From a virus: a DNA stretch of 64,000 bases. This document shows positions 1 to 64,000 of this stretch, one piece after another. The DNA lies in IMG/VR virus record IMGVR_UViG_3300017917_001342, positions 311,669 to 375,668 of that record. One strand, written 5' to 3'. The notes beneath the pieces were generated by a model, which had not been told where the DNA came from, made no database searches, and saw only the letters and a program-made list of their open reading frames with translations. Each line of letters opens with the position of its first letter. Positions within the stretch are counted from its first letter, which is position 1. The translations under genes were made by a program, and so were the position numbers.

Positions 1-50
1 GCTGGGTACCGCCCCCAGGTCCAGAACGTGTTCCGTTTGCTTCAACGTTA
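1..50 (-). ncRNA. Possible tmRNA acceptor-type RNA, cut by window edge
   Basis: On the minus strand this GC-rich patch follows directly after a late promoter and has no open frame. It holds GGAC, then a 5-bp stem CTGGG/CCCAG (positions 14-18 with 2-6) closing a 7-base loop. This is the layout of the T-arm near the 3' end of tmRNA. The loop GGCGGTA is not the canonical T-loop, and the CCA end would lie outside the window. It could instead be an mRNA leader with a hairpin. Confidence 0.3.
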
Positions 51-55
51 CAGTG

Positions 56-63
56 TATTTATA
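56..63 (-). promoter_or_regulatory. T4-type late promoter (TATAAATA)
   Basis: Exact TATAAATA on the minus strand, just past the stop of the small gene at 67-198. The predicted start is near position 49-50, so the transcript is the GC-rich structured stretch running off the left edge. Confidence 0.7.
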
Positions 64-66
64 GCT

Positions 67-198
67 TCACTTTTTTGGTTTGTCAACTGGTGTTTTTTCT
101 AACTTCTTGTCTTGCTTAGTCTGTTCTTCTAAACATTCTGGACAAAATTCTGAACCGTATTCTGCACAATCTTTACAATGGTCTTTTTCTTTTTTCAT
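67..198 (-). CDS. Small zinc-ribbon-like protein (43 aa)
   Basis: A 43-residue, very lysine- and glutamate-rich protein with two CxxC pairs (C8/C11 and C19/C22), which suggests a small zinc-binding knuckle. Its ATG overlaps the stop of the gene before it (ATGA), so the two are probably translationally coupled. The tail after residue 26 is polar and probably disordered. No family is recognised; the role is unknown. The case for a real gene is the coupling, the Cys pairs and the late promoter beginning just after its stop. Confidence 0.6.
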   Translation of the reverse strand: MKKEKDHCKDCAEYGSEFCPECLEEQTKQDKKLEKTPVDKPKK

Positions 199-410
199 AG
201 TGCGGCCTTACGCTTTTCTATCATAAATGCAGTTGCACAAGCAGGACCACAAAATCCTGCTTGATACTCAGTTAAATGGTATAATGGCGCATAATAAGAT
301 CGTTTACTAACATCGAATGTATGTAACATTGTAGTAGTAGGATTGCCGCAGTGACTACAGGCCTGTCCTTCCGACCATACCATTACATCAGTTCGAGGTG
401 TCGTAAACAT
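195..410 (-). CDS. Small Cys-rich protein, probable zinc finger (71 aa)
   Basis: A 71-residue protein with CxxC (C18, C21) followed by CxxxC (C54, C58), which looks like one treble-clef or zinc-ribbon site. No membrane segment or signal peptide is visible. The start codon shares one base with the upstream stop (TAATG), and its stop overlaps the next start by 4 bases, so it sits inside a coupled chain of small genes. Function not recognised; small zinc proteins in T4-like phages often act on transcription or nucleic acids, but nothing here shows that. Confidence 0.7.
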   Translation of the reverse strand: MFTTPRTDVMVWSEGQACSHCGNPTTTMLHTFDVSKRSYYAPLYHLTEYQAGFCGPACATAFMIEKRKAAL

Positions 411-748
411 TATCTAACTAGTCCAGTCTGTCTAGCACTTGGTACTGCTAATCCAGTTGTGTTGGTGATATAGCTGTTTTTTGCGTTTTCTTCTGACAGT
501 GTGATAGTAATCACATGCTGCATACTGATTTTGAGTTTGGCATCAGGTTGGCCGCTAAACAAGAATGTTGGCAACATTTGCAATTGATATTGCTGTGTTT
601 GCGGATCAACACCTAGTGTAAGTACCAATGGTTTGGTAATGGTAATTGAATCACTTGTAGAATCAACTACTTTTGCAACAACTTCGTCGCCTGTGACCAT
701 TTTTATGGTACAAACGTCATCATTTTTCCATGATCGTTCTAATAGCAT
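410..748 (-). CDS. Sm-like (LSm-type) small protein (112 aa)
   Basis: Residues 19-41 read as the Sm-type beta pattern (TGDEVVAKVV, then SITITKP), followed by a variable loop and a second set of strands (MQHVITITL). Similar LSm-like small proteins are common in T4-like marine phages, where no role is established. It starts after a good ribosome site (AGGAGA) and is the first gene of a three-gene coupled chain ending at the late promoter at 56-63. RNA binding would be an inference from the fold only. Confidence 0.7.
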   Translation of the reverse strand: MLLERSWKNDDVCTIKMVTGDEVVAKVVDSTSDSITITKPLVLTLGVDPQTQQYQLQMLPTFLFSGQPDAKLKISMQHVITITLSEENAKNSYITNTTGLAVPSARQTGLVR

Positions 749-800
749 ATGGTTCTCCTATATTGCTTTAGTGTGCAATACTATTGGATATTATGCAAGA

Positions 801-1736
801 TCAAATTAATGGTTTGTCATATTCAGCAGGAACAGGCCATGCTCTTCCTACAAACGAAACATCACTTAAACTATATTTTGAAGTAGTTACAGACTGACCT
901 TGGTTACCACCAGTGCAGTATAAAATACCATTATCAATATAACGTATAAATGACACATGACTAAAGCTAAACCATACAACGTCATTTCTGCGCCACGATG
1001 CTACGTCTCTTACATTCATTCTAGTACAATCCCAGCTTTGAGAATAGGCTTTAGAAGCTAGACTATTGAGATAATTTGTACCAGATGCTTTTAACACAAG
1101 ACCAACAAATGCAGCACACCACGGAACTTGGTCGCCAGGCTGGCGGGCACCCGGACCAGGATATGCACGATCAAGAACATCTTTTGGATATCCTACCTGT
1201 AAAAATGCATTCATGATATTTGGATTAGATGGATAATTTGGCGCAACTGATCCTGCTGGAGTCTGTTCTCTCCATGCACCAGATTCTGCTTCTTTCAAGC
1301 ACTGATTAAGATAATTTTCGACTCGACCCCAAACAGTGTCACCTGGTGCTAATTGTATAGGGCTTCCTAAATTTTCTGGGTTACCAACCGGGTCGTTAGG
1401 ATCACCTGTTCCATTGGGAATAGCATCGCCGCCGATAGTAGAAACAGTTTGTCCTGCATAATCGCCTGCAACACTTTGAGAAACATAGGGGTTTAATGCT
1501 GCAAACTGTTGTGTTGCAGCATAATTGTCTTTTTGACTTTGATTTGGTGCATAATCATCAACTGGTGGTGCAGCTGGCATTGACAATGCACTAAGTGAGC
1601 TATTGCCAGTGACTGCTTCCTTCCATAATGCCACAGGTACGTTATTGATAAACACGTTTGGACTGCTATAAACATCCTTGACACCTGGATCAATAACGTT
1701 TAACGCTTGCGGTACACTGCGTCTTATATATGGCAT
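801..1736 (-). CDS. CHAP-like (TIGR02594-type) cell-wall hydrolase with PAAR-like N-terminus
   Basis: A 311-residue probable virion-associated peptidoglycan hydrolase. The C-terminal third resembles TIGR02594/NlpC-CHAP enzymes: VPWCAAFV with the likely nucleophile C207, SHVSF with H260, and GGNQG with N278 as a plausible third residue. The first 40 residues (SPNVFINNVPVALW) resemble the opening of PAAR-type spike proteins, and residues 45-130 are a Pro/Asn/Gly-rich linker. This layout suggests a tail-tip or baseplate hydrolase that opens the cell wall during entry. A lysis role is possible, but no holin or signal peptide is next to it. Start chosen for a strong TAGGAG site. Confidence 0.75.
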   Translation of the reverse strand: MPYIRRSVPQALNVIDPGVKDVYSSPNVFINNVPVALWKEAVTGNSSLSALSMPAAPPVDDYAPNQSQKDNYAATQQFAALNPYVSQSVAGDYAGQTVSTIGGDAIPNGTGDPNDPVGNPENLGSPIQLAPGDTVWGRVENYLNQCLKEAESGAWREQTPAGSVAPNYPSNPNIMNAFLQVGYPKDVLDRAYPGPGARQPGDQVPWCAAFVGLVLKASGTNYLNSLASKAYSQSWDCTRMNVRDVASWRRNDVVWFSFSHVSFIRYIDNGILYCTGGNQGQSVTTSKYSLSDVSFVGRAWPVPAEYDKPLI

Positions 1737-1755
1737 CGGCTAACTCCTACAACAA

Positions 1756-2031
1756 TTACTTATTGTTGGAATTTTGCAAATATACCACTAATTGATCATG
1801 GCCGCCTATATATTCACCGTCTAACCAAATCTGTGGTACAGTGCGAGCGTTTGGTGCTGCTTCTAGCAGTGCTTCTCTAGTGGTCCAACTTTGATTTTCA
1901 TGTAGATTCCTATTGTCTGGGCCGTTTACAGCTATGATTTTTTCTTCATAGGAAATATTTCTACTACTCATTAGGTTTTTTGCCCTTATGCAATATGGGC
2001 AATTGTCTTTTGTATATATTATTGCATGCAT
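1756..2031 (-). CDS. nrdC: Glutaredoxin
   Basis: A 91-residue complete glutaredoxin. It has the dithiol active site CPYC (C11-C14), the cis-proline motif TVP (64-66) and the glutathione-site GG..D (76-79). Such proteins reduce the C-terminal cysteine pair of class I ribonucleotide reductase. It lies in the same minus-strand run as nrdA and nrdB, separated only by a glycosyltransferase gene, which supports that role. The T4 counterpart is nrdC; the exact orthology is inferred. Ribosome site AAGGAA before the ATG. Confidence 0.9.
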   Translation of the reverse strand: MHAIIYTKDNCPYCIRAKNLMSSRNISYEEKIIAVNGPDNRNLHENQSWTTREALLEAAPNARTVPQIWLDGEYIGGHDQLVVYLQNSNNK

Positions 2032-2045
2032 CTGTTAAATTCCTT

Positions 2046-2735
2046 TTACTCATTATGTTTACGGTGTACAAGTGTGCCGTTTTCATCAACATCTATCCAC
2101 ACTGCATCAGGTGGTATTGGTAAGCCGGCGTGTTTATAGTGCCATGCCCATTTTGTTACATATGCAACAGTTGGTTCGTCGCATCGTACAATGTTAAGTC
2201 CGCATTTAAACATAGCTTTTGCAAAATGCCTATCACTCCATAGACGCTGAGTTGGATCAACAACCCACGTGGTCATAAGGTGCATAGCTTTGCTAGTAAC
2301 AAACCAACTATTAGTATCTACCATATTTTCGCCATTGCTTTCTACCCTGTCAACATACATAGGAGTACAATCTTGCGAATAAATGGTCCTTGTAGCAACT
2401 ACAGCAGCGGCCTTACTGTCTTCAATAACTTTTACCATTGTGTCTATGTGATGTGGTTCGTACCAATTGTCGGCATCAAGAAACGCAACTGCATCATAGC
2501 CTCGACTAAATGCACTAAGCGCACCCAATGCTCTAGGTGTAGCGCCTGCATCATTGTGTGAATGAGGTAAAACCATGTGTTCAGCAAACCTATAAAGTGG
2601 ATCCAATTGTTTTGGATGGCCGTCTGCTACCATAATGTGTGTAACAGGATATGTTTGCGAATTGACACTAGACATGCAGCGGTTAAGCTGCATGTCTGTT
2701 TCTTTATAGTAAGGTGTAACTACTGCTATTCTCAT
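2046..2735 (-). CDS. Family 2 glycosyltransferase
   Basis: A 229-residue GT-A-fold enzyme. The N-terminus MRIAVVTPYYK is the nucleotide-sugar-binding strand, CMSSVNSQTYP is the GT2 helix, and FLDADNWY (D87-A-D89) is the DxD metal site. It probably transfers a sugar from a nucleotide donor to a phage or cell-surface acceptor. The donor and acceptor cannot be read from sequence. Its ATG shares a base with the nrdB stop, so it sits, oddly, inside the nucleotide-reduction operon between nrdB and glutaredoxin. Confidence 0.85.
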   Translation of the reverse strand: MRIAVVTPYYKETDMQLNRCMSSVNSQTYPVTHIMVADGHPKQLDPLYRFAEHMVLPHSHNDAGATPRALGALSAFSRGYDAVAFLDADNWYEPHHIDTMVKVIEDSKAAAVVATRTIYSQDCTPMYVDRVESNGENMVDTNSWFVTSKAMHLMTTWVVDPTQRLWSDRHFAKAMFKCGLNIVRCDEPTVAYVTKWAWHYKHAGLPIPPDAVWIDVDENGTLVHRKHNE

Positions 2736-3862
2736 TACAAAACAAAGTCTTTAAAACTATTAGCATCGAGGTCTTGTTTGATACCACCACTTACGTAACT
2801 GGTAATTTCAGTTTCTTGCGGCGCAACCTGTACATCAGCATTTGATATCCACTTTTGCGTCCACGGCAACGGATTGCTACCACCCTTGTATCGCTGAGGT
2901 AGTCCTACTGCGGCCATACGTTTTGCTGCAATATGTTCTACATACTCTGATAGTAATTGATGATTGAGTCCGATCATGCTACCACCTTTGAACAGATATT
3001 CAGCCCAACGCTTTTCCTGTTCAACTGCATCTTCGAAAAGTTTGATAGCCATAGGCTGGCATTCAATTTCAATCTTAGCGTAATCAGGATCGTCCTTTGG
3101 CAGCAGCTTGAGCAGTGTCTGTGTACTAGCTAGATGCAGATTTTCATCGCGACAGATGAATTTGATAATCTTTGCATTGCCTTCCATCTTTTTCAATTCA
3201 GCAAATGCCCAGCTACATGCAAAGCTAACATAGAAACGAACACCTTCAAGGATGTTTACACTCATCAGTGCTAGCCACAGTTTCTTCTTCATTTCGTAAA
3301 GATCAACTGTGATCGTTTTTCCATTTACAGTGTGTGTACCTTCGCCTAGCATATTGTACCAATTGATAAGTTCAATTAGTTCATCGTAGTTCTTAGAGAT
3401 ATCATCAGCACAGTCAACGATCTCTTGAATGTCCATCATTTCATCAAAGATTTTACTTGGATTTGCATAGACATTTCTAATGATATGAGTGTAGCTACGA
3501 CTATGAATAGTTTCACTAAATGTCCAAGTTGTGATCCAATTTTCAAGTTCTGGTAGACTGCAAATTGGACCAAATGCTACACTAGGTGCCCGACCCTGCA
3601 CACTGTCTAGTAGAATTTGACGCTTGAGGTTACTGGTGAAAATATGCTGTTCGTGTTCGGTTAAATCTTTAAAGTCTTTTGCATCACGCAGAATATCAAC
3701 TTCTGTTGGTAGCCAGAAGAAGCCCAGCTGACTTTCGGTTAGTTTATCAAAAGTCTTGTACTTCATAGTATCATAGCGTTGAATAGTGACACCGCCATTG
3801 GGATCAAGAAATGCAAGGCTCTTAGTGTGGTCGGAACGGTTAGTAACGTCAAAAACGCTCAT
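2735..3862 (-). CDS. nrdB: Ribonucleotide reductase class Ia, small subunit
   Basis: A 375-residue R2 protein, the usual length, and close to E. coli NrdB in sequence. It carries the di-iron ligands and radical tyrosine in the family block: LLDSVQG (D86), FSETIHSRSY with E117, H120 and the radical Y124, then later ligand sites such as RDENLH. The C-terminus (DFVL) fits the tail that docks on NrdA. It makes the tyrosyl radical used by NrdA to reduce ribonucleotides for phage DNA synthesis. It lies 58 bases after nrdA with its own AGAGGA site. No intron or inserted domain is seen. Confidence 0.97.
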   Translation of the reverse strand: MSVFDVTNRSDHTKSLAFLDPNGGVTIQRYDTMKYKTFDKLTESQLGFFWLPTEVDILRDAKDFKDLTEHEQHIFTSNLKRQILLDSVQGRAPSVAFGPICSLPELENWITTWTFSETIHSRSYTHIIRNVYANPSKIFDEMMDIQEIVDCADDISKNYDELIELINWYNMLGEGTHTVNGKTITVDLYEMKKKLWLALMSVNILEGVRFYVSFACSWAFAELKKMEGNAKIIKFICRDENLHLASTQTLLKLLPKDDPDYAKIEIECQPMAIKLFEDAVEQEKRWAEYLFKGGSMIGLNHQLLSEYVEHIAAKRMAAVGLPQRYKGGSNPLPWTQKWISNADVQVAPQETEITSYVSGGIKQDLDANSFKDFVL

Positions 3863-3920
3863 TTAAAATCCTCTTTAATGTAAGTTATTATGCCGAATAG
3901 TTTGTCAGTTGCCAACCATC

Positions 3921-6233
3921 TTAGATGGTACAGCTTTCACAATTTGCATCATCTAGCGAACCACTTGGTAAGTCAACTTCCAACATCTTGTTTACATTCA
4001 CTTCTTCTTGTCCGTCAAATGTATTGAAGTAGTAAAGCTGTTTGCCGCCGTACTTATAGAACATCAATACATGCTTGATCAGTTCAGTAAGTGGAATCTT
4101 AGTATCTGGATAATGTTGTGGGTTGTAACTGGTGTTAACACTGATACCTTGATCTACATATTTTTGTAGAACTCCGCAAATTTTAAGATAGCCTTCAGGT
4201 GTTTTTTGATCCCATAGCAATTCATACTTGTTTTTCAAACGACGGAATTCTGGTACAACCTGCTTGAGTACACCATGTTTGCTAGTCTTTACAGAAACAT
4301 AGCTGCGCGGTGGCTCAATGCCGTTGGTTGCGTTTGCAATCTGCGCACTGGTTTCGCTAGGCATAATTGCCATTAGTGTACTATTGCGAATTCCCACTAC
4401 TTTGAGATCTTCACGAAGTTCTTCCCATGGCATGCGTTCTTGATGCGATACCAGTTCGTCGACATCGCGCTTGCGAGTATCGATTGGCAATATGCCACGA
4501 CCGTATTTGGTTTCGTTACTCTTAGGACATGCACCTTTGGTTCTGGCAAGGTCAACACTGGCTTTGATTAGGTAATAGCTCATTGCTTCCATGTATTCGT
4601 CAACCAGTGCTAATGCAGCAGGATCACTATAACTGAGATTGTTCTTAGCTAGCCAATAGGCAAAGTTAATGATACCAACACCGAGTGGTCGACGGTTCAT
4701 TGTGCTGATTTTGCCGGCCATAACAGGATAATCTTGATAATCAAGTAGATTGTCAAGCGCCATTACTGCTAGTTTGCAAGGCTTTTCAAAGTCAGCAGGG
4801 CTCTTAATATTACCCCAATTGATTGCACTTAGAGTACAAAGGCTAATTTCGCCTTCTGTATCATTAATGTTGTTGAGCGGTTTAGTTGGCAAATCAATTT
4901 CAGCACAGAGATTACTCTGACGGATCGGCGCAACGCTTTCGATAAATGATCCATGCATATTTGCATTGTCAACATTTTGTAGATAGATACGACCGGTGTT
5001 TTTGCGTTCTTCTATGAAGCTGCTGAATAGTTCAATGGCTGGTATGGTTTTCTTTCGAATCTTCTTATTTTTCTCTGCGTTTTCATAGAGTTCTCTAAAC
5101 AACTCTTGGTCTGCAAAGAATGCATCATATAGACCAGGAACGTCGTTTGGTGAGAACAGTGTAATATCGCGTCCTGTTGTCAAACGTTCGTAAAACAGTT
5201 TATTAAATTGTACGCCATAGTCCATATGACGAACGCGATTGTCTTCTGTACCACGATTGTTTTTTAGCACAAGCAGGTCTTCTATTTCGTAATGCCATAT
5301 TGGGAAATACAATGTTGCTGCGCCATTGCGAACTCCGCCTTGACTGCAACTACGCACAGCAGCTTGGAACATTTTATAAAAACTGATAACACCGGTATGA
5401 CTTGCATCACCGTTGCGTATCTGACTGCCGATGGCGCGAATACTGCCGCCACCGATACCAATACCTGCTTTTTGGCTAACGTACTTTACAATAGCACTGG
5501 TAGTCGCATTGATACTGTCTAGACTATCGCCTGTTTCAATTAATACGCATGAACTAAACTGTCGCTGTGGTGTACGAACGCCTGACATGATTGGTGTTGG
5601 CAAACTGATGTCATGCTTACTAATTGCATCGTAGTAGTCTTTTACAATTTGCATACGAGTGTTGCGGTCATGGTTGATAAACAGTGTTGCAGCGATCAAC
5701 GCATAGGCTATTTGCGGAGTTTCTTTAATTTCACCGGTGACACGGTTTTGTACCAAATACTTGCCGCGCATCTGTTCCATTGCAACATAGGTAAGAGCCA
5801 TATCCCTGTCGTGATCGATGAAACGGTTGATTTGTTCCCATTCACTATCGCTATACTTTTCAAGTAATTCTTTATCGTAAAAACCGTCTTGTGTATTCTT
5901 AACAACAAGATCTTTGATATGCCAAGGTTGATACTGCCCGTATACGTCTTTTCTAAGATGGTAGTTAACTAGTCTGCCTGCTACATATTGATAGTTTGGA
6001 GTTTCTTCACTGATGAGATCAGCAGCAGCTTTGATCAGTGTTTCTTGCATTGTAACAGTTTTGATGTTTTGATAGAACTGTATTTGGCTGCGAATTTCAA
6101 CTTCGCTTGCACTTACACCGCTAATGCCTTCAGTTGCCCAAAACACAACTTTGTGCATTTTATCAAGATCTAACGGTTCTCGACGACCGTCTCGTTTCGT
6201 AACCATAATATCTGGTCGATGTGTTGCTGCCAT
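3921..6233 (-). CDS. nrdA: Ribonucleotide reductase class Ia, large subunit
   Basis: About 770 residues, the family length. An ATP-cone is visible at the N-terminus (VTKRDGRREPLDLDK). The catalytic block SNLCAEIDLPTKPL holds the thiyl-radical cysteine and glutamate, MNRRPLGVGI and TGRIYLQNVDN are typical NrdA motifs, and the C-terminal CESC pair is the shuttle recharged by glutaredoxin. It reduces ribonucleoside diphosphates. I prefer the ATG at 6231-6233 because GGAG lies 9 bases before it. An in-frame ATG 15 bases upstream (6248) is possible but has a weak ribosome site. Confidence 0.96.
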   Translation of the reverse strand: MAATHRPDIMVTKRDGRREPLDLDKMHKVVFWATEGISGVSASEVEIRSQIQFYQNIKTVTMQETLIKAAADLISEETPNYQYVAGRLVNYHLRKDVYGQYQPWHIKDLVVKNTQDGFYDKELLEKYSDSEWEQINRFIDHDRDMALTYVAMEQMRGKYLVQNRVTGEIKETPQIAYALIAATLFINHDRNTRMQIVKDYYDAISKHDISLPTPIMSGVRTPQRQFSSCVLIETGDSLDSINATTSAIVKYVSQKAGIGIGGGSIRAIGSQIRNGDASHTGVISFYKMFQAAVRSCSQGGVRNGAATLYFPIWHYEIEDLLVLKNNRGTEDNRVRHMDYGVQFNKLFYERLTTGRDITLFSPNDVPGLYDAFFADQELFRELYENAEKNKKIRKKTIPAIELFSSFIEERKNTGRIYLQNVDNANMHGSFIESVAPIRQSNLCAEIDLPTKPLNNINDTEGEISLCTLSAINWGNIKSPADFEKPCKLAVMALDNLLDYQDYPVMAGKISTMNRRPLGVGIINFAYWLAKNNLSYSDPAALALVDEYMEAMSYYLIKASVDLARTKGACPKSNETKYGRGILPIDTRKRDVDELVSHQERMPWEELREDLKVVGIRNSTLMAIMPSETSAQIANATNGIEPPRSYVSVKTSKHGVLKQVVPEFRRLKNKYELLWDQKTPEGYLKICGVLQKYVDQGISVNTSYNPQHYPDTKIPLTELIKHVLMFYKYGGKQLYYFNTFDGQEEVNVNKMLEVDLPSGSLDDANCESCTI

Positions 6234-6331
6234 AATCTGTATCTCCATTCTTACTATTTTTGTATCGGCGTTCGCTTGGCTAGCGATGGTTTATTTAAGA
6301 CTTTAAAAATTCCAAAAGCAATGCAGTAGAC

Positions 6332-6346
6332 GCAACACAGTGTTGC
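6332..6346. repeat. Palindrome GCAACAC-A-GTGTTGC
   Basis: A 7-bp perfect inverted repeat around one base, in the leader or promoter region of nrdA. It could be a protein-binding site or an RNA hairpin. Confidence 0.6.
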
Positions 6347-6366
6347 ATCTATTAAAGCTATATCAC

Positions 6367-6400
6367 TACGTTAACGATGCAGAGTGTTGCTGTTAACGTA
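6367..6400. repeat. 9-bp inverted repeat TACGTTAAC / GTTAACGTA
   Basis: Perfect 9-bp arms at 6367-6375 and 6392-6400, with a 16-base spacer that itself contains GATGCA and GTGTTGC, echoing the palindrome 20 bases away. It looks like an operator or structured leader for nrdA. Confidence 0.6.
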
Positions 6401-6453
6401 TTGAAAATTATTATCTATTTTTTGCGTTTGACAGTAATTTAAGGTACAACTGA

Positions 6454-6966
6454 TCAGCATGTGTAATTGCTTTCCATCCATGATTGTGTTTCCTCAATTT
6501 GTCGTAGGCTAGAATTATAATTATACATCTGGCGATATTCTAAGTCACTCTCGTTGTCAAAATTTGACAAAATTCCGTGACGTAGACCTAGTAACCATTT
6601 GTTGTCAACAACACATACTAGTTGTTCTGTGCTGTATTTTCTATTAATAACCACCGCTAGTGATAAACGATTGCCAGACCATCTGCGATCGTCAGAATAC
6701 AATAATGTATAGAACATACATAGACTAATAGTGTTAACGTCAAAGTCTTTGTTTTCGATTAACTCCCAGGGATCAGACCAAGTTGAACAATCTGTGTAGT
6801 CGATAACACGTTCACTGAGTGGTGCAGATTTCCACCAGTCGATTACAAGTTTAAATTGTTGTTCGTCGGTCAAATCAGTAGTAAGACTTTTGCGCAGTTC
6901 TCGCCATTGATGTCGCAGTTCTGTAGGATGTAGAAGGAAATGATTGTGCATAGGTATTGGTTGCAC
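6454..6966 (-). CDS. Unknown protein next to tail-fibre gene (about 170 aa)
   Basis: A hypothetical protein of about 170 residues rich in Trp, Tyr and His, with no recognised domain, signal peptide or membrane helix. The first in-frame start is a GTG at 6964-6966, directly after a GGAGG run. An ATG five codons later (start 6951) is more distant from the same site, so the exact start is uncertain. It begins 12 bases after the tail-fibre stop, so it is co-transcribed from the late promoter at 8544-8551. Small genes in this place often encode fibre chaperones or attachment proteins; that is only a guess here. Confidence 0.7.
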   Translation of the reverse strand: MQPIPMHNHFLLHPTELRHQWRELRKSLTTDLTDEQQFKLVIDWWKSAPLSERVIDYTDCSTWSDPWELIENKDFDVNTISLCMFYTLLYSDDRRWSGNRLSLAVVINRKYSTEQLVCVVDNKWLLGLRHGILSNFDNESDLEYRQMYNYNSSLRQIEETQSWMESNYTC

Positions 6967-6978
6967 CCCTCCAGGTTA

Positions 6979-8517
6979 TTATGTTGTCCAATATGTTGTT
7001 ATAAAACTCATCATACCGTTTGTTGATCCGGTACTAGTGTATCGTATCACTATGTTGTTTCCAGAAACTATTGCTCCAAAAACCACTGATTCACTAGTAT
7101 TCAGCTCATTGCTGGTATCAGTTAACTGTACTGTCACAGTATCGGAAATAATAGATAACCTTCCATTTTTTCTATATGATCCCAATGAAAGAGAATAATC
7201 TACCCAAGCTGTTAACATGTTGGTTGCTGTTAGCAAACTAAATGTTATACCTGTAGAAGCATTGGTTTGTCCAGGTAATATAGTCGCAGTATCAGGAGTA
7301 GGATTAGTGTTGGTAAATTCTATTAATTGTGCATCAAATATTACATTTGTTGAAGGTGATCCATTGTACACATATAGTGATGGGTTTATTTGATCAAATA
7401 CATCACCTATACTAGAACAACTTGATGTAGCGTTACTCCAATATATAGCATAGCGATTATATTCGTTGCCAACATCAACGTAGTTGTTGTTGCTACTGGT
7501 AATACCTTCTCCAGTAGTTGTGGCATATAAACCATATGAATCTATGGCACGGAATATGCTGTTGCTAATCTTTACATAGCTCGGACCAGAATCAGCACCT
7601 TCTATCAATCCAATACCAGTGTAGCATGTTACAAACGAAGAATTGGTTACATTTACAAAACGTATAGGATCTTCCGAATACAATCCAAACGCAACATTGT
7701 TAACAACAATGTTGTTAAAATTAAGATATTCAGTTGAAGTAGCAGTACCTATGCTCTCTACAGTAATACCGTTTCCGGTACTATTAAATGCATCGCCCGG
7801 TTGCCATGCGCCTATTAACTTACAATTGTCCATGTTGGTATTAGTACATCTCTGTAGCAATACCATTGTGTTCGGCGGATCTATACTGCTATCAAATGTA
7901 AAACCGCTAACAGTAATGTGTGTTGGTAAAATACCGCCATTTGTGCCAATATTTGCACCAGTCTGTCCTAAACTGTCAGCAGTGCGCAATACCGGACCAA
8001 CATAACCTGCTTGCAACGTTATGATAGATCTATCAATGCCATCTCCCATGAGAGTGATGTATGGATACAATTTGATTGTCGCAGTGATAAGATAATTACC
8101 TGCTGGGAAATAAATTGGATTTCTGCTTTGTGCATACGCTGCGGGATTTGCTGAAATACGTGCCCACTCATCAGCTATAGCTGCTTGAATTGCATCTGTA
8201 TCATCTGTTATACCATCGCCTACTGCACCGTAATCTTTCACGCACAGTGTATCATCGAGTATACTGCCAAGTGTGCGTATAGTAGGACCAGTTAATGCAC
8301 TTACACCAGTATCGCCAACATAGGTGTGTTTAATAATTTGGTCGTTTGGGCTCCATTGGGTAAGTACCTGACTGTTGCCAGTGTAGGTATTACCGTTACC
8401 AATGAATAGTTCTCTAGTGTCTAAACACCAGCCAAATTCTGCTTCGTTTAAGCTAGCAGGTAAATCAGCACGTAAACCTCTACGTTGCTGAATTCTACTG
8501 ATTGATATGATAGCCAT
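6979..8517 (-). CDS. Tail fibre/tailspike with right-handed beta-helix (pectate-lyase 3 type)
   Basis: A 512-residue virion protein. Residues 5-45 (SRIQQRRGLRADLP, then EFGWCLDTRELFIGNG) match the N-terminal attachment module seen in many phage fibres. From about residue 90 (VKDYGAVGDGITDDTDAI) it is a pectate-lyase-3-type parallel beta-helix with an FPAGNYLI motif, then repeated short beta rungs. The last 100 residues form a separate beta domain. It probably binds or cleaves surface glycan during adsorption; whether it is enzymatically active cannot be told. It has its own late promoter (8544-8551) and a good GGAGAAG ribosome site. Confidence 0.85.
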   Translation of the reverse strand: MAIISISRIQQRRGLRADLPASLNEAEFGWCLDTRELFIGNGNTYTGNSQVLTQWSPNDQIIKHTYVGDTGVSALTGPTIRTLGSILDDTLCVKDYGAVGDGITDDTDAIQAAIADEWARISANPAAYAQSRNPIYFPAGNYLITATIKLYPYITLMGDGIDRSIITLQAGYVGPVLRTADSLGQTGANIGTNGGILPTHITVSGFTFDSSIDPPNTMVLLQRCTNTNMDNCKLIGAWQPGDAFNSTGNGITVESIGTATSTEYLNFNNIVVNNVAFGLYSEDPIRFVNVTNSSFVTCYTGIGLIEGADSGPSYVKISNSIFRAIDSYGLYATTTGEGITSSNNNYVDVGNEYNRYAIYWSNATSSCSSIGDVFDQINPSLYVYNGSPSTNVIFDAQLIEFTNTNPTPDTATILPGQTNASTGITFSLLTATNMLTAWVDYSLSLGSYRKNGRLSIISDTVTVQLTDTSNELNTSESVVFGAIVSGNNIVIRYTSTGSTNGMMSFITTYWTT

Positions 8518-8543
8518 GAATAACTCTTCTCCGGACGGTGAGA

Positions 8544-8551
8544 TATTTATT
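8544..8551 (-). promoter_or_regulatory. Late promoter (AATAAATA) for tail-fibre gene
   Basis: A one-base variant of TATAAATA, 26 bases before the fibre ATG. The leader between them contains the GGAGAAG ribosome site. Confidence 0.6.
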
Positions 8552-8577
8552 CAAGCTAAGGTGTTTAAAATGCGCAG

Positions 8578-9258
8578 TTAAAATACAAACTTTTCGTAAT
8601 AATCAGCTACTCGCTGACTCCATAACATAGTGCTTTCTTCAAATTCATGTCCACTCCAAACAAACTGTTGGAACTCGCATTCCCTACTGCACATTAAAAC
8701 CACTGTGGTCTTGATGTTAGTGCCGTAGATAAGATTGTGCGACATCGCATATGCTGCTAACTGCATACGATAGTCTTCAACCCATTCGCGTTTTTTAGGT
8801 TTGATTGTAGTTTTGAAGTCGATGATTGCAGGTTGACCTTGCCATGTGCCAACTAAGTCTGTTGTACCTGCCCATAGGTTATGATAGTGCAGGTGTGCTT
8901 CAACACCCCACACTTCATCTACATGTACAAGCCCTTCTGAAATGATAGTGTCAGCCATTTTCTTAGCCATCACTCTACCGTAGTTAGTACCACCCGGTCG
9001 TTCTTGACCTAACACATAGGCTTCCAGGTGAGCGTGCATTGTAGTACCAAGTCCGGCACTTTCCTCGGTAATACGCTTGGCGTTGTCCTCGCCTATGCGT
9101 TTCTTCCAAGCGTCTAAATGACTCTTGTCTTTTGTTGCACCAAGTATAGTTGTGACGCTAGGCATTTTGTTGCCTTGCTCGTCTACATAAACACGGCCTT
9201 GTGCACCGCCGTCTTGACGGTTTAGTTGTTTATAAGTGTATATTGGATTGTATTGCAT
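8578..9258 (-). CDS. PD-(D/E)XK exonuclease (MGME1/Cas4-like)
   Basis: A 226-residue nuclease of the RecB-like family. An N-terminal PSVTTILG motif (33-40) and the catalytic core GTTDLVG (D134), IIDFKTT (D147, K149) and QLAAYA (Q166, Y170) are all in the order seen in MGME1/Cas4-type enzymes, with E120 as a likely helix-borne acid. It probably degrades or trims single-strand ends during phage recombination or host DNA turnover. There is no ribosome site; instead a sigma70-like promoter sits with its -10 element 5 bases before the ATG, so the mRNA should be leaderless. Confidence 0.85.
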   Translation of the reverse strand: MQYNPIYTYKQLNRQDGGAQGRVYVDEQGNKMPSVTTILGATKDKSHLDAWKKRIGEDNAKRITEESAGLGTTMHAHLEAYVLGQERPGGTNYGRVMAKKMADTIISEGLVHVDEVWGVEAHLHYHNLWAGTTDLVGTWQGQPAIIDFKTTIKPKKREWVEDYRMQLAAYAMSHNLIYGTNIKTTVVLMCSRECEFQQFVWSGHEFEESTMLWSQRVADYYEKFVF

Positions 9259-9263
9259 GTAAC

Positions 9264-9292
9264 ATTATGTCAATGCAACAGTTAAATGTCTA
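9264..9292 (-). promoter_or_regulatory. Sigma70-like promoter, leaderless, for nuclease gene
   Basis: -35 TAGACA (9287-9292), 17-base spacer, -10 CATAAT (9264-9269). The -10 ends 5 bases before the ATG at 9256-9258, so transcription should start at or next to the start codon. Confidence 0.55.
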
Positions 9293-9298
9293 CATGCA

Positions 9299-9661
9299 TC
9301 AATACATATCTTGATTTTTAGCACGTTTAACAAAACTTTGTTGTTTTTTAGGTGATGCCGGATTTCCAGTACCTAGTGCATCGTGAGTGAAAAATCCCAA
9401 CAGATTAACTACCGCAGGATTTGACCCAGACAAATAGTAAATCAAACTAATGTCATGTGTCATATGAGCGTGTAACAGTTTTGGTTTATGATTGCCAAGT
9501 GGTCCATTACCTCTAAATGGCCCATCTGTGCTACCAAATGGCTGCATATGATTTTGCATTTTTGTTTGTTTGAATTTTTCAAAATTGTCGTAAACTGCCA
9601 GACCATGTTGTAACAGGGTTTCGTCAAACAATGCACACTGTTTAAAAACTACTTTTGACAT
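9299..9661 (-). CDS. RelE/YafQ-like protein, possible toxin (120 aa)
   Basis: The segment GPLGNHKPKLLHAHMTHDISLIYYL followed by VNLLGFFTHDAL follows the RelE/YafQ pattern, in which a charged stretch precedes a H.THD..LIY strand. Catalytic residues vary in this family and cannot be assigned. The ATG at 9659-9661 (MSKVVF) is preferred to an in-frame start 30 bases upstream inside the preceding gene. The gene begins one base after that 60-residue gene, which could be its antitoxin partner. Alternatively, a phage mRNA-processing endonuclease. Moderate confidence in the fold, low in the role. Confidence 0.5.
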   Translation of the reverse strand: MSKVVFKQCALFDETLLQHGLAVYDNFEKFKQTKMQNHMQPFGSTDGPFRGNGPLGNHKPKLLHAHMTHDISLIYYLSGSNPAVVNLLGFFTHDALGTGNPASPKKQQSFVKRAKNQDMY

Positions 9662-9662
9662 A

Positions 9663-9845
9663 TTATTCGATACCCAACAGTTTGCGAACATGTGCGGAAA
9701 GTTCGTCGCCGGTCATGGCAGGTCCAAAATCAGATTCTTTTACAGACAAAATACGATCAACATCTGCATCAGAAAAAGTTGGATCAATGTTAGACGTATC
9801 CAGGTACTCGTCCAGTTTGTTAGCTTTGAGATCTTTGATACGCAT
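9663..9845 (-). CDS. Small acidic protein, possible antitoxin partner (60 aa)
   Basis: 60 residues, acidic (pattern DEYLDTSNIDPTFSDADVDRIL) with a predicted helical C-terminus. No recognised family. It sits one base upstream of the RelE-like gene, which is the arrangement of many antitoxin-toxin pairs, but it also starts MRIKDLK and could be just another small phage gene. Ribosome site GAGGA lies a few bases before the ATG. Confidence 0.6.
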   Translation of the reverse strand: MRIKDLKANKLDEYLDTSNIDPTFSDADVDRILSVKESDFGPAMTGDELSAHVRKLLGIE

Positions 9846-9899
9846 GATATCCTCGCTTTGCAGTAGTTACGTGTTACTTAGCTTATATTCTATTTGTTG

Positions 9900-10148
9900 T
9901 CAACCAGATAACATATCCGGATGGTGCATTTTTGTCATTAAATCTGCTAGAATTTCTGCACGGCTTGCAGATGCGGCTTGCATATCTAGTTTTCTAATAT
10001 TAAGCAATCCCCTAATAACATCTGGCTTTTCAGGCAGTGCTGTTATTTCATCTTCAGTCATAGTCTTACAGCGAGCAACTAATTCTTGCACATGTGGTTT
10101 TTTACTTTTGAGTAGAAATGCTTCAGGGCCATGTAATGCACTACGCAT
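9900..10148 (-). CDS. Unknown small helical protein (82 aa)
   Basis: 82 residues, predicted to be mostly helical, with charged segments and no cysteines beyond one. No recognised domain. It lies four bases after the helix-turn-helix gene 10153-10335 and belongs to the same minus-strand group of small genes. No function can be assigned. Confidence 0.6.
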   Translation of the reverse strand: MRSALHGPEAFLLKSKKPHVQELVARCKTMTEDEITALPEKPDVIRGLLNIRKLDMQAASASRAEILADLMTKMHHPDMLSG

Positions 10149-10152
10149 TGTA

Positions 10153-10335
10153 TCACCTATGTCTATTAGGCATGTGTCTATCTAACATGCCACGTAGCTG
10201 TTCAAAATTTATACCAACAAGGTCTTGTATTTGTTGATAACTTAGACCTTGCTTATATGCACGTTTTACTTTTCTAATAAGTTCTTTATCATTTGGCTTG
10301 ATGTAAGCTTCTGTGGTAAATTCCTGTGCTCGCAT
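10153..10335 (-). CDS. Single-unit helix-turn-helix protein with capsid-targeting-like N-terminus (60 aa)
   Basis: The first residues MRAQEFTTEA resemble the T4 capsid-targeting peptide, which ends in [I/L/x]xE before the gp21 cleavage point. Residues 15-57 (NDKELIRKVKRAYKQG, SYQQIQDLVG, EQLRGMLDRH) form one helix-turn-helix unit of the same type as the four units in the next gene upstream, so the two proteins are paralogues of different repeat number. Separation from that gene is 2 bases. Likely DNA-binding; packaging in the head is an inference. Confidence 0.65.
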   Translation of the reverse strand: MRAQEFTTEAYIKPNDKELIRKVKRAYKQGLSYQQIQDLVGINFEQLRGMLDRHMPNRHR

Positions 10336-10337
10336 TG

Positions 10338-11168
10338 TTACTCACCATATTTTGGCCAATTAACGCCGCTTCTTTCCCTACTACTAGGCCCTCTAAGACG
10401 TTGGTTATCACCTATGCCGCCGCGAGTCTTAGTTGTTGTTACAGCAACAGACGGTTTAGATTGTTTGTTAATTAAATGGTCTGTTCGTATTTCTATCCAA
10501 TTTGGTAATCTTCTAAGGTGGTAATCAACTGTAGAGTTTTGTACATTTAAACCTAGCATCTTAGGAATACTGCTTGAACTATATCCTTTACTATATAAAT
10601 CTGCCATTTGTTGCACTTGCTCAGGTGTTGTGCCTACTGTTAAACCCTGCTGCCCATATCGTTGTTTTTTTATTTCGTTATATTTGTCAACACCAATTAA
10701 TTTATATAAAAGTTTAGGCACAGTGCTAATATCTATGCCAAATTGGTCAGCAATATCAGTTGCAGATGCACCATTTAAAAACAAATCTGTAATCTGTTTT
10801 TTATCCTCGTCGGTTAATGCGTTACCTGCCATTAACGTTTTATGTTGACGCTCGGGGTATTTAAGTTCTAATATTCTATTGACTTTTTTAAGAGGTATGC
10901 CAAGATCTTTAGAAATTGCAGTAGGACCTTTACCTTCATCCCACAACATTTTTACTAGCTCAATAGTATCGTCATCTATAGGCTGTTGTAATCTTACTCT
11001 GTCTGTATAATGTCGTTTTATTATATGTCGAACTTGGCTTACACTTAATCCAAGTTCATCTGCAATTGTACTAGAGCTTTTACCACTGTCTCTTTTAGAT
11101 TTTATTAGATCAATTGTTTGTTGATCATACTTTTTAGATGTTTCGACTATAAACTCACTAGCTCTCAT
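10338..11168 (-). CDS. Four-unit helix-turn-helix repeat protein, possible internal head protein
   Basis: 276 residues. Begins MRASEFIVE, close to the T4 internal-protein leader MKTYQEFIAE that is cut after IxE by the prohead protease. It then has four similar homeodomain-like helix-turn-helix units at about 15-54, 64-106, 118-158 and 176-218; each has a [GS]xSxxxIAxxLG-type turn. The C-terminal 50 residues are basic and disordered. It probably binds DNA, either as a regulator or as a protein packaged with the genome and delivered on infection. The leader-like N-terminus favours the second, but neither is shown. Confidence 0.7.
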   Translation of the reverse strand: MRASEFIVETSKKYDQQTIDLIKSKRDSGKSSSTIADELGLSVSQVRHIIKRHYTDRVRLQQPIDDDTIELVKMLWDEGKGPTAISKDLGIPLKKVNRILELKYPERQHKTLMAGNALTDEDKKQITDLFLNGASATDIADQFGIDISTVPKLLYKLIGVDKYNEIKKQRYGQQGLTVGTTPEQVQQMADLYSKGYSSSSIPKMLGLNVQNSTVDYHLRRLPNWIEIRTDHLINKQSKPSVAVTTTKTRGGIGDNQRLRGPSSRERSGVNWPKYGE

Positions 11169-11172
11169 TGCA

Positions 11173-13662
11173 TCACCACTTGATATTCCACTGCAATGTA
11201 TTGCCAGTGATTGGATTAGTTTGACGGTTTATTGTGTAGCCCAAGTTAGTAAAGTACGCAATAACAGTGTCCATGCGTTCTGCATACGGGCGAGTTAGAT
11301 TGGGATCACTAGGTGTTTGATTTTGCCATACTGCCCAATAATCTCTACTTGCAGGATATGGTTGTATACTCATAGTACCTGTACCATAGCCGATAGTTGC
11401 AGTTGCAGTTGCAGTATTACCTGTTAAATTACTAGGCGCACTAATGGTAACTGCGGGCGCAGAATCATAACCGTCGCCGCTATTTGTGATAACAACTGTG
11501 TCTATACTAAAGCCTCTGATTACACTAGTCGTAGGCTGTATTGGCGAAACTGTTTCGCCTGCACCTGGTATTATGTTTACCTGTGGGTCACTGGTATAAT
11601 TCTGCCCACCGTTTGTAACTACAATCTGCTCAATACCTGTACTGTACAAACTGACATTCGCTGTTGCCGCACCGCCAATTGACACAGTTGGTACACTGGT
11701 ATAGTTTTCGCCGTAATTAGTAAGTGATAGATAATCAACTGTTGTAGGTCTCAATTGTGCAGATGCAACAGCACCGGACCCGTCGCCGTCAATGATAACT
11801 GTTGGTGCTAAGATATAACCACTACCTTCATTTACAACATCTATACTGACAATTTCACCGCCAACTATGTTAGGTGTTGCATAGGCATTTACACCGTGAT
11901 TGGTAACAAAGGTTACAGTAGCAGTTGTGTATCCAGAACCTGTGTTGCTAACATTAACATATTGTACACTAGTTGCTGACAATGTAGCAGTTGCAGTTGC
12001 TCCGCTACCGCTGGTAATTGTCACAGTTGGTACAGCAGTGTATCCAGTACCAGGAGCAGTAACTACTACATTACTAACAGAACCGCTTGATAATAACGAA
12101 TATGCACTGGCACCGTAACCAGTTAGATCGTTAGATGTAATTACTACAGTCGGGGGTGCAGTATATCCACTACCACCGTTTGACAACACAACACTACCAA
12201 TACCAGCAGTTAGGTTAAAACTTGCTGCTTGACCTGTGCCGCCGTATACAGCATTGTATGTCATTACAGGCAATACATTGTACGAACCACTGGTTTGTAG
12301 TGTGTACAGTACAATCTGTCCTTGTAGGCCAACTTCGTCTACTCGTATAGTTGCAGTACTGGTACCAGACCCACCTGCAACTATCAGTACATCGCCGACA
12401 CTGTATTGACTGCCTGCACCGCCTGTTACCAGATTAGCACCGATGATATTCATATAAACCGCAGATACCGCAGCACCGCCGCCGGCAGCATTTATACTAA
12501 CACCGGGCGGGCTTATGTAAGTTGCACCACCATTGTTTAGCAATGTAATGTTACCAACTCCTGTTGGCACCAAGTAGGGCGTTGCTGTTGCACTGCTTCC
12601 GCTAGTGATCGTCACTGTTGGTGCCGATGTATAGTTAGATCCTGGATTAGTAACTACAATACTTGTTACTGTACCGGCTGTTAAAACTGCTGTTGCAGTT
12701 GCACCAGTACCTCCACCTGACAATAAAACTCTAGGAGGTGCAGTATATTGACCCCCACTGTTACTAACTGCAATTGCAGATATACCCATTGTTAGATTAA
12801 GGGTACAGCCAGTGCCGCCTCCAGGTGCTACTGATGTAGACACAGCTATAAGTGTAGGAAGAGTGGTATAATTGCCGTAATTGAATAGACTTACAGTAAC
12901 AACTTCTCCGTTACTGCCAATTGAAGTTACAACTGCTGTGGTTGCCGAACCAACACCGCCAACTACACTTAAAACGTCCCCAATGTTATAATATTGTCCG
13001 CCTGCATTAACCTGTACAGAAACTGCTCTAAATGACACAGTGCCTGCTACTGCACCGCTACCTTGTGCTACGATAGACACACTTGGTACATAGTGATATC
13101 CAGTACCCTGGTAGCCGACTGTGATATATGAAATGTTACCGTAAGGTGCAAGGTATGCCATTGCAGTTGCTTCAACTGTTGCATTACCGCCTGTAAATGT
13201 AACAGTTGGTGTTGCAGTGTATCCACTACCGTTATTGGTAACTGTTATACTGTTAACACCCGATACTAAATCAATACTAATGGGACGTTTTGCAAGAGCA
13301 TCTTGTTTAGTTGCAGCTAACTTAACAGTATCAACGTCAACATATATTATATAATAGATGACACCAGTAGTTAATGGACTTGGTAATTGTCCAGTACTAC
13401 TAACAAACACTTCGTCGCCTGTGTTGTATCCATGACCGGCAACTGTAAAAGTATTTGCCGTGTCATCAATAGTATAAACAGGTGTAGTAATAGCCGAACT
13501 CTGAGTCATAGGTGACCCATTGTTTACCAGTGCATTATAGTATCCTATACGCACTGCATCTAGTATTGCACTACTGATTGCAGTACCCTCATCAAATACT
13601 ACACGTTCACGTATTGGATTCTGACGGGCTTCTGCCGCAGTAATGAAAATACTATTAGCCAT
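11173..13662 (-). CDS. Large repetitive virion protein (tail-fibre-like beta repeats)
   Basis: 829 residues. After a N-terminal region (about 1-140) the protein consists of roughly 16 repeats of 35-45 residues with the signature G-S-G-Y-T-x-x-P-T-V-x-I followed by a small Gly/Ala/Thr-rich strand (for example NGSGYTATPTVTF, PGTGYTAVPTVTI). Similar repeats occur in the plus-strand protein at 30304-31413. The C-terminal 75 residues (DYWAVWQNQTPSDPN, then RQTNPITGNTLQWNIKW) form a different domain. This is a fibrous surface protein, likely a tail-fibre or baseplate component for adhesion. The unit count can change by recombination between repeats. Confidence 0.75.
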   Translation of the reverse strand: MANSIFITAAEARQNPIRERVVFDEGTAISSAILDAVRIGYYNALVNNGSPMTQSSAITTPVYTIDDTANTFTVAGHGYNTGDEVFVSSTGQLPSPLTTGVIYYIIYVDVDTVKLAATKQDALAKRPISIDLVSGVNSITVTNNGSGYTATPTVTFTGGNATVEATAMAYLAPYGNISYITVGYQGTGYHYVPSVSIVAQGSGAVAGTVSFRAVSVQVNAGGQYYNIGDVLSVVGGVGSATTAVVTSIGSNGEVVTVSLFNYGNYTTLPTLIAVSTSVAPGGGTGCTLNLTMGISAIAVSNSGGQYTAPPRVLLSGGGTGATATAVLTAGTVTSIVVTNPGSNYTSAPTVTITSGSSATATPYLVPTGVGNITLLNNGGATYISPPGVSINAAGGGAAVSAVYMNIIGANLVTGGAGSQYSVGDVLIVAGGSGTSTATIRVDEVGLQGQIVLYTLQTSGSYNVLPVMTYNAVYGGTGQAASFNLTAGIGSVVLSNGGSGYTAPPTVVITSNDLTGYGASAYSLLSSGSVSNVVVTAPGTGYTAVPTVTITSGSGATATATLSATSVQYVNVSNTGSGYTTATVTFVTNHGVNAYATPNIVGGEIVSIDVVNEGSGYILAPTVIIDGDGSGAVASAQLRPTTVDYLSLTNYGENYTSVPTVSIGGAATANVSLYSTGIEQIVVTNGGQNYTSDPQVNIIPGAGETVSPIQPTTSVIRGFSIDTVVITNSGDGYDSAPAVTISAPSNLTGNTATATATIGYGTGTMSIQPYPASRDYWAVWQNQTPSDPNLTRPYAERMDTVIAYFTNLGYTINRQTNPITGNTLQWNIKW

Positions 13663-13993
13663 TCTTTATACTCTTTTTCGCTGCGCTACTTGCCATTTGG
13701 GCAACTTTGTCTTGACTGAACATTGCTTCTTCATCAGATGCAGTTTCAGGCGTTTCTTCTGGTTGTAATATCACTTCATCTTTAGCAATACGTTGTATAC
13801 CAGCTTTGTCTTTAAGTGCATCCATGACCCAACGCTTGTCTGCATCAAATCCTTGATTATGTAATACACTTAAAATTTCATCCATTGGAATACTAGCGGC
13901 GTTTTTACTTTTATACACCGTCACAAGATCTAATATAGCATTTTTTGCCTCTTCTGGTGTACTAGGTAAACTAACTATTTCTTTATAACGCAT
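13655..13993 (-). CDS. Unknown virion/core-type protein (112 aa)
   Basis: 112 residues: a helical N-terminal domain of about 75 residues (MRYKEIVSLPSTPEEAK, IPMDEILSVLHNQGF) and an acidic, low-complexity tail that turns basic at the end (KKSIKNG). It overlaps the start of the repetitive virion gene by 8 bases and lies 12 bases after the 995-residue core-type gene, so it is co-transcribed with both. No known family; a role in the head or prohead core is a guess from position. Confidence 0.65.
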   Translation of the reverse strand: MRYKEIVSLPSTPEEAKNAILDLVTVYKSKNAASIPMDEILSVLHNQGFDADKRWVMDALKDKAGIQRIAKDEVILQPEETPETASDEEAMFSQDKVAQMASSAAKKSIKNG

Positions 13994-14005
13994 TGCAGCA
14001 TCCTA

Positions 14006-16993
14006 TTACTTTGATGCTGCAATGTCGAAATGTTCAGGCCCGATTAGTTTTGCGTTTTTAACGTCATTGAGTTGAACCCAATAGTCGCGTGCTTGTTGGT
14101 CCTTAAAGAACTTATAATTTTTTGCACCATTAGCACTTTCAACTATAACGCCCCACGGAGTAGTAGCTTTAATTTGCGCAAAACGATATGCTTTTTGTTC
14201 TTGCTCAACTACAGCTTGCATACGACGATTACTTTCTGCATTGATTGAACTGATTTTGTTCTCAAGTCCTTTGATCATTTTTTGCATTTCCATTATCTTC
14301 TTTTCGATAATGTCGCCTTCTAGACCTTGGCCATGTGCAAGTACGTCTTTAGTTCTACCTTCGACTACCATTCTGGTAAATTCAGCACGGTGATCAGCTA
14401 GCTGGCCTTCTAAGATTTTTTTACCTTTTTCAGCTCTCAACAGCAATGTGTTTAGACGACTGATGCTTTCGTCTACTTTTTCAATGCCTCTGGCTATTTT
14501 ATGTCCACGAGTGATTATTTTCTTTGGTAGATCCTTAGCTGGTTTGTTTGGATCCAAACCAGCTTCTTTCTTAGCTTGCCACATGCCTATAGCATAGGGA
14601 TTCTTTTCTTTCTTAGCCTCAGCAACTTTCTTAGCTTTTGCTTTGTCAGCAACTGCTTTCTTCATTGACTCTTTTTTGTTGCCATCTTTGTCCATATCAA
14701 GAAAATCTGGCTTGGCTTTTTTAGCTTCTTCTACGCCTTCTTTCTTAACATCGCCAAACTTGTCTTTTTGCTTAGCACGGATTGCAAAGTCAATTTGCTT
14801 GACTTCTTTTTGCTCAGCAGCAGTACGAGTTTCTTTGTCCATTAGGGATTTACGACGAGCACGAAGTTTAGCAAGTGTCCAACCGTCCCACTTGCCTTTA
14901 TCTTTTTCAGCAGTTTTCATTTCGGTGTCCCACTTTTCACCTAGGCGCTTGCGGCCTTCTGCAAGTTCCTCGCCCGGTACAGGCTTTTTAGCACGACCTA
15001 GTGGTTCTTCACCGCCTGCTGCCGCTGGTGTTGTACCAAACCCTTCTGGTTCTTCAATTTCTGGCTCTTCGCCTGGACCTGCTACTGCTGGTACATTTTC
15101 AATATCTGTAGTACCTGCACCAGGTATACCGCCATTTTGAATAGCTAGTACGGCGTTGTCGCTTTGTTCTTTTGCTTCCTGTGTTGCAGCAAGTAATGTA
15201 TCTAATTGTGCTTTCATTACTTCGTTATATGCATCAGCAGCTTCTGGGCCAAACTGTGATTTCATTGTGTCAACCAATGGCATTAATTCATCAACACCCA
15301 TACGTGCGATTTTTTCTGCCATTGATTGTAGATCATCACTGATGCTTTTTGCTGCAATCAGTGTTTCTGCTTGCTGTAGATCCTGATCTGCAGAATCTAA
15401 TGCTTCTTTAACTGTTTTCTTTTTACTACCTGCAAATTGGCTCATGTCTGCATCCTTTTGATGTTCTTTTGCGTTTGCGGCAGCAAAAAACATGCCGCGG
15501 TTAAATTTTGGATTTGTTTTAGCAAATACTTCAGCATGGTGTTTAGCCATATGATGTCTTGCAATTGGATCTGGATGTTTTTTTATTAAATCTGCAACGA
15601 GTTTAAAATCTCGTTTTGAGATTTCTTCCTTCAATCCATACTTTCTGCTTTCTTCTAGACTGAATCTATCAGCAGCATGACGTTCAAAGTTTTTGTAATC
15701 TAAATAGTGCTTTGCACTGCTGATACCTTCACTAGCGGTGGTGAGTTTCATTGCTACCCAGCCTTCTAACTTATCACCGGGTTGAATCATGTGGAACAAT
15801 TTAACACTGTATTCAAAAATTTGAATTAGGTTTTGTCTAGCAATTGTACCAGTTGTATCTTCTAACTCGTCTGCATCTTCATCTAATGCAGACAGGTCTG
15901 GTTGTACTGTAGATCCAGGTAGTTGTTCTGGTTCAAACTTAGTATAATAATCCAAGTAATGGAATATCTTGTCAAGATACATTGCGTCTTTAGTTAAGTT
16001 TGCAGCTATCCACGGCTCAACATCATCTTCGGGATGTATCATCTTAAGCATGTCCATTGCATACTTTGCATTGCGATACAGTTCGCTACGAGCCATACTG
16101 GCCTGGTAATCGTGGTGTTGCATATGATTTTCTGACAATTTAGATTTAACTGATTCGTGTACTTGATATGTTTTGCCGCCAACTGTGAACGAATCTTTGT
16201 GTGCAGCTCTTGCAGAAGCCAATGCACCCGAAAACTCGTTACCTTCTTCTACATCGGCATCGGAAATGTCAACTCCGTATTTCTGTGCCATGTTTACAAG
16301 ATCTGGGAATTTAGAAGCAAATTCTGATGTGCTATCTACATCGCCCATAGACATTTCATCAACTTTATCAGTTGACAATAAATCTACCTCAACAGGTTCT
16401 CTGTTTGAATGATGTTTGTCGTAGAGCTTAAACCCAACTCGCATTACATGTATGTTGTCTTTTGCAAGCTGGCGGTCATCTTCATCATTTAATTCGTTGT
16501 TAGCACGAGATTCGTAATCGGCAATGAGATCTTTTACAGATTGCCAACGACCCTGATCTCCTACATTGATGAGATCATCACCAATACGACCAAATCCATT
16601 TAATATTTTCAGCATTTTGTCGTCATTTGTTGATGCACGTTCTGCAAAATCAATCAGCCAGCGTCCCACTCTGGCTGCTTTGTTGTCTACAGTATGCAAA
16701 GTACCTTCTTTAAGGTGTCTAGGCCGACGTCTTGGCGCAATTTCTTTGAGATACAAACGTGTAGCTTCTATGATAAGCATATGTTTAGCATAATCCGGAT
16801 TTGAATACCACGAATTAAATGCAGATTCATTTACTATGCTGTTTTTAAGAAGTTCGCTGCTGGTGCTCAAAGTTTCAATTTGATCATCGGATGACTCATC
16901 TAAATTCAGATCAAACCCGTGTACATGTTTAAGAGTATGCACAATTTGATTTAATCTGTGCGTCGCTGATGTGTTAACGTCGTCTACGAACAT
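14006..16993 (-). CDS. Very long head/core-type protein (995 aa)
   Basis: 995 residues with a helical N-terminal half, a Pro/Glu/Gly-rich hinge (about 630-680), a Lys/Glu-rich low-complexity part with the segment KPDFLDMDKDGNKKE (about 760-775) common in core or scaffold-type proteins of T4-like marine phages, a coiled coil (about 850-930) and a short globular end (PWGVIVESANGAKNYKFF). No enzyme motif is seen. The composition suggests an internal head or prohead-core protein. Driven by a late-type site at 17043-17050 with a good AGGAGAG ribosome site. The N-terminal match MFVDDV to T4 gp19 is very short and is not taken as homology. Confidence 0.65.
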   Translation of the reverse strand: MFVDDVNTSATHRLNQIVHTLKHVHGFDLNLDESSDDQIETLSTSSELLKNSIVNESAFNSWYSNPDYAKHMLIIEATRLYLKEIAPRRRPRHLKEGTLHTVDNKAARVGRWLIDFAERASTNDDKMLKILNGFGRIGDDLINVGDQGRWQSVKDLIADYESRANNELNDEDDRQLAKDNIHVMRVGFKLYDKHHSNREPVEVDLLSTDKVDEMSMGDVDSTSEFASKFPDLVNMAQKYGVDISDADVEEGNEFSGALASARAAHKDSFTVGGKTYQVHESVKSKLSENHMQHHDYQASMARSELYRNAKYAMDMLKMIHPEDDVEPWIAANLTKDAMYLDKIFHYLDYYTKFEPEQLPGSTVQPDLSALDEDADELEDTTGTIARQNLIQIFEYSVKLFHMIQPGDKLEGWVAMKLTTASEGISSAKHYLDYKNFERHAADRFSLEESRKYGLKEEISKRDFKLVADLIKKHPDPIARHHMAKHHAEVFAKTNPKFNRGMFFAAANAKEHQKDADMSQFAGSKKKTVKEALDSADQDLQQAETLIAAKSISDDLQSMAEKIARMGVDELMPLVDTMKSQFGPEAADAYNEVMKAQLDTLLAATQEAKEQSDNAVLAIQNGGIPGAGTTDIENVPAVAGPGEEPEIEEPEGFGTTPAAAGGEEPLGRAKKPVPGEELAEGRKRLGEKWDTEMKTAEKDKGKWDGWTLAKLRARRKSLMDKETRTAAEQKEVKQIDFAIRAKQKDKFGDVKKEGVEEAKKAKPDFLDMDKDGNKKESMKKAVADKAKAKKVAEAKKEKNPYAIGMWQAKKEAGLDPNKPAKDLPKKIITRGHKIARGIEKVDESISRLNTLLLRAEKGKKILEGQLADHRAEFTRMVVEGRTKDVLAHGQGLEGDIIEKKIMEMQKMIKGLENKISSINAESNRRMQAVVEQEQKAYRFAQIKATTPWGVIVESANGAKNYKFFKDQQARDYWVQLNDVKNAKLIGPEHFDIAASK

Positions 16994-17042
16994 GATAAAA
17001 AACTCTCCTGGCAGGGACCGCCGAATATTGATTTGCTAGGTT

Positions 17043-17050
17043 TATTTAGC
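17043..17050 (-). promoter_or_regulatory. Possible late promoter, GCTAAATA variant
   Basis: GCTAAATAAA on the minus strand, about 50 bases before the 995-residue gene. The same GCTAAATAA string stands before two other minus-strand genes (21803 and 46853). It keeps the TAAATA core of the late promoter. Confidence 0.4.
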
Positions 17051-17077
17051 GGAAGATAAGAGAATTTTAAGTCGATA

Positions 17078-17395
17078 TTATAAACTAAAGCTAGTACCGC
17101 AACCGCATGTGCTAGTTGCTTCTGGAATCTCTATTGTAAAATATGCACCTGCAAGGTCATGTTTATAATCAACTGTAGCAGTATCTAACATTTGATAGCT
17201 CATGCTGTCGATTACAACAGGACCGGTGGCAGTTTCTACAAGAATGTCATCATCTGCAACTGCGGTTGTCCAGCTAAACGTTTTTTCAAAACCATTGCAG
17301 CCACCTGCTTTGATTTCAATACGAGGATTGCCGTTTGAAGTTTTACGTAATTCACCAAAGCGCAATGCAGCACGTTCAGTAATATTAATTGGCAT
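17078..17395 (-). CDS. A-type Fe-S carrier (IscA/HesB-like)
   Basis: 105 residues, the full length of the IscA/ErpA family. The three cluster-binding cysteines are present: C33 in GGCNGFEK and C97/C99 in the C-terminal CGCGTSF. The ITERAALRF start is also typical. It receives and delivers Fe-S clusters in the cytoplasm. It overlaps the preceding gene by 11 bases and lies among head-type genes, so it is likely expressed late or throughout. Its phage client is unknown; host Fe-S enzymes, or phage enzymes encoded outside this window, are candidates. Confidence 0.88.
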   Translation of the reverse strand: MPINITERAALRFGELRKTSNGNPRIEIKAGGCNGFEKTFSWTTAVADDDILVETATGPVVIDSMSYQMLDTATVDYKHDLAGAYFTIEIPEATSTCGCGTSFSL

Positions 17396-18038
17396 TGTTC
17401 AATGCTCGCTTTAGTTCAGCTTTAGCAGACATTGCTAAATCAAGTGCCTTTTGATACTTGGTAGCATAGATGTCTTCTTTAATCATGTTGCCGGTTTTTT
17501 CTGCTTTTCTGTGTGCTAACTTTGCAGATATTGCGTCAACTCTATGGCTAGTATAACGTGCATCAATTTCAAATAGATTACGAACTTTGATATCGTTAAC
17601 AAATTTGTTGTTGTTTAACAGTTTAACAACACCCAACGCAACTTCGTATAGAGTAATGTCATCTGCGATCACAGTACCGGATGTTGCGTGTTCTATTCTG
17701 TAATATTGTTTACCAGCAATTCTACGTTCGTCGGTCATTATTTCTATCTTATAACCACCTACATTTACTGCACGGTCGCTACGAGTAGTCATTATGTCCA
17801 TCTTGGTGTTAACGTCGCCGTTGCTTTCTAGCATAACCTGATGAGTAACTTGATTGAGTTTGCTAAGCACATCTGCCATTGCGTTAATTTCACGCTGTGT
17901 TACAACACCCGGACCTGCTAGCTCAACACCTTCTGTTATTGGTGCAGATCCAGAAGTAGACATAGCCGGCGGTGTTTCGCCGTTCATAATAGCCATCATT
18001 CTGGCCATTGCTTCGCGTTCTTCGTTACTAACTACCAT
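17385..18038 (-). CDS. Unknown virion/core-type protein (217 aa)
   Basis: 217 residues, mostly helical. Residues near 34 (APITEGVELAG) contain an [I/L]xE site that could be cut by a T4-type prohead protease. The middle carries a small beta region (GGYKIEIMTDERR, QYYRIEHATSGTVI) resembling a tandem-strand module and the C-terminus is a Lys/Ala-rich helix. The gene shares one base with the 76-residue gene and overlaps the Fe-S carrier by 11, making a coupled chain. No named family recognised; head-associated by context. Confidence 0.6.
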   Translation of the reverse strand: MVVSNEEREAMARMMAIMNGETPPAMSTSGSAPITEGVELAGPGVVTQREINAMADVLSKLNQVTHQVMLESNGDVNTKMDIMTTRSDRAVNVGGYKIEIMTDERRIAGKQYYRIEHATSGTVIADDITLYEVALGVVKLLNNNKFVNDIKVRNLFEIDARYTSHRVDAISAKLAHRKAEKTGNMIKEDIYATKYQKALDLAMSAKAELKRALNNAN

Positions 18039-18268
18039 CAGTCTCTCTCCATGTATTCTATATCATTATAAGAGTAACACAGTTTACCTTCAATCATCAC
18101 ACGATCCAAAACTCCTCGAAAAACTAATTGTCTAGCAAGTTCTTGTTCGCGTTCATTGAGTTGTCGTTTGGGAAGAGGTTCACCGTTGCCTTTAACACGT
18201 TCCATAACTAGCATTTCATCATTGCTAATAGGAACCATCAAGCCACCAGTTATTTCAACAAATCTCAT
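18038..18268 (-). CDS. Unknown small conserved-type protein (76 aa)
   Basis: 76 residues: an N-terminal beta region (MRFVEITGGLMVPISNDE) and a helical middle with LNEREQELARQLVFRGVL ending in a small strand (CYSYNDIEYME). It has the look of a small folded regulatory or virion protein rather than an unstructured one, but no family is recognised. Both neighbours overlap it by a few bases, so it is translated as part of the 18957-17078 chain. Confidence 0.65.
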   Translation of the reverse strand: MRFVEITGGLMVPISNDEMLVMERVKGNGEPLPKRQLNEREQELARQLVFRGVLDRVMIEGKLCYSYNDIEYMERD

Positions 18269-18957
18269 TCTGTTGCCCCCGGTATAGTTGTAACACCAGA
18301 TACGTTTTTCTGTACGTTTGGATTGGTCATATCTTGTGCAGTTTTAATCAAGTCTGCACCCATAACTGCGATGGTATTGAGTGCTTGCACCTTTTGTCTA
18401 CCCGCAACTGTTTGTGGCGGATTATCATTTATAGTTTTACCTATAGTAGAAAGTATTGCACCGATAGTATACATTCTTGCAGCTTCGTCGTTGCCTTTGA
18501 ATTGTGGCAAATTAGAAGCTTGTTGTACCATACGATTTAGCATATCATCGCTTGCATCTTCTACAATGTACTGATCTTCGTTTGTGACAACAGTACCACT
18601 ATGTTCAAGACCTGCTAATTGCATCATGCGATTAATTGCTGGCATAGCAGTCACACCACCCATAACGCCTTCGTTTACTGATGATTTAGTTAATTTACTT
18701 TCGTGTACCATTGTTAAATGTCCGTTTAACATAATTCCTACTGAATTACGTGGGCCTTGGGGTATTTTTATTGTTGTTTCTATATTTTCGTATATTACAG
18801 TTTCGCCTATTTCATATCTAGGTTGAATGCCTGCTCCTGCTACTTCACTTTGACTAAAATGATGTTTTGCACGTCTACTCCAACGATCATCAGTTGTACC
18901 ATATAGGCCTTCTTCACCATCGAGATCAACTTGTGCAAATTTTTTAAGCTTTCTCAT
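18265..18957 (-). CDS. Unknown head/core-type protein with LAGL motif (230 aa)
   Basis: 230 residues. Contains a small beta region (YEIGETVIYENIETTI) that looks like an SH3-type barrel near residues 48-90, then INRMMQLAGLEHSG (109-121). The string MxLAGL recurs in the head-type proteins at 43437 and 40259, suggesting a shared interaction motif. The C-terminal half is helical. It begins after an AAGGAGA site and leads a four-gene coupled chain down to the Fe-S carrier. Role unknown; virion assembly is the best guess. Confidence 0.65.
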   Translation of the reverse strand: MRKLKKFAQVDLDGEEGLYGTTDDRWSRRAKHHFSQSEVAGAGIQPRYEIGETVIYENIETTIKIPQGPRNSVGIMLNGHLTMVHESKLTKSSVNEGVMGGVTAMPAINRMMQLAGLEHSGTVVTNEDQYIVEDASDDMLNRMVQQASNLPQFKGNDEAARMYTIGAILSTIGKTINDNPPQTVAGRQKVQALNTIAVMGADLIKTAQDMTNPNVQKNVSGVTTIPGATE

Positions 18958-19000
18958 GACATTCTCCTTTGAGATAGAATGATGTTAACTACTATTCATA

Positions 19001-19162
19001 TTATTCATATCTTGGTGATTTAATAGGAAACATCGGTTTGTGCTGTTTATGCATATCAGGTTGTGGTTCAAGATCCTTTGACACTTTTTTCAATGTGCCA
19101 TCTTTACGAACCCAAACTTTTTTTGTTCTAACAATACTGTCGAATACTTCGTCTAGTAGCAT
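19001..19162 (-). CDS. Small basic protein with late promoter (53 aa)
   Basis: 53 residues, rich in Lys and Asp: N-terminus MLLDEVFDSIVRTKKVW, C-terminus FPIKSPRYE. It is preceded by an AAGGAG site 7 bases before the ATG and by a late promoter (AATAAATA at 19181-19188), so it is very likely a real late gene although short. No family recognised. It follows the terminator of the abundant virion gene and ends just before the next gene chain. Confidence 0.7.
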   Translation of the reverse strand: MLLDEVFDSIVRTKKVWVRKDGTLKKVSKDLEPQPDMHKQHKPMFPIKSPRYE

Positions 19163-19180
19163 AACATGCTCCTTGTTTGA

Positions 19181-19188
19181 TATTTATT
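19181..19188 (-). promoter_or_regulatory. Late promoter (AATAAATA)
   Basis: One-base variant of TATAAATA, about 18 bases before the 53-residue gene and just after the terminator of the previous transcript. Confidence 0.6.
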
Positions 19189-19211
19189 GAAAATTTGAAG
19201 ACAATTAACAT

Positions 19212-19242
19212 AAAAGAAAAAGGGCACACAAGGTGCCCTTTT
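19212..19242 (-). terminator. Strong rho-independent terminator
   Basis: A 10-bp stem (AAAAGGGCAC with GTGCCCTTTT, 19218-19227 and 19233-19242), 5-base loop, then a U-rich run on the minus strand. It ends the transcript of the 261-residue virion protein. Confidence 0.85.
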
Positions 19243-19265
19243 CCTGTAGCATAATAGCGTATCTA

Positions 19266-20051
19266 TTATACGACTAGTGTACCTGACATCATGGTGCTCA
19301 TTGCTACCATAGTGTTGGTTAGTGTTGCACTTGAAGTGTTCCAAGTACTTACGTATGGAGCAACAGTGTTTGATGTCGCATACTGGCTGTTTGTTGCAGC
19401 AGCAGTGCTGTTGCTTGAACCACTTAGAACCTGTGCGCTCTGAGTGTCGTATGCGAGCAAGCCGTCTAGGCCGCCGTAGAGTGTGTTGCTGCTAAGAATA
19501 CCATAACCATTTAGGTTAGTGTTGTCATAGCTGGTACCTGCGTAGTTGCCGTTACCGTATGTTTCCCACTCGTTGTTCTTTTCAGTACTGACGTTAACAA
19601 TGGTAATTGTCTTACCAGTTGTGTATGCAGAACCAAATACACTAGAAACTGTACCGTTGTTGTTGTAGTAGCCAGCTTCTGCGAAGTATGTACTTGTGTT
19701 AGCATTGATTGTAGTACCGTTGATACTACTTGGAAGAACTTTGATACCGATTTGAACTGGGTTACCACGACCAGCGAATGTGCTGATCAAGTTGTCCATG
19801 TTGCGCTGCTTATAGAAAGCATCAAGGTAGCTGTTAAGTGTACTGTATGTGATTGCTGTACCTGCACCGTTAACAACTGTTACGTTTGTCCAGATGCCAA
19901 GTGTAGCATATACTTGGTAACCAGGTAGACTAGTTACTGGTGTATCTACGTTGGTTTGTGCAACTGGCACAACTGTAGCAAACGAGAACCACTGTGGTTG
20001 ACCGCTAAGGAACGAACCAGCTTTTCTGTTGCCATTTACTAGGTCTGTCAT
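19266..20051 (-). CDS. Probable abundant virion protein (261 aa)
   Basis: 261 residues, rich in Ser, Thr, Asn, Gly and Tyr and low in Lys and Glu, like a beta-rich structural protein. No known domain is recognised. It is a one-gene unit with an exact TATAAATA promoter (20094-20101), an AGGAGAG ribosome site and its own strong terminator (19212-19242). That layout is typical of a highly made virion protein such as a capsid decoration or tail component, but homology to any T4 protein could not be seen. Confidence 0.75.
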   Translation of the reverse strand: MTDLVNGNRKAGSFLSGQPQWFSFATVVPVAQTNVDTPVTSLPGYQVYATLGIWTNVTVVNGAGTAITYSTLNSYLDAFYKQRNMDNLISTFAGRGNPVQIGIKVLPSSINGTTINANTSTYFAEAGYYNNNGTVSSVFGSAYTTGKTITIVNVSTEKNNEWETYGNGNYAGTSYDNTNLNGYGILSSNTLYGGLDGLLAYDTQSAQVLSGSSNSTAAATNSQYATSNTVAPYVSTWNTSSATLTNTMVAMSTMMSGTLVV

Positions 20052-20093
20052 TATATCTCTCCTGAGAATTTATGCAAAACTGCTTTGCTGAGA

Positions 20094-20101
20094 TATTTAT
20101 A
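20094..20101 (-). promoter_or_regulatory. T4-type late promoter (TATAAATA)
   Basis: Exact consensus, 42 bases before the 261-residue virion gene. The leader contains a small hairpin (GCAAA/TTTGC) and the ribosome site. Confidence 0.8.
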
Positions 20102-20113
20102 CCTAGAGGCAAA

Positions 20114-20323
20114 TTATTTAGATTTGCGGCTCTTTTTACGCTTAGTTTCGGTTGGTTGTGGAATATAGCCAAACAAACTAGGACGTCTGTTTATCGCGCT
20201 CATGGGATTTGCTACACTAGCTATACTACCTGCAGAAGTTGCACCGCCAGATGCACTTTCTATGATATCTATAATTTTTTTGTCTCTGTCGTTTGCAAAT
20301 TCTTTGAGTTTCACGATAATCAT
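20114..20323 (-). CDS. Small basic protein (69 aa)
   Basis: 69 residues with an N-terminal helix (LKEFANDRDKKIIDIIESAS) and a strongly basic tail (ETKRKKSRKSK). No family is recognised. Its ATG overlaps the stop of the ligase-like gene by 4 bases, so it is translated with it. The basic tail could bind nucleic acid, which would fit a partner of the ligase-like protein, but this is inference. Confidence 0.55.
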   Translation of the reverse strand: MIIVKLKEFANDRDKKIIDIIESASGGATSAGSIASVANPMSAINRRPSLFGYIPQPTETKRKKSRKSK

Positions 20324-21468
20324 TCCTTACGCATAAAATGTGGTCTATCTACTAGTTTAATTTTAGCAGTTGGAGTATCTGCTACGTACCCTTCATGCCC
20401 TTGCTGTCCGTGCAATATTGCACCTATTGTATTACCAACTTGTTTATCAACATTGCTACGTATATAGTCTTTAAGCTTCACTAATTGTTCTACTATTGTC
20501 CAAAGTGCATTATACCCGTGTTCATGCTGACTGATCCAGTCTAGCATATTTGCACGTTTGTTTTCTGTCAGTTTACTTTCAGGACTACTTATCCAGGTGA
20601 TAAATCCGTGCTTAGCATCAGACACCCCTCGAATTCCATGAGATGCTCTCTGTGCTAGATACTGTTTTAGTTTAGCACTTAGGTCTGACAGTTTAGCGGC
20701 ACGCAGTTGATCAATATCTAAAAACGTATCTATTTCAGACCTAGATCTAGTTATTAAAGTGTCTATTGCAGTTTTTATATTGTTTGGGACATGTACAACT
20801 TCTAGATCATGTATTTCAGGGCCCATTATGACTAAACCTGCAATGTCTTTGAGACCCAATTTACTAACATTGCCTATTGCACGAGAATCGTCAACTGATT
20901 GATCGTCGAACTCGCTGTGTACAACAATGCCGGCAATGCTGTTGCTTATTTTGTTACCGAGCAAACTGTCAACCGGTATTGAATAGGTAATTTTGTTTGG
21001 TTTGAATACGTAGTTGCCATTGATTATTTGAGGTTTAGACGTCCAAAGTACGTCACCTTGCAGATAACCTTTGTAGTCGTCTGGTACTGCACTATCTAGT
21101 AATGGATACAATTTTGCTATGCTGTCTGCGTATACTTCTCTACCAACTTCGTTTGGTTTACGCATAAACAGCATTTGTTGGACTTCAGCTTGGCTGCGTG
21201 GCATGCCGCCCGGTTTTTTGCTGTTAAATCCGCTCTTATCGGTCAATACCATACCAGGAGAATAATCTCTACCGAATATGATTGCAGGACTACCATCCCA
21301 CTTAATGCTTACACTTCTAGGCTCTTCTGCTGCATGAATCATTGCAGCAAGTGCTTTTTTAGCACCTAAAGTCCCTTCGTCGAACACAAGATCTTCTGGA
21401 TGATCAATTCGTGCTTTTGCTTCTGTTATAAACCAACGTTGTGGTACTACAATATCTAGGTGCCGCAT
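20320..21468 (-). CDS. DUF6267-type protein, DNA-ligase/nucleotidyltransferase-like
   Basis: 382 residues from the ATG at 21466-21468. The segment SIKWDGSPAIIFGRD has the K-x-D-G motif (K56-D58-G59) of ATP-dependent ligases and capping enzymes, and later YKGYLQGDVLW resembles a ligase motif III region. This fits the phage DUF6267 family. It may form a covalent nucleotide-lysine intermediate; whether it joins nucleic acid ends is unknown. The N-terminus MRHLDIVVPQRWFITEAK contains FITE-A, like the T4 capsid-targeting cleavage site. The upstream in-frame start is TTG and lies before the likely transcript start, so it is not used. Sigma70-like promoter at 21498-21526. Confidence 0.7.
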   Translation of the reverse strand: MRHLDIVVPQRWFITEAKARIDHPEDLVFDEGTLGAKKALAAMIHAAEEPRSVSIKWDGSPAIIFGRDYSPGMVLTDKSGFNSKKPGGMPRSQAEVQQMLFMRKPNEVGREVYADSIAKLYPLLDSAVPDDYKGYLQGDVLWTSKPQIINGNYVFKPNKITYSIPVDSLLGNKISNSIAGIVVHSEFDDQSVDDSRAIGNVSKLGLKDIAGLVIMGPEIHDLEVVHVPNNIKTAIDTLITRSRSEIDTFLDIDQLRAAKLSDLSAKLKQYLAQRASHGIRGVSDAKHGFITWISSPESKLTENKRANMLDWISQHEHGYNALWTIVEQLVKLKDYIRSNVDKQVGNTIGAILHGQQGHEGYVADTPTAKIKLVDRPHFMRKE

Positions 21469-21497
21469 TGTTATCTGTCCGTGATATCTAAGTTGGT

Positions 21498-21526
21498 ATA
21501 ATAGCAAAATTTCAAAAACAATGCAA
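21498..21526 (-). promoter_or_regulatory. Sigma70-like promoter for ligase-like gene
   Basis: -35 TTGCAT (21521-21526), 17-base spacer, -10 TATTAT (21498-21503). Predicted start near 21491, about 23 bases before the ATG. Confidence 0.55.
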
Positions 21527-21530
21527 GACT

Positions 21531-21779
21531 TTACTTTTCGTTTTTGAGTTCTTTTATCTTGCGAAGAAACTTCTTGTTATCTTCACTTACGATACTTCTG
21601 TGTAATCTTTTTACCAAGTCTTGAGCAACTTCGTCAGGATAGGTTTCTTTGATAAGCTGCACTAAATTGATAGCACTGGCAATAATATGACTAGCACGGC
21701 TTTCAATAACCGTGTGTTTACTCTTAGCAGGTACGAACTTGTCAAGCTCATCAAGTAAACTGTTGATCTTATCGACCAT
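21531..21779 (-). CDS. Unknown small helical protein (82 aa)
   Basis: 82 residues from the ATG at 21777-21779, chosen because GAGG lies 6 bases before it (an ATG 12 bases upstream at 21791 is also in frame). The protein is mainly helical (VDKINSLLDELDKF, RASHIIASAINLVQLIKE, VKRLHRSIVSEDNKKF) with a basic C-terminus. No family recognised. It has a GCTAAATAA late-type site and lies upstream of the ligase-like gene. Confidence 0.6.
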   Translation of the reverse strand: MVDKINSLLDELDKFVPAKSKHTVIESRASHIIASAINLVQLIKETYPDEVAQDLVKRLHRSIVSEDNKKFLRKIKELKNEK

Positions 21780-21802
21780 TATGATCCTCACTCGTTGCAG
21801 AT

Positions 21803-21810
21803 TATTTAGC
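21803..21810 (-). promoter_or_regulatory. Possible late promoter, GCTAAATA variant
   Basis: GCTAAATAAT, about 24 bases before the 82-residue gene and facing away from the plus-strand late site at 21826-21833. Confidence 0.4.
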
Positions 21811-21825
21811 GGTAAATCTTAATCA

Positions 21826-21833
21826 GATAAATA
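21826..21833 (+). promoter_or_regulatory. Late promoter (GATAAATA)
   Basis: One-base variant of TATAAATA, 24 bases before the plus-strand core-type gene. The leader holds an AGAGGT ribosome site. Confidence 0.65.
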
Positions 21834-21856
21834 CCTTTAGCAGAGGTAAAAATATT

Positions 21857-22303
21857 ATGGATAACATTGAATCTATTAAATCATATAAAGACTTGATCAG
21901 TCGGTTAAATGAGGCTGAAGAAGAGCCTGCTGTTACACCACCAGCAGAAGAGCCTGCTGTTACACCCCCGCCGGAAGAAGAGCCTGCTGCTGCACCAGAA
22001 GCAGATACAGTTGACCAAGAACAAGACGACAAAGAAATTGAAGATGTAATGACATCTCCAAAGTCTGAAACTAAAAAGATATCTATTGGTACACTTGCAT
22101 CTGATTTAGGTCTTGAAAATCCTGACATATTCAAATCTGCATTTAGACAACTTCGCAAAGGCGAATTACCAGACGACGAAGATGAAATGCGCGAATTGGG
22201 CGATGCATTTTTTAAAATAATGACCGCAGACGCATCTACCACACAAAGAGTAATAAATCGTCTGCGATCCATTTATCGTAAATCTTCTAAACCTAACGTC
22301 TAA
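21857..22303 (+). CDS. Acidic prohead-core-like protein (148 aa)
   Basis: 148 residues. An N-terminal helix with SYKDLISRLNEAEEE contains an LNE-A site resembling the T4 capsid-targeting/cleavage motif. A Glu/Pro/Ala repeat (EEPAVTPPAEEPAVTPPPEEE, about 22-45) follows, then an acidic linker and a folded C-terminal domain (IGTLASDLGLENPDIF, then QRVINRLRSIY). This is the composition of a small scaffold or core protein. It overlaps the end of the gp41 gene by 11 bases, tail to tail. Core role is inferred from composition and the late promoter. Confidence 0.65.
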   Translation: MDNIESIKSYKDLISRLNEAEEEPAVTPPAEEPAVTPPPEEEPAAAPEADTVDQEQDDKEIEDVMTSPKSETKKISIGTLASDLGLENPDIFKSAFRQLRKGELPDDEDEMRELGDAFFKIMTADASTTQRVINRLRSIYRKSSKPNV

Positions 22304-23729
22304 TTAAACTAGTCAACGACTGCAAATTCTGCATGTTCTTAGCTAAATCCGATGTGGGTTTAGCCGTTGCAACCTGTCGTGCTGCTGCTGGTGTATCTGT
22401 TTGATCAGCAGTGTTTTTTCTACGCAATGCATCAAACATATCTGCACCAGCAGCACTGGCCTGTAACTGATTTTGCTGTTCTTCGTCCAAATCAAATATA
22501 CGCAGTGTATTTGGATCAAATCCTAAGAATACTTTGCTTCCAACACCACTTGAACTACGAGTTTTTAAGAACTGTATTTGATACTGACCGCGCTCTTTCA
22601 TTGCTGCACTAGCAAAGATACTGATCACGTTGTCTGCTGTTTGAACTTTACTCAAACCACCTGCAATATGACTGTGGTCATGTTCTTGTTCTTGCACTGC
22701 TGATCTGTTTAACTGAGATGCTGTGATCCCAATCATATTGCGATCTGTACAAAGCCCTCTGAACTCTTCTGTAACAAACTTGTCTTTGATATTCAAGTTA
22801 CTCGGATCAATTGCTTTGTTGTTTGGATAAAGAAGATCAAGATAATCTACTATCAACACATCGCAACGTTGTTGGGTTTCAATTTCATAGTTTTTGAGAT
22901 ATGCTTTGAGATCATTACAGGTGCTACCCTGTGGCAATTGTCTAACATGTAGTAAACCACTTGATCGTTGTGCTTGCTTAACTTTGAGTTCAACAGTGTC
23001 TAGATTCCTAAAGATTTCTTTACTGCCAACTTCAGTAAGCATACTGTCCATACGCATACTTGTCAGACCTTCGCTAAGTTCTAATGTGATATAAACCACG
23101 TTTAGCTTTTGCTTAGCAAGGTTTATACTCATGTTTTGCAAGAACAGACTTTTACCAACACCAGAACCTGCTGCCCATATGGTTATCTCGCCTCGATTGA
23201 TACCGCCATAGAGCTTGTCGTCAACTGATTTCCAGCCAGTGGTTACCTGTCCGTTTTTGTCTTTAATTTTCAATAGACGTTCGCGCGGATTTTCAAAGTA
23301 GTTAGTACCTATATCACTTTGCAGACTTATTAAGATTGCATCTCTAACTAGTTTTTCAACTTCGCCATAGTTACCTTTGTCGATGAGTTCAGTACTTGCC
23401 AACACTGCTTCTGCCAATGCACGATTTTTACAAAATTCTTCAATTTCTTTCAAAAACGCATCTTGGTGACCGTCTGTTATATTTTCGATAAAATCAAACT
23501 CAATACCAGTTTCTGCTTTTACCTGTATAAACTTAGGCAATACTCGATATTCATCTGCATGTTTGAGAATATACCGCATAGCAGGTCGCAGTTTATTAAC
23601 AAAATACTTTGCATTTAAAATGTTGACACAGCGAGCAAATATATCCTCACTGCTCAGCAACACGCTTATAAGCAACTTTTGTTTTTCTTCACCATATTGT
23701 ATCGATTCTTGTTCTTCGCGCCTTGCCAT
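22293..23729 (-). CDS. 41: Replicative DNA helicase, DnaB/gp41-like
   Basis: 478 residues, the size of T4 gp41. The RecA-type core has Walker A GSGVGKS (188-194), an ITLELSEGLTSMR strand, Walker B VLIVDYLDLL and a SQLNRSA motif, all typical of hexameric DnaB-family helicases. The N-terminal 150 residues are the helical primase-interaction part. It unwinds the fork and works with the gp61 primase encoded two genes upstream. Ribosome site AAGGAAG. The gene starts one base after the nucleotidyltransferase gene. Confidence 0.95.
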   Translation of the reverse strand: MARREEQESIQYGEEKQKLLISVLLSSEDIFARCVNILNAKYFVNKLRPAMRYILKHADEYRVLPKFIQVKAETGIEFDFIENITDGHQDAFLKEIEEFCKNRALAEAVLASTELIDKGNYGEVEKLVRDAILISLQSDIGTNYFENPRERLLKIKDKNGQVTTGWKSVDDKLYGGINRGEITIWAAGSGVGKSLFLQNMSINLAKQKLNVVYITLELSEGLTSMRMDSMLTEVGSKEIFRNLDTVELKVKQAQRSSGLLHVRQLPQGSTCNDLKAYLKNYEIETQQRCDVLIVDYLDLLYPNNKAIDPSNLNIKDKFVTEEFRGLCTDRNMIGITASQLNRSAVQEQEHDHSHIAGGLSKVQTADNVISIFASAAMKERGQYQIQFLKTRSSSGVGSKVFLGFDPNTLRIFDLDEEQQNQLQASAAGADMFDALRRKNTADQTDTPAAARQVATAKPTSDLAKNMQNLQSLTSLIRR

Positions 23730-23730
23730 C

Positions 23731-24498
23731 TTACTTCCTTATAATATCATCTTCGACACAGTTTTCGCCAAACTGTATTTCTACCATTCTTAATTCTTCA
23801 GTACCTTCGTTGGCTAACTGATGCCAGTCGCCTGTGTGTATCCAAAGGTGTTCGTGTTCACTAAAGACACCAGCTAATTCTACATCGCTGCTGACATTCA
23901 GGGTATATACAGTTGCTTTACCGTGTGTAACGAACCAAAACTCAGACCGCTTGTCATGCTTTTGCATGCTTAGACGTTTACCCGGTTCTACCGTTAATTC
24001 TTTTAGTTTTACACTTTTACCGTCTTGATGTAGCACTCTGTAATACCCCCATTGCCTTTCTGTTTTGGCGTTTTTCCAATCTTCTAATAACCACGAGCTA
24101 GAGTTGGCTTTGTTATTACCTCCAACTGCCCAGACAAATTTTAAATCATCGTCGATCATAGACATCCGCATCTCTGGTGTGTTAGTGCTGCCTCTATCGC
24201 CGCCGTTTGCAAAAATTATAATGTCATCTGGATATTGCATTCTAACTTTTTTAATAGCGTCACATGCAGATCCGTCACTATCATCGAATTCAATTACATC
24301 ATCTACTACTTCCAAATTAGCAATTACACTTTTACGTTCTGGCATAGACATAAAAGGACGTTCTTTTTTTCTAGTAAGCCATGCATCTGAATTAAGCCCG
24401 ACTATTAATTTATCACCTAGAGATTTTGCAGCAATTAGGTACGCGATGTGGCCGCTGTGTATCGGATCAAATCCGCCTGTACACAATACAATTTTCAT
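23731..24498 (-). CDS. Fused nucleotidyltransferase (RfaE/TagD-type) and sugar-isomerase-type cupin
   Basis: 255 residues, two domains. Residues 1-130 are a cytidylyltransferase-like Rossmann domain with GGFDPIHSGHI (HxGH catalytic motif). Residues 145-255 are a cupin of the mannose-6-phosphate isomerase type II group (WGYYRVLHQDG, KRLSMQKHDKRSEFWFV, HTGDWHQL). The fusion probably makes or activates a nucleotide sugar or polyol. Its ATG overlaps the primase stop by 4 bases and its stop lies one base before gp41, so it is embedded in the replisome operon. The link to replication is unexplained; surface-glycan synthesis is the more usual role. Confidence 0.85.
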   Translation of the reverse strand: MKIVLCTGGFDPIHSGHIAYLIAAKSLGDKLIVGLNSDAWLTRKKERPFMSMPERKSVIANLEVVDDVIEFDDSDGSACDAIKKVRMQYPDDIIIFANGGDRGSTNTPEMRMSMIDDDLKFVWAVGGNNKANSSSWLLEDWKNAKTERQWGYYRVLHQDGKSVKLKELTVEPGKRLSMQKHDKRSEFWFVTHGKATVYTLNVSSDVELAGVFSEHEHLWIHTGDWHQLANEGTEELRMVEIQFGENCVEDDIIRK

Positions 24499-25517
24499 GA
24501 TTTGAACATCCTTCTTTTGATATTGATTTGCAATTTATTATGTGTTCTATTGTCTATTATAGTTTGCAACGTGAAAAGTTTACCGTATTTGCAAGATGCA
24601 TCTGCGGCATCTTTAACATCATCTTCCCATTCTGGAAAACTAACTGCCCAGTTCTCTTCTAATGCAACATCTATGAGACCTTGATTTTTACGCTGCCTGT
24701 CTGGCAACACAATTATTTCTTTGTCTGTGCTTTTTAGCAATGATAATTGTTGTTTGTTCAATTTGCTACCTAAAGCAGCAACACCATCTATTGCAATAGC
24801 ATCTAGTGGCCCTTCGACTAATATTACATATTTTCTATTTGTTTTATGAATTACATCGCTGTTAAACAAATAGCCAAGCTGGAGATCACTGTTATAATAT
24901 CTAGGAGTATCAGTTGGCGGTTTGCCTGCATAGCGTGCGGTCCACCCTACAATTTTATTTTTGTAATAAAATGGAATAATAAATCGCTTGTTGAGATCCC
25001 ATTTTTCGCTTGACGACCAATAATAATCCCAACCATTGGCAATTGCCGAGCCACGCGATGCAAGATAGTTACAGCATTGAACAAACTCGTCTGTGACGTT
25101 GTCATCTTCCATAACAACTTGAAACGGCCTTGCATTTTCTGGCAATTTAACTTCTGTAAAATCTGTTATGATTTTTACATCGCTAGTAGTTACTGCTACA
25201 TCAACACCATTTATTTTGTTATGCAATAATTCTAGCTTGACTCGTTTAACATCATCATCTGACACACCAAGCCATTTTAACAGATTATCAAATTTCTTGC
25301 TGATATTTTGATTGTCATAAACAGTTTTAAAACCACAGTTATAACAATTATATGCAACATATCCGCCTTCAGCCATAAGAAGGTTGCCGCGCATTCTATT
25401 GTCTTGATTATGGCCGCGATGATGACAACAAGGTGCATTAAACATAACCCAGCCGCGTGGACTAGATTTACGTTTTTGTGGTAGATGTTCCGCTATCAAC
25501 TGATGTACGAGTGCCAT
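24495..25517 (-). CDS. 61: DNA primase, gp61-like
   Basis: 340 residues, T4 gp61 size. An N-terminal zinc site (C30, C31, H33 region and CYNC at 58-61) reads single-strand templates. The middle shows a TOPRIM domain (VILVEGPLDAIAIDG with acid E, then IIVLPDRQ). It makes RNA primers with the gp41 helicase. There is no ribosome site; TATAAT stands 5 bases before the ATG, so the mRNA should be leaderless. It starts the operon primase - nucleotidyltransferase/cupin - helicase. Confidence 0.9.
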   Translation of the reverse strand: MALVHQLIAEHLPQKRKSSPRGWVMFNAPCCHHRGHNQDNRMRGNLLMAEGGYVAYNCYNCGFKTVYDNQNISKKFDNLLKWLGVSDDDVKRVKLELLHNKINGVDVAVTTSDVKIITDFTEVKLPENARPFQVVMEDDNVTDEFVQCCNYLASRGSAIANGWDYYWSSSEKWDLNKRFIIPFYYKNKIVGWTARYAGKPPTDTPRYYNSDLQLGYLFNSDVIHKTNRKYVILVEGPLDAIAIDGVAALGSKLNKQQLSLLKSTDKEIIVLPDRQRKNQGLIDVALEENWAVSFPEWEDDVKDAADASCKYGKLFTLQTIIDNRTHNKLQINIKRRMFKS

Positions 25518-25522
25518 CTACC

Positions 25523-25528
25523 ATTATA
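25523..25528 (-). promoter_or_regulatory. -10 element TATAAT before primase ATG, leaderless
   Basis: A perfect -10 hexamer 5 bases before the primase ATG (25515-25517). At 17-base spacing the -35 is poor (TATAAA), so activity may depend on an activator. Confidence 0.5.
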
Positions 25529-25539
25529 TGATCTACAGG

Positions 25540-26415
25540 TTAATTTTTATAGAGTACTTTGTGGAAAACGCCATCATTTACTATCAGTGTACCAAGTGCT
25601 CTAACATTCAACGGATTTTGGTCACCTGCCCAAACAGGTATGAAACCAAATCGGACCCAATAGGCATTACATGTGAAATTGAACAGTGTCGGTCCAGGAT
25701 TGGTATTGTTGCTATTGTCAAATATATAGAACGGGTTGTTGTTTTGTCCTATTGGAATATAAAACCATTCTTGCGGAAGTGGTGAATCACTTTGTAAACT
25801 TGCTTGTATAAAGAAAGAACCAACCCATTTGGTTTGATATACTGCAACTGTGTGCATACCATTTGCACGTTGACTTTGTGCAGCACCAGCATATGCACCA
25901 CTTATAAACATTATGTCGTTGGCATTGCCTAACGGTGTTTCAGTAAACTGAGCTGCTAATATTTCTGTTGCAGGTGCTTCGGCTGATAATACACCGTCAA
26001 ATAGTTGAAAACTACCTGTTGTTGTTTTGTTAATATCAGTGTAGTATAGTTGCTCTATGCCATTAACATCAACGTATTTGACTACGTAATCATAATAGTT
26101 TGCTGGCCAATCTTGCAAATCATACGGAGTAAGAATTAAGCGTGCTTTACCCTCAACTGCAACTGTGACTTCAACTGGTTTTCTAAGAACGATCTGTCCG
26201 TTGTTTTGGTTTTGAATAACACATTCGATATCTAGACCAACTAAGTTAACCGGTCTACGTTCGTTATTTCTTATAACGAAATCTATTGTGTTAGTGACAC
26301 CCTTGTAGCATTTAATGTCATACTGTATCATTGGCCAATTCACATATGCAGGATTAGCGTCCCAGGATACCAGCTGTACATATTCCTTGAAATTGAATAG
26401 GAAAACTGTTGGCAT
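25540..26415 (-). CDS. Baseplate/fibre virion protein, BppU-N-like
   Basis: 292 residues. Residues 30-130 (GVTNTIDFVIRNNERRPVNL, then IECVIQN, ARLILTPYDLQDWPANYYDYVV) have the immunoglobulin-like pattern of the N-terminal domain of upper-baseplate proteins of the BppU type. The C-terminal half is beta-rich with Phe and Asn. The ATG at 26413-26415 is chosen because the earlier in-frame start lies upstream of the late promoter at 26447-26454. It probably carries a fibre or forms part of the baseplate rim. Confidence 0.7.
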   Translation of the reverse strand: MPTVFLFNFKEYVQLVSWDANPAYVNWPMIQYDIKCYKGVTNTIDFVIRNNERRPVNLVGLDIECVIQNQNNGQIVLRKPVEVTVAVEGKARLILTPYDLQDWPANYYDYVVKYVDVNGIEQLYYTDINKTTTGSFQLFDGVLSAEAPATEILAAQFTETPLGNANDIMFISGAYAGAAQSQRANGMHTVAVYQTKWVGSFFIQASLQSDSPLPQEWFYIPIGQNNNPFYIFDNSNNTNPGPTLFNFTCNAYWVRFGFIPVWAGDQNPLNVRALGTLIVNDGVFHKVLYKN

Positions 26416-26446
26416 GGCATTCCATTTATCTAATAAACTCCTATTG

Positions 26447-26458
26447 TATTTATAAATA
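26447..26458. promoter_or_regulatory. Overlapping divergent late promoters (TATTTATAAATA)
   Basis: A TATAAATA on the plus strand (26451-26458) overlaps a TATAAATA on the minus strand (26447-26454) by four bases. The minus copy serves the baseplate gene, the plus copy serves the gene at 26482. One 12-base site therefore carries two full late promoter boxes. Confidence 0.75.
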
Positions 26459-26481
26459 CCTATCAACAGGACATAGCGAAC

Positions 26482-26853
26482 ATGACAGACACAAAAAAAT
26501 TATTGCAGGAAAAGTTTCCATTCCTGACAATTGTTAGACATTTAAATCAAGATCACCTAGGCATTATACAAAATGCCGATCAATTATTTGTCAGCATTTA
26601 TGTAATGGACAATACTTTTACCCCAGACATGAAAAGAGATTTCCTAGAATGTGGTGACACATGGTGGTGGGAAAGCAATAGACAAATACCAATCAACATG
26701 TTCGTCAAAACAAAATTTGCACAGTTTAAACCGTACCTTCGTGTATTTGCCAGTAAAGATACAGAAATTGTACAAGGTCCTATAGTTAATCTAAAAGACA
26801 CAATGAACAAGCGAGTAAAGCGTAGAACTATTCAATTAGTGAGGACCAGCTGA
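26482..26853 (+). CDS. Unknown late protein (123 aa)
   Basis: 123 residues; pattern FLTIVRHLNQDHLGIIQNADQ, WWWESNRQIPINMF and a basic C-terminus. Proteins of this kind are found in other T4-like marine phages without a known role. It reads from the plus half of the divergent late promoter with an ACAGGA ribosome site and its stop overlaps the next start. The triple tryptophan and the conserved-looking core suggest a small folded domain rather than a disordered linker. Confidence 0.7.
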   Translation: MTDTKKLLQEKFPFLTIVRHLNQDHLGIIQNADQLFVSIYVMDNTFTPDMKRDFLECGDTWWWESNRQIPINMFVKTKFAQFKPYLRVFASKDTEIVQGPIVNLKDTMNKRVKRRTIQLVRTS

Positions 26854-27179
26854 TGAACAGTAACGATCTTGCAGAACTTAGAGAATACACCCTTGCTATT
26901 AACAACATGTTAAAAATGAAAGACTTCGGTGCCATATTATGGATAGTTGATAATATGCCAAGGACATTTGCACACCACTTTAAACCAATGTTAGAAGATA
27001 ACAAAGCTGCAATTATCAAACATATTCTTGAAAAGATTAATCGTTACGGGTTAGATGACAATCTCGTAACAGGTGCAGTTAATGCATTAGATACTGCAAG
27101 AATCGAATGGCCAGAATTAACTGCTATCAAAAAAAGCATGGCAGCAGAAGGCTATAAACGTTTAGGTATAGATTTTTAA
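26853..27179 (+). CDS. Unknown small helical protein (108 aa)
   Basis: 108 residues, all helical by appearance (LREYTLAINNMLKMKDF, WIVDNMPRTFAHHF, KAAIIKHILEKI). No family recognised. The ATG overlaps the preceding stop by one base and the gene ends in the terminator hairpin at 27178-27197. It is the second gene of the short plus-strand late unit with 26482-26853. Confidence 0.65.
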   Translation: MNSNDLAELREYTLAINNMLKMKDFGAILWIVDNMPRTFAHHFKPMLEDNKAAIIKHILEKINRYGLDDNLVTGAVNALDTARIEWPELTAIKKSMAAEGYKRLGIDF

Positions 27180-27197
27180 AGGGCCCGTAGGCCCTTT
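27178..27197. terminator. Terminator shared by convergent genes
   Basis: An 8-bp stem AAAGGGCC / GGCCCTTT with a 4-base loop between the ends of a plus-strand and a minus-strand gene. The T-tracts are short on both strands, so it may be a weak or bidirectional terminator. Confidence 0.65.
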
Positions 27198-27199
27198 AA

Positions 27200-27670
27200 T
27201 TAATCACGCAGTCCTGTCACGTCAAGGGTAACGGTAATAGTACCGTCATCGTTGACTTTGAGAACTTCTTGTTTAGGTTTGCCACGCTCAGCAGCATCTT
27301 CAGCTTCTTTTTCGTTGCTCCATTTTTCAAATAGGCTGTGCCTATATGCAAACATTGTAGCTTCGCTGCGATCAAAAATACGTGCAAATGCTGTAAATTC
27401 AACTGCATCATCTTCTTTGTCTTCAGCTTCAACCCAAACATTATAGGGTTCGGTAAACTGTTCCATAGTGTCCCAAATCTCTACAAGACGTGCTGGATCA
27501 AGCTTTGGACTGCGGAACAAATAACCTTCGCTAAGATCAGGTGACAATTGTGCAATTGGATCATACGACAAGTCGTGTCCTACGATCATTTGATTGTTTT
27601 TGTATTTGAGTTTAATATCGCGACCAAACATGTCGCCAGTGCAAATAAGTTTACATTTGGTGCGAGTCAT
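27200..27670 (-). CDS. Unknown protein of the early replication operon (156 aa)
   Basis: 156 residues; basic N-terminal beta region (CKLICTGDMFGRDIKLKYK), an acidic segment (AEDKEDDAVEFTAF) and a helical then beta C-terminus (DGTITVTLDVTGL). No family recognised. Its start overlaps the stop of the C-family polymerase-like gene by 4 bases and it ends at a terminator, so it is the last gene of the operon that begins at 29801. Confidence 0.65.
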   Translation of the reverse strand: MTRTKCKLICTGDMFGRDIKLKYKNNQMIVGHDLSYDPIAQLSPDLSEGYLFRSPKLDPARLVEIWDTMEQFTEPYNVWVEAEDKEDDAVEFTAFARIFDRSEATMFAYRHSLFEKWSNEKEAEDAAERGKPKQEVLKVNDDGTITVTLDVTGLRD

Positions 27671-28302
27671 ACCGACACTCCTTGTTGATGTGTACCTACT
27701 ATAGCAGATTTAACAGATTGGTCAAGTAGCAAATTTGCATGAACATACACTAGCATAGCATAACTCACAGCATGTGCTTTTTTGAACTCGTAACCTGCGT
27801 CACCTTTTGCCCAAATCTCATTGCGAATGCTGTCAAATCCATAGCGTTCACACTGTCCTTGCAAATGACGTTTACCAGGTCGTATCAATGCTAATATCAT
27901 TGCCAAATGTTCTATGCTGGTGGGTTTAAGTCTAGCTGTTAGATCTCCGTAGTTTCCCAAGTGAAACAGCTTAGATACAAACACTGGATTACGAAATACT
28001 GCCCAATCAATTGGTTTGTGCATTAGTTCGAGCAGATGTGCTTCGTTTCGTACCTGTTCATACACACCAACGTTTAGAAAATCGATCTTGAAGAATCCTC
28101 GTTCTTCAGCAGATTCGTAATCTATACTGCACAACCCACTGATCGGATCCTGTGGCACATCATGAAAATAAACACCTGTATTGTGTTTGGTAATTTTGCC
28201 ATCTTTGATGATACTTGCAGGGACATAGTTTAGTTCTGCTAGTGCTGCATCTCTGTTGGCAAAATCTATATCAATGTCACCACGCCGATGAATTCTGTTC
28301 AT
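27667..28302 (-). CDS. Short DnaE/C-family DNA polymerase-like protein (211 aa)
   Basis: 211 residues that collect the main motifs of bacterial DnaE in a very small space. GDIDIDF (D9, D11) matches the palm motif PDxDxDF with the two metal-binding aspartates, GFFKIDFLNV (D74) matches the third catalytic aspartate region, ALIRPGKRH (138-146) matches the RPG motif, and FKKAHAVSYA (173-182) matches the F-N-K-S-H-A-A-Y-A motif of the fingers. The PHP, thumb and tail domains are missing, as is much of the palm insert. It could be a minimal polymerase, a derived nucleotide-binding protein or a decoy of the host enzyme. DnaE homology is read from motifs; activity is inference. Confidence 0.7.
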   Translation of the reverse strand: MNRIHRRGDIDIDFANRDAALAELNYVPASIIKDGKITKHNTGVYFHDVPQDPISGLCSIDYESAEERGFFKIDFLNVGVYEQVRNEAHLLELMHKPIDWAVFRNPVFVSKLFHLGNYGDLTARLKPTSIEHLAMILALIRPGKRHLQGQCERYGFDSIRNEIWAKGDAGYEFKKAHAVSYAMLVYVHANLLLDQSVKSAIVGTHQQGVSV

Positions 28303-28607
28303 TATGACGCCTTGTCAATTTTATTGTTTAAGGTTGTCCTAAGTTTTTCTATATCTCTAACTCTATTTCTATAGTTGTCGTCTAACCGTGCAATTGCATT
28401 TTGCATATTTGCCATCATGCGTTCAGTATTACGCAAACGCTGTTCTAACATATTCACATAGTCCGGATCTATAATTTTAATACTTTGACCGTCTATGACA
28501 ATTTCTGTATGTGCAGGCTTTGAAATTAAAGATATTTTTTGTTGATTAGAGTCAGATTTATATTCATCGTCGTTGTCAGCACCGTACATGTCTATCATGT
28601 CGTCCAT
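28302..28607 (-). CDS. Small coiled-coil protein of early operon (101 aa)
   Basis: 101 residues. Acidic N-terminus, a short beta hairpin (TEIVIDGQSIKIIDP), then a predicted coiled coil from about residue 50 to the end (NMLEQRLRNTERMMANM, IEKLRTTLNNKI). It shares one base with both neighbours (stop/start overlaps), so it is made with the polymerase-like protein. A partner or oligomerisation role is possible; no family is recognised. Confidence 0.65.
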   Translation of the reverse strand: MDDMIDMYGADNDDEYKSDSNQQKISLISKPAHTEIVIDGQSIKIIDPDYVNMLEQRLRNTERMMANMQNAIARLDDNYRNRVRDIEKLRTTLNNKIDKAS

Positions 28608-29359
28608 TACATACCTGCCTTTTTTAAAGTGTCTTTGACAAAATTAGCACTTTCTTTATCATTTTTGAATTTCAATGACCATTGTGCCACTGGTGCTGCT
28701 GTCATAATTATGCCAACCTGTTCTGGTGTACAGCGTGTTAGCATGTCTGCTGCACTGTCTGCATTATACAGTACCCACGGTGATATACGACCCATTTTAA
28801 CCCAATTTGCAATTTGGTTGGTGTTGACTTCTCTGAAGAAGTCGTTCCAGGGTTTATCGTGTTGTTGTCCCCATTCACGCATTAAAATGATTGCACGTTC
28901 CAATGCTTGTTCGGGTGGTTCTGTTCGTATAAGTTCTTTGATGTATTGTTCGAACACAATATCATGTGTCCAATTGTCAATTGGTAAATTGTTTTTAATC
29001 ACATAATCTATGAACTTAGTTGGTTCAGGTACTGCAAGATCTAGTATATGTCTTGAAAATTTACTAAATGCAAGATAATACCTGCTATCTATAAATTCTC
29101 TATAGGTTTTCTTTTCGCCTTGTTTTTTGAGTCTTGAATTTAATTCATAAAATCTGCTCCAACCTAGAAATGCAATTCTGCCTTGAGGCTGATCTTTTTG
29201 AAACCACCGACGTTTCTTCTCACAGATATGATTAATTAATCGCATTTCATCTGTGAACTGACGTTCACAAAATTCGCACTTATACTGCCGTGGTTTTGTT
29301 GTAGAACTTTTTGGCATCTTCGACAAGCTCTTTGATTTCTGCTTTACTAAGTCCTGCAT
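28607..29359 (-). CDS. C2H2-type zinc-finger protein (250 aa)
   Basis: 250 residues. A classical-looking finger near residues 28-46 (CEFCERQFTDEMRLINHIC: C-x2-C ... H-x3-C variant) is followed by a helical domain of about 190 residues. The first ATG (29357-29359) overlaps the previous gene by about 80 bases; an ATG at 29315-29317 (MPKSSTTK) would shorten it by 14 residues and still keep the finger. Both starts have only moderate ribosome sites. Such proteins recur in T4-like marine phages without a known role. DNA or RNA binding is inferred from the finger. Confidence 0.7.
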   Translation of the reverse strand: MQDLVKQKSKSLSKMPKSSTTKPRQYKCEFCERQFTDEMRLINHICEKKRRWFQKDQPQGRIAFLGWSRFYELNSRLKKQGEKKTYREFIDSRYYLAFSKFSRHILDLAVPEPTKFIDYVIKNNLPIDNWTHDIVFEQYIKELIRTEPPEQALERAIILMREWGQQHDKPWNDFFREVNTNQIANWVKMGRISPWVLYNADSAADMLTRCTPEQVGIIMTAAPVAQWSLKFKNDKESANFVKDTLKKAGM

Positions 29360-29801
29360 CTTCGCCTAATTTCTGTAATGTGTCTTTATTGTGTTGACTT
29401 TTTAATATGTTTAACTCTGTTTCATTGATAGTAGGATACAGTCCTATTAAAAAATCATCAATTACTTTAGACGATGTAGTTTTACTAGATGCTCCAATGT
29501 AAGGCCTATATTGCGTTTTACCAGTACCAGTTAAACACAGTAACATATGCAGCAGTTCAGGATGTTTACCTAGCTGAAACAGTAATTTGTTAACAATTTC
29601 ATTGGTTATCATGACTGCATACGCAGCCGATTCATTTTGAGGACCAAGGCTGCTCATGCAACGCATTAAAACCAATGGTACATATAGTTTTTTATCGTCA
29701 TCACTTAGACGATTGTAATAGTCTAAATCTTTTCGATCTATAGCAGGTAATACCACCTTTAGATCTAGTCGTTTCTTTGTTGATGTTGTTGCTTTTGTCA
29801 T
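29280..29801 (-). CDS. Possible clamp-loader small subunit (gp62-like, 173 aa)
   Basis: 173 residues. The segment HPELLHMLLCLTGTGKTQYRPYI follows a pattern of gp62-type clamp-loader small subunits, and MRCMSSLGPQ with NEIVNKLLF precede it as helices. The evidence is only a general pattern match, so the assignment is tentative. It begins the early operon 29801-27200. The transcript start should coincide with the ATG at 29799-29801, because a sigma70-like -10 lies 5 bases before it. A GTG one codon earlier is possible. Confidence 0.5.
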   Translation of the reverse strand: MTKATTSTKKRLDLKVVLPAIDRKDLDYYNRLSDDDKKLYVPLVLMRCMSSLGPQNESAAYAVMITNEIVNKLLFQLGKHPELLHMLLCLTGTGKTQYRPYIGASSKTTSSKVIDDFLIGLYPTINETELNILKSQHNKDTLQKLGEDAGLSKAEIKELVEDAKKFYNKTTAV

Positions 29802-29806
29802 CACAC

Positions 29807-29835
29807 ATTGTACCTTAAACAGATTAATTCTTCAA
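29807..29835 (-). promoter_or_regulatory. Sigma70-like promoter, leaderless, for early operon
   Basis: -35 TTGAAG (29830-29835), 17-base spacer, -10 TACAAT (29807-29812). The -10 ends 5 bases before the ATG at 29801, which implies a leaderless first gene. Confidence 0.65.
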
Positions 29836-29863
29836 GTGTTAGTTTTGACCCAATAATTAGTGT

Positions 29864-30232
29864 ATGGGAAGACCGCTTACATCTAAATGGATAGGTTATA
29901 AAAATGATCAGTCTCCTGTGCTGTATCCGTTGGTTAGGATAAACGGCGAAATATCTCGCGGCTATATATTGAAACAAACTGGTGCAGACAAATTCCTAGT
30001 AGAATCTGCTGTGTCTAGTATAAAAAGCATTTGTAAATTAGTAAACACTGATCAATTACACATGGATGGTCAGATGTGTTTGAGATTTACTGGTAAATCC
30101 GCAGGGTTTGTAAAAAATCTTAATGATTATAGACTTAGAGATTTTCACGGAAATAGCCACAATTGGAGCATTTTCAATATAACAGATTTTGAAGTGTATG
30201 TGTACGACAATAGTAACCATACTGATAAATAG
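29864..30232 (+). CDS. MGRPL-type small virion protein (122 aa)
   Basis: 122 residues. Residues 1-50 (MGRPLTSKWIGYKN, RGYILKQTGADKFLVES) align with the first 55 residues of the larger fibre protein at 30304-31413 (MGRPLKKQYFGN, PCWIYKQLSTDSFYWFS), so the two are tandem paralogues sharing an N-terminal module. The rest is beta-rich (SIFNITDFEVYVYD). No ribosome site is visible before the ATG. Probably a structural protein; exact position in the virion unknown. Confidence 0.65.
   Translation: MGRPLTSKWIGYKNDQSPVLYPLVRINGEISRGYILKQTGADKFLVESAVSSIKSICKLVNTDQLHMDGQMCLRFTGKSAGFVKNLNDYRLRDFHGNSHNWSIFNITDFEVYVYDNSNHTDK
30224..30231 (+). promoter_or_regulatory. Late promoter (GATAAATA)
   Basis: Overlaps the end of the MGRPL-type gene and lies about 70 bases before the fibre-type gene. 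The leader holds a small GCGG/CCGC hairpin and the AAGGAG site. Confidence 0.65.
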
Positions 30233-30303
30233 ATTACACAACAGCTAATGATTATGCGGTTACCCGCCGCGTAGCCTTAGAACGGCAAATTAAGGAGTAA
30301 ACA

Positions 30304-31413
30304 ATGGGACGCCCGCTTAAAAAGCAATATTTTGGCAACGTCACAGCTAACGGCCAAACAATAGTTGGCAACGCCTGGGTAGCAGGCGACACTGTGGCAC
30401 GACCATGCTGGATTTACAAACAGCTTTCTACAGATAGTTTCTACTGGTTCTCAGTTGACGGCACAGGTCCGGCATCTGGTGGCCAAGCATACCTTGTCAA
30501 TGGTGCAATCACTGGCCCAGGACAGGCAAATATCACACTTTATCCATATGGCGCACAAGGTGGCGGTGCAACAGGTATTGCAAACCTAGGCGTAAACGGT
30601 GGTACTGTGATTGTAAGTGGTACTGGCACTGTTGATGCAGATTATGGTGTAGGTAACGTACTGAGTGTATCTGGTGGTACATATACTGGTAACCAACAAG
30701 CCAACGTAACAGTTGCATCTGTAAAGGTACGCACTGTTGCAGCAGCAGTAGGTGGTTCAAACTACACAGTAGGTGACACATTCACATTTAGCACTGCTGG
30801 CTTTAGCACCAATGCTGTACTAACTGTTACAGCAGCAGACGGTACAGGTGCAGTAACTGGTGTATCTATTACCAATGCAGGTGTATACACTGGCGCAACA
30901 CTACCAGCTGATCCAGTATCTCCAACATCAACAACTAAAACAAACGTATCAGCAAGTGGTGCAACTTTCAACATAGGTTGGGGTATCAACACTCTAACAG
31001 TTGCAAATGCAGGCGACTATCGTGTGTTACCAGCTAACCCTGTGTCTCTAACAGGTGGTGGCGGTGGTGCAACAGCTAACCTTACATATCAAGTAAGCAG
31101 TGTACAAGTTACTAACGGCGGTTCGGGCTTCGATTCAGGCTTAGAAGCTGGCGTAACATTTACACCTGCAAATGGTGCGGTTGCTGTAGGTAGTGTTAAC
31201 ACTGCTGGTTCTGTTACAAGTGTTAGTGTAACTACTGCTGGTTCAGGATTTACTGCGATTCCAACAGTGGCTATTGCTCCACTTGATACACCAAGTTCAG
31301 CAGCTAAGATATTCGATGGCACTGTAACTAACTTTGCTGGTCAGAATTACAAGTGGCTAACACAGGGTAATACACTACCTGATCCAACTTGGGCACACCT
31401 AAATACTGAATAA
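30304..31413 (+). CDS. Repetitive fibre-type virion protein with MGRPL N-terminus (369 aa)
   Basis: 369 residues, Gly, Thr and Val-rich. After the MGRPL module it has beta repeats of the G-S-G-F-x-x-x-P-x-V-x-I kind (NGGSGFDSG, TAGSGFTAIPTVAIA) also seen in the 829-residue protein at 11173-13662, and a conserved-looking end (FAGQNYKWLTQGNTLPDPTWAHL). It is a one-gene late unit with late promoter, AAGGAG site and its own terminator at 31444-31481, so it is probably made in quantity. Likely a fibre or decoration protein. Confidence 0.75.
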   Translation: MGRPLKKQYFGNVTANGQTIVGNAWVAGDTVARPCWIYKQLSTDSFYWFSVDGTGPASGGQAYLVNGAITGPGQANITLYPYGAQGGGATGIANLGVNGGTVIVSGTGTVDADYGVGNVLSVSGGTYTGNQQANVTVASVKVRTVAAAVGGSNYTVGDTFTFSTAGFSTNAVLTVTAADGTGAVTGVSITNAGVYTGATLPADPVSPTSTTKTNVSASGATFNIGWGINTLTVANAGDYRVLPANPVSLTGGGGGATANLTYQVSSVQVTNGGSGFDSGLEAGVTFTPANGAVAVGSVNTAGSVTSVSVTTAGSGFTAIPTVAIAPLDTPSSAAKIFDGTVTNFAGQNYKWLTQGNTLPDPTWAHLNTE

Positions 31414-31443
31414 TTATTGTCCGCGGTAGCAGGCAGACTCGAG

Positions 31444-31481
31444 CAAAACCCTTAGAAAGCCGGAGCGATCTAAGGGTTTTG
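31444..31481 (+). terminator. Rho-independent terminator
   Basis: A 12-bp stem CAAAACCCTTAG / CTAAGGGTTTTG around a 14-base loop, followed by TTTTG on the plus strand, right after the fibre-type gene. Confidence 0.8.
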
Positions 31482-31495
31482 TTTTGACTAAATTT

Positions 31496-31996
31496 TTAAA
31501 CTAATTTGCGTATATCAAGACTCTCTGGTATTTTACCAATGTCTTTGAGAAAATACGCACACAACGGCTGATCACCATCACTGAGTGGCACAGCTAATAG
31601 CTGTCCATTTTTTAATTTAGGAAAATACCAGTTAACATCTGGCCATAGATTTAACACTTCTAATTTTAAAAAGTGTGGCATATAACCATTGATAGGGTTA
31701 TAGCAAAACACATCGAAATCTTTATCGTTAAGGTATATCAAAGGCATTATTTCTATTTCGCCGCTGTTCTTATCTCCAATTACAACACTCCAATCCAATG
31801 GCATTTGGATATTCAAGTTGCCAATTTTTAGATCAACACAGGGACTATTAAAACTCTCAAGAAAAATAAGAGGTATGAAATAATAGTCAACATTTGCTTG
31901 GTCAGAATAATCAAGAACGCCGAATCGTACATCTCCGGCGTTGTCTGGTATTTGATTTAAATTAAATGTTTTGTTGTAGTTTGTAAGTATTTTCAT
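31496..31996 (-). CDS. Unknown protein downstream of uvsW (166 aa)
   Basis: 166 residues from the ATG at 31994-31996 (MKILTNYNKTFNL), beta-rich, Trp/Tyr-containing, no recognised family. It has a segment DGDQPLCAYFL near the end. No ribosome site stands before the ATG, and a 10-bp inverted repeat (31992-32029) covers the start codon. Located 44 bases after uvsW, so likely on the uvsW transcript. The in-frame starts further upstream are not favoured. Confidence 0.6.
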   Translation of the reverse strand: MKILTNYNKTFNLNQIPDNAGDVRFGVLDYSDQANVDYYFIPLIFLESFNSPCVDLKIGNLNIQMPLDWSVVIGDKNSGEIEIMPLIYLNDKDFDVFCYNPINGYMPHFLKLEVLNLWPDVNWYFPKLKNGQLLAVPLSDGDQPLCAYFLKDIGKIPESLDIRKLV

Positions 31997-32029
31997 GTGC
32001 AAATTACTTAGTAGTAAAATGCACATGAA
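31992..32029. repeat. Inverted repeat over start codon of the 31496-31996 gene
   Basis: Perfect 10-bp arms TTCATGTGCA (31992-32001) and TGCACATGAA (32020-32029) with an 18-base spacer. The first arm contains the ATG of the downstream gene. It may fold in RNA and hide the start, or bind a protein dimer. Confidence 0.6.
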
Positions 32030-32040
32030 CAAAATAATTA

Positions 32041-33501
32041 TCAGCTAAATCTGTCTATTTTCTCTATAGAAAAAGGGTATTTTGCTTGATTATAAAACTG
32101 TTTTCGTTTAGTTAAATGTCTTGCACTGAATTTACAGTTACTTGTCATATCCCAGATTTGCACAAAGTCTTTGTCTTCTGCTTTACGTAACCCTCGTCCA
32201 ATACTTTGAATAACACGAACAAAACTTTTACCAGGTTCGATTAGTACTAGGTTAAAGAGTCGAGGTACGTTAATACCAACAGCAGCAACGCCATAAGTAG
32301 CGATAAGCGTTTGATCATCATTAGTCGCGATGTTTTCATATTCTGCCTTTCTGTCTTTAGTCTTTACTGCACCGCTGATAAACGTACTTCCTTCTATCAA
32401 TGCTTCTAGTGCTTTACCAGTTTCTAGTCTATCGCATAACACAAGAGTGTTACCAGTTTTTGCAATAGCAGATATCATACTAGACATCCATTTGACTCGA
32501 TCTTTGTCTGTCACAAGAAATTTTAATTCTTCTTGGTAGTTGTTGTACTTCATAAGTTCTTTTGTCTGTAACACATTGACATGACACTTGGCAAGTACGC
32601 CTTTTTCTTGTAGATCACTTGCAAACAAATCGCCCACGTTAGGCCCAACGCTCGACAGTAAGCACAACTGATTTTGTTCTTCTTCTGGAATGGTACCAGT
32701 CATACCCCATCTGATTGGAACATGTCTAAACACAGTAGTCATCAAACGTGTAACAACTTCAGCTTGAAGAATGTGACACTCATCAACAATGACACATACC
32801 AGATTGTTCATAAATTCTTCAAGCTGGTTATCGTCTAGTGCTTCTTTGTGTTTCTTATCAAGTATGTTAAGACTTTGCCAAGTGCATATTGTATGCGTTT
32901 TGTTGTATTCTTTACGGTCGCCATAAAGTACACCAACATCTAAACCTAAGTTAATGTAATCGGCTTCGGTTTGTTCAACTAGACTTTTGTTAGGTACAAT
33001 AATAATACTGCGTCCAAAAGGCTCTACTAATTGACTTAGTGTAGCAGTTAGCAGTGTTTTGCCTGCACCGGTTGCAATCTGTTGAATACACTGTAGATTT
33101 TCTGCGTATCTGTTAACTAATTCTACTTGATAATCTCGCAGTACAATTGGTTGCCCTGCACGTTCATGTTTAGCGGGCCAAACTTTTGGATGATGTGCAT
33201 TTGAATCAATTGGTTTTAAATCAATGTGATATTGCATTCGTTCGTCGACAATATCTATCTCATAACCATTTTCTTTGATTATAGGCAACATGCGATCTAA
33301 TAGATTTAGATATGTGCGTCCGCCCATTGTACAAAAGCTTTGAGTACCATCCCATCTACCTAACTTAAATGCAGCACTGTATCTTGCACTAGGTAAGAAA
33401 TACTTAACTGCATTCACACATGCACGCCGTGTAGATAAGTCAAGACCGCCCATCTTGATGTTAACTTCGTCTTCTATTGTTATTATACATTCTTTAATCA
33501 T
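32041..33501 (-). CDS. uvsW: SF2 recombination helicase UvsW
   Basis: 486 residues, T4 UvsW size. An N-terminal beta module (RWDGTQSFC) is followed by helicase motifs: Walker A GAGKT in ATGAGKTLL, motif II DECH (IVDECHIL), motif III GMTGT and motif VI SIGRGLRK. It branch-migrates recombination intermediates and resolves R-loops in T4. The mRNA should be leaderless, with a sigma70-like -10 (TAAAAT) 5 bases before the ATG and no ribosome site. It lies between the groEL terminator and the 166-residue gene. Confidence 0.93.
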   Translation of the reverse strand: MIKECIITIEDEVNIKMGGLDLSTRRACVNAVKYFLPSARYSAAFKLGRWDGTQSFCTMGGRTYLNLLDRMLPIIKENGYEIDIVDERMQYHIDLKPIDSNAHHPKVWPAKHERAGQPIVLRDYQVELVNRYAENLQCIQQIATGAGKTLLTATLSQLVEPFGRSIIIVPNKSLVEQTEADYINLGLDVGVLYGDRKEYNKTHTICTWQSLNILDKKHKEALDDNQLEEFMNNLVCVIVDECHILQAEVVTRLMTTVFRHVPIRWGMTGTIPEEEQNQLCLLSSVGPNVGDLFASDLQEKGVLAKCHVNVLQTKELMKYNNYQEELKFLVTDKDRVKWMSSMISAIAKTGNTLVLCDRLETGKALEALIEGSTFISGAVKTKDRKAEYENIATNDDQTLIATYGVAAVGINVPRLFNLVLIEPGKSFVRVIQSIGRGLRKAEDKDFVQIWDMTSNCKFSARHLTKRKQFYNQAKYPFSIEKIDRFS

Positions 33502-33506
33502 CTAAA

Positions 33507-33535
33507 ATTTTACTGCATATGTTGCATTTTTACAA
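33507..33535 (-). promoter_or_regulatory. Sigma70-like promoter, leaderless, for uvsW
   Basis: -35 TTGTAA (33530-33535), 17-base spacer, -10 TAAAAT (33507-33512), then 5 bases and the ATG at 33499-33501. The predicted start is at the ATG. Confidence 0.65.
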
Positions 33536-33538
33536 GCA

Positions 33539-33567
33539 AAAAGGGAGGGTATAATACCCTCCCTTTT
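33539..33567 (-). terminator. Strong terminator after groEL
   Basis: A stem of about 14 bp (AAAAGGGAGGGTAT paired with ATACCCTCCCTTTT) followed by TTTTT on the minus strand; it closes the groES-groEL operon. It overlaps nothing coding and lies just upstream of the uvsW promoter. Confidence 0.85.
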
Positions 33568-33593
33568 AATTATCGTCAGTAATCTGTTTAGGA

Positions 33594-35219
<1,626 letters not shown>

Positions 35220-35230
35220 TTATTCTCCTA

Positions 35231-35521
35231 TTAATCAAGCACTGCAAAGATTTCGTCTTCTTTAAGAATCAACAGATCCTCACCTTGGTGGCGAATCTGC
35301 GTACCAGAATGCTTACCAAACAGCACACGGTTACTAACTGTAACGTCAATTGGAAGATAGTTGCCATTGCGGTCTTTCTTGCCCGGACCGACTGCTAGCA
35401 CAACACCTACATTTGGTTTTTCAGCGACAGAATCTGGGATAACGAGACCACCTTTAGTGACATTATCGCTGTCCACTCTTTTTACTATGACCCTATCATT
35501 AAGCGGTCTTAGATCTGACAT
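35231..35521 (-). CDS. groES: Co-chaperonin GroES
   Basis: 96 residues, standard GroES length. Opening LRPLNDRVIVKRV, mobile-loop segment GGLVIPDSVAEKP and the roof strand structure (VGVVLAVGPGK) are clear. It caps the GroEL ring. It begins the groES-groEL operon, with an AGGAGA ribosome site and a promoter and hairpin upstream at 35550-35603. Confidence 0.97.
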   Translation of the reverse strand: MSDLRPLNDRVIVKRVDSDNVTKGGLVIPDSVAEKPNVGVVLAVGPGKKDRNGNYLPIDVTVSNRVLFGKHSGTQIRHQGEDLLILKEDEIFAVLD

Positions 35522-35549
35522 CGTTTTCTCCTATATAAAACAAAAAGCA

Positions 35550-35564
35550 CCGGTAACTTACCGG
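35550..35564 (-). terminator. Hairpin with T-run in groES leader, possible attenuator
   Basis: A stem CCGGTAA / TTACCGG followed by GCTTTTTGTTTT on the minus strand, lying between the groES promoter (predicted start near 35568) and its ribosome site. It may act as an attenuator or a 5' stabiliser. Confidence 0.5.
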
Positions 35565-35574
35565 CCTCTTAAAA

Positions 35575-35603
35575 AATATAATCGGAGATATACTGCAAAT
35601 CAA
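35575..35603 (-). promoter_or_regulatory. Sigma70-like promoter for groES-groEL
   Basis: -35 TTGATT (35598-35603), 17-base spacer, -10 TATATT (35575-35580). It is isolated from the upstream operon by the terminator at 35641-35670. Confidence 0.7.
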
Positions 35604-35640
35604 CTCAATAGATAGATTTTTTCAGCATAGCAGATAAAAG

Positions 35641-35670
35641 AAAACTGTCAACCTTTCAGTTGACAGTTTT
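35641..35670 (-). terminator. Strong terminator after uvsY-like gene
   Basis: A perfect 12-bp stem AAAACTGTCAAC / GTTGACAGTTTT with a 6-base loop, then TTTTCTTTT on the minus strand. It ends the recombination operon. Confidence 0.85.
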
Positions 35671-35692
35671 ACAGTATTAGAGATGATTTTTA

Positions 35693-36157
35693 TTAACCTC
35701 TGGTATCAAGATGTGCATCTTCCATACCTTGAATACGCAATCGTACTATGTTACTAATTTGAAACTGTTTAACATCTAAACCTTTAATCAACGCAAGATA
35801 CTTGTTACGAACCAATGCAACTTCGTTAATCAACGTACTCATTGTGATAACATCGTCTTCGCCATCAATGTATTTTTCAATACTGCGATCAGATAGTTCT
35901 CGCTGATAACGTTCTAAATAACGTCTATAATGATCAGACCTGATTTTGTCATAGCGTATATTCAAAAATTTAAGTATTGCTTCTAACTCCTGAAGCTGCC
36001 CAAACCTATAGGCCATAATGCCACTAAGTTCTTGTGAGTTTTTTTCTATACTACCAATTATTTTAGTTTCTACCCACGCCGTTTCAAGTTGTTTTTGAAA
36101 CCAATCTATAGCGTCTGGTAACACGCTAATGTCCGTAGCTACTCGATTGTACCACAT
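35693..36157 (-). CDS. uvsY: Recombination mediator UvsY-like
   Basis: 154 residues, T4 UvsY size, predicted entirely helical. The segment YLERYQRELSDRSIEKYIDGEDDV followed by FQISNIVRLRIQGMEDA resembles the UvsY core. It loads UvsX on gp32-coated DNA. The last gene of the run gp32-uvsX-two small genes-UvsY, so the context supports the call more than the short motif does. Confidence 0.7.
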   Translation of the reverse strand: MWYNRVATDISVLPDAIDWFQKQLETAWVETKIIGSIEKNSQELSGIMAYRFGQLQELEAILKFLNIRYDKIRSDHYRRYLERYQRELSDRSIEKYIDGEDDVITMSTLINEVALVRNKYLALIKGLDVKQFQISNIVRLRIQGMEDAHLDTRG

Positions 36158-36166
36158 AGGTGTTTA

Positions 36167-36409
36167 TTACTTTCCAAGTCTGTTGTAAAATTCCCACAGT
36201 TTCCAGTCAATCTTATTAAGATTGGTAGCAATAGACAACAACAACTTCAACTGAACTTTTGACATTTCAGCAGGGTTGTCACTTTTTAATGCAGCTTCTA
36301 CTTCGGCTTCTAGTAATGAAGCCGCAGGATCATTACTAGCAGTTTTAGTTTTAACTGTTTTTGTTGACGCTGGTTCGTCTTTAACTACTGTTACAGGTGA
36401 TTTAGCCAT
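36167..36409 (-). CDS. Unknown small protein of recombination operon (80 aa)
   Basis: 80 residues: a Lys/Thr/Ala-rich low-complexity N-terminal 30 residues, then a helical C-terminus (SKVQLKLLLSIATNLNKIDWKLWEFY). No family. It lies between the acidic 81-residue protein and the UvsY-like gene, 10 bases from each, so it probably serves recombination or is simply co-expressed. Confidence 0.65.
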   Translation of the reverse strand: MAKSPVTVVKDEPASTKTVKTKTASNDPAASLLEAEVEAALKSDNPAEMSKVQLKLLLSIATNLNKIDWKLWEFYNRLGK

Positions 36410-36419
36410 TTATATCTCG

Positions 36420-36665
36420 TTATTCATCCAGATCTTCATCATAATCGATGGAATACTTGTCAACTGACTCACCATTGTATTGCGATTCTATTGCGATGTC
36501 AAGGTGATCATCCTCGCCTATCAGTACTTCGAAATCGTCGTAATCCATACCTTTATCTGCAAAGATATGTACTAGTTTTCTAGCCATGTCTTCGCGTTTG
36601 TTGTTAGGAAGTGATTCAGACACCACTTCCCAAACTTCCAAAAACAAATTAGCGCCTATGTTCAT
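36420..36665 (-). CDS. Acidic small protein after uvsX (81 aa)
   Basis: 81 residues with an acidic C-terminal tail (YSIDYDEDLDE). Helical N-terminus (NLFLEVWEVVSESLPNNKREDMARKLV). Its start overlaps the uvsX stop by 4 bases. An acidic tail could mimic DNA or contact a partner, but nothing shows which. Confidence 0.7.
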   Translation of the reverse strand: MNIGANLFLEVWEVVSESLPNNKREDMARKLVHIFADKGMDYDDFEVLIGEDDHLDIAIESQYNGESVDKYSIDYDEDLDE

Positions 36666-37756
36666 TCGTTATCCTCATTATTTTTATCAGTGTCAAACAT
36701 AGAATCATCTTGATCAGAAACGTCGTCCATGACAATTTTAGATTCGTCCCACTCTGCCATGATCAGATCAAGTAATTCATCGGTTATCCCAGAACGGAAG
36801 TACTTATGTTCTTTACCGGTCTTGTCGGTATATTTTAATTTGTTACCTTCTTTGACCAGTACACCTTTCTTTTCAAATAGATCAATGAGACCGCTGTATT
36901 CATCCATACCAGTATCCCACGGAATTTTGATTTCAACTGACTCAAATGGTTTGTTGTAACGAGTCTTCATAATCTTACATGCTGCACGAATACCACGTAC
37001 ATCAGTTACTTTCTTACCATCTTCATCTTCTTTGAGTTTCAACTTACGCATTGCCACAACGATAGAACTTGCGTAGATAAAACCCTGGCCGCCACTGATC
37101 TTGTCGTCTGGATCAAACATATCCTGACTTGCGTAGCTGTGGTTAGTTACTACAAGACCCACGTCGAACTCGCCAAACATATTAACACAGTTACGGACTA
37201 GCGCAGTAAGTGCTTTGGGTTTACGGCCCATATCGCCTTTTAAGTCGCCTGCTTCAAACTGATTAACATCGGTCGGTGTTAGCAACATACCAAGACTATC
37301 AAGTATGAACAAAATTTTAGGACGGTTCTCCGGATCTTCTTTTTCGTACTTTGACTTGTAATCTTTCATAAAGTCACTGATGAGTTTAGCAACGTCATCA
37401 ATCATTGCAAGGTTGCATTTGAGCAGCTTATCTTCGCTAGTGTCAACACCCAATGGCTGTAGCCATTTTTCATCAAGTGCGTTTTCAGTATCAATTACAA
37501 TCGGGAATATACCAGCTTTCTGCGCATTACGTACAATGTTGCCGCTGCAAATGTAGCTTTTGCCAGAACCTGATTGTCCTGCAAACATTGTAACTTTGCC
37601 AAGCGGAATACCTTTTTTAAAGTTACCACTGATCGCGTAGTTTAATGCATAGTTGCCACTGTGAATCCAAGTGTTAGGATCGTGAAATCCCATACTCAGT
37701 GTAGGAATAGATTTGGTAATGTCTTTTCTAAATTTGCTTATGTCAAACGGTTTCAA
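36662..37756 (-). CDS. uvsX: RecA-like recombinase UvsX
   Basis: 364 residues, close to T4 UvsX (about 390). Walker A GQSGSGKS (60-67), Walker B around ILFILDSLG, the L1/L2 loop area (DKISGGQGFIYASS) and a C-terminal domain are clear. It forms the recombinase filament. The start codon is TTG (37754-37756), supported by an AGGAGA site 7 bases before it. An acidic C-terminal tail (DDVSDQDDSMFD) is seen. Confidence 0.95.
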   Translation of the reverse strand: MKPFDISKFRKDITKSIPTLSMGFHDPNTWIHSGNYALNYAISGNFKKGIPLGKVTMFAGQSGSGKSYICSGNIVRNAQKAGIFPIVIDTENALDEKWLQPLGVDTSEDKLLKCNLAMIDDVAKLISDFMKDYKSKYEKEDPENRPKILFILDSLGMLLTPTDVNQFEAGDLKGDMGRKPKALTALVRNCVNMFGEFDVGLVVTNHSYASQDMFDPDDKISGGQGFIYASSIVVAMRKLKLKEDEDGKKVTDVRGIRAACKIMKTRYNKPFESVEIKIPWDTGMDEYSGLIDLFEKKGVLVKEGNKLKYTDKTGKEHKYFRSGITDELLDLIMAEWDESKIVMDDVSDQDDSMFDTDKNNEDNE

Positions 37757-37780
37757 GTCACTTCTCCTGTGAATTTAAAG

Positions 37781-37807
37781 TAGGCAGAGAGCTAAACCCT
37801 CTGCCTA
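37781..37807 (-). terminator. Terminator after gp32
   Basis: A 9-bp stem TAGGCAGAG / CTCTGCCTA with a 9-base loop, then a short T-rich run on the minus strand. The weak T-run may allow some read-through into uvsX. Confidence 0.65.
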
Positions 37808-37824
37808 TATCATTGTGTGTAGTA

Positions 37825-38862
37825 TTAGTTGCCCATCTTACGGCGACGGATTGCTTCAAGAATGTCTTCAGGTGTAGACATCTTTGGCTTATCGCCTGCT
37901 GGTGCCGCAGGTGTTTCTGTTTGCGGCTTAGGGTCAACCCAACCAGTATCATGTGTAGTTTCTGCAGATTTTGCAGATGCACGTTCTAGTATGCTACTAG
38001 CTGTAACAGGTTTAGTAACTGGTGCTACTGCTGGTGCAACATCAGCATCACCGCCATCTGAACGCATACCGTTTGGCTTGTAGAATTGTCCCCAACGTTC
38101 AGTGTCATAGAGTTCTTCATTAACACTTGCATGGAACAGTTCAACGATTGCGTTGAGATGATCATCATCTGGCTTCTTTGGCAAGAATTGACTTAGATTG
38201 TACAATCCAAACTTTTCAATGCTTTCCATTTCACCATCGTTAAGCGGACGTTCTTTCATAGACCAACTAGAGCTAGCATAGTTAGCATAACCTCCCTTAC
38301 TGGTTTTAGTGAGGTAGAAGTCACGCCCATTTGCATAGTCAGTAGGACTATTCTCGAGGTCCTGTCGCATAAGAATGCCTTTAACCACGTCAAACACACT
38401 TGGGTTAATGATAAACCTGCGGATTGGATTTTCCGGTGTGTTGTCATCCTTGTTTGGATTTTGTGTAACAAAGCCCTGGAACAGATAGCTCTTTTTACGC
38501 CAGTATTTACGAGCCATGTCTTCCAATGACGGATCTTTCCACCATGAACGTGTTTCTGCTGCGATAGGACAGGTACCAGGTTTCCACATATCCATGCAAG
38601 GAACTTGCACTTCAACTGGCCTAGCGTCATTTTGACCTTTAACACCTGGGAATGGAATTTTGATAATCAGTCGTTCTACCCAGAAAAAGTCATTGGTATC
38701 ATCACCGTCTGGGAGAAATCTTAGAGTTGCAGTGCTGCCTTCTGGGTTGTTCCAGAACGGATAAATGCTATTGTCGCTTGTAAAGTTTCCACCGCGACCA
38801 CGTTCTTTACGTGCTTGTTGCTCTAAGAGTTTAGCTTGTATTTCTTTAAGATTAAGTGCCAT
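37825..38862 (-). CDS. 32: Single-strand DNA-binding protein gp32
   Basis: 345 residues, near T4 gp32 (301) with a longer C-terminus. A Lys/Arg-rich N-terminus (ARKERGRGG) for cooperative binding, then a PFWNNPEGSTATLRFLPDGD opening of the OB-type core, CMDMWKPGTCPIAA with two cysteines like the T4 zinc site, and a Pro/Ala-rich flexible C-terminal region. It coats single-strand DNA in replication, recombination and repair. ATAGGAGG ribosome site. The usual acidic C-terminal tail of gp32 appears short or shifted (ends RRRKMGN). Confidence 0.9.
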   Translation of the reverse strand: MALNLKEIQAKLLEQQARKERGRGGNFTSDNSIYPFWNNPEGSTATLRFLPDGDDTNDFFWVERLIIKIPFPGVKGQNDARPVEVQVPCMDMWKPGTCPIAAETRSWWKDPSLEDMARKYWRKKSYLFQGFVTQNPNKDDNTPENPIRRFIINPSVFDVVKGILMRQDLENSPTDYANGRDFYLTKTSKGGYANYASSSWSMKERPLNDGEMESIEKFGLYNLSQFLPKKPDDDHLNAIVELFHASVNEELYDTERWGQFYKPNGMRSDGGDADVAPAVAPVTKPVTASSILERASAKSAETTHDTGWVDPKPQTETPAAPAGDKPKMSTPEDILEAIRRRKMGN

Positions 38863-38947
38863 GATATGTGCCTCCTATATGTGTTTTTTTCATGTGCCTA
38901 AATGTGTATTAAGACAACATACAAAGATCGCTGTATGCTGACAGTGT

Positions 38948-38955
38948 TATTTATG
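38948..38955 (-). promoter_or_regulatory. Late-type promoter (CATAAATA) before gp32
   Basis: One-base variant of TATAAATA about 86 bases before the gp32 ATG, in the 110-base gap after the glycosyltransferase gene. A sigma70-like -35 (TTGACT) lies just upstream, so early transcription is also possible. No gene is seen in this gap. Confidence 0.45.
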
Positions 38956-38974
38956 CCACAGATATCATCAAAAG

Positions 38975-39757
38975 TCAAAATAATAATTGATAATCTCTAG
39001 GATCAATGTTAAATTCACCGCAGGCATGTATCTTTGATACGTTGTCTAGCTTCGACCACTCAGTGTAACCTATGTATTGAGGTCTTACAAGAGTCGCCGA
39101 TATAAATCTTTTGGTTGCATCTATTACCACAGAATGTCGCATGCAGTAGGATGCTAACAATGCACAGGGGTTCGGATGAATTAATTGGTTTGGTAAGTCA
39201 GCCCACTGACTTTCAAGATATCGCAACATCAACAGGCCTGCTGCACTTCTGCCTGCAACATAACAAAGATCGTCTGCTAATTCGATGTCAGATTGGTCAA
39301 CTGTAACAGATTCTGCAACAGTGTTTAGAGTAGCAACAACTTCCATAGTACCTGCAATTTTTGTAGACGTTGCAGTTTGAAAAAAACCATATTTGCAGTC
39401 TGGTCTGGCAAATACAATTTGCTCATATCGTGTACCTGACAGTATTTCTTGTTTTCTTAACTCTATGCCAAGTTGGTAATCTAGCCAGGCTAATTTCCAA
39501 TAATCTGGTGCATATCCGTCCCAGCTCTGTCTATGTGTATAAGGACATTTGTAATTTTCTTCATTTACAAATTTGCAGGATATTAGATTACTTTTGTAAA
39601 AATCTCTATGTAGACTATCGATCGTAACCGTATCAGACTTGGGGAAACACATATACCAATCGATGTTATCGTAGCAGTTGTTTAAGAAAGCTAAATTTTG
39701 ATATTTTACAAGATTCCATGTGCGTACATGTCCACGCAAAAATATTGCAGTTTTCAT
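38975..39757 (-). CDS. Glycosyltransferase-like protein (260 aa)
   Basis: 260 residues from the ATG at 39755-39757, which overlaps the previous stop (ATGA); an earlier in-frame start is not favoured. The N-terminus MKTAIFLRGHVRTW, the FARPDCKYGF segment (possible metal/donor region) and the rest resemble capsule-type glycosyltransferases of bacterial and phage clusters. The sugar and acceptor are unknown. It is coupled to the gene 39754-40257, and sits between head-type genes and gp32, away from the other glycan genes. Confidence 0.6.
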   Translation of the reverse strand: MKTAIFLRGHVRTWNLVKYQNLAFLNNCYDNIDWYMCFPKSDTVTIDSLHRDFYKSNLISCKFVNEENYKCPYTHRQSWDGYAPDYWKLAWLDYQLGIELRKQEILSGTRYEQIVFARPDCKYGFFQTATSTKIAGTMEVVATLNTVAESVTVDQSDIELADDLCYVAGRSAAGLLMLRYLESQWADLPNQLIHPNPCALLASYCMRHSVVIDATKRFISATLVRPQYIGYTEWSKLDNVSKIHACGEFNIDPRDYQLLF

Positions 39758-40257
39758 TGCAATGCACCAACTTTTAATTTGATGCGATTTGCCCAATGCA
39801 AGAACATATTAGTATAATTGGTTTCTATAGTTGGAAATGGATTACCCCATCCTGATTGCGCAGTACTAGTCCATTCAAAATTTCCAAGTTCTAATATACC
39901 AGACAAAAATTTAACTATTGCTAAAGGGTGGCCTGCAACCCATCCGCAGTGATATGCAGGATCTCTAGATGGGAATATCAGTTCATCTGTGCGTATGTGA
40001 TGCAAATACAAATTTATATTTGCTATATCATTGATAAAGTTATCAAATATCAAGAGAATTGACGTATATTTGGTATTAGCTGTATATGTGTTAGAAGTTA
40101 ACACACATGATTCTAAATGAATACTTGCATCAAACAGTTTGTTGTAAACGTCTGTTTTATCGCTGCGAACTGTTAATAGTTCATACTGATCAAAACAGGT
40201 TGTTATGTGATGTAGTTGGGTATCATCTAAACCAACTACATCACATATCAATATCAT
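39754..40257 (-). CDS. Unknown protein coupled to glycosyltransferase (167 aa)
   Basis: 167 residues, rich in Tyr, Leu, Asp and Thr, with a possible Rossmann-like opening (MILICDVVGLDD) and a C-terminal segment NMFLHWANRIKL. No family. The stop overlaps the glycosyltransferase start by 4 bases, and the gene starts 1 base after the DUF6321-like protein. It probably works with the glycosyltransferase, but function is not recognised. Confidence 0.65.
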   Translation of the reverse strand: MILICDVVGLDDTQLHHITTCFDQYELLTVRSDKTDVYNKLFDASIHLESCVLTSNTYTANTKYTSILLIFDNFINDIANINLYLHHIRTDELIFPSRDPAYHCGWVAGHPLAIVKFLSGILELGNFEWTSTAQSGWGNPFPTIETNYTNMFLHWANRIKLKVGALQ

Positions 40258-40258
40258 T

Positions 40259-41764
40259 TTATTCCTGAGACGTTAAACCAGCTAATTCACTTAGACGGAC
40301 GATATCAAATTCATCGTCATCTTCATCATTATAAAGTTCGTCATCGTCTTGTGCAACCGTACCAACAGGTATATTAATAATATATCTAGCGGCGGTGTTC
40401 AATGCTTTAACTGCGTCTTCGTCTTCTTCACAGCTACAAGCTTCAATAAGGTCATTTGCAAAATCTATATACGCTTGTTGATCTACTTCCGATAGATTAG
40501 AAAGATCCTCAATACCTTTGGTGTAACCTCGAGATCCACTGAGTCGTTTGCTGTCTTTGCTTAGACGTTTTATAGCATCTTTTACTTTTAATCCGTTGTC
40601 AACATCGCCTGCACGTGATAGCAATTTATTTGCACGCTTGAGTTCAATATATTCTTCACTCATACGTAAAATAGCTTCACCAATAGTGTCGTTCATACGA
40701 CCATTGTTAGACAAATGCCTAGCCATTGCTCTTGCACCTGCAATATGTGCATGTGGATATGCAAAACGTTCACCTAATTTTGTTTCGATGAATATGTTGC
40801 GAATTCTGCGCCAACGACTACCTTTTTTAGATTCGTCTATCGGATCAGTGTGTCTGATTATCAGTTTGCTATCAGCAATCTGTTGGTAGCTGCTTTTAGT
40901 GCTGCCATAGGGTTTACTGATGTCTTTACTTTCATTCACTGTTGCTTCAAACACTGCACTTTCATTGCAATTCCATTTGCGCAGTGCCAATGCTTTTCTA
41001 GTAGGCTTGCCATTTTCATCTTTCATTGGGCCTTTTACCCCACTCATGCGAGCGCAGAAAGATTTACGACGTTTTGCAGCTTTGCTACCTTTTTTAAGTT
41101 TACTAGGTTTAGTAGTTACAGCAGTTTGTAATTTGCTACCAGGGTGAGCTCTACGGTACGATGCTACACCTTTTTTATTCAAACCACCAGTTTTACTCTT
41201 GCCAGCTTTTTTCTGCCAAGTTGCAACTTCTAACAGTGTTGCATCATCAACGTGTTCAAAATCTTCCCAGATCAATTCACTGTCGACATTGTGTTGTATA
41301 GCCAACTGTTCTACAAACCATTCAATTAAATCAAATTGACTGTTTAAGTCTTCTTCGATATCAGATTGAACCGAGCTGATGTTTTCTTGTATGTTGTTTA
41401 TAGCATCTTCTCTAGGATCGATATCATGGTCAAACTTGTACCAGTTTATACTAAGACCCTCGGAATCACCGATGTTGTTTTCTATACTTTTCTTTAGATT
41501 AACTACTGTATCAAAATCTTTATCATTTGGTAGATTTGGTGTTTTAATATCTAAATGACTGCTACTGTCTTCATCATGCAGACTTATCAGTATGCTGAAA
41601 TCTTTCAACGACGGATCTTTACTAGGTATTGTAGCAAAATACCTAGTGGCTTCATGCGGATCCATTGTTTTGTTGCCTTCTTTGTCAAACATCTGCAGAC
41701 GGTAACCCCGTCCTCGCAATATGCCAAAGAGCTTGTCGCCTATTATGTCCCAGTTATAATTCAT
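40259..41764 (-). CDS. DUF6321-like head/core protein (501 aa)
   Basis: 501 residues. The middle (about 215-275; SYRRAHPGSKLQTAV, AAKRRKSFCARMSGVKGPM, RKALALRKWNC) matches the DUF6321 pattern of T4-like phage core or scaffold-type proteins. The sequence ends with RLSELAGLTSQE, sharing the ELAGL motif with the head-type proteins at 43437 and 18265. The ends are acidic and helical. A late promoter GATAAATA lies 7 bases before the ATG with no ribosome site, so the transcript is nearly leaderless. Core or internal-protein role is inferred. Confidence 0.7.
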   Translation of the reverse strand: MNYNWDIIGDKLFGILRGRGYRLQMFDKEGNKTMDPHEATRYFATIPSKDPSLKDFSILISLHDEDSSSHLDIKTPNLPNDKDFDTVVNLKKSIENNIGDSEGLSINWYKFDHDIDPREDAINNIQENISSVQSDIEEDLNSQFDLIEWFVEQLAIQHNVDSELIWEDFEHVDDATLLEVATWQKKAGKSKTGGLNKKGVASYRRAHPGSKLQTAVTTKPSKLKKGSKAAKRRKSFCARMSGVKGPMKDENGKPTRKALALRKWNCNESAVFEATVNESKDISKPYGSTKSSYQQIADSKLIIRHTDPIDESKKGSRWRRIRNIFIETKLGERFAYPHAHIAGARAMARHLSNNGRMNDTIGEAILRMSEEYIELKRANKLLSRAGDVDNGLKVKDAIKRLSKDSKRLSGSRGYTKGIEDLSNLSEVDQQAYIDFANDLIEACSCEEDEDAVKALNTAARYIINIPVGTVAQDDDELYNDEDDDEFDIVRLSELAGLTSQE

Positions 41765-41771
41765 AGTGAAA

Positions 41772-41779
41772 TATTTATC
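41772..41779 (-). promoter_or_regulatory. Late promoter (GATAAATA), near-leaderless
   Basis: One-base variant of TATAAATA, 7 bases before the ATG of the DUF6321-like gene. There is no ribosome site between them. Confidence 0.6.
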
Positions 41780-41780
41780 A

Positions 41781-43367
41781 TTAATAACCCATGCTGAATG
41801 GCATAGGTTCTACGTTGTCATCGTCGTCAAACTCATCCTTAATAAGGTTACTGATGTTTTCGTCCCAGGTTGTAACCAATTGCATCATTCTAATACACAA
41901 CAGGGTTGCCATTACACAATCGTCATTTTCTCCGACTTTAGCAGCAAAACTATTACCTTTGGCAACAAAGAATTTTATCTGTCGCACAAGTTGTTTACTC
42001 AGGAATGTTAATCTATTAGATTCTAAAAGATTTTTTAGTTTCATACAGGCCAATGCCTTGGATCTAACGTTGGTATTAAAACCTCTACGCAATCTAGCAA
42101 CACCTCTGGCTTTGGGTTCATGCACCCAGATACCAGCAAACCTTTCTTCTCCAATCTCGTCTATCGTTAAAACAGCAGCTTCACCCCAACTGTTGTTCTC
42201 CAATGTGAAGTATATATCGGGTTCGGATTTTTGTTCTCTGTGTGACTTCATTTCGTCGTGAATATATTTCAGTATACTCTGCATAGTTTTTACTTGATTT
42301 GGTATACTGGTTCTATTATGACTCCATTCGGCTACCTGTTTCATATCAGGTAAACTGAACACTTCAATCGCAGCATAATCCTGACCCACACCTGCACTGG
42401 GATCTAATCCAACTACATAGGTTTTGTTAGGATATATTTTGTCATACCAGCGTACATTACCAGTTTTGAATATCGGTTCAATGCCTTGCATTTTAAGCAA
42501 TGTAACAGCATTGATAAGTGTTTCGTCAGCAGTTAAGAATTTACAATCATATTCGCGATCAAACTTATCTGATCCAATTTTTGCACGTTCAGTTGCTGCC
42601 CATACTTCATCTCTGCCAGGTACTTCGCTATAATGTGCTGTTACTGCTTTAAATCCGTTTATGCCCAGACCATTCTCAAGCGTGTTACCAAATTCGTCTA
42701 TAGTTTTATTAGCACCAAACCATATTTCAGCAAACTTGTCTTCATCACTGTTAGGAGTAGAAGTAATAATACAACGTCCGCCTGTTGCAAGTGTTGGACT
42801 CATAGCTGTCCAAAACTCTTCTGCAATACGCGGTTTAACGAACGCAAATTCGTCTAGGTAAAGCAGTGAAATTGACATGCCTCGACCACTGTCCGGAGTA
42901 GTGGTTGTACTTTTAATTCTCGATCCGTTGTCAAAACGTATGTCTTGCACGTTGTAGGTTGCAACACCTGCTCTTAGCCAGTCTGGTAATTCTTCGTAGG
43001 CAAATTTAACACGGTCCATAATTTCTGTAGCAGCACGAAACTTGTTAGCTGCAATCAATATGGTTACGTTTGGATTAAACATTGCATACCAAAGCAAATA
43101 CCCTGCTGCGGTAGTAGTTTTACCAGTCTGTCTAGGTAACAATGCTACAACTGATATATTCTTCCAATATGCATCAACTAAACGTTTTTGATATTCGTAT
43201 GCAACAAATGGTATTTTGCCTTTTACAGGGTGCTGAATCCACATGTAGTTTTCCATAAAGTACAATGGATCTAATGAGCATTTAGCCATTTCTCGAACTT
43301 GTTCGGGTGTATAGGTAGTTTTAGTACCCGCCGCCTTTACCAGTTTAAAATCTATGTCGCTTCCCAT
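41781..43367 (-). CDS. 17: Terminase large subunit gp17
   Basis: 528 residues, near T4 gp17 (610) but shorter. The ATPase has Walker A RQTGKT (79-84), Walker B LLYLDE (168-173, catalytic E173) and the coupling motif TSTPN. The nuclease domain shows an RNase-H-like acid VVGLDPSAG, TLENNSWGEA and the last acid in GENDDCVMA. It drives DNA into the prohead and cuts it. GAGGA ribosome site. It lies 16 bases upstream of the DUF6321-like gene. Confidence 0.95.
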   Translation of the reverse strand: MGSDIDFKLVKAAGTKTTYTPEQVREMAKCSLDPLYFMENYMWIQHPVKGKIPFVAYEYQKRLVDAYWKNISVVALLPRQTGKTTTAAGYLLWYAMFNPNVTILIAANKFRAATEIMDRVKFAYEELPDWLRAGVATYNVQDIRFDNGSRIKSTTTTPDSGRGMSISLLYLDEFAFVKPRIAEEFWTAMSPTLATGGRCIITSTPNSDEDKFAEIWFGANKTIDEFGNTLENGLGINGFKAVTAHYSEVPGRDEVWAATERAKIGSDKFDREYDCKFLTADETLINAVTLLKMQGIEPIFKTGNVRWYDKIYPNKTYVVGLDPSAGVGQDYAAIEVFSLPDMKQVAEWSHNRTSIPNQVKTMQSILKYIHDEMKSHREQKSEPDIYFTLENNSWGEAAVLTIDEIGEERFAGIWVHEPKARGVARLRRGFNTNVRSKALACMKLKNLLESNRLTFLSKQLVRQIKFFVAKGNSFAAKVGENDDCVMATLLCIRMMQLVTTWDENISNLIKDEFDDDDNVEPMPFSMGY

Positions 43368-43383
43368 GTTTATCCTCAGAAAG

Positions 43384-43410
43384 AAAAGCAGCGCAAATTG
43401 CGCTGCTTTT
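43384..43410 (-). terminator. Strong terminator before gp17
   Basis: A 13-bp stem AAAAGCAGCGCAA / TTGCGCTGCTTTT with a U-rich end on the minus strand, between the 856-residue head protein and gp17. It implies gp17 has a separate promoter or relies on read-through. Confidence 0.85.
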
Positions 43411-43436
43411 ACTTATTATATTTTTTACCAATGTAA

Positions 43437-46007
43437 TTAATTCATTACATCTTGACGCTTGACAGTACTAAGTGGACTGCGACTACCGTCATCTACAGGT
43501 GTTTCATCAACAAACGGATCTTTGTCAAATTCATCACGATTGTTAGCAGTTAGTGGACTATCAAATCCTGCATTACTTGGTTCTAAATCAGCTTCTGCTA
43601 AAACTTGTGAATATTCTTTACTGTAATTTTTGAATATAGAAATTGCACGTTCTGCCATTAGCGTATTGTCGCCGATTTTACCAAAGCGTTGATTCAAGTG
43701 TGGGCCGTCCCATACATATTCTTCAGTATCTAAAGGTTCACCTTCGCTGCTGTTTTCTTTGTTACCATAGTCGTGATCAGCATTTTCAAGTGCCATTCCA
43801 CACTGGCATTCACCTTCTGGTGCACCGCATCCGCAATCACTGCCATGATGATCACATGTGCAGGCATCTACAGGTCTGCCGCATCCGTCACAAATGTCAA
43901 TACGTTTTACACTGATTTGATCACCAATTCCGGCATTGCGTAGCATAGCAGCAAGTCTATCAACATCTTCGTCAGTTGCACTAATACTCAACGATTTAGT
44001 TACACGACCGTCTCTAACATCCATGTTACTGTTAACAGTAACACTTTCTTCAAAATGATTCACATCGGTGCCACCTGTTACAACCATGCCCCATTCTTCT
44101 GGGCCATTATTAGTAGCACCAAGAGGTGTAAAAGGTGCTCCCACTAAAGGTGCATCTTCACTCACTTCGTCGCTAACACCGTATTTGTGCATTAGATCTT
44201 CTATACTCATATCAGTTGACATGTCATCAACTTTTGCAGTATCTTCTATGTCTTGTATGTCATCAGCATTTTTAAGGCCTGCTAATTCCATTATACGGTC
44301 AACCGATTCTCCCATAACACCTTGTGCTATTGCAGCAAGAGCTAGCTGAGCTTCCTCTGAATTATTTTTGTTGTACTGAACTGGATCAGCTTTCATTATA
44401 CCACGTATTCTAGCTCTAGTTGCTTTATCAGCCAGACCCGAATCACTACCAACATAACGAGTTCTACCATCAGCACCAACGAACTGATACCATTCTTCGT
44501 CGTTATATTCAACTGACAGTCCTGTAGGTTTACCTATGTTAGCCGGGACACCTGGTAGTTTACCAGTACTTGCTGCACCCATGCGTGTATCACCGCCGGC
44601 TACTGCACCTGTTCCTGCTGCTGCGCCAGTACTTGCTGCACCTGTTCCTGCTGCTGTAGCAGGCTTAGCACCAGTTTGTCCCGGCTTATTTGCAACTAGT
44701 TTCTTACCAGCTGGAGTATCTACATAACTGTATCCCAATGGTGCATTGCCACGTTCTGCTGCCATTGCATCCATTGTGGCTTTTGTTTTAGCTACTCTAG
44801 CAGCATAACTATCAGTTGCAGCAGGAGTTGCTGCGTTTGCTGCTACTAGTTTCTTACCAGCAGGTGTATCTATGTATTTGTAACCAGCAGGTGCTGCACC
44901 AGTTGCTGCGGTAGCAGCAGTTGCACCTGGTACACCGTATCTACCATCAAGCGATTTAGGTAGAACTGCCGGTGATTCTCGACCAGTGTTTGATTTAGGA
45001 ACTGCACCAGGTACACCATATGTACCGCCAATTGACCTAGGCAATACAGATGGATCTTCTAAACCAGTTTTAGGTTTAGCATTTCTTGCTCGAATATTGT
45101 TTGCAGCTCTAAGAACTCTCTTACCTACTTCGGTAGGCGAAGTAGCCGCTGGAACATCAATTCTATCCAGCCATTCATTACCAAATCCCATTGGATCTGC
45201 TTCGTTTATAGACTCGTTAGTTTCCCAGCCACCGCCAACTCGTTTTAGTTTCGGACTATTCCATGCTAGTCCTTTTTCACCTTTGACGTTAGTCTGATAA
45301 GGTTTACCTCTCCACATAAAGACTCCGCCACCACCGCCTGCTGCTTTTCTTGCAGCAGCAAATGCTTTACCAAACGACAAATTGTCATAGCTTTGCGGAC
45401 TTTGCGGAGACGCAGTTGCAGGTTTGTTAGTAGTTGTCTTAGTTGGTACAACTGCACCAGTCATACTTCCAGATGATGCTGTTACAGGCGAAGTTGCAGT
45501 TTTTGGTCTATAAGTCGGATCACTTGTTACACCGCCACTTGTGTCTGGTGGTAATTTACCAGTGCTTGCTGCACCCATACGGGTATCACCGCCGGCGATT
45601 GCACCAGACGAAGTTTTAGAAGCAGCAGGCATACCTGTCGGAGTCGGCGCAGGGCGTGCACCGCCAATTTGCCAACCAGTAGATGCTTGCGCTGTTGGGA
45701 ATTGACCAGATTCTGGTTCAGTACCTTGATAATTTGTATCGTCTGTCCATTCATTGCCAAATCCCATCGGGTCGCCTTCGTCCATCTGCCCGGAATTCTT
45801 TAGCATACCTTTTAGAGTATCTATATCGCCCTCTTCCATTGGAACAGTTGGGCATTCTTTAAGACCATGTACAGGGCAAGATTCGCCTTCTGCGGTCATA
45901 GAACATGTGCTGCCTTCAGTTGTAGCTTCTTCTTCTGCTACGTAATTTTTTGTAACGCCAAGGCTTTCTATAGCCCTGAGCTTTCCTATCATGCTATGGA
46001 AATCCAT
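43437..46007 (-). CDS. Large repetitive head/core-type protein with Cys cluster (856 aa)
   Basis: 856 residues, strongly Ala/Thr/Pro/Gly-rich and repetitive: DPMGFGNEW twice, GDTRMGAASTGKLP twice, GYxYxDTPAGKKLVA twice, and SxVLPRSIGGTYGVPGA-type units in tandem. RIMELAGL sits near residue 590, a motif shared with two other head-type proteins. Near 715-745 there is a cysteine cluster (CDGCG, CTC, CGCG, CQC), and a smaller one near 33-52, both suggesting zinc. No enzyme motif. Driven with the gp16/gp4 unit; likely an internal or core protein. Composition differs sharply from neighbours. Confidence 0.6.
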   Translation of the reverse strand: MDFHSMIGKLRAIESLGVTKNYVAEEEATTEGSTCSMTAEGESCPVHGLKECPTVPMEEGDIDTLKGMLKNSGQMDEGDPMGFGNEWTDDTNYQGTEPESGQFPTAQASTGWQIGGARPAPTPTGMPAASKTSSGAIAGGDTRMGAASTGKLPPDTSGGVTSDPTYRPKTATSPVTASSGSMTGAVVPTKTTTNKPATASPQSPQSYDNLSFGKAFAAARKAAGGGGGVFMWRGKPYQTNVKGEKGLAWNSPKLKRVGGGWETNESINEADPMGFGNEWLDRIDVPAATSPTEVGKRVLRAANNIRARNAKPKTGLEDPSVLPRSIGGTYGVPGAVPKSNTGRESPAVLPKSLDGRYGVPGATAATAATGAAPAGYKYIDTPAGKKLVAANAATPAATDSYAARVAKTKATMDAMAAERGNAPLGYSYVDTPAGKKLVANKPGQTGAKPATAAGTGAASTGAAAGTGAVAGGDTRMGAASTGKLPGVPANIGKPTGLSVEYNDEEWYQFVGADGRTRYVGSDSGLADKATRARIRGIMKADPVQYNKNNSEEAQLALAAIAQGVMGESVDRIMELAGLKNADDIQDIEDTAKVDDMSTDMSIEDLMHKYGVSDEVSEDAPLVGAPFTPLGATNNGPEEWGMVVTGGTDVNHFEESVTVNSNMDVRDGRVTKSLSISATDEDVDRLAAMLRNAGIGDQISVKRIDICDGCGRPVDACTCDHHGSDCGCGAPEGECQCGMALENADHDYGNKENSSEGEPLDTEEYVWDGPHLNQRFGKIGDNTLMAERAISIFKNYSKEYSQVLAEADLEPSNAGFDSPLTANNRDEFDKDPFVDETPVDDGSRSPLSTVKRQDVMN

Positions 46008-46011
46008 TGGT

Positions 46012-46827
46012 TTATCCCTTCTTTATGAATTCTGGTTTGTTAGGTGCTTTGGGTGCTGCAAGATTTACTCTGTTTCCGTCTGCATCTTTGTAAAACTTGT
46101 AAAGATGTGCTGCACCATCATCAAAATTGCCCTCTGGGCCTAAACCACTGCGAGGTGTTGGAGGTTGTGTATTATTAGAGGCTTTTGATACTGGTTTAGG
46201 TGTATCATATCTTGCATTAAAATCGGCTGTATCTTGTGTTGGTTCTGCAGATTTAACCTTGCTCATATCAAGCCAACTAAACAACGGAGTAGGAGCATTG
46301 TACTCGTCGCTAGGGCGATGTTGTTTTACAGATGCAAGATAATCTAAAAAGCGTTTGTTGTATGCATCACCGAATATATCTGTTGTAACAGGCTGTTCAA
46401 CATCTTGGTATAAACGGTCAGTGCTTAATCTGGCAGCAGGTGTTAACCCTTTGTCAAATGCTGCAATTTTGAAACCTTTTTCGATCATGCCGCGATCAGC
46501 GTTGGTTTCGACAGGTTCGGTTGCAGTACGCACAACTATTAATTTTTCAGCAACATTTAAGACTTCTCTCAAGCCTTCCATTGTTACATAACTGCTGAGA
46601 GGCTGGCCTGTTACAAAATTAATTTGGTGTACTATATGGTTTGGTATGTCAATAAAATCTAGATTGTCACCTGTAATTTTTTGAGGTGCAGTAATATCTA
46701 GCAGATTAAATTGCTGCAAATAACTAGCTATAGCAGCACATTGCTCATCAGTTGGTTCTACAACTAATTTTATTACATAGCCGTATTCTCTAGCGTTTTC
46801 TGCCAGATATTGCTTAAATGACTTCAT
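46012..46827 (-). CDS. Possible internal head protein with capsid-targeting-like leader (271 aa)
   Basis: 271 residues. Begins MKSFKQYLAE-N, very close to the T4 internal-protein leader MKTYQEFIAE, cut by the prohead protease after xxE. The rest: a beta domain (YVIKLVVEPTDEQCAAI), a helical middle and a Pro/Asn-rich end. No enzyme family recognised. A GCTAAATA late-type site lies just upstream and a GGAG site precedes the ATG. If packaged, the mature protein would start at residue 11 and be delivered with the DNA. Confidence 0.6.
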   Translation of the reverse strand: MKSFKQYLAENAREYGYVIKLVVEPTDEQCAAIASYLQQFNLLDITAPQKITGDNLDFIDIPNHIVHQINFVTGQPLSSYVTMEGLREVLNVAEKLIVVRTATEPVETNADRGMIEKGFKIAAFDKGLTPAARLSTDRLYQDVEQPVTTDIFGDAYNKRFLDYLASVKQHRPSDEYNAPTPLFSWLDMSKVKSAEPTQDTADFNARYDTPKPVSKASNNTQPPTPRSGLGPEGNFDDGAAHLYKFYKDADGNRVNLAAPKAPNKPEFIKKG

Positions 46828-46851
46828 GATACAAAATGCTCCAATGTGACA

Positions 46852-47358
46852 TTATTTAGCAGGGTTTTGCAATTCACCGAGCTGTTTAAGCAGTTCGTTA
46901 CGATCCAGCATAGTAGCTTTGCCTTCTACTGTATCTGTAGTGGTTGGTTTATATGATCTGTCCATCTTTAATTTGTCTAATTGAAGCTTTAACATTTTGA
47001 GTTTTTTATCAACTTTACTGTTTTTAGCATCAACAGCAATTTTTAACATTTGGCTACTACTGCTGAATATTTCACCTGCGTGTCGTATTTCAACGTTCAT
47101 ACCAAGGTCTTGAAGATCTTTGTGTGCTTGAATAGCAAGTTCTGCTAATTCATCCATTTCTTCATCGTGTACATCACGACCTCTGGCTTCACTTAATTGT
47201 TTATCAATTTGATCAGCTAGTTCTAATGCAGCACGAATTTCTGTTTCTGGTAAATTTGTTTGTTCGTCAGCAACAGTATCATCATCGTCAAATGCATCAG
47301 TATCATCTATACTGTCTAATTCAAATGTACTTTCTAAAGTTCTAAACCTTTTGCTCAT
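46852..47358 (-). CDS. 16: Terminase small subunit gp16-like (168 aa)
   Basis: 168 residues, like T4 gp16 (164). Acidic N-terminus (SIDDTDAFDDDDTV) and a long helical core with MDELAELAIQAHKDLQDLGMNVE and KVDKKLKMLKLQLDKLK, matching gp16-type proteins of T4-like marine phages. It binds DNA and stimulates the gp17 packaging motor. Starts overlapping the gp4 stop by 4 bases. Confidence 0.75.
   Translation of the reverse strand: MSKRFRTLESTFELDSIDDTDAFDDDDTVADEQTNLPETEIRAALELADQIDKQLSEARGRDVHDEEMDELAELAIQAHKDLQDLGMNVEIRHAGEIFSSSSQMLKIAVDAKNSKVDKKLKMLKLQLDKLKMDRSYKPTTTDTVEGKATMLDRNELLKQLGELQNPAK
46853..46860 (-). promoter_or_regulatory. Possible late promoter, GCTAAATA variant
   Basis: GCTAAATAAT at the end of gp16, where it also encodes Ala-Lys-stop, so the match may be coincidental. 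It is well placed for the 271-residue gene. Confidence 0.35.
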
Positions 47359-47798
47359 TTTCGCCTCGTGGTTGGTTTAGTAATATAAATGTCGTTTTCA
47401 GTGAGAACTCTGAATGTCATGCCGTTCTTTTTGCACCATGCCATTGCAGCCGCCCACTTCGCACTATTAATTAGCAATACTGCCTTGTCTCTTTTACTTT
47501 TTGCGTTTTCTAAAATAGCTTCTTTAGTTGGTTTTACTTCTACTATTTCTGCTCGGCGTTGACCATTCTTGTCTTGATACAGTACCATAAAGTCTGGTAT
47601 ATAACGACGCTGCTCACCAGTTAACGGATTTATATACGGTATGCTTATGCTTTCGCTTGCCCATTGCAACACACTTGGATGGCTGTCAAGGAAATTCATC
47701 ACAGTTAATTCCCAACTAGATCTAAATGTAGGCTGTGCATTACCTATTAGTTTTTGTGGATTCTTTGGTACAAATATACCTTGACTGTATTTGGCCAT
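47355..47798 (-). CDS. 4: Head completion protein gp4-like (nuclease fold)
   Basis: 147 residues, T4 gp4 size. The segments NPQKLIGNAQPTFRSSWE, SISIPYINPL, RRYIPDFMVLYQD and IVEVKPTK follow gp4 and the TnsA-like nuclease fold (E, D and ExK). It is needed to finish filled heads in T4. Ribosome site AGGTAG. It is next to gp16, in the same late unit as the tube-type proteins. Confidence 0.85.
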   Translation of the reverse strand: MAKYSQGIFVPKNPQKLIGNAQPTFRSSWELTVMNFLDSHPSVLQWASESISIPYINPLTGEQRRYIPDFMVLYQDKNGQRRAEIVEVKPTKEAILENAKSKRDKAVLLINSAKWAAAMAWCKKNGMTFRVLTENDIYITKPTTRRK

Positions 47799-47799
47799 A

Positions 47800-48276
47800 T
47801 TATCTACCTATTGCTGCTGCTATTGTGGGACCAAGAGTTGGGTTGTTACTCCAATTCGGTGTTAGGTTTAGACCAACATATCCAATTTGACTACTGGGAT
47901 CTCGTATACTGTTAATGGTATATAAGAAGTCGTTTAATAGTACACCTTGTTTAAACAGGTTTTGTACTGGCTGCCCTGTTTGTGTTGCATAATATGTTGC
48001 TAGGTTTGCTAACACTTCGATTAGATCGTCCGGTACACCTTGCCCGCCAAACAAACCCTTTGCTAAATTATAGGTCTGTGCTTGCATACCTGTTACGTAT
48101 ACAGCAGGTGCTTGCGATAAACCATAATTTGTTGCATCACTTGCAGATGAAACAGGATTTCCACTACCATCGGCAAATTGCCAATTACCGTTTCTATTAA
48201 CAACTTGTAACTGACCGCTGTTTAATGCAAGTTGCTTTCGTATGTTGTTTAATATTACATCTTTGTTAAGAGCCAT
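47800..48276 (-). CDS. Unknown virion/tail-type protein (158 aa)
   Basis: 158 residues, beta/Asn-Gly-Tyr-rich, no enzyme motifs. The C-terminus (LNLTPNWSNNPTLGPTIAAAIG) looks like an extended structural tail. It shares a base with the tube-like gene upstream and ends one base before gp4. In T4 gp4 lies beside gp53; this protein does not show gp53 sequence, so only a structural role by context can be proposed. Confidence 0.65.
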   Translation of the reverse strand: MALNKDVILNNIRKQLALNSGQLQVVNRNGNWQFADGSGNPVSSASDATNYGLSQAPAVYVTGMQAQTYNLAKGLFGGQGVPDDLIEVLANLATYYATQTGQPVQNLFKQGVLLNDFLYTINSIRDPSSQIGYVGLNLTPNWSNNPTLGPTIAAAIGR

Positions 48277-49553
48277 TAGTAGGTACCTCTTGGATTATAC
48301 GGATAACCGCTGCCACCACTGTTATTGTTCAATGCATTTTTTGCAGAAGGTGGTTGCAACCCGCCAGTACCAAAATTGTAATTTCCGTAGGTACTAAGAG
48401 TACTGTTAGATGGATTCAACGCTACAGAAAATGTTGTTAAGAACGGTGCAGCAATCGCAGATGTTGCTGCTGGTAACGATCCAAACGGTAATCCAGACAA
48501 CACAGCACCAGCTATAGTGCTAGCAATAGTGTTATTGCTGTAGGTTCTTGATACAGGTGCAGTTGTATAATAGACGTTATCAAATGCATTTGTTGCATTG
48601 GTATATGTTATAGCACCCGGTGTGCCAGATGTTATACCCATACCAGATTTTGGATTAGTTGTTTTAGTAAATGCGTTGTAACTGACCTTAGATAATCCAA
48701 AGTTGGCAACTGCGGCAGCGGCTGTGCCTATAATACTAGCTTCTGGCTGGTTTGAATTGGCAATATACTGACTAATCATAGTATCAGCTACATTTGCCAA
48801 TGCATCGCGTATTACGCCTGCTACACTAACATCGGGTTCTACTGCTGGCGGGCCAAGATCAAATCCAAATTGCGCTGCTAACGACGGAGTAATATTTTGA
48901 CTAGGATCGTAATTAACTGTCTCATATGTAACCTGCATACCTATGTCAGTTAATTGTTCCCCATCGCTTTGATATGAGTTAAAGTTTACGTTTGTTATTC
49001 TAGGATTTAGATAACTGAATCGTGTGTACTTTAATCCAAATATTGCATAGACTTCTAGTCTGGTAAAAAAGTTTATTTCTTCAGTGAGAGGTCTTAATCC
49101 CCAGCCAGTGCCATCACTGAATGTAGGCGACACTGGACTCTGATTCATTGTCAACGCAGACTTTTGTCTAGCATCACCAAAATAGTAAGTAAAATACTGT
49201 CGCCACATGTCAAGTGGCTTGTTGTCTACTGTGTCCCATATAGTTAAGTTTACTGGTTTATAATCAATGTTGGTATAGACAGGTCTGTGGCGATTGTATT
49301 GATTAAGAGTTTTAACCTTTAAATCGACGTTGGGTTTGTCAACTTTTTTGATTTTAAAACTTATACCGTTTACGCCGCCAAGTTCTCGCAACCATGGATA
49401 TATTGCAGCAGCTTGGCTATTAACAACAAAGTTTGCATAATACATCCACTGGTAACGTGGAACTGCATACATGTATTGTCCAGGACTCTGTGCCCCAAAC
49501 ATCCATGCAGCATATTGCTTGTTTCTAAATGATGTAATCTGTGCTATAGCCAT
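48276..49553 (-). CDS. Tail tube/tube-initiator-like protein (425 aa)
   Basis: 425 residues. The first 150 residues (FKIKKVDKPNVDLKV, LNQYNRHRPVYTN, YKPVNLTIWDT, WRQYFTYYFGD) have the beta pattern of tail-tube or tube-cap domains (T4 gp19/gp48/gp54 group). The C-terminal half is Ala/Ser/Thr-rich and unlike anything known to me. The mRNA should be exactly leaderless: TATAAATA ends 5 bases before the ATG and no ribosome site is present. Probably a baseplate or tube initiator. Confidence 0.65.
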   Translation of the reverse strand: MAIAQITSFRNKQYAAWMFGAQSPGQYMYAVPRYQWMYYANFVVNSQAAAIYPWLRELGGVNGISFKIKKVDKPNVDLKVKTLNQYNRHRPVYTNIDYKPVNLTIWDTVDNKPLDMWRQYFTYYFGDARQKSALTMNQSPVSPTFSDGTGWGLRPLTEEINFFTRLEVYAIFGLKYTRFSYLNPRITNVNFNSYQSDGEQLTDIGMQVTYETVNYDPSQNITPSLAAQFGFDLGPPAVEPDVSVAGVIRDALANVADTMISQYIANSNQPEASIIGTAAAAVANFGLSKVSYNAFTKTTNPKSGMGITSGTPGAITYTNATNAFDNVYYTTAPVSRTYSNNTIASTIAGAVLSGLPFGSLPAATSAIAAPFLTTFSVALNPSNSTLSTYGNYNFGTGGLQPPSAKNALNNNSGGSGYPYNPRGTY

Positions 49554-49558
49554 GAAAA

Positions 49559-49566
49559 TATTTATA
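49559..49566 (-). promoter_or_regulatory. T4-type late promoter (TATAAATA), leaderless
   Basis: Exact consensus 5 bases before the ATG of the tube-like gene. By the T4 rule the transcript begins on the A of that ATG. Confidence 0.8.
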
Positions 49567-49571
49567 CCAAT

Positions 49572-49600
49572 AAAAAAGCTGCCGTAATGGCAGCTTTTTT
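49572..49600 (-). terminator. Strong terminator after tail-tube gene
   Basis: A 12-bp stem AAAAAAGCTGCC / GGCAGCTTTTTT, 5-base loop. It separates the tube-type gene from the next late unit. Confidence 0.85.
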
Positions 49601-49625
49601 TGATTCTGAGTTGTATCGGTAATTA

Positions 49626-50222
49626 TTAACCGACTTGTATACCAACACCAGTGATAGGTGCAACCTGTGGCATGATAGTATTGTCTTGTGTAGCGTTGTC
49701 GTAACGTATTGTCATAGTAATCATTACCTGATCACTACTTTCATAACTGAAACTATCGTAACCTACTTTTTCTAGATAGCAACCTTCTAGATACCAATTT
49801 TCTAATACACCACTGTTACTACCATCCAGTGTTTCAATCTGTGTAGTGAACTTGTAGTTAATACCTGCTAATGCACTGGTTTGGTCGAAGTGGTTCATTT
49901 GCTTTTGCAACTGTGTTGCAACCAATCTACTTGCACTGCTATTAACATCGTCACGAACTTTGAGTTCAATTGTATCCCATTCCGGTTTACTTGGTAGATA
50001 CATTACGTTGTTATAGCTGTGTACTTTTGTTGCAGATGTTGAAATAGATGGTCTACCGCATTCTGCAACTTGCCGTGTCATTTCAATGGCTGCACCAGTA
50101 GGGCCAAAGTTTTGCATACTAATTCTAAAGCGATATTTCAGCTTAGGCATCAATATGCCAAGACCGCTAGTGCCCGGTACAATTGGTACGCCAAACTTGC
50201 TCAGTGTGGGCTGGAACGCCAT
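49626..50222 (-). CDS. Tail tube protein, gp19-like (198 aa)
   Basis: 198 residues. YRFRISMQNFG, NNVMYLPSKPEWDTIELKVRDD and WYLEGCYLEKVGYDSFSYESSDQVMITMTIRYDNA follow the beta barrel of tail-tube proteins of marine T4-like phages. It is a separate late unit with TATAAATA, AAGGAGA site and its own terminator, as expected for a protein needed in many copies. Whether it is gp19 or a paralogue (gp48/gp54 group) cannot be decided here. Gene symbol left open. Confidence 0.75.
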   Translation of the reverse strand: MAFQPTLSKFGVPIVPGTSGLGILMPKLKYRFRISMQNFGPTGAAIEMTRQVAECGRPSISTSATKVHSYNNVMYLPSKPEWDTIELKVRDDVNSSASRLVATQLQKQMNHFDQTSALAGINYKFTTQIETLDGSNSGVLENWYLEGCYLEKVGYDSFSYESSDQVMITMTIRYDNATQDNTIMPQVAPITGVGIQVG

Positions 50223-50247
50223 GTTAGTGTCTCCTTGTTTGCAATAT

Positions 50248-50255
50248 TATTTATA
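50248..50255 (-). promoter_or_regulatory. T4-type late promoter (TATAAATA)
   Basis: Exact consensus on the minus strand, 25 bases before the tail-tube ATG, with a normal AAGGAGA leader. Back to back with the sigma70 promoter at 50287-50315. Confidence 0.8.
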
Positions 50256-50286
50256 TCAACCGGTGAGGTATAATTTTCTATGCAAA

Positions 50287-50315
50287 TTGATAGTCTATCA
50301 AAGATAGACTATAAT
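50287..50315 (+). promoter_or_regulatory. Near-perfect sigma70 promoter for accessory operon
   Basis: -35 TTGATA (50287-50292), 17-base spacer, -10 TATAAT (50310-50315). Predicted start near 50322. A 10-bp inverted repeat lies in the spacer. Confidence 0.85.
50290..50312. repeat. Inverted repeat inside promoter, possible operator
   Basis: Perfect 10-bp arms ATAGTCTATC (50290-50299) and GATAGACTAT (50303-50312) around AAA. It overlaps both promoter hexamers, as a repressor site would. Confidence 0.7.
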
Positions 50316-50333
50316 TAAAATATGGAGTCTAAT

Positions 50334-51089
50334 ATGCAAATCAAAAGAATACCCGACAGTTGGTTACTGTTTATATTTCAAGTCATTGCTCATGTAGGGT
50401 TGGTGTTACTTGTTGTTTATGGCGATTGGTATCATTGGCTTATGAGTTTTTCAGTTTACTTTGTAACAGGTTGTTTTGGTATGACAATGACATACCACAG
50501 ACTGTTAAGTCATAAAAGTTGGAATGCACCAAGTTGGTTTGAAAAATTTGGAACACTTTGTGGCACCTATGGATTAGTAGGCAGCAGTATAGGTTGGGTT
50601 GCAATTCACCGTGAGCATCACCATCACACAGATAAAGAGCAAGACCCACATAGTCCAAAACACAAAGGTTTTGCATCAGTACAATGGTTAAGCATGTTCG
50701 AAAAACCAAACCCAAAATATGCATTGCATTTAATTAAATCACCATTTCATTTGAATTTACACAAATACTATTTTGTTATTCACGCTGCTATATTTGTAGT
50801 ATTGGCATTGATAAACCCAATGCTGTTGTTATCGCTATATTTGGCGCCTGCTGCAATATTATGGAACGCAGGTTCATTAATAAACACACTTACACATATG
50901 GTTGGATATAGAAATTACGAAACAAGAGATGATAGTACTAACATATTATTCTTAGGGTATTTAATGTGGGGTGAAGGCTGGCATAATAACCACCACAATC
51001 AACCAACCAATTCAACATTTGGGGAAAAATGGTGGGAATTTGACATGGGCGACAAATTTATAAAACTGATTGGGAAATCAAACACATGA
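50334..51089 (+). CDS. Fatty-acid desaturase (acyl-CoA/ACP desaturase type)
   Basis: 251 residues from the ATG at 50334, chosen for the GGAG 6 bases before it (an ATG at 50322 sits on the predicted transcript start). It is an integral membrane protein with two long hydrophobic segments (about 10-50 and 140-180) and the three di-iron histidine boxes: HRLLSH (55-60), HREHH (92-96) and HNNHH near 215. It inserts a double bond in acyl chains. It leads a plus-strand operon with sugar and hydroxylase genes, so its fatty product may be part of a lipid or glycolipid modification. Confidence 0.9.
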   Translation: MQIKRIPDSWLLFIFQVIAHVGLVLLVVYGDWYHWLMSFSVYFVTGCFGMTMTYHRLLSHKSWNAPSWFEKFGTLCGTYGLVGSSIGWVAIHREHHHHTDKEQDPHSPKHKGFASVQWLSMFEKPNPKYALHLIKSPFHLNLHKYYFVIHAAIFVVLALINPMLLLSLYLAPAAILWNAGSLINTLTHMVGYRNYETRDDSTNILFLGYLMWGEGWHNNHHNQPTNSTFGEKWWEFDMGDKFIKLIGKSNT

Positions 51090-51946
51090 AAATACTAGTA
51101 ACAGGAAGTGACGGTTTTATAGGAAAACATTATTGCTCTCATGCAGAGCGCGATTCAACTGTGCTAAAAGCTGACAAACAATCTGGTATAGATATATCTA
51201 AAGACCGATCTATTTTTGACAGATTTGGCAAATGCGATGTTGTTTTGCATTTAGCTGCAACCAATGGAACCAAACTGTTCTACGAAACGCCTGCCGACAT
51301 AACCATTAATGACACACAAGCTACATTGAATTTAGTTGATTACTATAGAACAACCAATACTAAAATAGTGTTTAGTAGCAGTTGCGAAATTGTCAATGGT
51401 GCAGTCGATAGCGGATTATCAGCTGTGCCAACCAATGAAAACACTCCAATAGTGTTCAACAACATTGCCAATCCACGATGGAGTTACAGTCTACCAAAGG
51501 CATTAGGTGAAAATCTAATAATTAACTCCGGTGCACCTTGGCTAATAATCAGGTACTTTAATGTCTACGGTCCAGGTCAGCGATATCACTTCCTTGACGA
51601 ATTCATTTCAAGAGTTGCAGCAGGCGAATATTATATAAAAGGCAACGATTATAGAAGCTTCTGTTATGTAGATGATGCTGTTGATATGACACATACCCTG
51701 ATAAAACATCACCAAGGTTGCATTGTAAATATAGGTAAGCCAGAGATGGTATTAATCAGTGATGTTGCTAGACTAATAATGGATTTAATGGGAGTAGATC
51801 CAGAGAAACTGAAAATACTACCAGGTGCAGTGGGCAGTGTATCTAAAAGATGTCCCGATACTACTCTGGTTAAAGAATTAACAGGGTTTACTCAATACAC
51901 TGATTTGAAATCAGGTCTTAGAAAAACCATAGAAAGTTTATTATGA
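51086..51946 (+). CDS. NAD-dependent sugar epimerase/dehydratase (extended SDR)
   Basis: 286 residues. Rossmann motif TGSDGFIG (6-13), SSSCEIV and the catalytic YxxxK (Y134, K138). Members act on nucleotide sugars as epimerases or dehydratases. The ATG overlaps the desaturase stop by 4 bases. The substrate cannot be read; the later short UDP-sugar dehydrogenase and sugar cupin in the operon suggest a sugar pathway. Confidence 0.88.
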   Translation: MKILVTGSDGFIGKHYCSHAERDSTVLKADKQSGIDISKDRSIFDRFGKCDVVLHLAATNGTKLFYETPADITINDTQATLNLVDYYRTTNTKIVFSSSCEIVNGAVDSGLSAVPTNENTPIVFNNIANPRWSYSLPKALGENLIINSGAPWLIIRYFNVYGPGQRYHFLDEFISRVAAGEYYIKGNDYRSFCYVDDAVDMTHTLIKHHQGCIVNIGKPEMVLISDVARLIMDLMGVDPEKLKILPGAVGSVSKRCPDTTLVKELTGFTQYTDLKSGLRKTIESLL

Positions 51947-52740
51947 AAATAGGAATAATAGGTGTAGGGATAGTTGGTAATGCATTAAAATATGGGTTTG
52001 AACAATTAGGACATGAAGTTCGTGTTCATGATATAAAATTACCAACAGCTATCACAGACGTGTTAGATACAGAAATTGCATTTATATGTGTACCTAGCCC
52101 GTCAACTGCAAACGGCGAATGCGATACAACTATTATAGAAAGTGTAATAGACGAATTAAACAGTTACAACTATGCAGGAATAGTTGCAATAAAAACCACA
52201 GTTGTACCAGGCTTTACAGAAAGCATTATCAAACACTATAATAAATTAATCGTATGTTTTGTTCCCGAATTTTTAAGAGAACGCTGTGCCATTGATGATT
52301 TTATAAATCAACACAGTTTATTAGCAGTAGGAACACACGACTCTAACGTGTACAATAAAATTGTGCAAGCACATGGATATTTTCCAAAACAAACAGCACA
52401 ATTAACCCCCACCGAAGCAGAGTTATTAAAATATTTCAACAACGTGTATGCTGCATTGCGTATTTCATTTGCTAATATAATGTACGAAGTTTCGAATAAA
52501 CTGAATTGCAATTATACTACAATTAAAAATTCATACATCATGACGGGAAAAGCTAAAGATCTATATCTAGATGTAAATCCACAATTACGTGGGTATAGTG
52601 GTACATGTTTGCCAAAAGACACAAAAGCATTGAGTGTGTTGATTAAACAATTGGATCTCGATTACGAGTTAATAGAATCAATACACAACGACAATGAAAA
52701 ATTTGATAAAACTGTATTTCCGGGTATGAGACATGAATAA
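51943..52740 (+). CDS. Short UDP-glucose/GDP-mannose dehydrogenase-like protein
   Basis: 265 residues; the family is usually above 400. Rossmann motif GVGIVG (7-12), CVPSPST (49-55), TTVVPGFTE, a LLKYFNN stretch (161-167) and the catalytic cysteine motif GYSGTCLPKD (C222) are kept. The C-terminal UDP-binding domain is missing, so it should work with a smaller ligand or as a partner protein. Coupled 4-base overlap with the epimerase gene. It may oxidise a sugar or hydroxy acid twice; substrate unknown. Confidence 0.8.
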   Translation: MKIGIIGVGIVGNALKYGFEQLGHEVRVHDIKLPTAITDVLDTEIAFICVPSPSTANGECDTTIIESVIDELNSYNYAGIVAIKTTVVPGFTESIIKHYNKLIVCFVPEFLRERCAIDDFINQHSLLAVGTHDSNVYNKIVQAHGYFPKQTAQLTPTEAELLKYFNNVYAALRISFANIMYEVSNKLNCNYTTIKNSYIMTGKAKDLYLDVNPQLRGYSGTCLPKDTKALSVLIKQLDLDYELIESIHNDNEKFDKTVFPGMRHE

Positions 52741-53509
52741 CAGCATCAAAGACTTAATATTGTCGCAATCAACTGCTGTACGTACCAGTGTGCTACCCGA
52801 AGTTAACAATTTAATCAGCACAGTTAAACCAGATTTCGACAGTGTAAGACCCTACAAAACAGCTATAGTAGATTGGTTAAAACCTGTTGTAGATCTATCA
52901 GGATACAGCGTTTATCCAACCAATGGTATTACCGAAGGTTTGAATTGGTGGTATAATAGAGAAAAAAGAGCAGTATGGGTTAAGCCGGGTGATTACCAAT
53001 GGGTAACTACCAGAATGAATGGCGGTCCTGCAATTGTCTATCAAAGTTTACCTAGTAGCATAGATGGCAACTACACAGCACTACATACCGACGCTGCAAT
53101 GGCATTAGACTTAGCCTATGTTGGCAGCACAGTGCCTATGCGTATAGAGTTGCATCAAAATGTAGATGTAGTGTTTTATAGTCTTAGTAAAGCGTTTGGT
53201 GTAAGAAATGTGAGAACTGGATGGATTTTTACAAAACAACCAGACCCTGCATTAGATGCACTTACGCATAGTGCAAAATACTATAATTATTTTGCAGTCG
53301 ATATAGCTGAGCGCATAATAGAGAACTACGATATTGGATATGTGCATAGCCGCCTTAAACACAAACAATTGCAAGTCTGCGACATGTTAGATTTAACTCC
53401 TAGTGACAGTGTTTGGTTAGCAACCAGTGAACATGAAGACTATGCAAAATTTAGGCGTAACCAAAACACAGCAAGAATTTGTTTATCAGGAGCATATGAA
53501 TTATGTTAA
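52733..53509 (+). CDS. Short PLP-dependent fold-type I enzyme (258 aa)
   Basis: 258 residues, much shorter than normal aminotransferases (about 400). NGITEGL (64-70), LDLAYVG (D126) and the Schiff-base motif SLSKAFG (K153) with RTGW are present in the right order. The C-terminal small domain is reduced. It may be an aminotransferase for a sugar or amino acid in this pathway. It overlaps both neighbours by 7-8 bases. Confidence 0.75.
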   Translation: MNNSIKDLILSQSTAVRTSVLPEVNNLISTVKPDFDSVRPYKTAIVDWLKPVVDLSGYSVYPTNGITEGLNWWYNREKRAVWVKPGDYQWVTTRMNGGPAIVYQSLPSSIDGNYTALHTDAAMALDLAYVGSTVPMRIELHQNVDVVFYSLSKAFGVRNVRTGWIFTKQPDPALDALTHSAKYYNYFAVDIAERIIENYDIGYVHSRLKHKQLQVCDMLDLTPSDSVWLATSEHEDYAKFRRNQNTARICLSGAYELC

Positions 53510-54126
53510 AAAAACATCAGTTACCAACAATCAGTAACTTCAATCTAAAAATAGATCTAGAACGTTTGCAAAAAGAAACTGACAAACTGGCAGAAAAGTT
53601 TGTCGATGTTCGAACTGCAAATCCCATGCTATGCGACAATCACATGACACTGGTTGAACAGGTCTACGACAATTTCGAACAGATAAATTTAACCACTCCT
53701 AGTAAAATACTTCCGTATACAGACAGCGTTAAAGAAAGACTACGCAGAAAAGAAGAACATTTATATAATGTGCCAACTGAACATTACGAAGGTAGTTACT
53801 TCCAAGAGATAATCAGCCAATTAAAAGCACCTGCAAGCCGTGTACGTATTACTAAACTTGCACCAGGTAAAACTATTCCGTTCCATGTGGATTATGACGT
53901 AAACTATGCTGTAAGATGTATATGTCCAATTTACAGCGACAGAAACGTAATCAATCTATTTAGAAGAGACGACCAGCTTGAAGCATACACGTTTGAGCCA
54001 GGTAATGCATATTTCTTGAATATTGCATATCCGCATGCTGTTATCAACATGAGCGATAAACCAAGAATTGCACTTATGTTCAGTTTAGATGGTCAAGATG
54101 ACCTTATGGATTTCGCAATTCAATGA
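53503..54126 (+). CDS. Aspartyl/asparaginyl-hydroxylase-like 2OG-Fe(II) enzyme (207 aa)
   Basis: 207 residues. Fe-binding HxD (H128, D130) and distal H178 with R188 as the 2-oxoglutarate partner: IPFHVDYD ... YPHAV ... KPRIALMF. The preceding 100 residues are helical. It probably hydroxylates a peptide or small molecule. It sits in the desaturase operon, and similar HxD...H enzymes recur seven times in the opposite operon. Start ATG supported by a GGAG site. Confidence 0.8.
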   Translation: MLKKHQLPTISNFNLKIDLERLQKETDKLAEKFVDVRTANPMLCDNHMTLVEQVYDNFEQINLTTPSKILPYTDSVKERLRRKEEHLYNVPTEHYEGSYFQEIISQLKAPASRVRITKLAPGKTIPFHVDYDVNYAVRCICPIYSDRNVINLFRRDDQLEAYTFEPGNAYFLNIAYPHAVINMSDKPRIALMFSLDGQDDLMDFAIQ

Positions 54127-54653
54127 TAAAAGAAAGTGTTAGCACTGTAGGTAATCAAGCATATCAGTTTGCGCAGTTTAAACAGAATCAGATAAATCTA
54201 ATCATGTTTATCTGCAATCACTGTCCTTATGTATTGTATAGAATGCCTGCTATTTCACAGTTAGTCGACGACTACAAGGATGCTATAAACATTGTTGCAA
54301 TCAACAGCAATGATAGTAGTCCATCTACCTATGATAGTCATCCTGAAGACGCCCCAGAGTACATGCCGGCATTTAAAATAAAACACAATCTCAATTGCGA
54401 GTATATTTTTGATGCAGACCAATCTCTAGCCAAACAATACAATATACAATGTACACCAGAATTTGTTTTAACTGATAAAAACGGTATCATTGTCTATCAC
54501 GGTGAATTAGATCCCAGCAGGAAAACTAATCAATTAAAATCCACTGGCAGCAGTCTACGTCATGCAATTGAATTAACCGTAGTCGGACAAAAAATCACAT
54601 GGCAACCTGCTGCTAGCTTTGGTTGCAGTATCAAATGGAAAGAAACACTATGA
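54123..54653 (+). CDS. AhpC/TSA-type redoxin, CNHCP family (176 aa)
   Basis: 176 residues. Motif CNHC (31-34) in FICNHCPYV, then AINSNDSSPSTYDS and a C-terminal GCSIKWK, matching the thioredoxin-family proteins with CNHCP and GC.IKWK. Reduces or oxidises thiols in the cytoplasm (no signal peptide). It is coupled to the hydroxylase gene (ATGA), which suggests it serves that pathway, for example by protecting iron enzymes, but no direct evidence. Confidence 0.85.
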   Translation: MIKESVSTVGNQAYQFAQFKQNQINLIMFICNHCPYVLYRMPAISQLVDDYKDAINIVAINSNDSSPSTYDSHPEDAPEYMPAFKIKHNLNCEYIFDADQSLAKQYNIQCTPEFVLTDKNGIIVYHGELDPSRKTNQLKSTGSSLRHAIELTVVGQKITWQPAASFGCSIKWKETL

Positions 54654-55015
54654 AATATTGCCAAATAATGAATCCTGATACTTTTACAGATCACAGAGGT
54701 TCCATATTCAGTTTTTTTCCAGACGTTGATATAAAAGAATACAACCTCATGGTAACATTCAAAGGCGACGAAAGAGGTTATCATTACCATCCGCATTTCT
54801 ATGAATATATAATGATTGTTGACGGCGAATGCTTATTTAAGGAACATCACAACGGTGAAACAAACGAGATTCTTCTTAAAACAGGCAGTAGTGTACGAAT
54901 CCCTGCGGGTATTGCACATGCATTTGTAGCGATAACAGATCTAAAATTTGTCAGCATGCTAACACAGGGATGGAACGATAGTAATCCACCTATTGTAAAA
55001 GTAGATTTCAAATGA
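54650..55015 (+). CDS. Sugar cupin, FdtA/QdtA-WxcM-like (121 aa)
   Basis: 121 residues from the ATG that overlaps the redoxin stop (ATGA). Cupin core: GYHYHPHFYEYIMIV, IPAGIAHAFVAI. Such single-domain cupins isomerise or epimerise nucleotide-activated keto-sugars. Fits with the epimerase and dehydrogenase genes of this operon. An alternative start 27 bases upstream is inside the previous gene and not favoured. Confidence 0.75.
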   Translation: MKYCQIMNPDTFTDHRGSIFSFFPDVDIKEYNLMVTFKGDERGYHYHPHFYEYIMIVDGECLFKEHHNGETNEILLKTGSSVRIPAGIAHAFVAITDLKFVSMLTQGWNDSNPPIVKVDFK

Positions 55016-55683
55016 GCAACGTAGAAACCGATCCAGTGTTGGAGATAACAGTGTTTGAAAATGTATATGTAAAACCATACGATAAATCTTACAAAACGCA
55101 AATAGACGAGTTTTTAGAACTTGCAATTAACGAAGGCAACGACTCGTACAAAAGCAGCAATTTTCATCCGGACAATATTGACGGTCAAACGTGGATGACA
55201 TTTGTTGATGGCGACCTGGCCAGTATCAGTGCAGTAGAACGTAGTCATTATACTGGTGACCCTGACATAGCCGGGCGAGTTTGTAGGTACCACATACTGA
55301 AAAAATACAGACATAGCAATGCCGGATTTAGAATGTTAAACGACCAAGTACAATGGGCTAAAGAAGTCGGTCTAAAAACACTGTACTGGACTCATAATGT
55401 AAACAACAAAGCACTGAACGCAATGTATCAACATAAACGCACAATGCCATTCAGAGGTGAAAGTGTACCGTATTTTATGACTGATACATATAAAGCATTT
55501 GTTTTACAGCCCGATATGATATTCAAAGTAAGTCCAAAAAGTGATTTCTTACAATACGTTTATGCTAATATGTTAGTCGAAGGATTTGTCTGGAGACCAG
55601 AGCATCCGACTATTATCTATTATGAACACAACGGCGAAATAACAGAAACTATAAAATCCGCAGTACTAAGCCTAGGGTCGTAA
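55012..55683 (+). CDS. GNAT-like acetyltransferase (223 aa)
   Basis: 223 residues. KKYRHSNAGFRMLNDQVQWAKEVGLKTLYWTHNVNNKALNAMY resembles the GNAT acetyl-CoA site and following helix. The rest is partly beta. It would acetylate an amino group made by the PLP enzyme or a protein. It overlaps the redoxin-cupin stop by 4 bases and ends tail-to-tail with the SDR gene (12-base overlap), closing the plus operon. Confidence 0.65.
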   Translation: MSNVETDPVLEITVFENVYVKPYDKSYKTQIDEFLELAINEGNDSYKSSNFHPDNIDGQTWMTFVDGDLASISAVERSHYTGDPDIAGRVCRYHILKKYRHSNAGFRMLNDQVQWAKEVGLKTLYWTHNVNNKALNAMYQHKRTMPFRGESVPYFMTDTYKAFVLQPDMIFKVSPKSDFLQYVYANMLVEGFVWRPEHPTIIYYEHNGEITETIKSAVLSLGS

Positions 55684-56190
55684 TACCAATTCAGTTATCT
55701 CATATTGATTGTTGTGTATTGCATCTAACAGAAATTTAGATGCATATGCATGCGATATCTTTCCTGCACCATCACCTAAATATCCAGGTTTAAATATCAT
55801 TAATTTACAACCATGTCGATCGTGGCTGTTAACAAGTTGATATGTTGCAACGTCAAGTGCTTTTTTAACCGTGCTATATAGGCAAGGTCTTAAACGCCAC
55901 TCTGCTGCATTGCTAGCCATACTACCTACAGTAACTATGAGTTTTTTACTGTTCTTCCATTCATCGTACAGTTCATAAAGAAGATCTAACTGCCCATATC
56001 TGTCATACGCATTGTTTATAAAAACGTCACAATGTGTCACAGTGTCAATCAAACGTTTCCTATCATCGCGATTGGTTATATCAAATCCGTTTGATCTGCT
56101 GAACCCAATCACATCAATATCTTGTTCAATTGAATAGTTGTAAATGCTCTTACCTAGTCCAGATGTGTGTCCAGTTATTGCCAACTTCAT
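55672..56190 (-). CDS. Short-chain dehydrogenase (SDR, 172 aa)
   Basis: 172 residues, shorter than classical SDR (about 250). TGHTSGLGK (6-14), FINNAY and the catalytic YSTVKKALD (YxxxK) are present. It is the last gene of the long minus-strand operon and is coupled with the fucosyltransferase-like gene (ATGA). Likely reduces or oxidises a hydroxy/keto group on a small molecule. A second SDR is at 60670-61260. Confidence 0.85.
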   Translation of the reverse strand: MKLAITGHTSGLGKSIYNYSIEQDIDVIGFSRSNGFDITNRDDRKRLIDTVTHCDVFINNAYDRYGQLDLLYELYDEWKNSKKLIVTVGSMASNAAEWRLRPCLYSTVKKALDVATYQLVNSHDRHGCKLMIFKPGYLGDGAGKISHAYASKFLLDAIHNNQYEITELVLRP

Positions 56191-57284
56191 TTTATTTCTT
56201 TCATATAATTGTGTATATCTAGTACAAATTTTGCGTTAACAGATCTGTCCAACGACGTTTGCTTATTCAGTTGCAGTGTGTTTTTATCTTTATAGATCCA
56301 AGAGTAGGGATCGTCTATAGATTGCAATAATGAATTAACACGCTTTAATTCATTGAGCAAACCGTGCAATCTATCTGCATCATTTTTTATAAAATCAAAT
56401 GATAAATCGAAATAGTTATCGTACAGTTTAAATCCTAAATCTTTTAAGTAATGATTAACACCGGGCTGTCCCCATATTATAATAGGTCGATTGAACAACA
56501 GATACTTGAAAGTCTTTTCAGTGATATAAAAACCAATGTCATCTAATATAGTATCTTGCACTAATATAAAACTGTAATTGATTGCAGATGTGCAGATATC
56601 TTCTGTCCATTGCACTGGCATGTCTGTGTCAAAATCTGTTCTATCAATTTCATAATTCTTTAAAAACACGCTGTCAGATTTGCATTCTATATTAAATCTA
56701 GTCAGATGATCTTTTAATACGTGCGGCTCTACAATGCTTTGACTTATAGCTGCATTTAAATCATTCTCGATAATAAGGTAATTCATTGCGTTTCTATGAG
56801 CCCGAGGATTTCTAGAAAATGTGATAAATCCTGGTACTACTTTATCGGGATCGGTTCCTATTCTATCTTTGAACATGTGATTTATTTCAACAAACGTTGC
56901 AACAGGAAATGTTGCTATTTTATTTTTGAAATCGGTAGTCAAAAACCAATTGTTGTAGGTTGATATTTCTCTATCAAGATTTGCAGTTAACAAAATTACA
57001 TTTGGTTCTGGTATGTCATACTTTATACAGTCCATATGTATGCTATAATACAAATGTCCAATATCAAACGATTCCCAAGTATAGTCTAGCACTATAAAAT
57101 GATCTTTTGCACGTTGTAATTCGTCTGCTGTAAGACTATCAAATATAGGCATATGTATTAACGACTGTGCACCACTGATAATATCCCAATGCGGATTTAC
57201 TGATTTAGTAACAATTTCTTTTGAGAAATTATATTCGACACCCCAGGGTTTGTTATAGTTCATCCCATCTACTAACAAAGTCAT
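56187..57284 (-). CDS. GT10-like (alpha-1,3-fucosyltransferase-type) glycosyltransferase
   Basis: 365 residues. The signature FYITEKTFKYLLFNRPIIIWGQPGVNHYLKDLGF is typical of GT10-type and related viral transferases. The N-terminal half shows no clear motif. It would add fucose or another deoxysugar to a glycan. Coupled to the SDR and SGNH genes. Donor and acceptor are unknown. Confidence 0.75.
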   Translation of the reverse strand: MTLLVDGMNYNKPWGVEYNFSKEIVTKSVNPHWDIISGAQSLIHMPIFDSLTADELQRAKDHFIVLDYTWESFDIGHLYYSIHMDCIKYDIPEPNVILLTANLDREISTYNNWFLTTDFKNKIATFPVATFVEINHMFKDRIGTDPDKVVPGFITFSRNPRAHRNAMNYLIIENDLNAAISQSIVEPHVLKDHLTRFNIECKSDSVFLKNYEIDRTDFDTDMPVQWTEDICTSAINYSFILVQDTILDDIGFYITEKTFKYLLFNRPIIIWGQPGVNHYLKDLGFKLYDNYFDLSFDFIKNDADRLHGLLNELKRVNSLLQSIDDPYSWIYKDKNTLQLNKQTSLDRSVNAKFVLDIHNYMKEIK

Positions 57285-58003
57285 TATAACAATTCCTCAA
57301 ATATATAAAATTCTTTTGACAACACAGGTTTTACAAAATCGTTAACATCTAAAATTACCGAATCACCGTTTAACCATTTTACTGCTAAGTTTGCTAGTAT
57401 TTCATTATTTTCTTTTGTCATATGGCATTTTCTCATATCATATTCAAAAATAGGATATTCTATATTCCATGCTGTGTTTTCCATAGCAAACACATCAGTC
57501 AATGTATTGCCAACTATATTTTCGAAACTGTTATTGAAATTGGGAACTAGCATTATATCCGGTCTCAGCTTTTTACAGTAATCTACTAGACTATTGTGTA
57601 TTAAGTTTACATGATCTTCTTGATATATGTAAATGTAATAATCTAATACGCTGTTTAATTCTGTTAACCATTTTTCTTTTTTTGCTCTATCATACCATAA
57701 TTTACTGTATTCGTAATTAACGAAATGCGGAGTTGGTTGGTTGTCGCTAGGAAAGCCCATTGTTACACGACCAGGATGCGTAACTAATAAAATTACCTTG
57801 TCGTACAAATGATGCGTGGACTTTAACAGGTCTGCACTGTAAACAAGACTAGAACTAAATGCAGAATAGTTTGTTACAGCGTACTTACTAGCTAGTATTT
57901 CTGTCCAATCTAAACCTATGTAACTGAGATATTGTTTACCAGATTCTGAAACATTGAACGCAAACCCAGATCCGAAACTGTCACCGTATATACCGATTTT
58001 CAT
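57284..58003 (-). CDS. SGNH-hydrolase-like protein 1 (239 aa)
   Basis: 239 residues. GDSFGSG (7-13; S9 as possible nucleophile) opens block I and a C-terminal KCHMTKENNEI resembles the His block. SGNH enzymes remove or transfer acyl groups. TAATG overlap with the GT10-like gene. Its partner just upstream is a second, diverged SGNH-like gene, so acylation/deacylation of a sugar is plausible. Block-III Asn and the exact triad were not confirmed. Confidence 0.7.
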   Translation of the reverse strand: MKIGIYGDSFGSGFAFNVSESGKQYLSYIGLDWTEILASKYAVTNYSAFSSSLVYSADLLKSTHHLYDKVILLVTHPGRVTMGFPSDNQPTPHFVNYEYSKLWYDRAKKEKWLTELNSVLDYYIYIYQEDHVNLIHNSLVDYCKKLRPDIMLVPNFNNSFENIVGNTLTDVFAMENTAWNIEYPIFEYDMRKCHMTKENNEILANLAVKWLNGDSVILDVNDFVKPVLSKEFYIFEELL

Positions 58004-58782
58004 TTTAGGTTAGACTCAATTATCTGCGCAGCAGTGCGATGACTCAGTGTTCCGTAGTGTATTAGGTCTCTAGCACTGTCTAATTTATATAGCTGCTGTA
58101 TGCCTAGCACTTTAGCTGTTTCTTCAAAAAAACTAACCTGTGCATATCTGGTTCGTGTTTTCCAAAATCCTTCGCACGCCATACCAGTAAAATACATCTG
58201 TGCTTGCGAGTTAGTGTCATTGCCGTTCCAGATTTCAAATAGAGATTTGAGGCGTTTATCAAAATTGTCCCAGCGACCACCACTCCAGTATCCAACCCTT
58301 GATACTTTGTTTTCCTCATAATATAGGAATCTGCCAATGTCGCTCCATACTTGCACAACTGCATAGGGAGTTGGATACCATTTGTCTAATAATAAACTGT
58401 TATGCCAACTAAACATCGGACTTGTGCCAGATTGACCAATGTTTATAACTGGCCTATCTGTTAATCTAGACAAGTGATAGCAAAGTGTTTCTGTTTCAGC
58501 TAATCCTTCTCCAAACACATGCGAACACCCAAATACTACTATGCTTTCTTTCCAATCAACTGTGTCCCATTCCGGTGCTCTATAATAGTTTTGATTGAGG
58601 TTATACTTCACTTCCTTTGTTCTATAGGGCCAATCAGCTGGTTGATTTTTTAGGTTTTCATAATAGGCCGCTTTTTCTTCTACTGATAAAAAATCAGGTA
58701 GGAGTTTACCATATTTTAATTCGTTCGGTAATACCAAAGGGAACGGCCCAGGTAAAAAAGCGTTTGGTTCTAAATAGTTCAT
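58000..58782 (-). CDS. SGNH-hydrolase-like protein 2 (260 aa)
   Basis: 260 residues. FGCSHVFG (84-91) has C-S in place of the usual G-D-S, and DLIHYGTLSH has a D-x-x-H catalytic pair near the end. NIGQSG is the next block. Like its neighbour it would act as esterase or acyltransferase on a glycan or peptide, but substrate is unknown. Its stop overlaps the first SGNH start by 4 bases. Confidence 0.65.
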   Translation of the reverse strand: MNYLEPNAFLPGPFPLVLPNELKYGKLLPDFLSVEEKAAYYENLKNQPADWPYRTKEVKYNLNQNYYRAPEWDTVDWKESIVVFGCSHVFGEGLAETETLCYHLSRLTDRPVINIGQSGTSPMFSWHNSLLLDKWYPTPYAVVQVWSDIGRFLYYEENKVSRVGYWSGGRWDNFDKRLKSLFEIWNGNDTNSQAQMYFTGMACEGFWKTRTRYAQVSFFEETAKVLGIQQLYKLDSARDLIHYGTLSHRTAAQIIESNLK

Positions 58783-59369
58783 TTACGTTTTGGTACAGAA
58801 ACTAAACTAGGATCTTTTAATTCAGCGATGTCAATTGGCATAGCAATTGTCATTATTGCAACTAATTTATTAGACATATTGACAAAGTTATGCCAAACAG
58901 TATTTGATGCAAACGTAGGTTTAGTAATCTCAAATTGAGTTGTAGCATTATCATAGGTAAAAACACCTGTCCCTAAAATAGGAAATACCAGTGTTGTTCC
59001 GCCAAAGTTTCCTTTATCAATGTGCTCTTGTAAATGCGCACCAGGTACTAACAACAAAAATGCAGTACCCATATCATCAATATTAACAGTCAACGAATTA
59101 TCTCTAATCATTTGAAATTTAATATCAGCAATGATATTTTTATATTCTATATGTTCTGGATATGTACTCCATGAAAGTTTTTTGTCTTTTTTAGAAAAAG
59201 AAACAGCTAAGTTAAAAAGTGACGCATTTTGATCATTGCTTTCATATGTCGATGTTTCAAAATCACTAGACATTAATAGGTTAATAAATCTATCGCTTTG
59301 CAGTGTACTTAAAAACTCATCGTATCTAGAAGTTGTGCAGGGATAGCGTGTTGGTACATATTCGTTCAT
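58779..59369 (-). CDS. HxD...H hydroxylase-like protein B (196 aa)
   Basis: 196 residues. LVPGAHLQEHIDKG gives H116xD118 and TVWHNF gives H160; the expected arginine is replaced by a lysine stretch (NKLVAIM), so co-substrate binding may differ. Stop overlaps the SGNH 2 start by 4 bases. Hydroxylase of a peptide or small molecule is likely from the fold. Confidence 0.7.
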   Translation of the reverse strand: MNEYVPTRYPCTTSRYDEFLSTLQSDRFINLLMSSDFETSTYESNDQNASLFNLAVSFSKKDKKLSWSTYPEHIEYKNIIADIKFQMIRDNSLTVNIDDMGTAFLLLVPGAHLQEHIDKGNFGGTTLVFPILGTGVFTYDNATTQFEITKPTFASNTVWHNFVNMSNKLVAIMTIAMPIDIAELKDPSLVSVPKRK

Positions 59370-59920
59370 TTGATTAACAGACCTCGTGTATAAAGATCTT
59401 TTAATACGTCATATGTGTAAGGCTCCATGAAACAAACACTAAGGTTTATTCTAGGACTGCTGCTTTTTCTATTGTCTACACCGTGTGGTACATTTCTAAA
59501 CAAAATGGGTTCTGTATAAAGCACACTGTCTATGATATGCCCATTTGAGTAATCATGAAACTTTTGTTGCTTGCCAACTTGACCTTCCCATTCTGGTATA
59601 TGCCAAAAGTCTAAAGTATGTTGCTCATAGCTGTCTGTACATGGTATTAGTATTGCAGCACTTCTGCCATTATCAACATGCGGAATTAGCAATTCACCTG
59701 CTCTACAGGCTATTAAAATACCCATGTAACTCCAAATTGGTAACAGTTGATCTTTTAACCAATCAGGCTCGTATTTTTTGTAATACTGCACATACCCGTG
59801 ATTCTCATGTTCGGGTGTAATCTCAGACCATCCAGTCCTATCGTTTATTACAGTTTGCAAATGTGCCTTGTCTATTTTTAATTCAGGGAGTTTGCAATAT
59901 AGTTCCATATTATTCTCCAA
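59366..59920 (-). CDS. HxD...H hydroxylase-like protein C (184 aa)
   Basis: 184 residues. IPHVDNG (H81, D83), VPHGVDNR (H146) and SPRINLSV (R157) form the Fe/2OG signature. 4-base overlap with the next gene. Sequence is clearly different from protein B, so the family members have different substrates or steps. Confidence 0.75.
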   Translation of the reverse strand: MENNMELYCKLPELKIDKAHLQTVINDRTGWSEITPEHENHGYVQYYKKYEPDWLKDQLLPIWSYMGILIACRAGELLIPHVDNGRSAAILIPCTDSYEQHTLDFWHIPEWEGQVGKQQKFHDYSNGHIIDSVLYTEPILFRNVPHGVDNRKSSSPRINLSVCFMEPYTYDVLKDLYTRGLLIK

Positions 59921-60677
59921 TAGAAATGCAGCGTATATTACACGGACTGTCTAATATATACTTAACTGCATTTACTATGTCTCTACTTTTAACATTTTGA
60001 GTTATTTTTACAGTAGTAAATTCGTCTGACGGATGATCGCCTATGTAAATGACAAACTTGTTTTTATGCTGTTTTGCAAAAAATATGTTATCGGTTATTA
60101 GTATGTCACAGGCATCTGCATTTGAATGTGTGTTAAAGTATGCTTTTAATACAGCATTGTCAAAGGTCTGACATATGTTATAGTCTTGTGTCCATTTCGT
60201 AACAAGCGTATCTGTTTTTTCCATGTTGACAATTTCGTCATAGGATTTGTCAAAATGAAATAACAGATTATATCTAGGTTTATCTGAATAGTTAATACCA
60301 TTGTGCCAAGTCTTGGCATTTGTTACAACTGGATTGCTGTAATAGTAATCAACTTCTTCATCATTTACTTTAAATCGTATCAAATGAGGAGTAGTATCAA
60401 TTGGTACAATTAGTGTGCAACCTCTAGTAAAATCAGTGTGCCAGCCAGTTTCATGACCAGGTGGTACGTAGCTAAAACTATAGGTGGTAGAATCTAACAG
60501 ACGATTTTTAATACGTATAGCTTCTATGCTAACTGGAAACACAATATCTCTATGTGTGCTGAAAAAGGTTTTACCTCTATCAGCAGTGTATTGCGGCCAA
60601 TGTTTTATATCAGAAATGGTCTCGTATAAAAATTCTCTGTCATAATCAAGAGTTATCGGATAGATGTAGTCATCCAT
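59910..60677 (-). CDS. HxD...H hydroxylase-like protein D (255 aa)
   Basis: 255 residues. TGWHTDF (H80, D82), KTWHNGIN (H125), KPRYNLL (R135) give the 2OG-Fe signature in the first 140 residues. The last 110 residues (DNAVLKAYFNTHSNAD, ILITDNIFFAKQHKNK) are an extra domain without recognised family. Overlaps neighbours by 8-11 bases. Confidence 0.75.
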   Translation of the reverse strand: MDDYIYPITLDYDREFLYETISDIKHWPQYTADRGKTFFSTHRDIVFPVSIEAIRIKNRLLDSTTYSFSYVPPGHETGWHTDFTRGCTLIVPIDTTPHLIRFKVNDEEVDYYYSNPVVTNAKTWHNGINYSDKPRYNLLFHFDKSYDEIVNMEKTDTLVTKWTQDYNICQTFDNAVLKAYFNTHSNADACDILITDNIFFAKQHKNKFVIYIGDHPSDEFTTVKITQNVKSRDIVNAVKYILDSPCNIRCISIGE

Positions 60678-61260
60678 GTTTCATATTCTTTGTTAATGTT
60701 ATATCTTCAACGCATTCCGGTGCATCGATTATCCATTTGATAACAGATGCAACATACTCTGTATTTAATTTAGGTTCATCTGGGTGCAATTTGTCAACGT
60801 ATGGTGTATGCATATGTCCGAGGCTCATATATGTACACTTTATGTTAGGCGTTATAGTTGTTCTGTTATGATTGATAGTTTGACACAGTTGCTTTAATGC
60901 AATTTTTTCACTGCTGTAGCTTATGTATTTTAACCAAGGCTGTGCAGTATTAATGTGATCACTAATGCTGCCAATGCATATAACATGTCCAGACTTGTTG
61001 CTTTGTTCCCAATCAACATAGAGTTTGTGCAACAATCTAACTTGACTATAGTTGTTCATTTTTTCAGTATAGCAATTTAAAATCACCACGTCATAATGAC
61101 ATGCAATGTGACAGAATTTATCCATACCTTCGTCAGTAGATAAATCATAGCCATTTGATCTACTAGCAAAACTGCTTTTTAGCAGTGTATTAATTCCAGC
61201 AGCAAGGCCGTACGATGGATTACCCGTTGTTAGAATATGTGTTACTGGTTGTCCGGCCAT
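60670..61260 (-). CDS. SDR-like protein 2 (196 aa)
   Basis: 196 residues. YSSEKIALKQ (YxxxK catalytic pair) and GSISDH match the SDR family; the dinucleotide-binding N-terminus (TTGNPSYGLAAGI) is degenerate. The active-site serine region is near residue 96. It probably acts on the same product as the hydroxylases. 19-base overlap with the gene upstream. Confidence 0.7.
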   Translation of the reverse strand: MAGQPVTHILTTGNPSYGLAAGINTLLKSSFASRSNGYDLSTDEGMDKFCHIACHYDVVILNCYTEKMNNYSQVRLLHKLYVDWEQSNKSGHVICIGSISDHINTAQPWLKYISYSSEKIALKQLCQTINHNRTTITPNIKCTYMSLGHMHTPYVDKLHPDEPKLNTEYVASVIKWIIDAPECVEDITLTKNMKHG

Positions 61261-61691
61261 ATTGATAATCCTAACCTTTGACTAGAAATTTCACTTATAT
61301 CATGTATTATGTCAACTTGTATACGATGCCACGTATGCAGTGGTGCAGTTGCTTCGTAAACTATTTCGGTAGAGTCGTCATTGTACCAGCGAGTTCTCAC
61401 ATTGTCGCCACCAGTTAAAAACAAATAGTTGTAACAAAATGTTCTACCAACATCGCGATGAGGCGTTAGCTGCACACCGATTAATTGATAGTTTGCTTTG
61501 ATTTTGAAGCTAAAATGCTGTTGCAAAAAATCATGCAACTCGTCGCTTATAGCATGTGTAAAGTACCAATGATCGCCCGACGGATCATCGGAAAACATGT
61601 TTTTACCTTTGCGTATAATAGCAGGATCTGTTATTGCAAGACCTTCTGGTATTTTTGGTAAATTTGGTTCTATTTGATAATATGGTAACAT
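61242..61691 (-). CDS. HxD...H hydroxylase-like protein E (149 aa)
   Basis: 149 residues. TPHRDVGR (H78, D80), HTWHRIQ (H119 or H122) and R139 near the end. Small, without extra domains. Probable Fe/2OG oxygenase. Separated from the SET gene by 3 bases. Confidence 0.7.
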   Translation of the reverse strand: MLPYYQIEPNLPKIPEGLAITDPAIIRKGKNMFSDDPSGDHWYFTHAISDELHDFLQQHFSFKIKANYQLIGVQLTPHRDVGRTFCYNYLFLTGGDNVRTRWYNDDSTEIVYEATAPLHTWHRIQVDIIHDISEISSQRLGLSIWPDNQ

Positions 61692-61694
61692 TTA

Positions 61695-62156
61695 TTATCC
61701 TTGTAGTAAACGTTTTCTAGCATACCAACTAAGAGGCAAATTCAATGTTTTATAATCTTCGCCGGTTACTTTGCCTCTGCACTTGGGTGATCCGCACTTG
61801 CAAACTTCTATCGGATTCTTTTTGGTTAAGAAAAAAGTTCCGTAGTCTACTGTGATGAATTCGCCTTGTTGTATATCGCGCAATGCTCTAAATACAATTT
61901 GCCCATCTATATAGCAATTTGGATCACAACTGTGATTAACATATGCTTCGTATTCACTGCCAGCAGGCAAATCTAATACAAAGTCTTTATCAATCAGCAA
62001 TCCTTTATACCAAGTGGTTTCTTGGTTGTTTATTGCTATGCCGCCTGCAACAAATATCACATCGTCTTTATTAATTACAGAAGTTGCACATCTACACAAA
62101 CCATGTACTGCACTTTCTTTTACTTCGGTATTTTTATTAATCCAAAAATAATGCAT
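61695..62156 (-). CDS. SET-domain methyltransferase-like protein (153 aa)
   Basis: 153 residues from the ATG at 62154-62156 (GAGG upstream; a TTG start at 62174 is less likely). VNHSCDPNC and FITVDYGTF are the SET-core motifs for AdoMet and the catalytic tyrosine, and CKCGSPKCRG is a post-SET zinc site. These enzymes methylate lysine side chains in proteins. It is very small, the minimum SET core. In a phage operon with hydroxylases it may modify a peptide or host protein; unknown target. Confidence 0.88.
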   Translation of the reverse strand: MHYFWINKNTEVKESAVHGLCRCATSVINKDDVIFVAGGIAINNQETTWYKGLLIDKDFVLDLPAGSEYEAYVNHSCDPNCYIDGQIVFRALRDIQQGEFITVDYGTFFLTKKNPIEVCKCGSPKCRGKVTGEDYKTLNLPLSWYARKRLLQG

Positions 62157-62907
62157 TAAATTTAGGATCCTCAAAGTTTGCTAATACTAGTATGTGGTAA
62201 CGTGCATCGCCTGCTGTATTATTTACAGCATGGTTATGTTGTGTGTTTATTATCCATGCTTCATTAAAACCATAATGTTGAACATGCAATGTTTTATCCA
62301 TGTATACTAACATAGATGCATGTTCAGATGTAACCAATGGTATATGTAAGTATGCATGTGTGTATTTAGGTTCGTAATAATTGTGGCTGTGCCAATTGAT
62401 TCGCTGATTGTTATCAACTCTAGATATCAATACCCTATCGCACATTTCCCATGTAACAAACTGTTTTACAATGCTTACAATGTATGGAACTTTGTGATAC
62501 AGGTCAGTTTTAACAAGATGTTCCGGTGGCACTCGCCCGTCTACAATTAAATCTTGTTTACCAATGATTTCCATATAGTCTAGCGTTTCGCCAAAACCAA
62601 AATTACTGTCTTCTACAAAATTTCTTAAAAATTTTGCACACCAATAGGTACTAATACCAGCGCCTCTACGTCCTTTTACATCGTTGTTGTATCCATGCCA
62701 CGGTGTTGATTCAACAATGCTTAATTCTTGTTTAATGAGATCTTGATTAAAATCTAAGTTGTCTGCAACTTTATAGTGCGGCACGTAGAGTAATTTTTTA
62801 GCAACAGGTGATTCTGCACGGTCTGATGCACAGCGTGGACTACATGTGGGATCAAATGCAGGTGCATTTTCAATGTCTAACAAGTTTTTGTGCAAATTCA
62901 AGGACAC
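62137..62907 (-). CDS. HxD...H hydroxylase-like protein F, variant metal site (256 aa)
   Basis: 256 residues from a GTG start (62905-62907) with GGAG 7 bases before. INWHSHNYYEP (H173, H175) has H-x-H where the others have H-x-D, and NHAVNN with R236 supplies the rest. It matches the aspartyl-hydroxylase pattern otherwise. The N-terminal 60 residues are separate, with a Cys pair (TCSPRC). Metal ligand change could alter or abolish activity. Confidence 0.65.
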   Translation of the reverse strand: MSLNLHKNLLDIENAPAFDPTCSPRCASDRAESPVAKKLLYVPHYKVADNLDFNQDLIKQELSIVESTPWHGYNNDVKGRRGAGISTYWCAKFLRNFVEDSNFGFGETLDYMEIIGKQDLIVDGRVPPEHLVKTDLYHKVPYIVSIVKQFVTWEMCDRVLISRVDNNQRINWHSHNYYEPKYTHAYLHIPLVTSEHASMLVYMDKTLHVQHYGFNEAWIINTQHNHAVNNTAGDARYHILVLANFEDPKFNALFLD

Positions 62908-63439
62908 CGAGTTTCTCCAAATAAGGGTTTTCTAAATTAGGTAATTCATTCGCCGAATTAAAAATCATGTGTATTCTTGGGCTATGATCACCATTGACAA
63001 AATTGTGCAGTTCATGTGTATTTGTCCAATACACTTTACCCAATGGCATTCTAGCAATGTATGCTAAATCTGGAAATACCATGTATGCCATAAGAGAATT
63101 TGTTACAACTGGTATATGATATCTAGTATACAGATCAACATGTGTGCTGTAACATGCACGTTTGTCTAACCACATAAATCTGGCACTAGCTACAGGAAAA
63201 TCCAAACTGGTTAGTATTTCTTTTATGTAAGTGCCTTCTAATTCTGGATGGAAGTTAACACATTGTTCTTCTCGTCTGGCTTTACCGTAGTGATCTACGT
63301 CACTGTGCCAAGATACATCAGTCGAATACTGCAAACATATTTGTGTGTTTTCCCATCCAACACGTTCTATGATATCCAATGATTCTGCTACAAATCTATC
63401 CGAATCAATGTCGGCAATTTCTTTGAATATGTTATTCAT
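62870..63439 (-). CDS. Asp/Asn-hydroxylase-like protein G (189 aa)
   Basis: 189 residues. STHVDLYTRYHIPV (H100, D102), THELHNFVNG (H145) and PRIHMIF (R155). It is a paralogue of the next gene, sharing YWTNTHELHNFVNG and TRYHIPV strings. Likely Fe/2OG hydroxylase of the aspartyl/asparaginyl type. Overlaps the GTG start of protein F by 38 bases. Confidence 0.8.
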   Translation of the reverse strand: MNNIFKEIADIDSDRFVAESLDIIERVGWENTQICLQYSTDVSWHSDVDHYGKARREEQCVNFHPELEGTYIKEILTSLDFPVASARFMWLDKRACYSTHVDLYTRYHIPVVTNSLMAYMVFPDLAYIARMPLGKVYWTNTHELHNFVNGDHSPRIHMIFNSANELPNLENPYLEKLGVLEFAQKLVRH

Positions 63440-63984
63440 TTGTACAGATACTCGTTGTCTAAATTCTTAGGTTCGTTTGCGTTGTTGAAAACAATGTGTA
63501 TTCGATCTTCGAATGTACCATTGACAAAGTTATGAAGTTCATGTGTATTTGTCCAATACAGCTTACCCGGATACATTCGTGCAGTTATGTCTTTATCAGG
63601 AAAAATCATAAATGTTTGTAATGGTTTAGTAATTACAGGTATGTGATATCTAGTGTAGTAGTCCACATGCGTTGTGTAGCAGGTTTTTGCTGGCAGCTTC
63701 ATTATTCTTGTATGTGCCACTGGAAAATCCAAGCTTTCCAAATATGTTTTAATGTATGTACCATCTAATGCAGAATGCCATTTAGTGTAGGTATATTCTT
63801 CGGAACTTATATGATGTTCCATGTTTGGTATACCGTCGTGCCAACTGTTTTCTGTACTGTACTGCAATGCAATTTGATTGCTGTGATATGAAGTGAGTTT
63901 TAATATTTCACGCAGTTCACCTAAAATTAAATCAACATCAACATCTGATCGCAACTCTTTAAACACATTTTCATTGCTATTCAT
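63436..63984 (-). CDS. Asp/Asn-hydroxylase-like protein H (182 aa)
   Basis: 182 residues. TTHVDYYTRYHIPV (H106, D108), THELHNFVNG (H151) and DRIHIVF (R161). Paralogue of protein G, probably by tandem duplication. The ATG (63982-63984) follows a GGTAG site. It is the first gene in the window of the operon that runs to 55672; the promoter must lie beyond the right edge. Confidence 0.8.
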   Translation of the reverse strand: MNSNENVFKELRSDVDVDLILGELREILKLTSYHSNQIALQYSTENSWHDGIPNMEHHISSEEYTYTKWHSALDGTYIKTYLESLDFPVAHTRIMKLPAKTCYTTHVDYYTRYHIPVITKPLQTFMIFPDKDITARMYPGKLYWTNTHELHNFVNGTFEDRIHIVFNNANEPKNLDNEYLYK

Positions 63985-64000
63985 AATCTACCAAATCCCC

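Follow-up and report, generated by a model that had tools for sequence, protein, structure and literature searches.

A jumbo-phage protein with DnaE motifs is probably half of a split, minimal C-family polymerase core

What is a 211-amino-acid protein with the catalytic motifs of DnaE, the alpha subunit of bacterial DNA polymerase III, doing in the genome of a T4-like jumbo phage? The gene lies at 27667-28302 on the minus strand of the window, by which we mean the whole stretch of 64,000 nucleotides that was analysed (G000:C1:311669-375668, part of the 518,643-base virus record G000). The plus strand across the gene is crowded with stop codons. A sequence-only reading of the window had described a 211-residue protein with DnaE motifs in DnaE order, and all of the motifs that it quoted are found in this open reading frame. 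We think it quite probable that the protein is half of a two-subunit, split, minimal core of a C-family (DnaE-like) polymerase, to which it would contribute the metal-binding palm strands and reduced fingers. We will call it the C-half.

A profile search bore out the link to DnaE: the C-half belongs to phrog_11778 ("DNA polymerase"; hmmscan E = 5.9e-60, covering profile positions 4-194 of 197). Against the Pfam domain DNA_pol3_finger (PF17657), it scored 13.7 bits, which is under the curated cut-off of 22. Using tblastn, we found relatives in 90 phage records, all of them less than 60% identical, and a scan with a degenerate pattern found 316 loci in IMG/VR, the closest of which is 83% identical. 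Against the nearest relative that we compared, dN is 0.13 and dS is 1.6, for a dN/dS ratio of about 0.08 (an approximate value, with dS above 1). Together with the invariance of the catalytic residues, these results put the DnaE motifs far beyond chance.

Each of the four motifs, all on the minus strand, aligns to a known part of the E. coli enzyme. DIDIDF (residues 9-14; 28261-28278) is in the first palm strand and is invariant in 67/67 distinct members whose sequences include it; its D9 and D11 align to D401 and D403 of E. coli DnaE, in PDFDVDF. (The E. coli residue numbers are from the MG1655 gene.) Within KIDFL (residues 72-76; 28075-28089), K72 and D74 are invariant in 68/68 distinct members and correspond to K553 and D555, with D555 in the context KFDFLG. 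R141, P142, and K144 of RPGK (residues 141-144; 27871-27882) are also invariant (68/68), and R141 corresponds to R639, in RPGP. The finger helix FKKAHAVSYA (residues 173-182; 27757-27786) has an invariant H177 and Y181 (67/67), which correspond to H760 and Y764, with H760 in NKSHSAAY. In an alignment of 49 sequences, D9, D11, D13, K72, D74, R141, P142, K144, Y171, F173, H177, and Y181 are invariant. In the broader set of 68 distinct C-halves, there are zero substitutions at D9, D11, D74, K72, R141, or H177, while Y171 and F173 are substituted in one or two sequences. In E. coli DnaE, D401, D403, and D555 are active-site residues, and H760 is the proposed steric gate (PMC8485763). The first reading had picked D9, D11, and D74 as the catalytic aspartates; because they match the three aspartates named for E. 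coli, and are invariant, we agree.

Could the C-half instead be what is left of a host dnaE that was captured and is now decaying? It is far shorter than DnaE, and a related phage protein was termed truncated by earlier authors (PMC5259590). But the C-half is under purifying selection, its active site is invariant, and it has many intact relatives of near-constant length (184-214 amino acids) in a fixed gene order. The dN/dS ratio and the invariance of these residues rule out a relic, in our view almost with certainty. We also considered a cellular origin, or prophage copies, and rejected them: a scan of genomes found just two near full-length matches, both on contigs from metagenome-assembled genomes (MAGs), and the remaining matches were partial and consistent with ordinary bacterial DnaE. 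The two near full-length relatives, L199 (NZHE01000029.1) and L200 (PUKM01000272.1), are on contigs that were binned as Rickettsiales and Natrialbaceae; these may be phage contigs that were wrongly binned.

The predicted structure of the C-half agrees with its motifs. AlphaFold2, given an alignment of the family, produced a confident model (pLDDT 92.1, pTM 0.84), with predicted strands at residues 10-14 (the D9/D11 segment) and 73-77 (the D74 segment) that are arranged as in DnaE. When we compared the model to the PDB using Foldseek, ranks 1-10 were all Pol III alpha (best E = 6.0e-4), and the rest were not above background. In a library of viral structures, the matches above background were phage C-family polymerases or unnamed proteins. 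Most of the superpositions are poor globally, with rmsd of 7-10 Å, presumably due to deletions in the C-half. The sequence-only reading had asked that a model place D9, D11, and D74 at one metal site; our model agrees with this only in the weaker sense of a Pol III alpha fold and topology.

The deletions are large. D11 and D74 are 63 residues apart in the C-half versus 152 in E. coli, and R141 and H177 are 36 residues apart versus 121. At these shorter distances, the C-half has no thumb and has lost much of its fingers. Nor does it have the clamp-binding region, since the chain stops some 30 residues past the finger motif. At the other end, the C-half starts beyond the GRGS helix of the palm, which is absent from the chain. 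The C-half is not a complete minimal polymerase.

The first reading had also raised the idea of a decoy, and more broadly, the C-half might inhibit replication by binding the host's clamp or the host's Pol III. Phages do produce replication inhibitors, and the C-half looks like a part of the host's own replicase. However, the clamp-binding region of DnaE is missing, and just 1 of 88 members of the C-half family has a canonical clamp-binding motif near its C terminus. Furthermore, invariant catalytic residues are unexpected for a decoy, and a partner with the complementary piece of the active site is present in 11/11 isolate genomes that we checked (see below). We consider a decoy or inhibitor to be highly improbable, and binding of the clamp finds no backing in these data.

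The partner turned up when we searched the same record with Pfam PF07733. There was one match over the curated cut-off (37 bits, at 12276-12497 on the minus strand), and it lies in a gene for a 173-residue protein, outside the window (G000:C1:12273-12794, minus strand), which also matches phrog_11127 (E = 5.1e-45). We will call this protein the N-half. The two genes are 326,541 bases apart, or 192,102 should the genome be circular. Searching with the N-half alone found one relative, and using an alignment of N-halves as the query found at least 585. GRGS is invariant in 88/88 distinct N-halves. The longer motif GxGRGSSVxS is invariant in 66 aligned N-halves; among the 88 distinct sequences, its later positions have one or two exceptions. 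For L089, a relative that is 69% identical to our N-half, AlphaFold2 gave a pLDDT of 89.5 and a pTM of 0.63, and ranks 1-11 of the Foldseek comparison to the PDB were all Pol III alpha (for example, 5lew, with 97 columns and 3.5 Å).

The N-half and the C-half are exactly complementary. The N-half ends with GVGRGSSVSSYVLYLIGINRINPMQFDLDIKEFLK (...FDLDIKEFLK), and positions 105-175 of the profile for its family align to residues 323-393 of E. coli alpha and stop there. The C-half starts with MNRIHRRGDIDIDF (...GDIDIDF), which is the strand of D401. So, the two proteins cover the palm on either side of a single break, with zero overlap.

The two halves also occur together. Searching whole records with profiles, we found exactly one C-half and one N-half in each of 11/11 genomes of isolated phages (Atu_ph07, XaC1, 121Q, Phosso, RaK2, SCTP-2, Paride, CM1, Slickus01, Vibrio 2.275.O, and XacN1), at distances of 10.9 to 224 kb. 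One of these genomes is just 141 kb. Among 12 records from IMG/VR, which may be fragments, five have both halves, four have only the N-half, and three have only the C-half. The main exception is G002, the largest of the four records with only the N-half (359 kb; it may also be a fragment), which has no detected C-half. We did not find fused halves (a "Rosetta stone" protein) among 91 C-half and 104 N-half open reading frames.

The joint retention of both genes in 11/11 genomes bears on whether the C-half might act alone as a minimal polymerase. In favor of this, a single chain holds all three catalytic aspartates as well as the finger helix that contacts the dNTP. But a pol-beta-type active site includes the GRGS helix, which comes from the other gene, so we judge that a stand-alone C-half is very unlikely. 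The original suggestion of a minimal polymerase therefore stands in part: the C-half does have the core motifs of DnaE, but the plausible enzyme is a heterodimer, because a separate gene, itself conserved, encodes the GRGS helix.

Are there other pieces of DnaE in these genomes? The profile for full-length DnaE (phrog_405) matches just the two halves in G000 and in the eleven isolates, with no third fragment detected. We see no PHP domain, thumb, or clamp-binding region, the fingers have lost their LRRAMGKK segment, and neither half has room for the PHP, thumb, or clamp-binding domains. Without these parts, a processive polymerase is doubtful. These phages also have a family-B polymerase: G000 has a 922-amino-acid open reading frame that matches DNA_pol_B, and all 11 of the isolates have a family-B polymerase. 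In three of the isolates, the family-B matches are in two separate frames (Atu_ph07, W01 (NC_042013.1):212336-213688; Paride, W07 (OR805295.1):88906-92683; and Slickus01, W09 (OQ508957.1):3596-5100), and these polymerases may be split or interrupted too.

Both half genes lie in replication blocks, but in different ones. Around the C-half, the order is UvsW, g178, (g174), g250, the C-half, the convergent gene g123, primase, and DnaB, and it is kept in 16 of the 17 loci that we compared. (One of the 16, L058, has no detected g174; the seventeenth locus, from the divergent phage XacN1, has short flanks, and only the C-half was seen.) In the window, this block extends from a UvsW-type helicase at its upstream limit (32041-33501, minus strand; phrog_16, E = 6.2e-71) to a DnaG-type primase (24495-25517, minus strand; phrog_47, E = 1.4e-29) and a DnaB/gp41-type replicative helicase (22293-23729, minus strand; phrog_19, E = 1.2e-69). 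The conserved upstream neighbors are a 174-residue protein (29280-29804, minus strand; phrog_11758) and a 250-residue protein with a zinc-finger-like N terminus (28607-29359, minus strand; phrog_11058, E = 1.3e-64), which keeps its place in the order at 16/16 syntenic loci. A gene for a 101-residue protein (28302-28607, minus strand) overlaps the start codon of the C-half by 1 base and is in the same place in close relatives. Downstream, a gene for a 156-residue protein (27200-27670, minus strand) overlaps the C-half by 4 bases and was detected in close relatives only; it is followed by the conserved convergent gene, which encodes 123 residues (26482-26853, plus strand; phrog_11637).

The first reading had placed a possible clamp-loader subunit in the operon of the C-half, but we found no clamp-loader signature in the adjacent operon genes that we tested. 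Instead, the gp44-type clamp loader of G000 is about 327 kb from the C-half, three genes downstream of the N-half. The usual order after the N-half is a gene for a protein of about 115 residues, a GroES-like or other small gene, and gp44. G000 also has a match to a DnaQ-type exonuclease domain. The Pfam family for the gp45 sliding clamp has zero matches in the entire record; the clamp may be too divergent or may be supplied otherwise.

We noticed a few other genes in or near these blocks. By eye, the phage seems to have GroEL-like and GroES-like chaperonin genes beside the replication block (33594-35216 and 35231-35521 of the window, minus strand). The primase and DnaB genes are separated by a gene for a nucleotidyltransferase-like protein (23731-24498, minus strand; phrog_7878, of the heptose adenylyltransferase type), which is in the same place in close relatives and elsewhere in the more distant relative L082. 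And a Dda-like helicase gene (L102:12794-13891, minus strand) ends on the first base of the start codon of an N-half.

We propose that the two halves dimerize where the palm is interrupted, with the GRGS helix on one side and the first catalytic strand on the other, which would restore a single palm. The GRGS helix would come from the N-half, while the C-half would bring D9, D11, and D74 along with a shortened fingers module, including the helix that contacts the dNTP. The restored palm would transfer nucleotides by a two-metal mechanism, and H177 would select deoxynucleotides. The heterodimer would be an accessory polymerase in a T4-like replisome, with the family-B gp43 homolog as the main replicase. 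Given the homology and fold of both halves, their joint presence, and their invariant active site, we infer that neither half works without the other, and that together they are most likely an accessory DNA polymerase or nucleotidyltransferase of two subunits. As to its activity, we lean towards template-dependent DNA synthesis.

The main rival to our proposal, in line with the distinct nucleotide-handling enzyme of the first reading, is that the halves are active together as a nucleotidyltransferase other than a template-dependent DNA polymerase, which might add nucleotides to a primer end, to RNA, or to a protein, or might make a signal nucleotide. The pol-beta fold is widely used beyond polymerases. 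The halves have neither a thumb nor a clamp-binding part, they have lost much of the fingers, and a family-B replicase is already on hand. On the other hand, the finger helix of DnaE is retained, and the steric-gate histidine and the tyrosine are invariant, which points to selection of deoxynucleotides; and both genes are within replication neighborhoods. We consider this rival to be unlikely, although less so than the other alternatives discussed above.

A split minimal Pol III alpha in group 2.2 jumbo phages was previously described by computational analysis, and a two-protein model of the split core was proposed in the same study (Iyer et al. 2021, PMC7824862). The protein in our window is another member of this kind. 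Their system corresponds to phrog_11778 (the C-half) and phrog_11127 (the N-half), and nothing essential differs: in both, short proteins from distant genes provide a GRGS/NTP-binding half and a metal- and template-binding half, in T4-like phages with a family-B polymerase. To their description we add the partner in G000, where the break falls with respect to E. coli DnaE, and the 1:1 presence of the halves in 11 isolates. We also add the lack of a third detectable fragment, the invariant steric-gate histidine, and the conserved neighborhoods. Single halves were noted in the genome papers for CBB (as a truncated alpha subunit, PMC5259590) and for Atu_ph07 (as gp316, PMC6102473). In the literature that we searched, we did not find experimental work on the pair of halves.

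Compared to bacterial DnaE, the order and identity of the catalytic motifs are alike, and both halves match its fold. However, the phage proteins lack the PHP, thumb, clamp-binding, OB, and tau-binding parts, their fingers are shortened, and they are encoded by two genes. DnaE is also encoded by two genes in Cbastvirus (Tenacibaculum phage Larrie and Cellulophaga phi13:1; phrog_13169 and phrog_12219), and the palm is broken at the same place, after the GRGS helix and before the DxD strand. The Cbastvirus proteins differ in that the parts are near full size, the genes are adjacent, and the N gene has an extra tail of about 50 amino acids. The broken genes are at L101:2834-6414 and L261:2804-6404, and the tail, which follows FLNSGRMG, might be a remnant or a linker. 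We did not find a family-B polymerase in Larrie. In cyanobacteria, the catalytic subunit DnaE is likewise encoded by two distant genes, whose products are joined by protein splicing (a split intein). But the cyanobacterial break point is different, and there is no room for an intein in the phage halves: the N-half has no residues after EFLK, and in the C-half, just eight residues precede the first catalytic aspartate.

Although the family was already reported, our analysis makes a test of it concrete, and the conserved break and the high conservation of the halves should make co-expression an easy test. A more tentative suggestion, which we hold with a little less than even confidence, is that the heterodimer could be the smallest natural C-family polymerase: a second, specialized polymerase beside gp43, with no thumb or clamp-binding domain, whose activity is gated by the assembly of separately expressed halves. 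If so, the make-up of the heterodimer would reveal the minimal core of the bacterial replicase. If the halves do form a working polymerase, then they show how small a part of the bacterial replicase is enough for catalysis. They would also pose the question of why a phage that already has a family-B replicase keeps a second polymerase as two unlinked genes.
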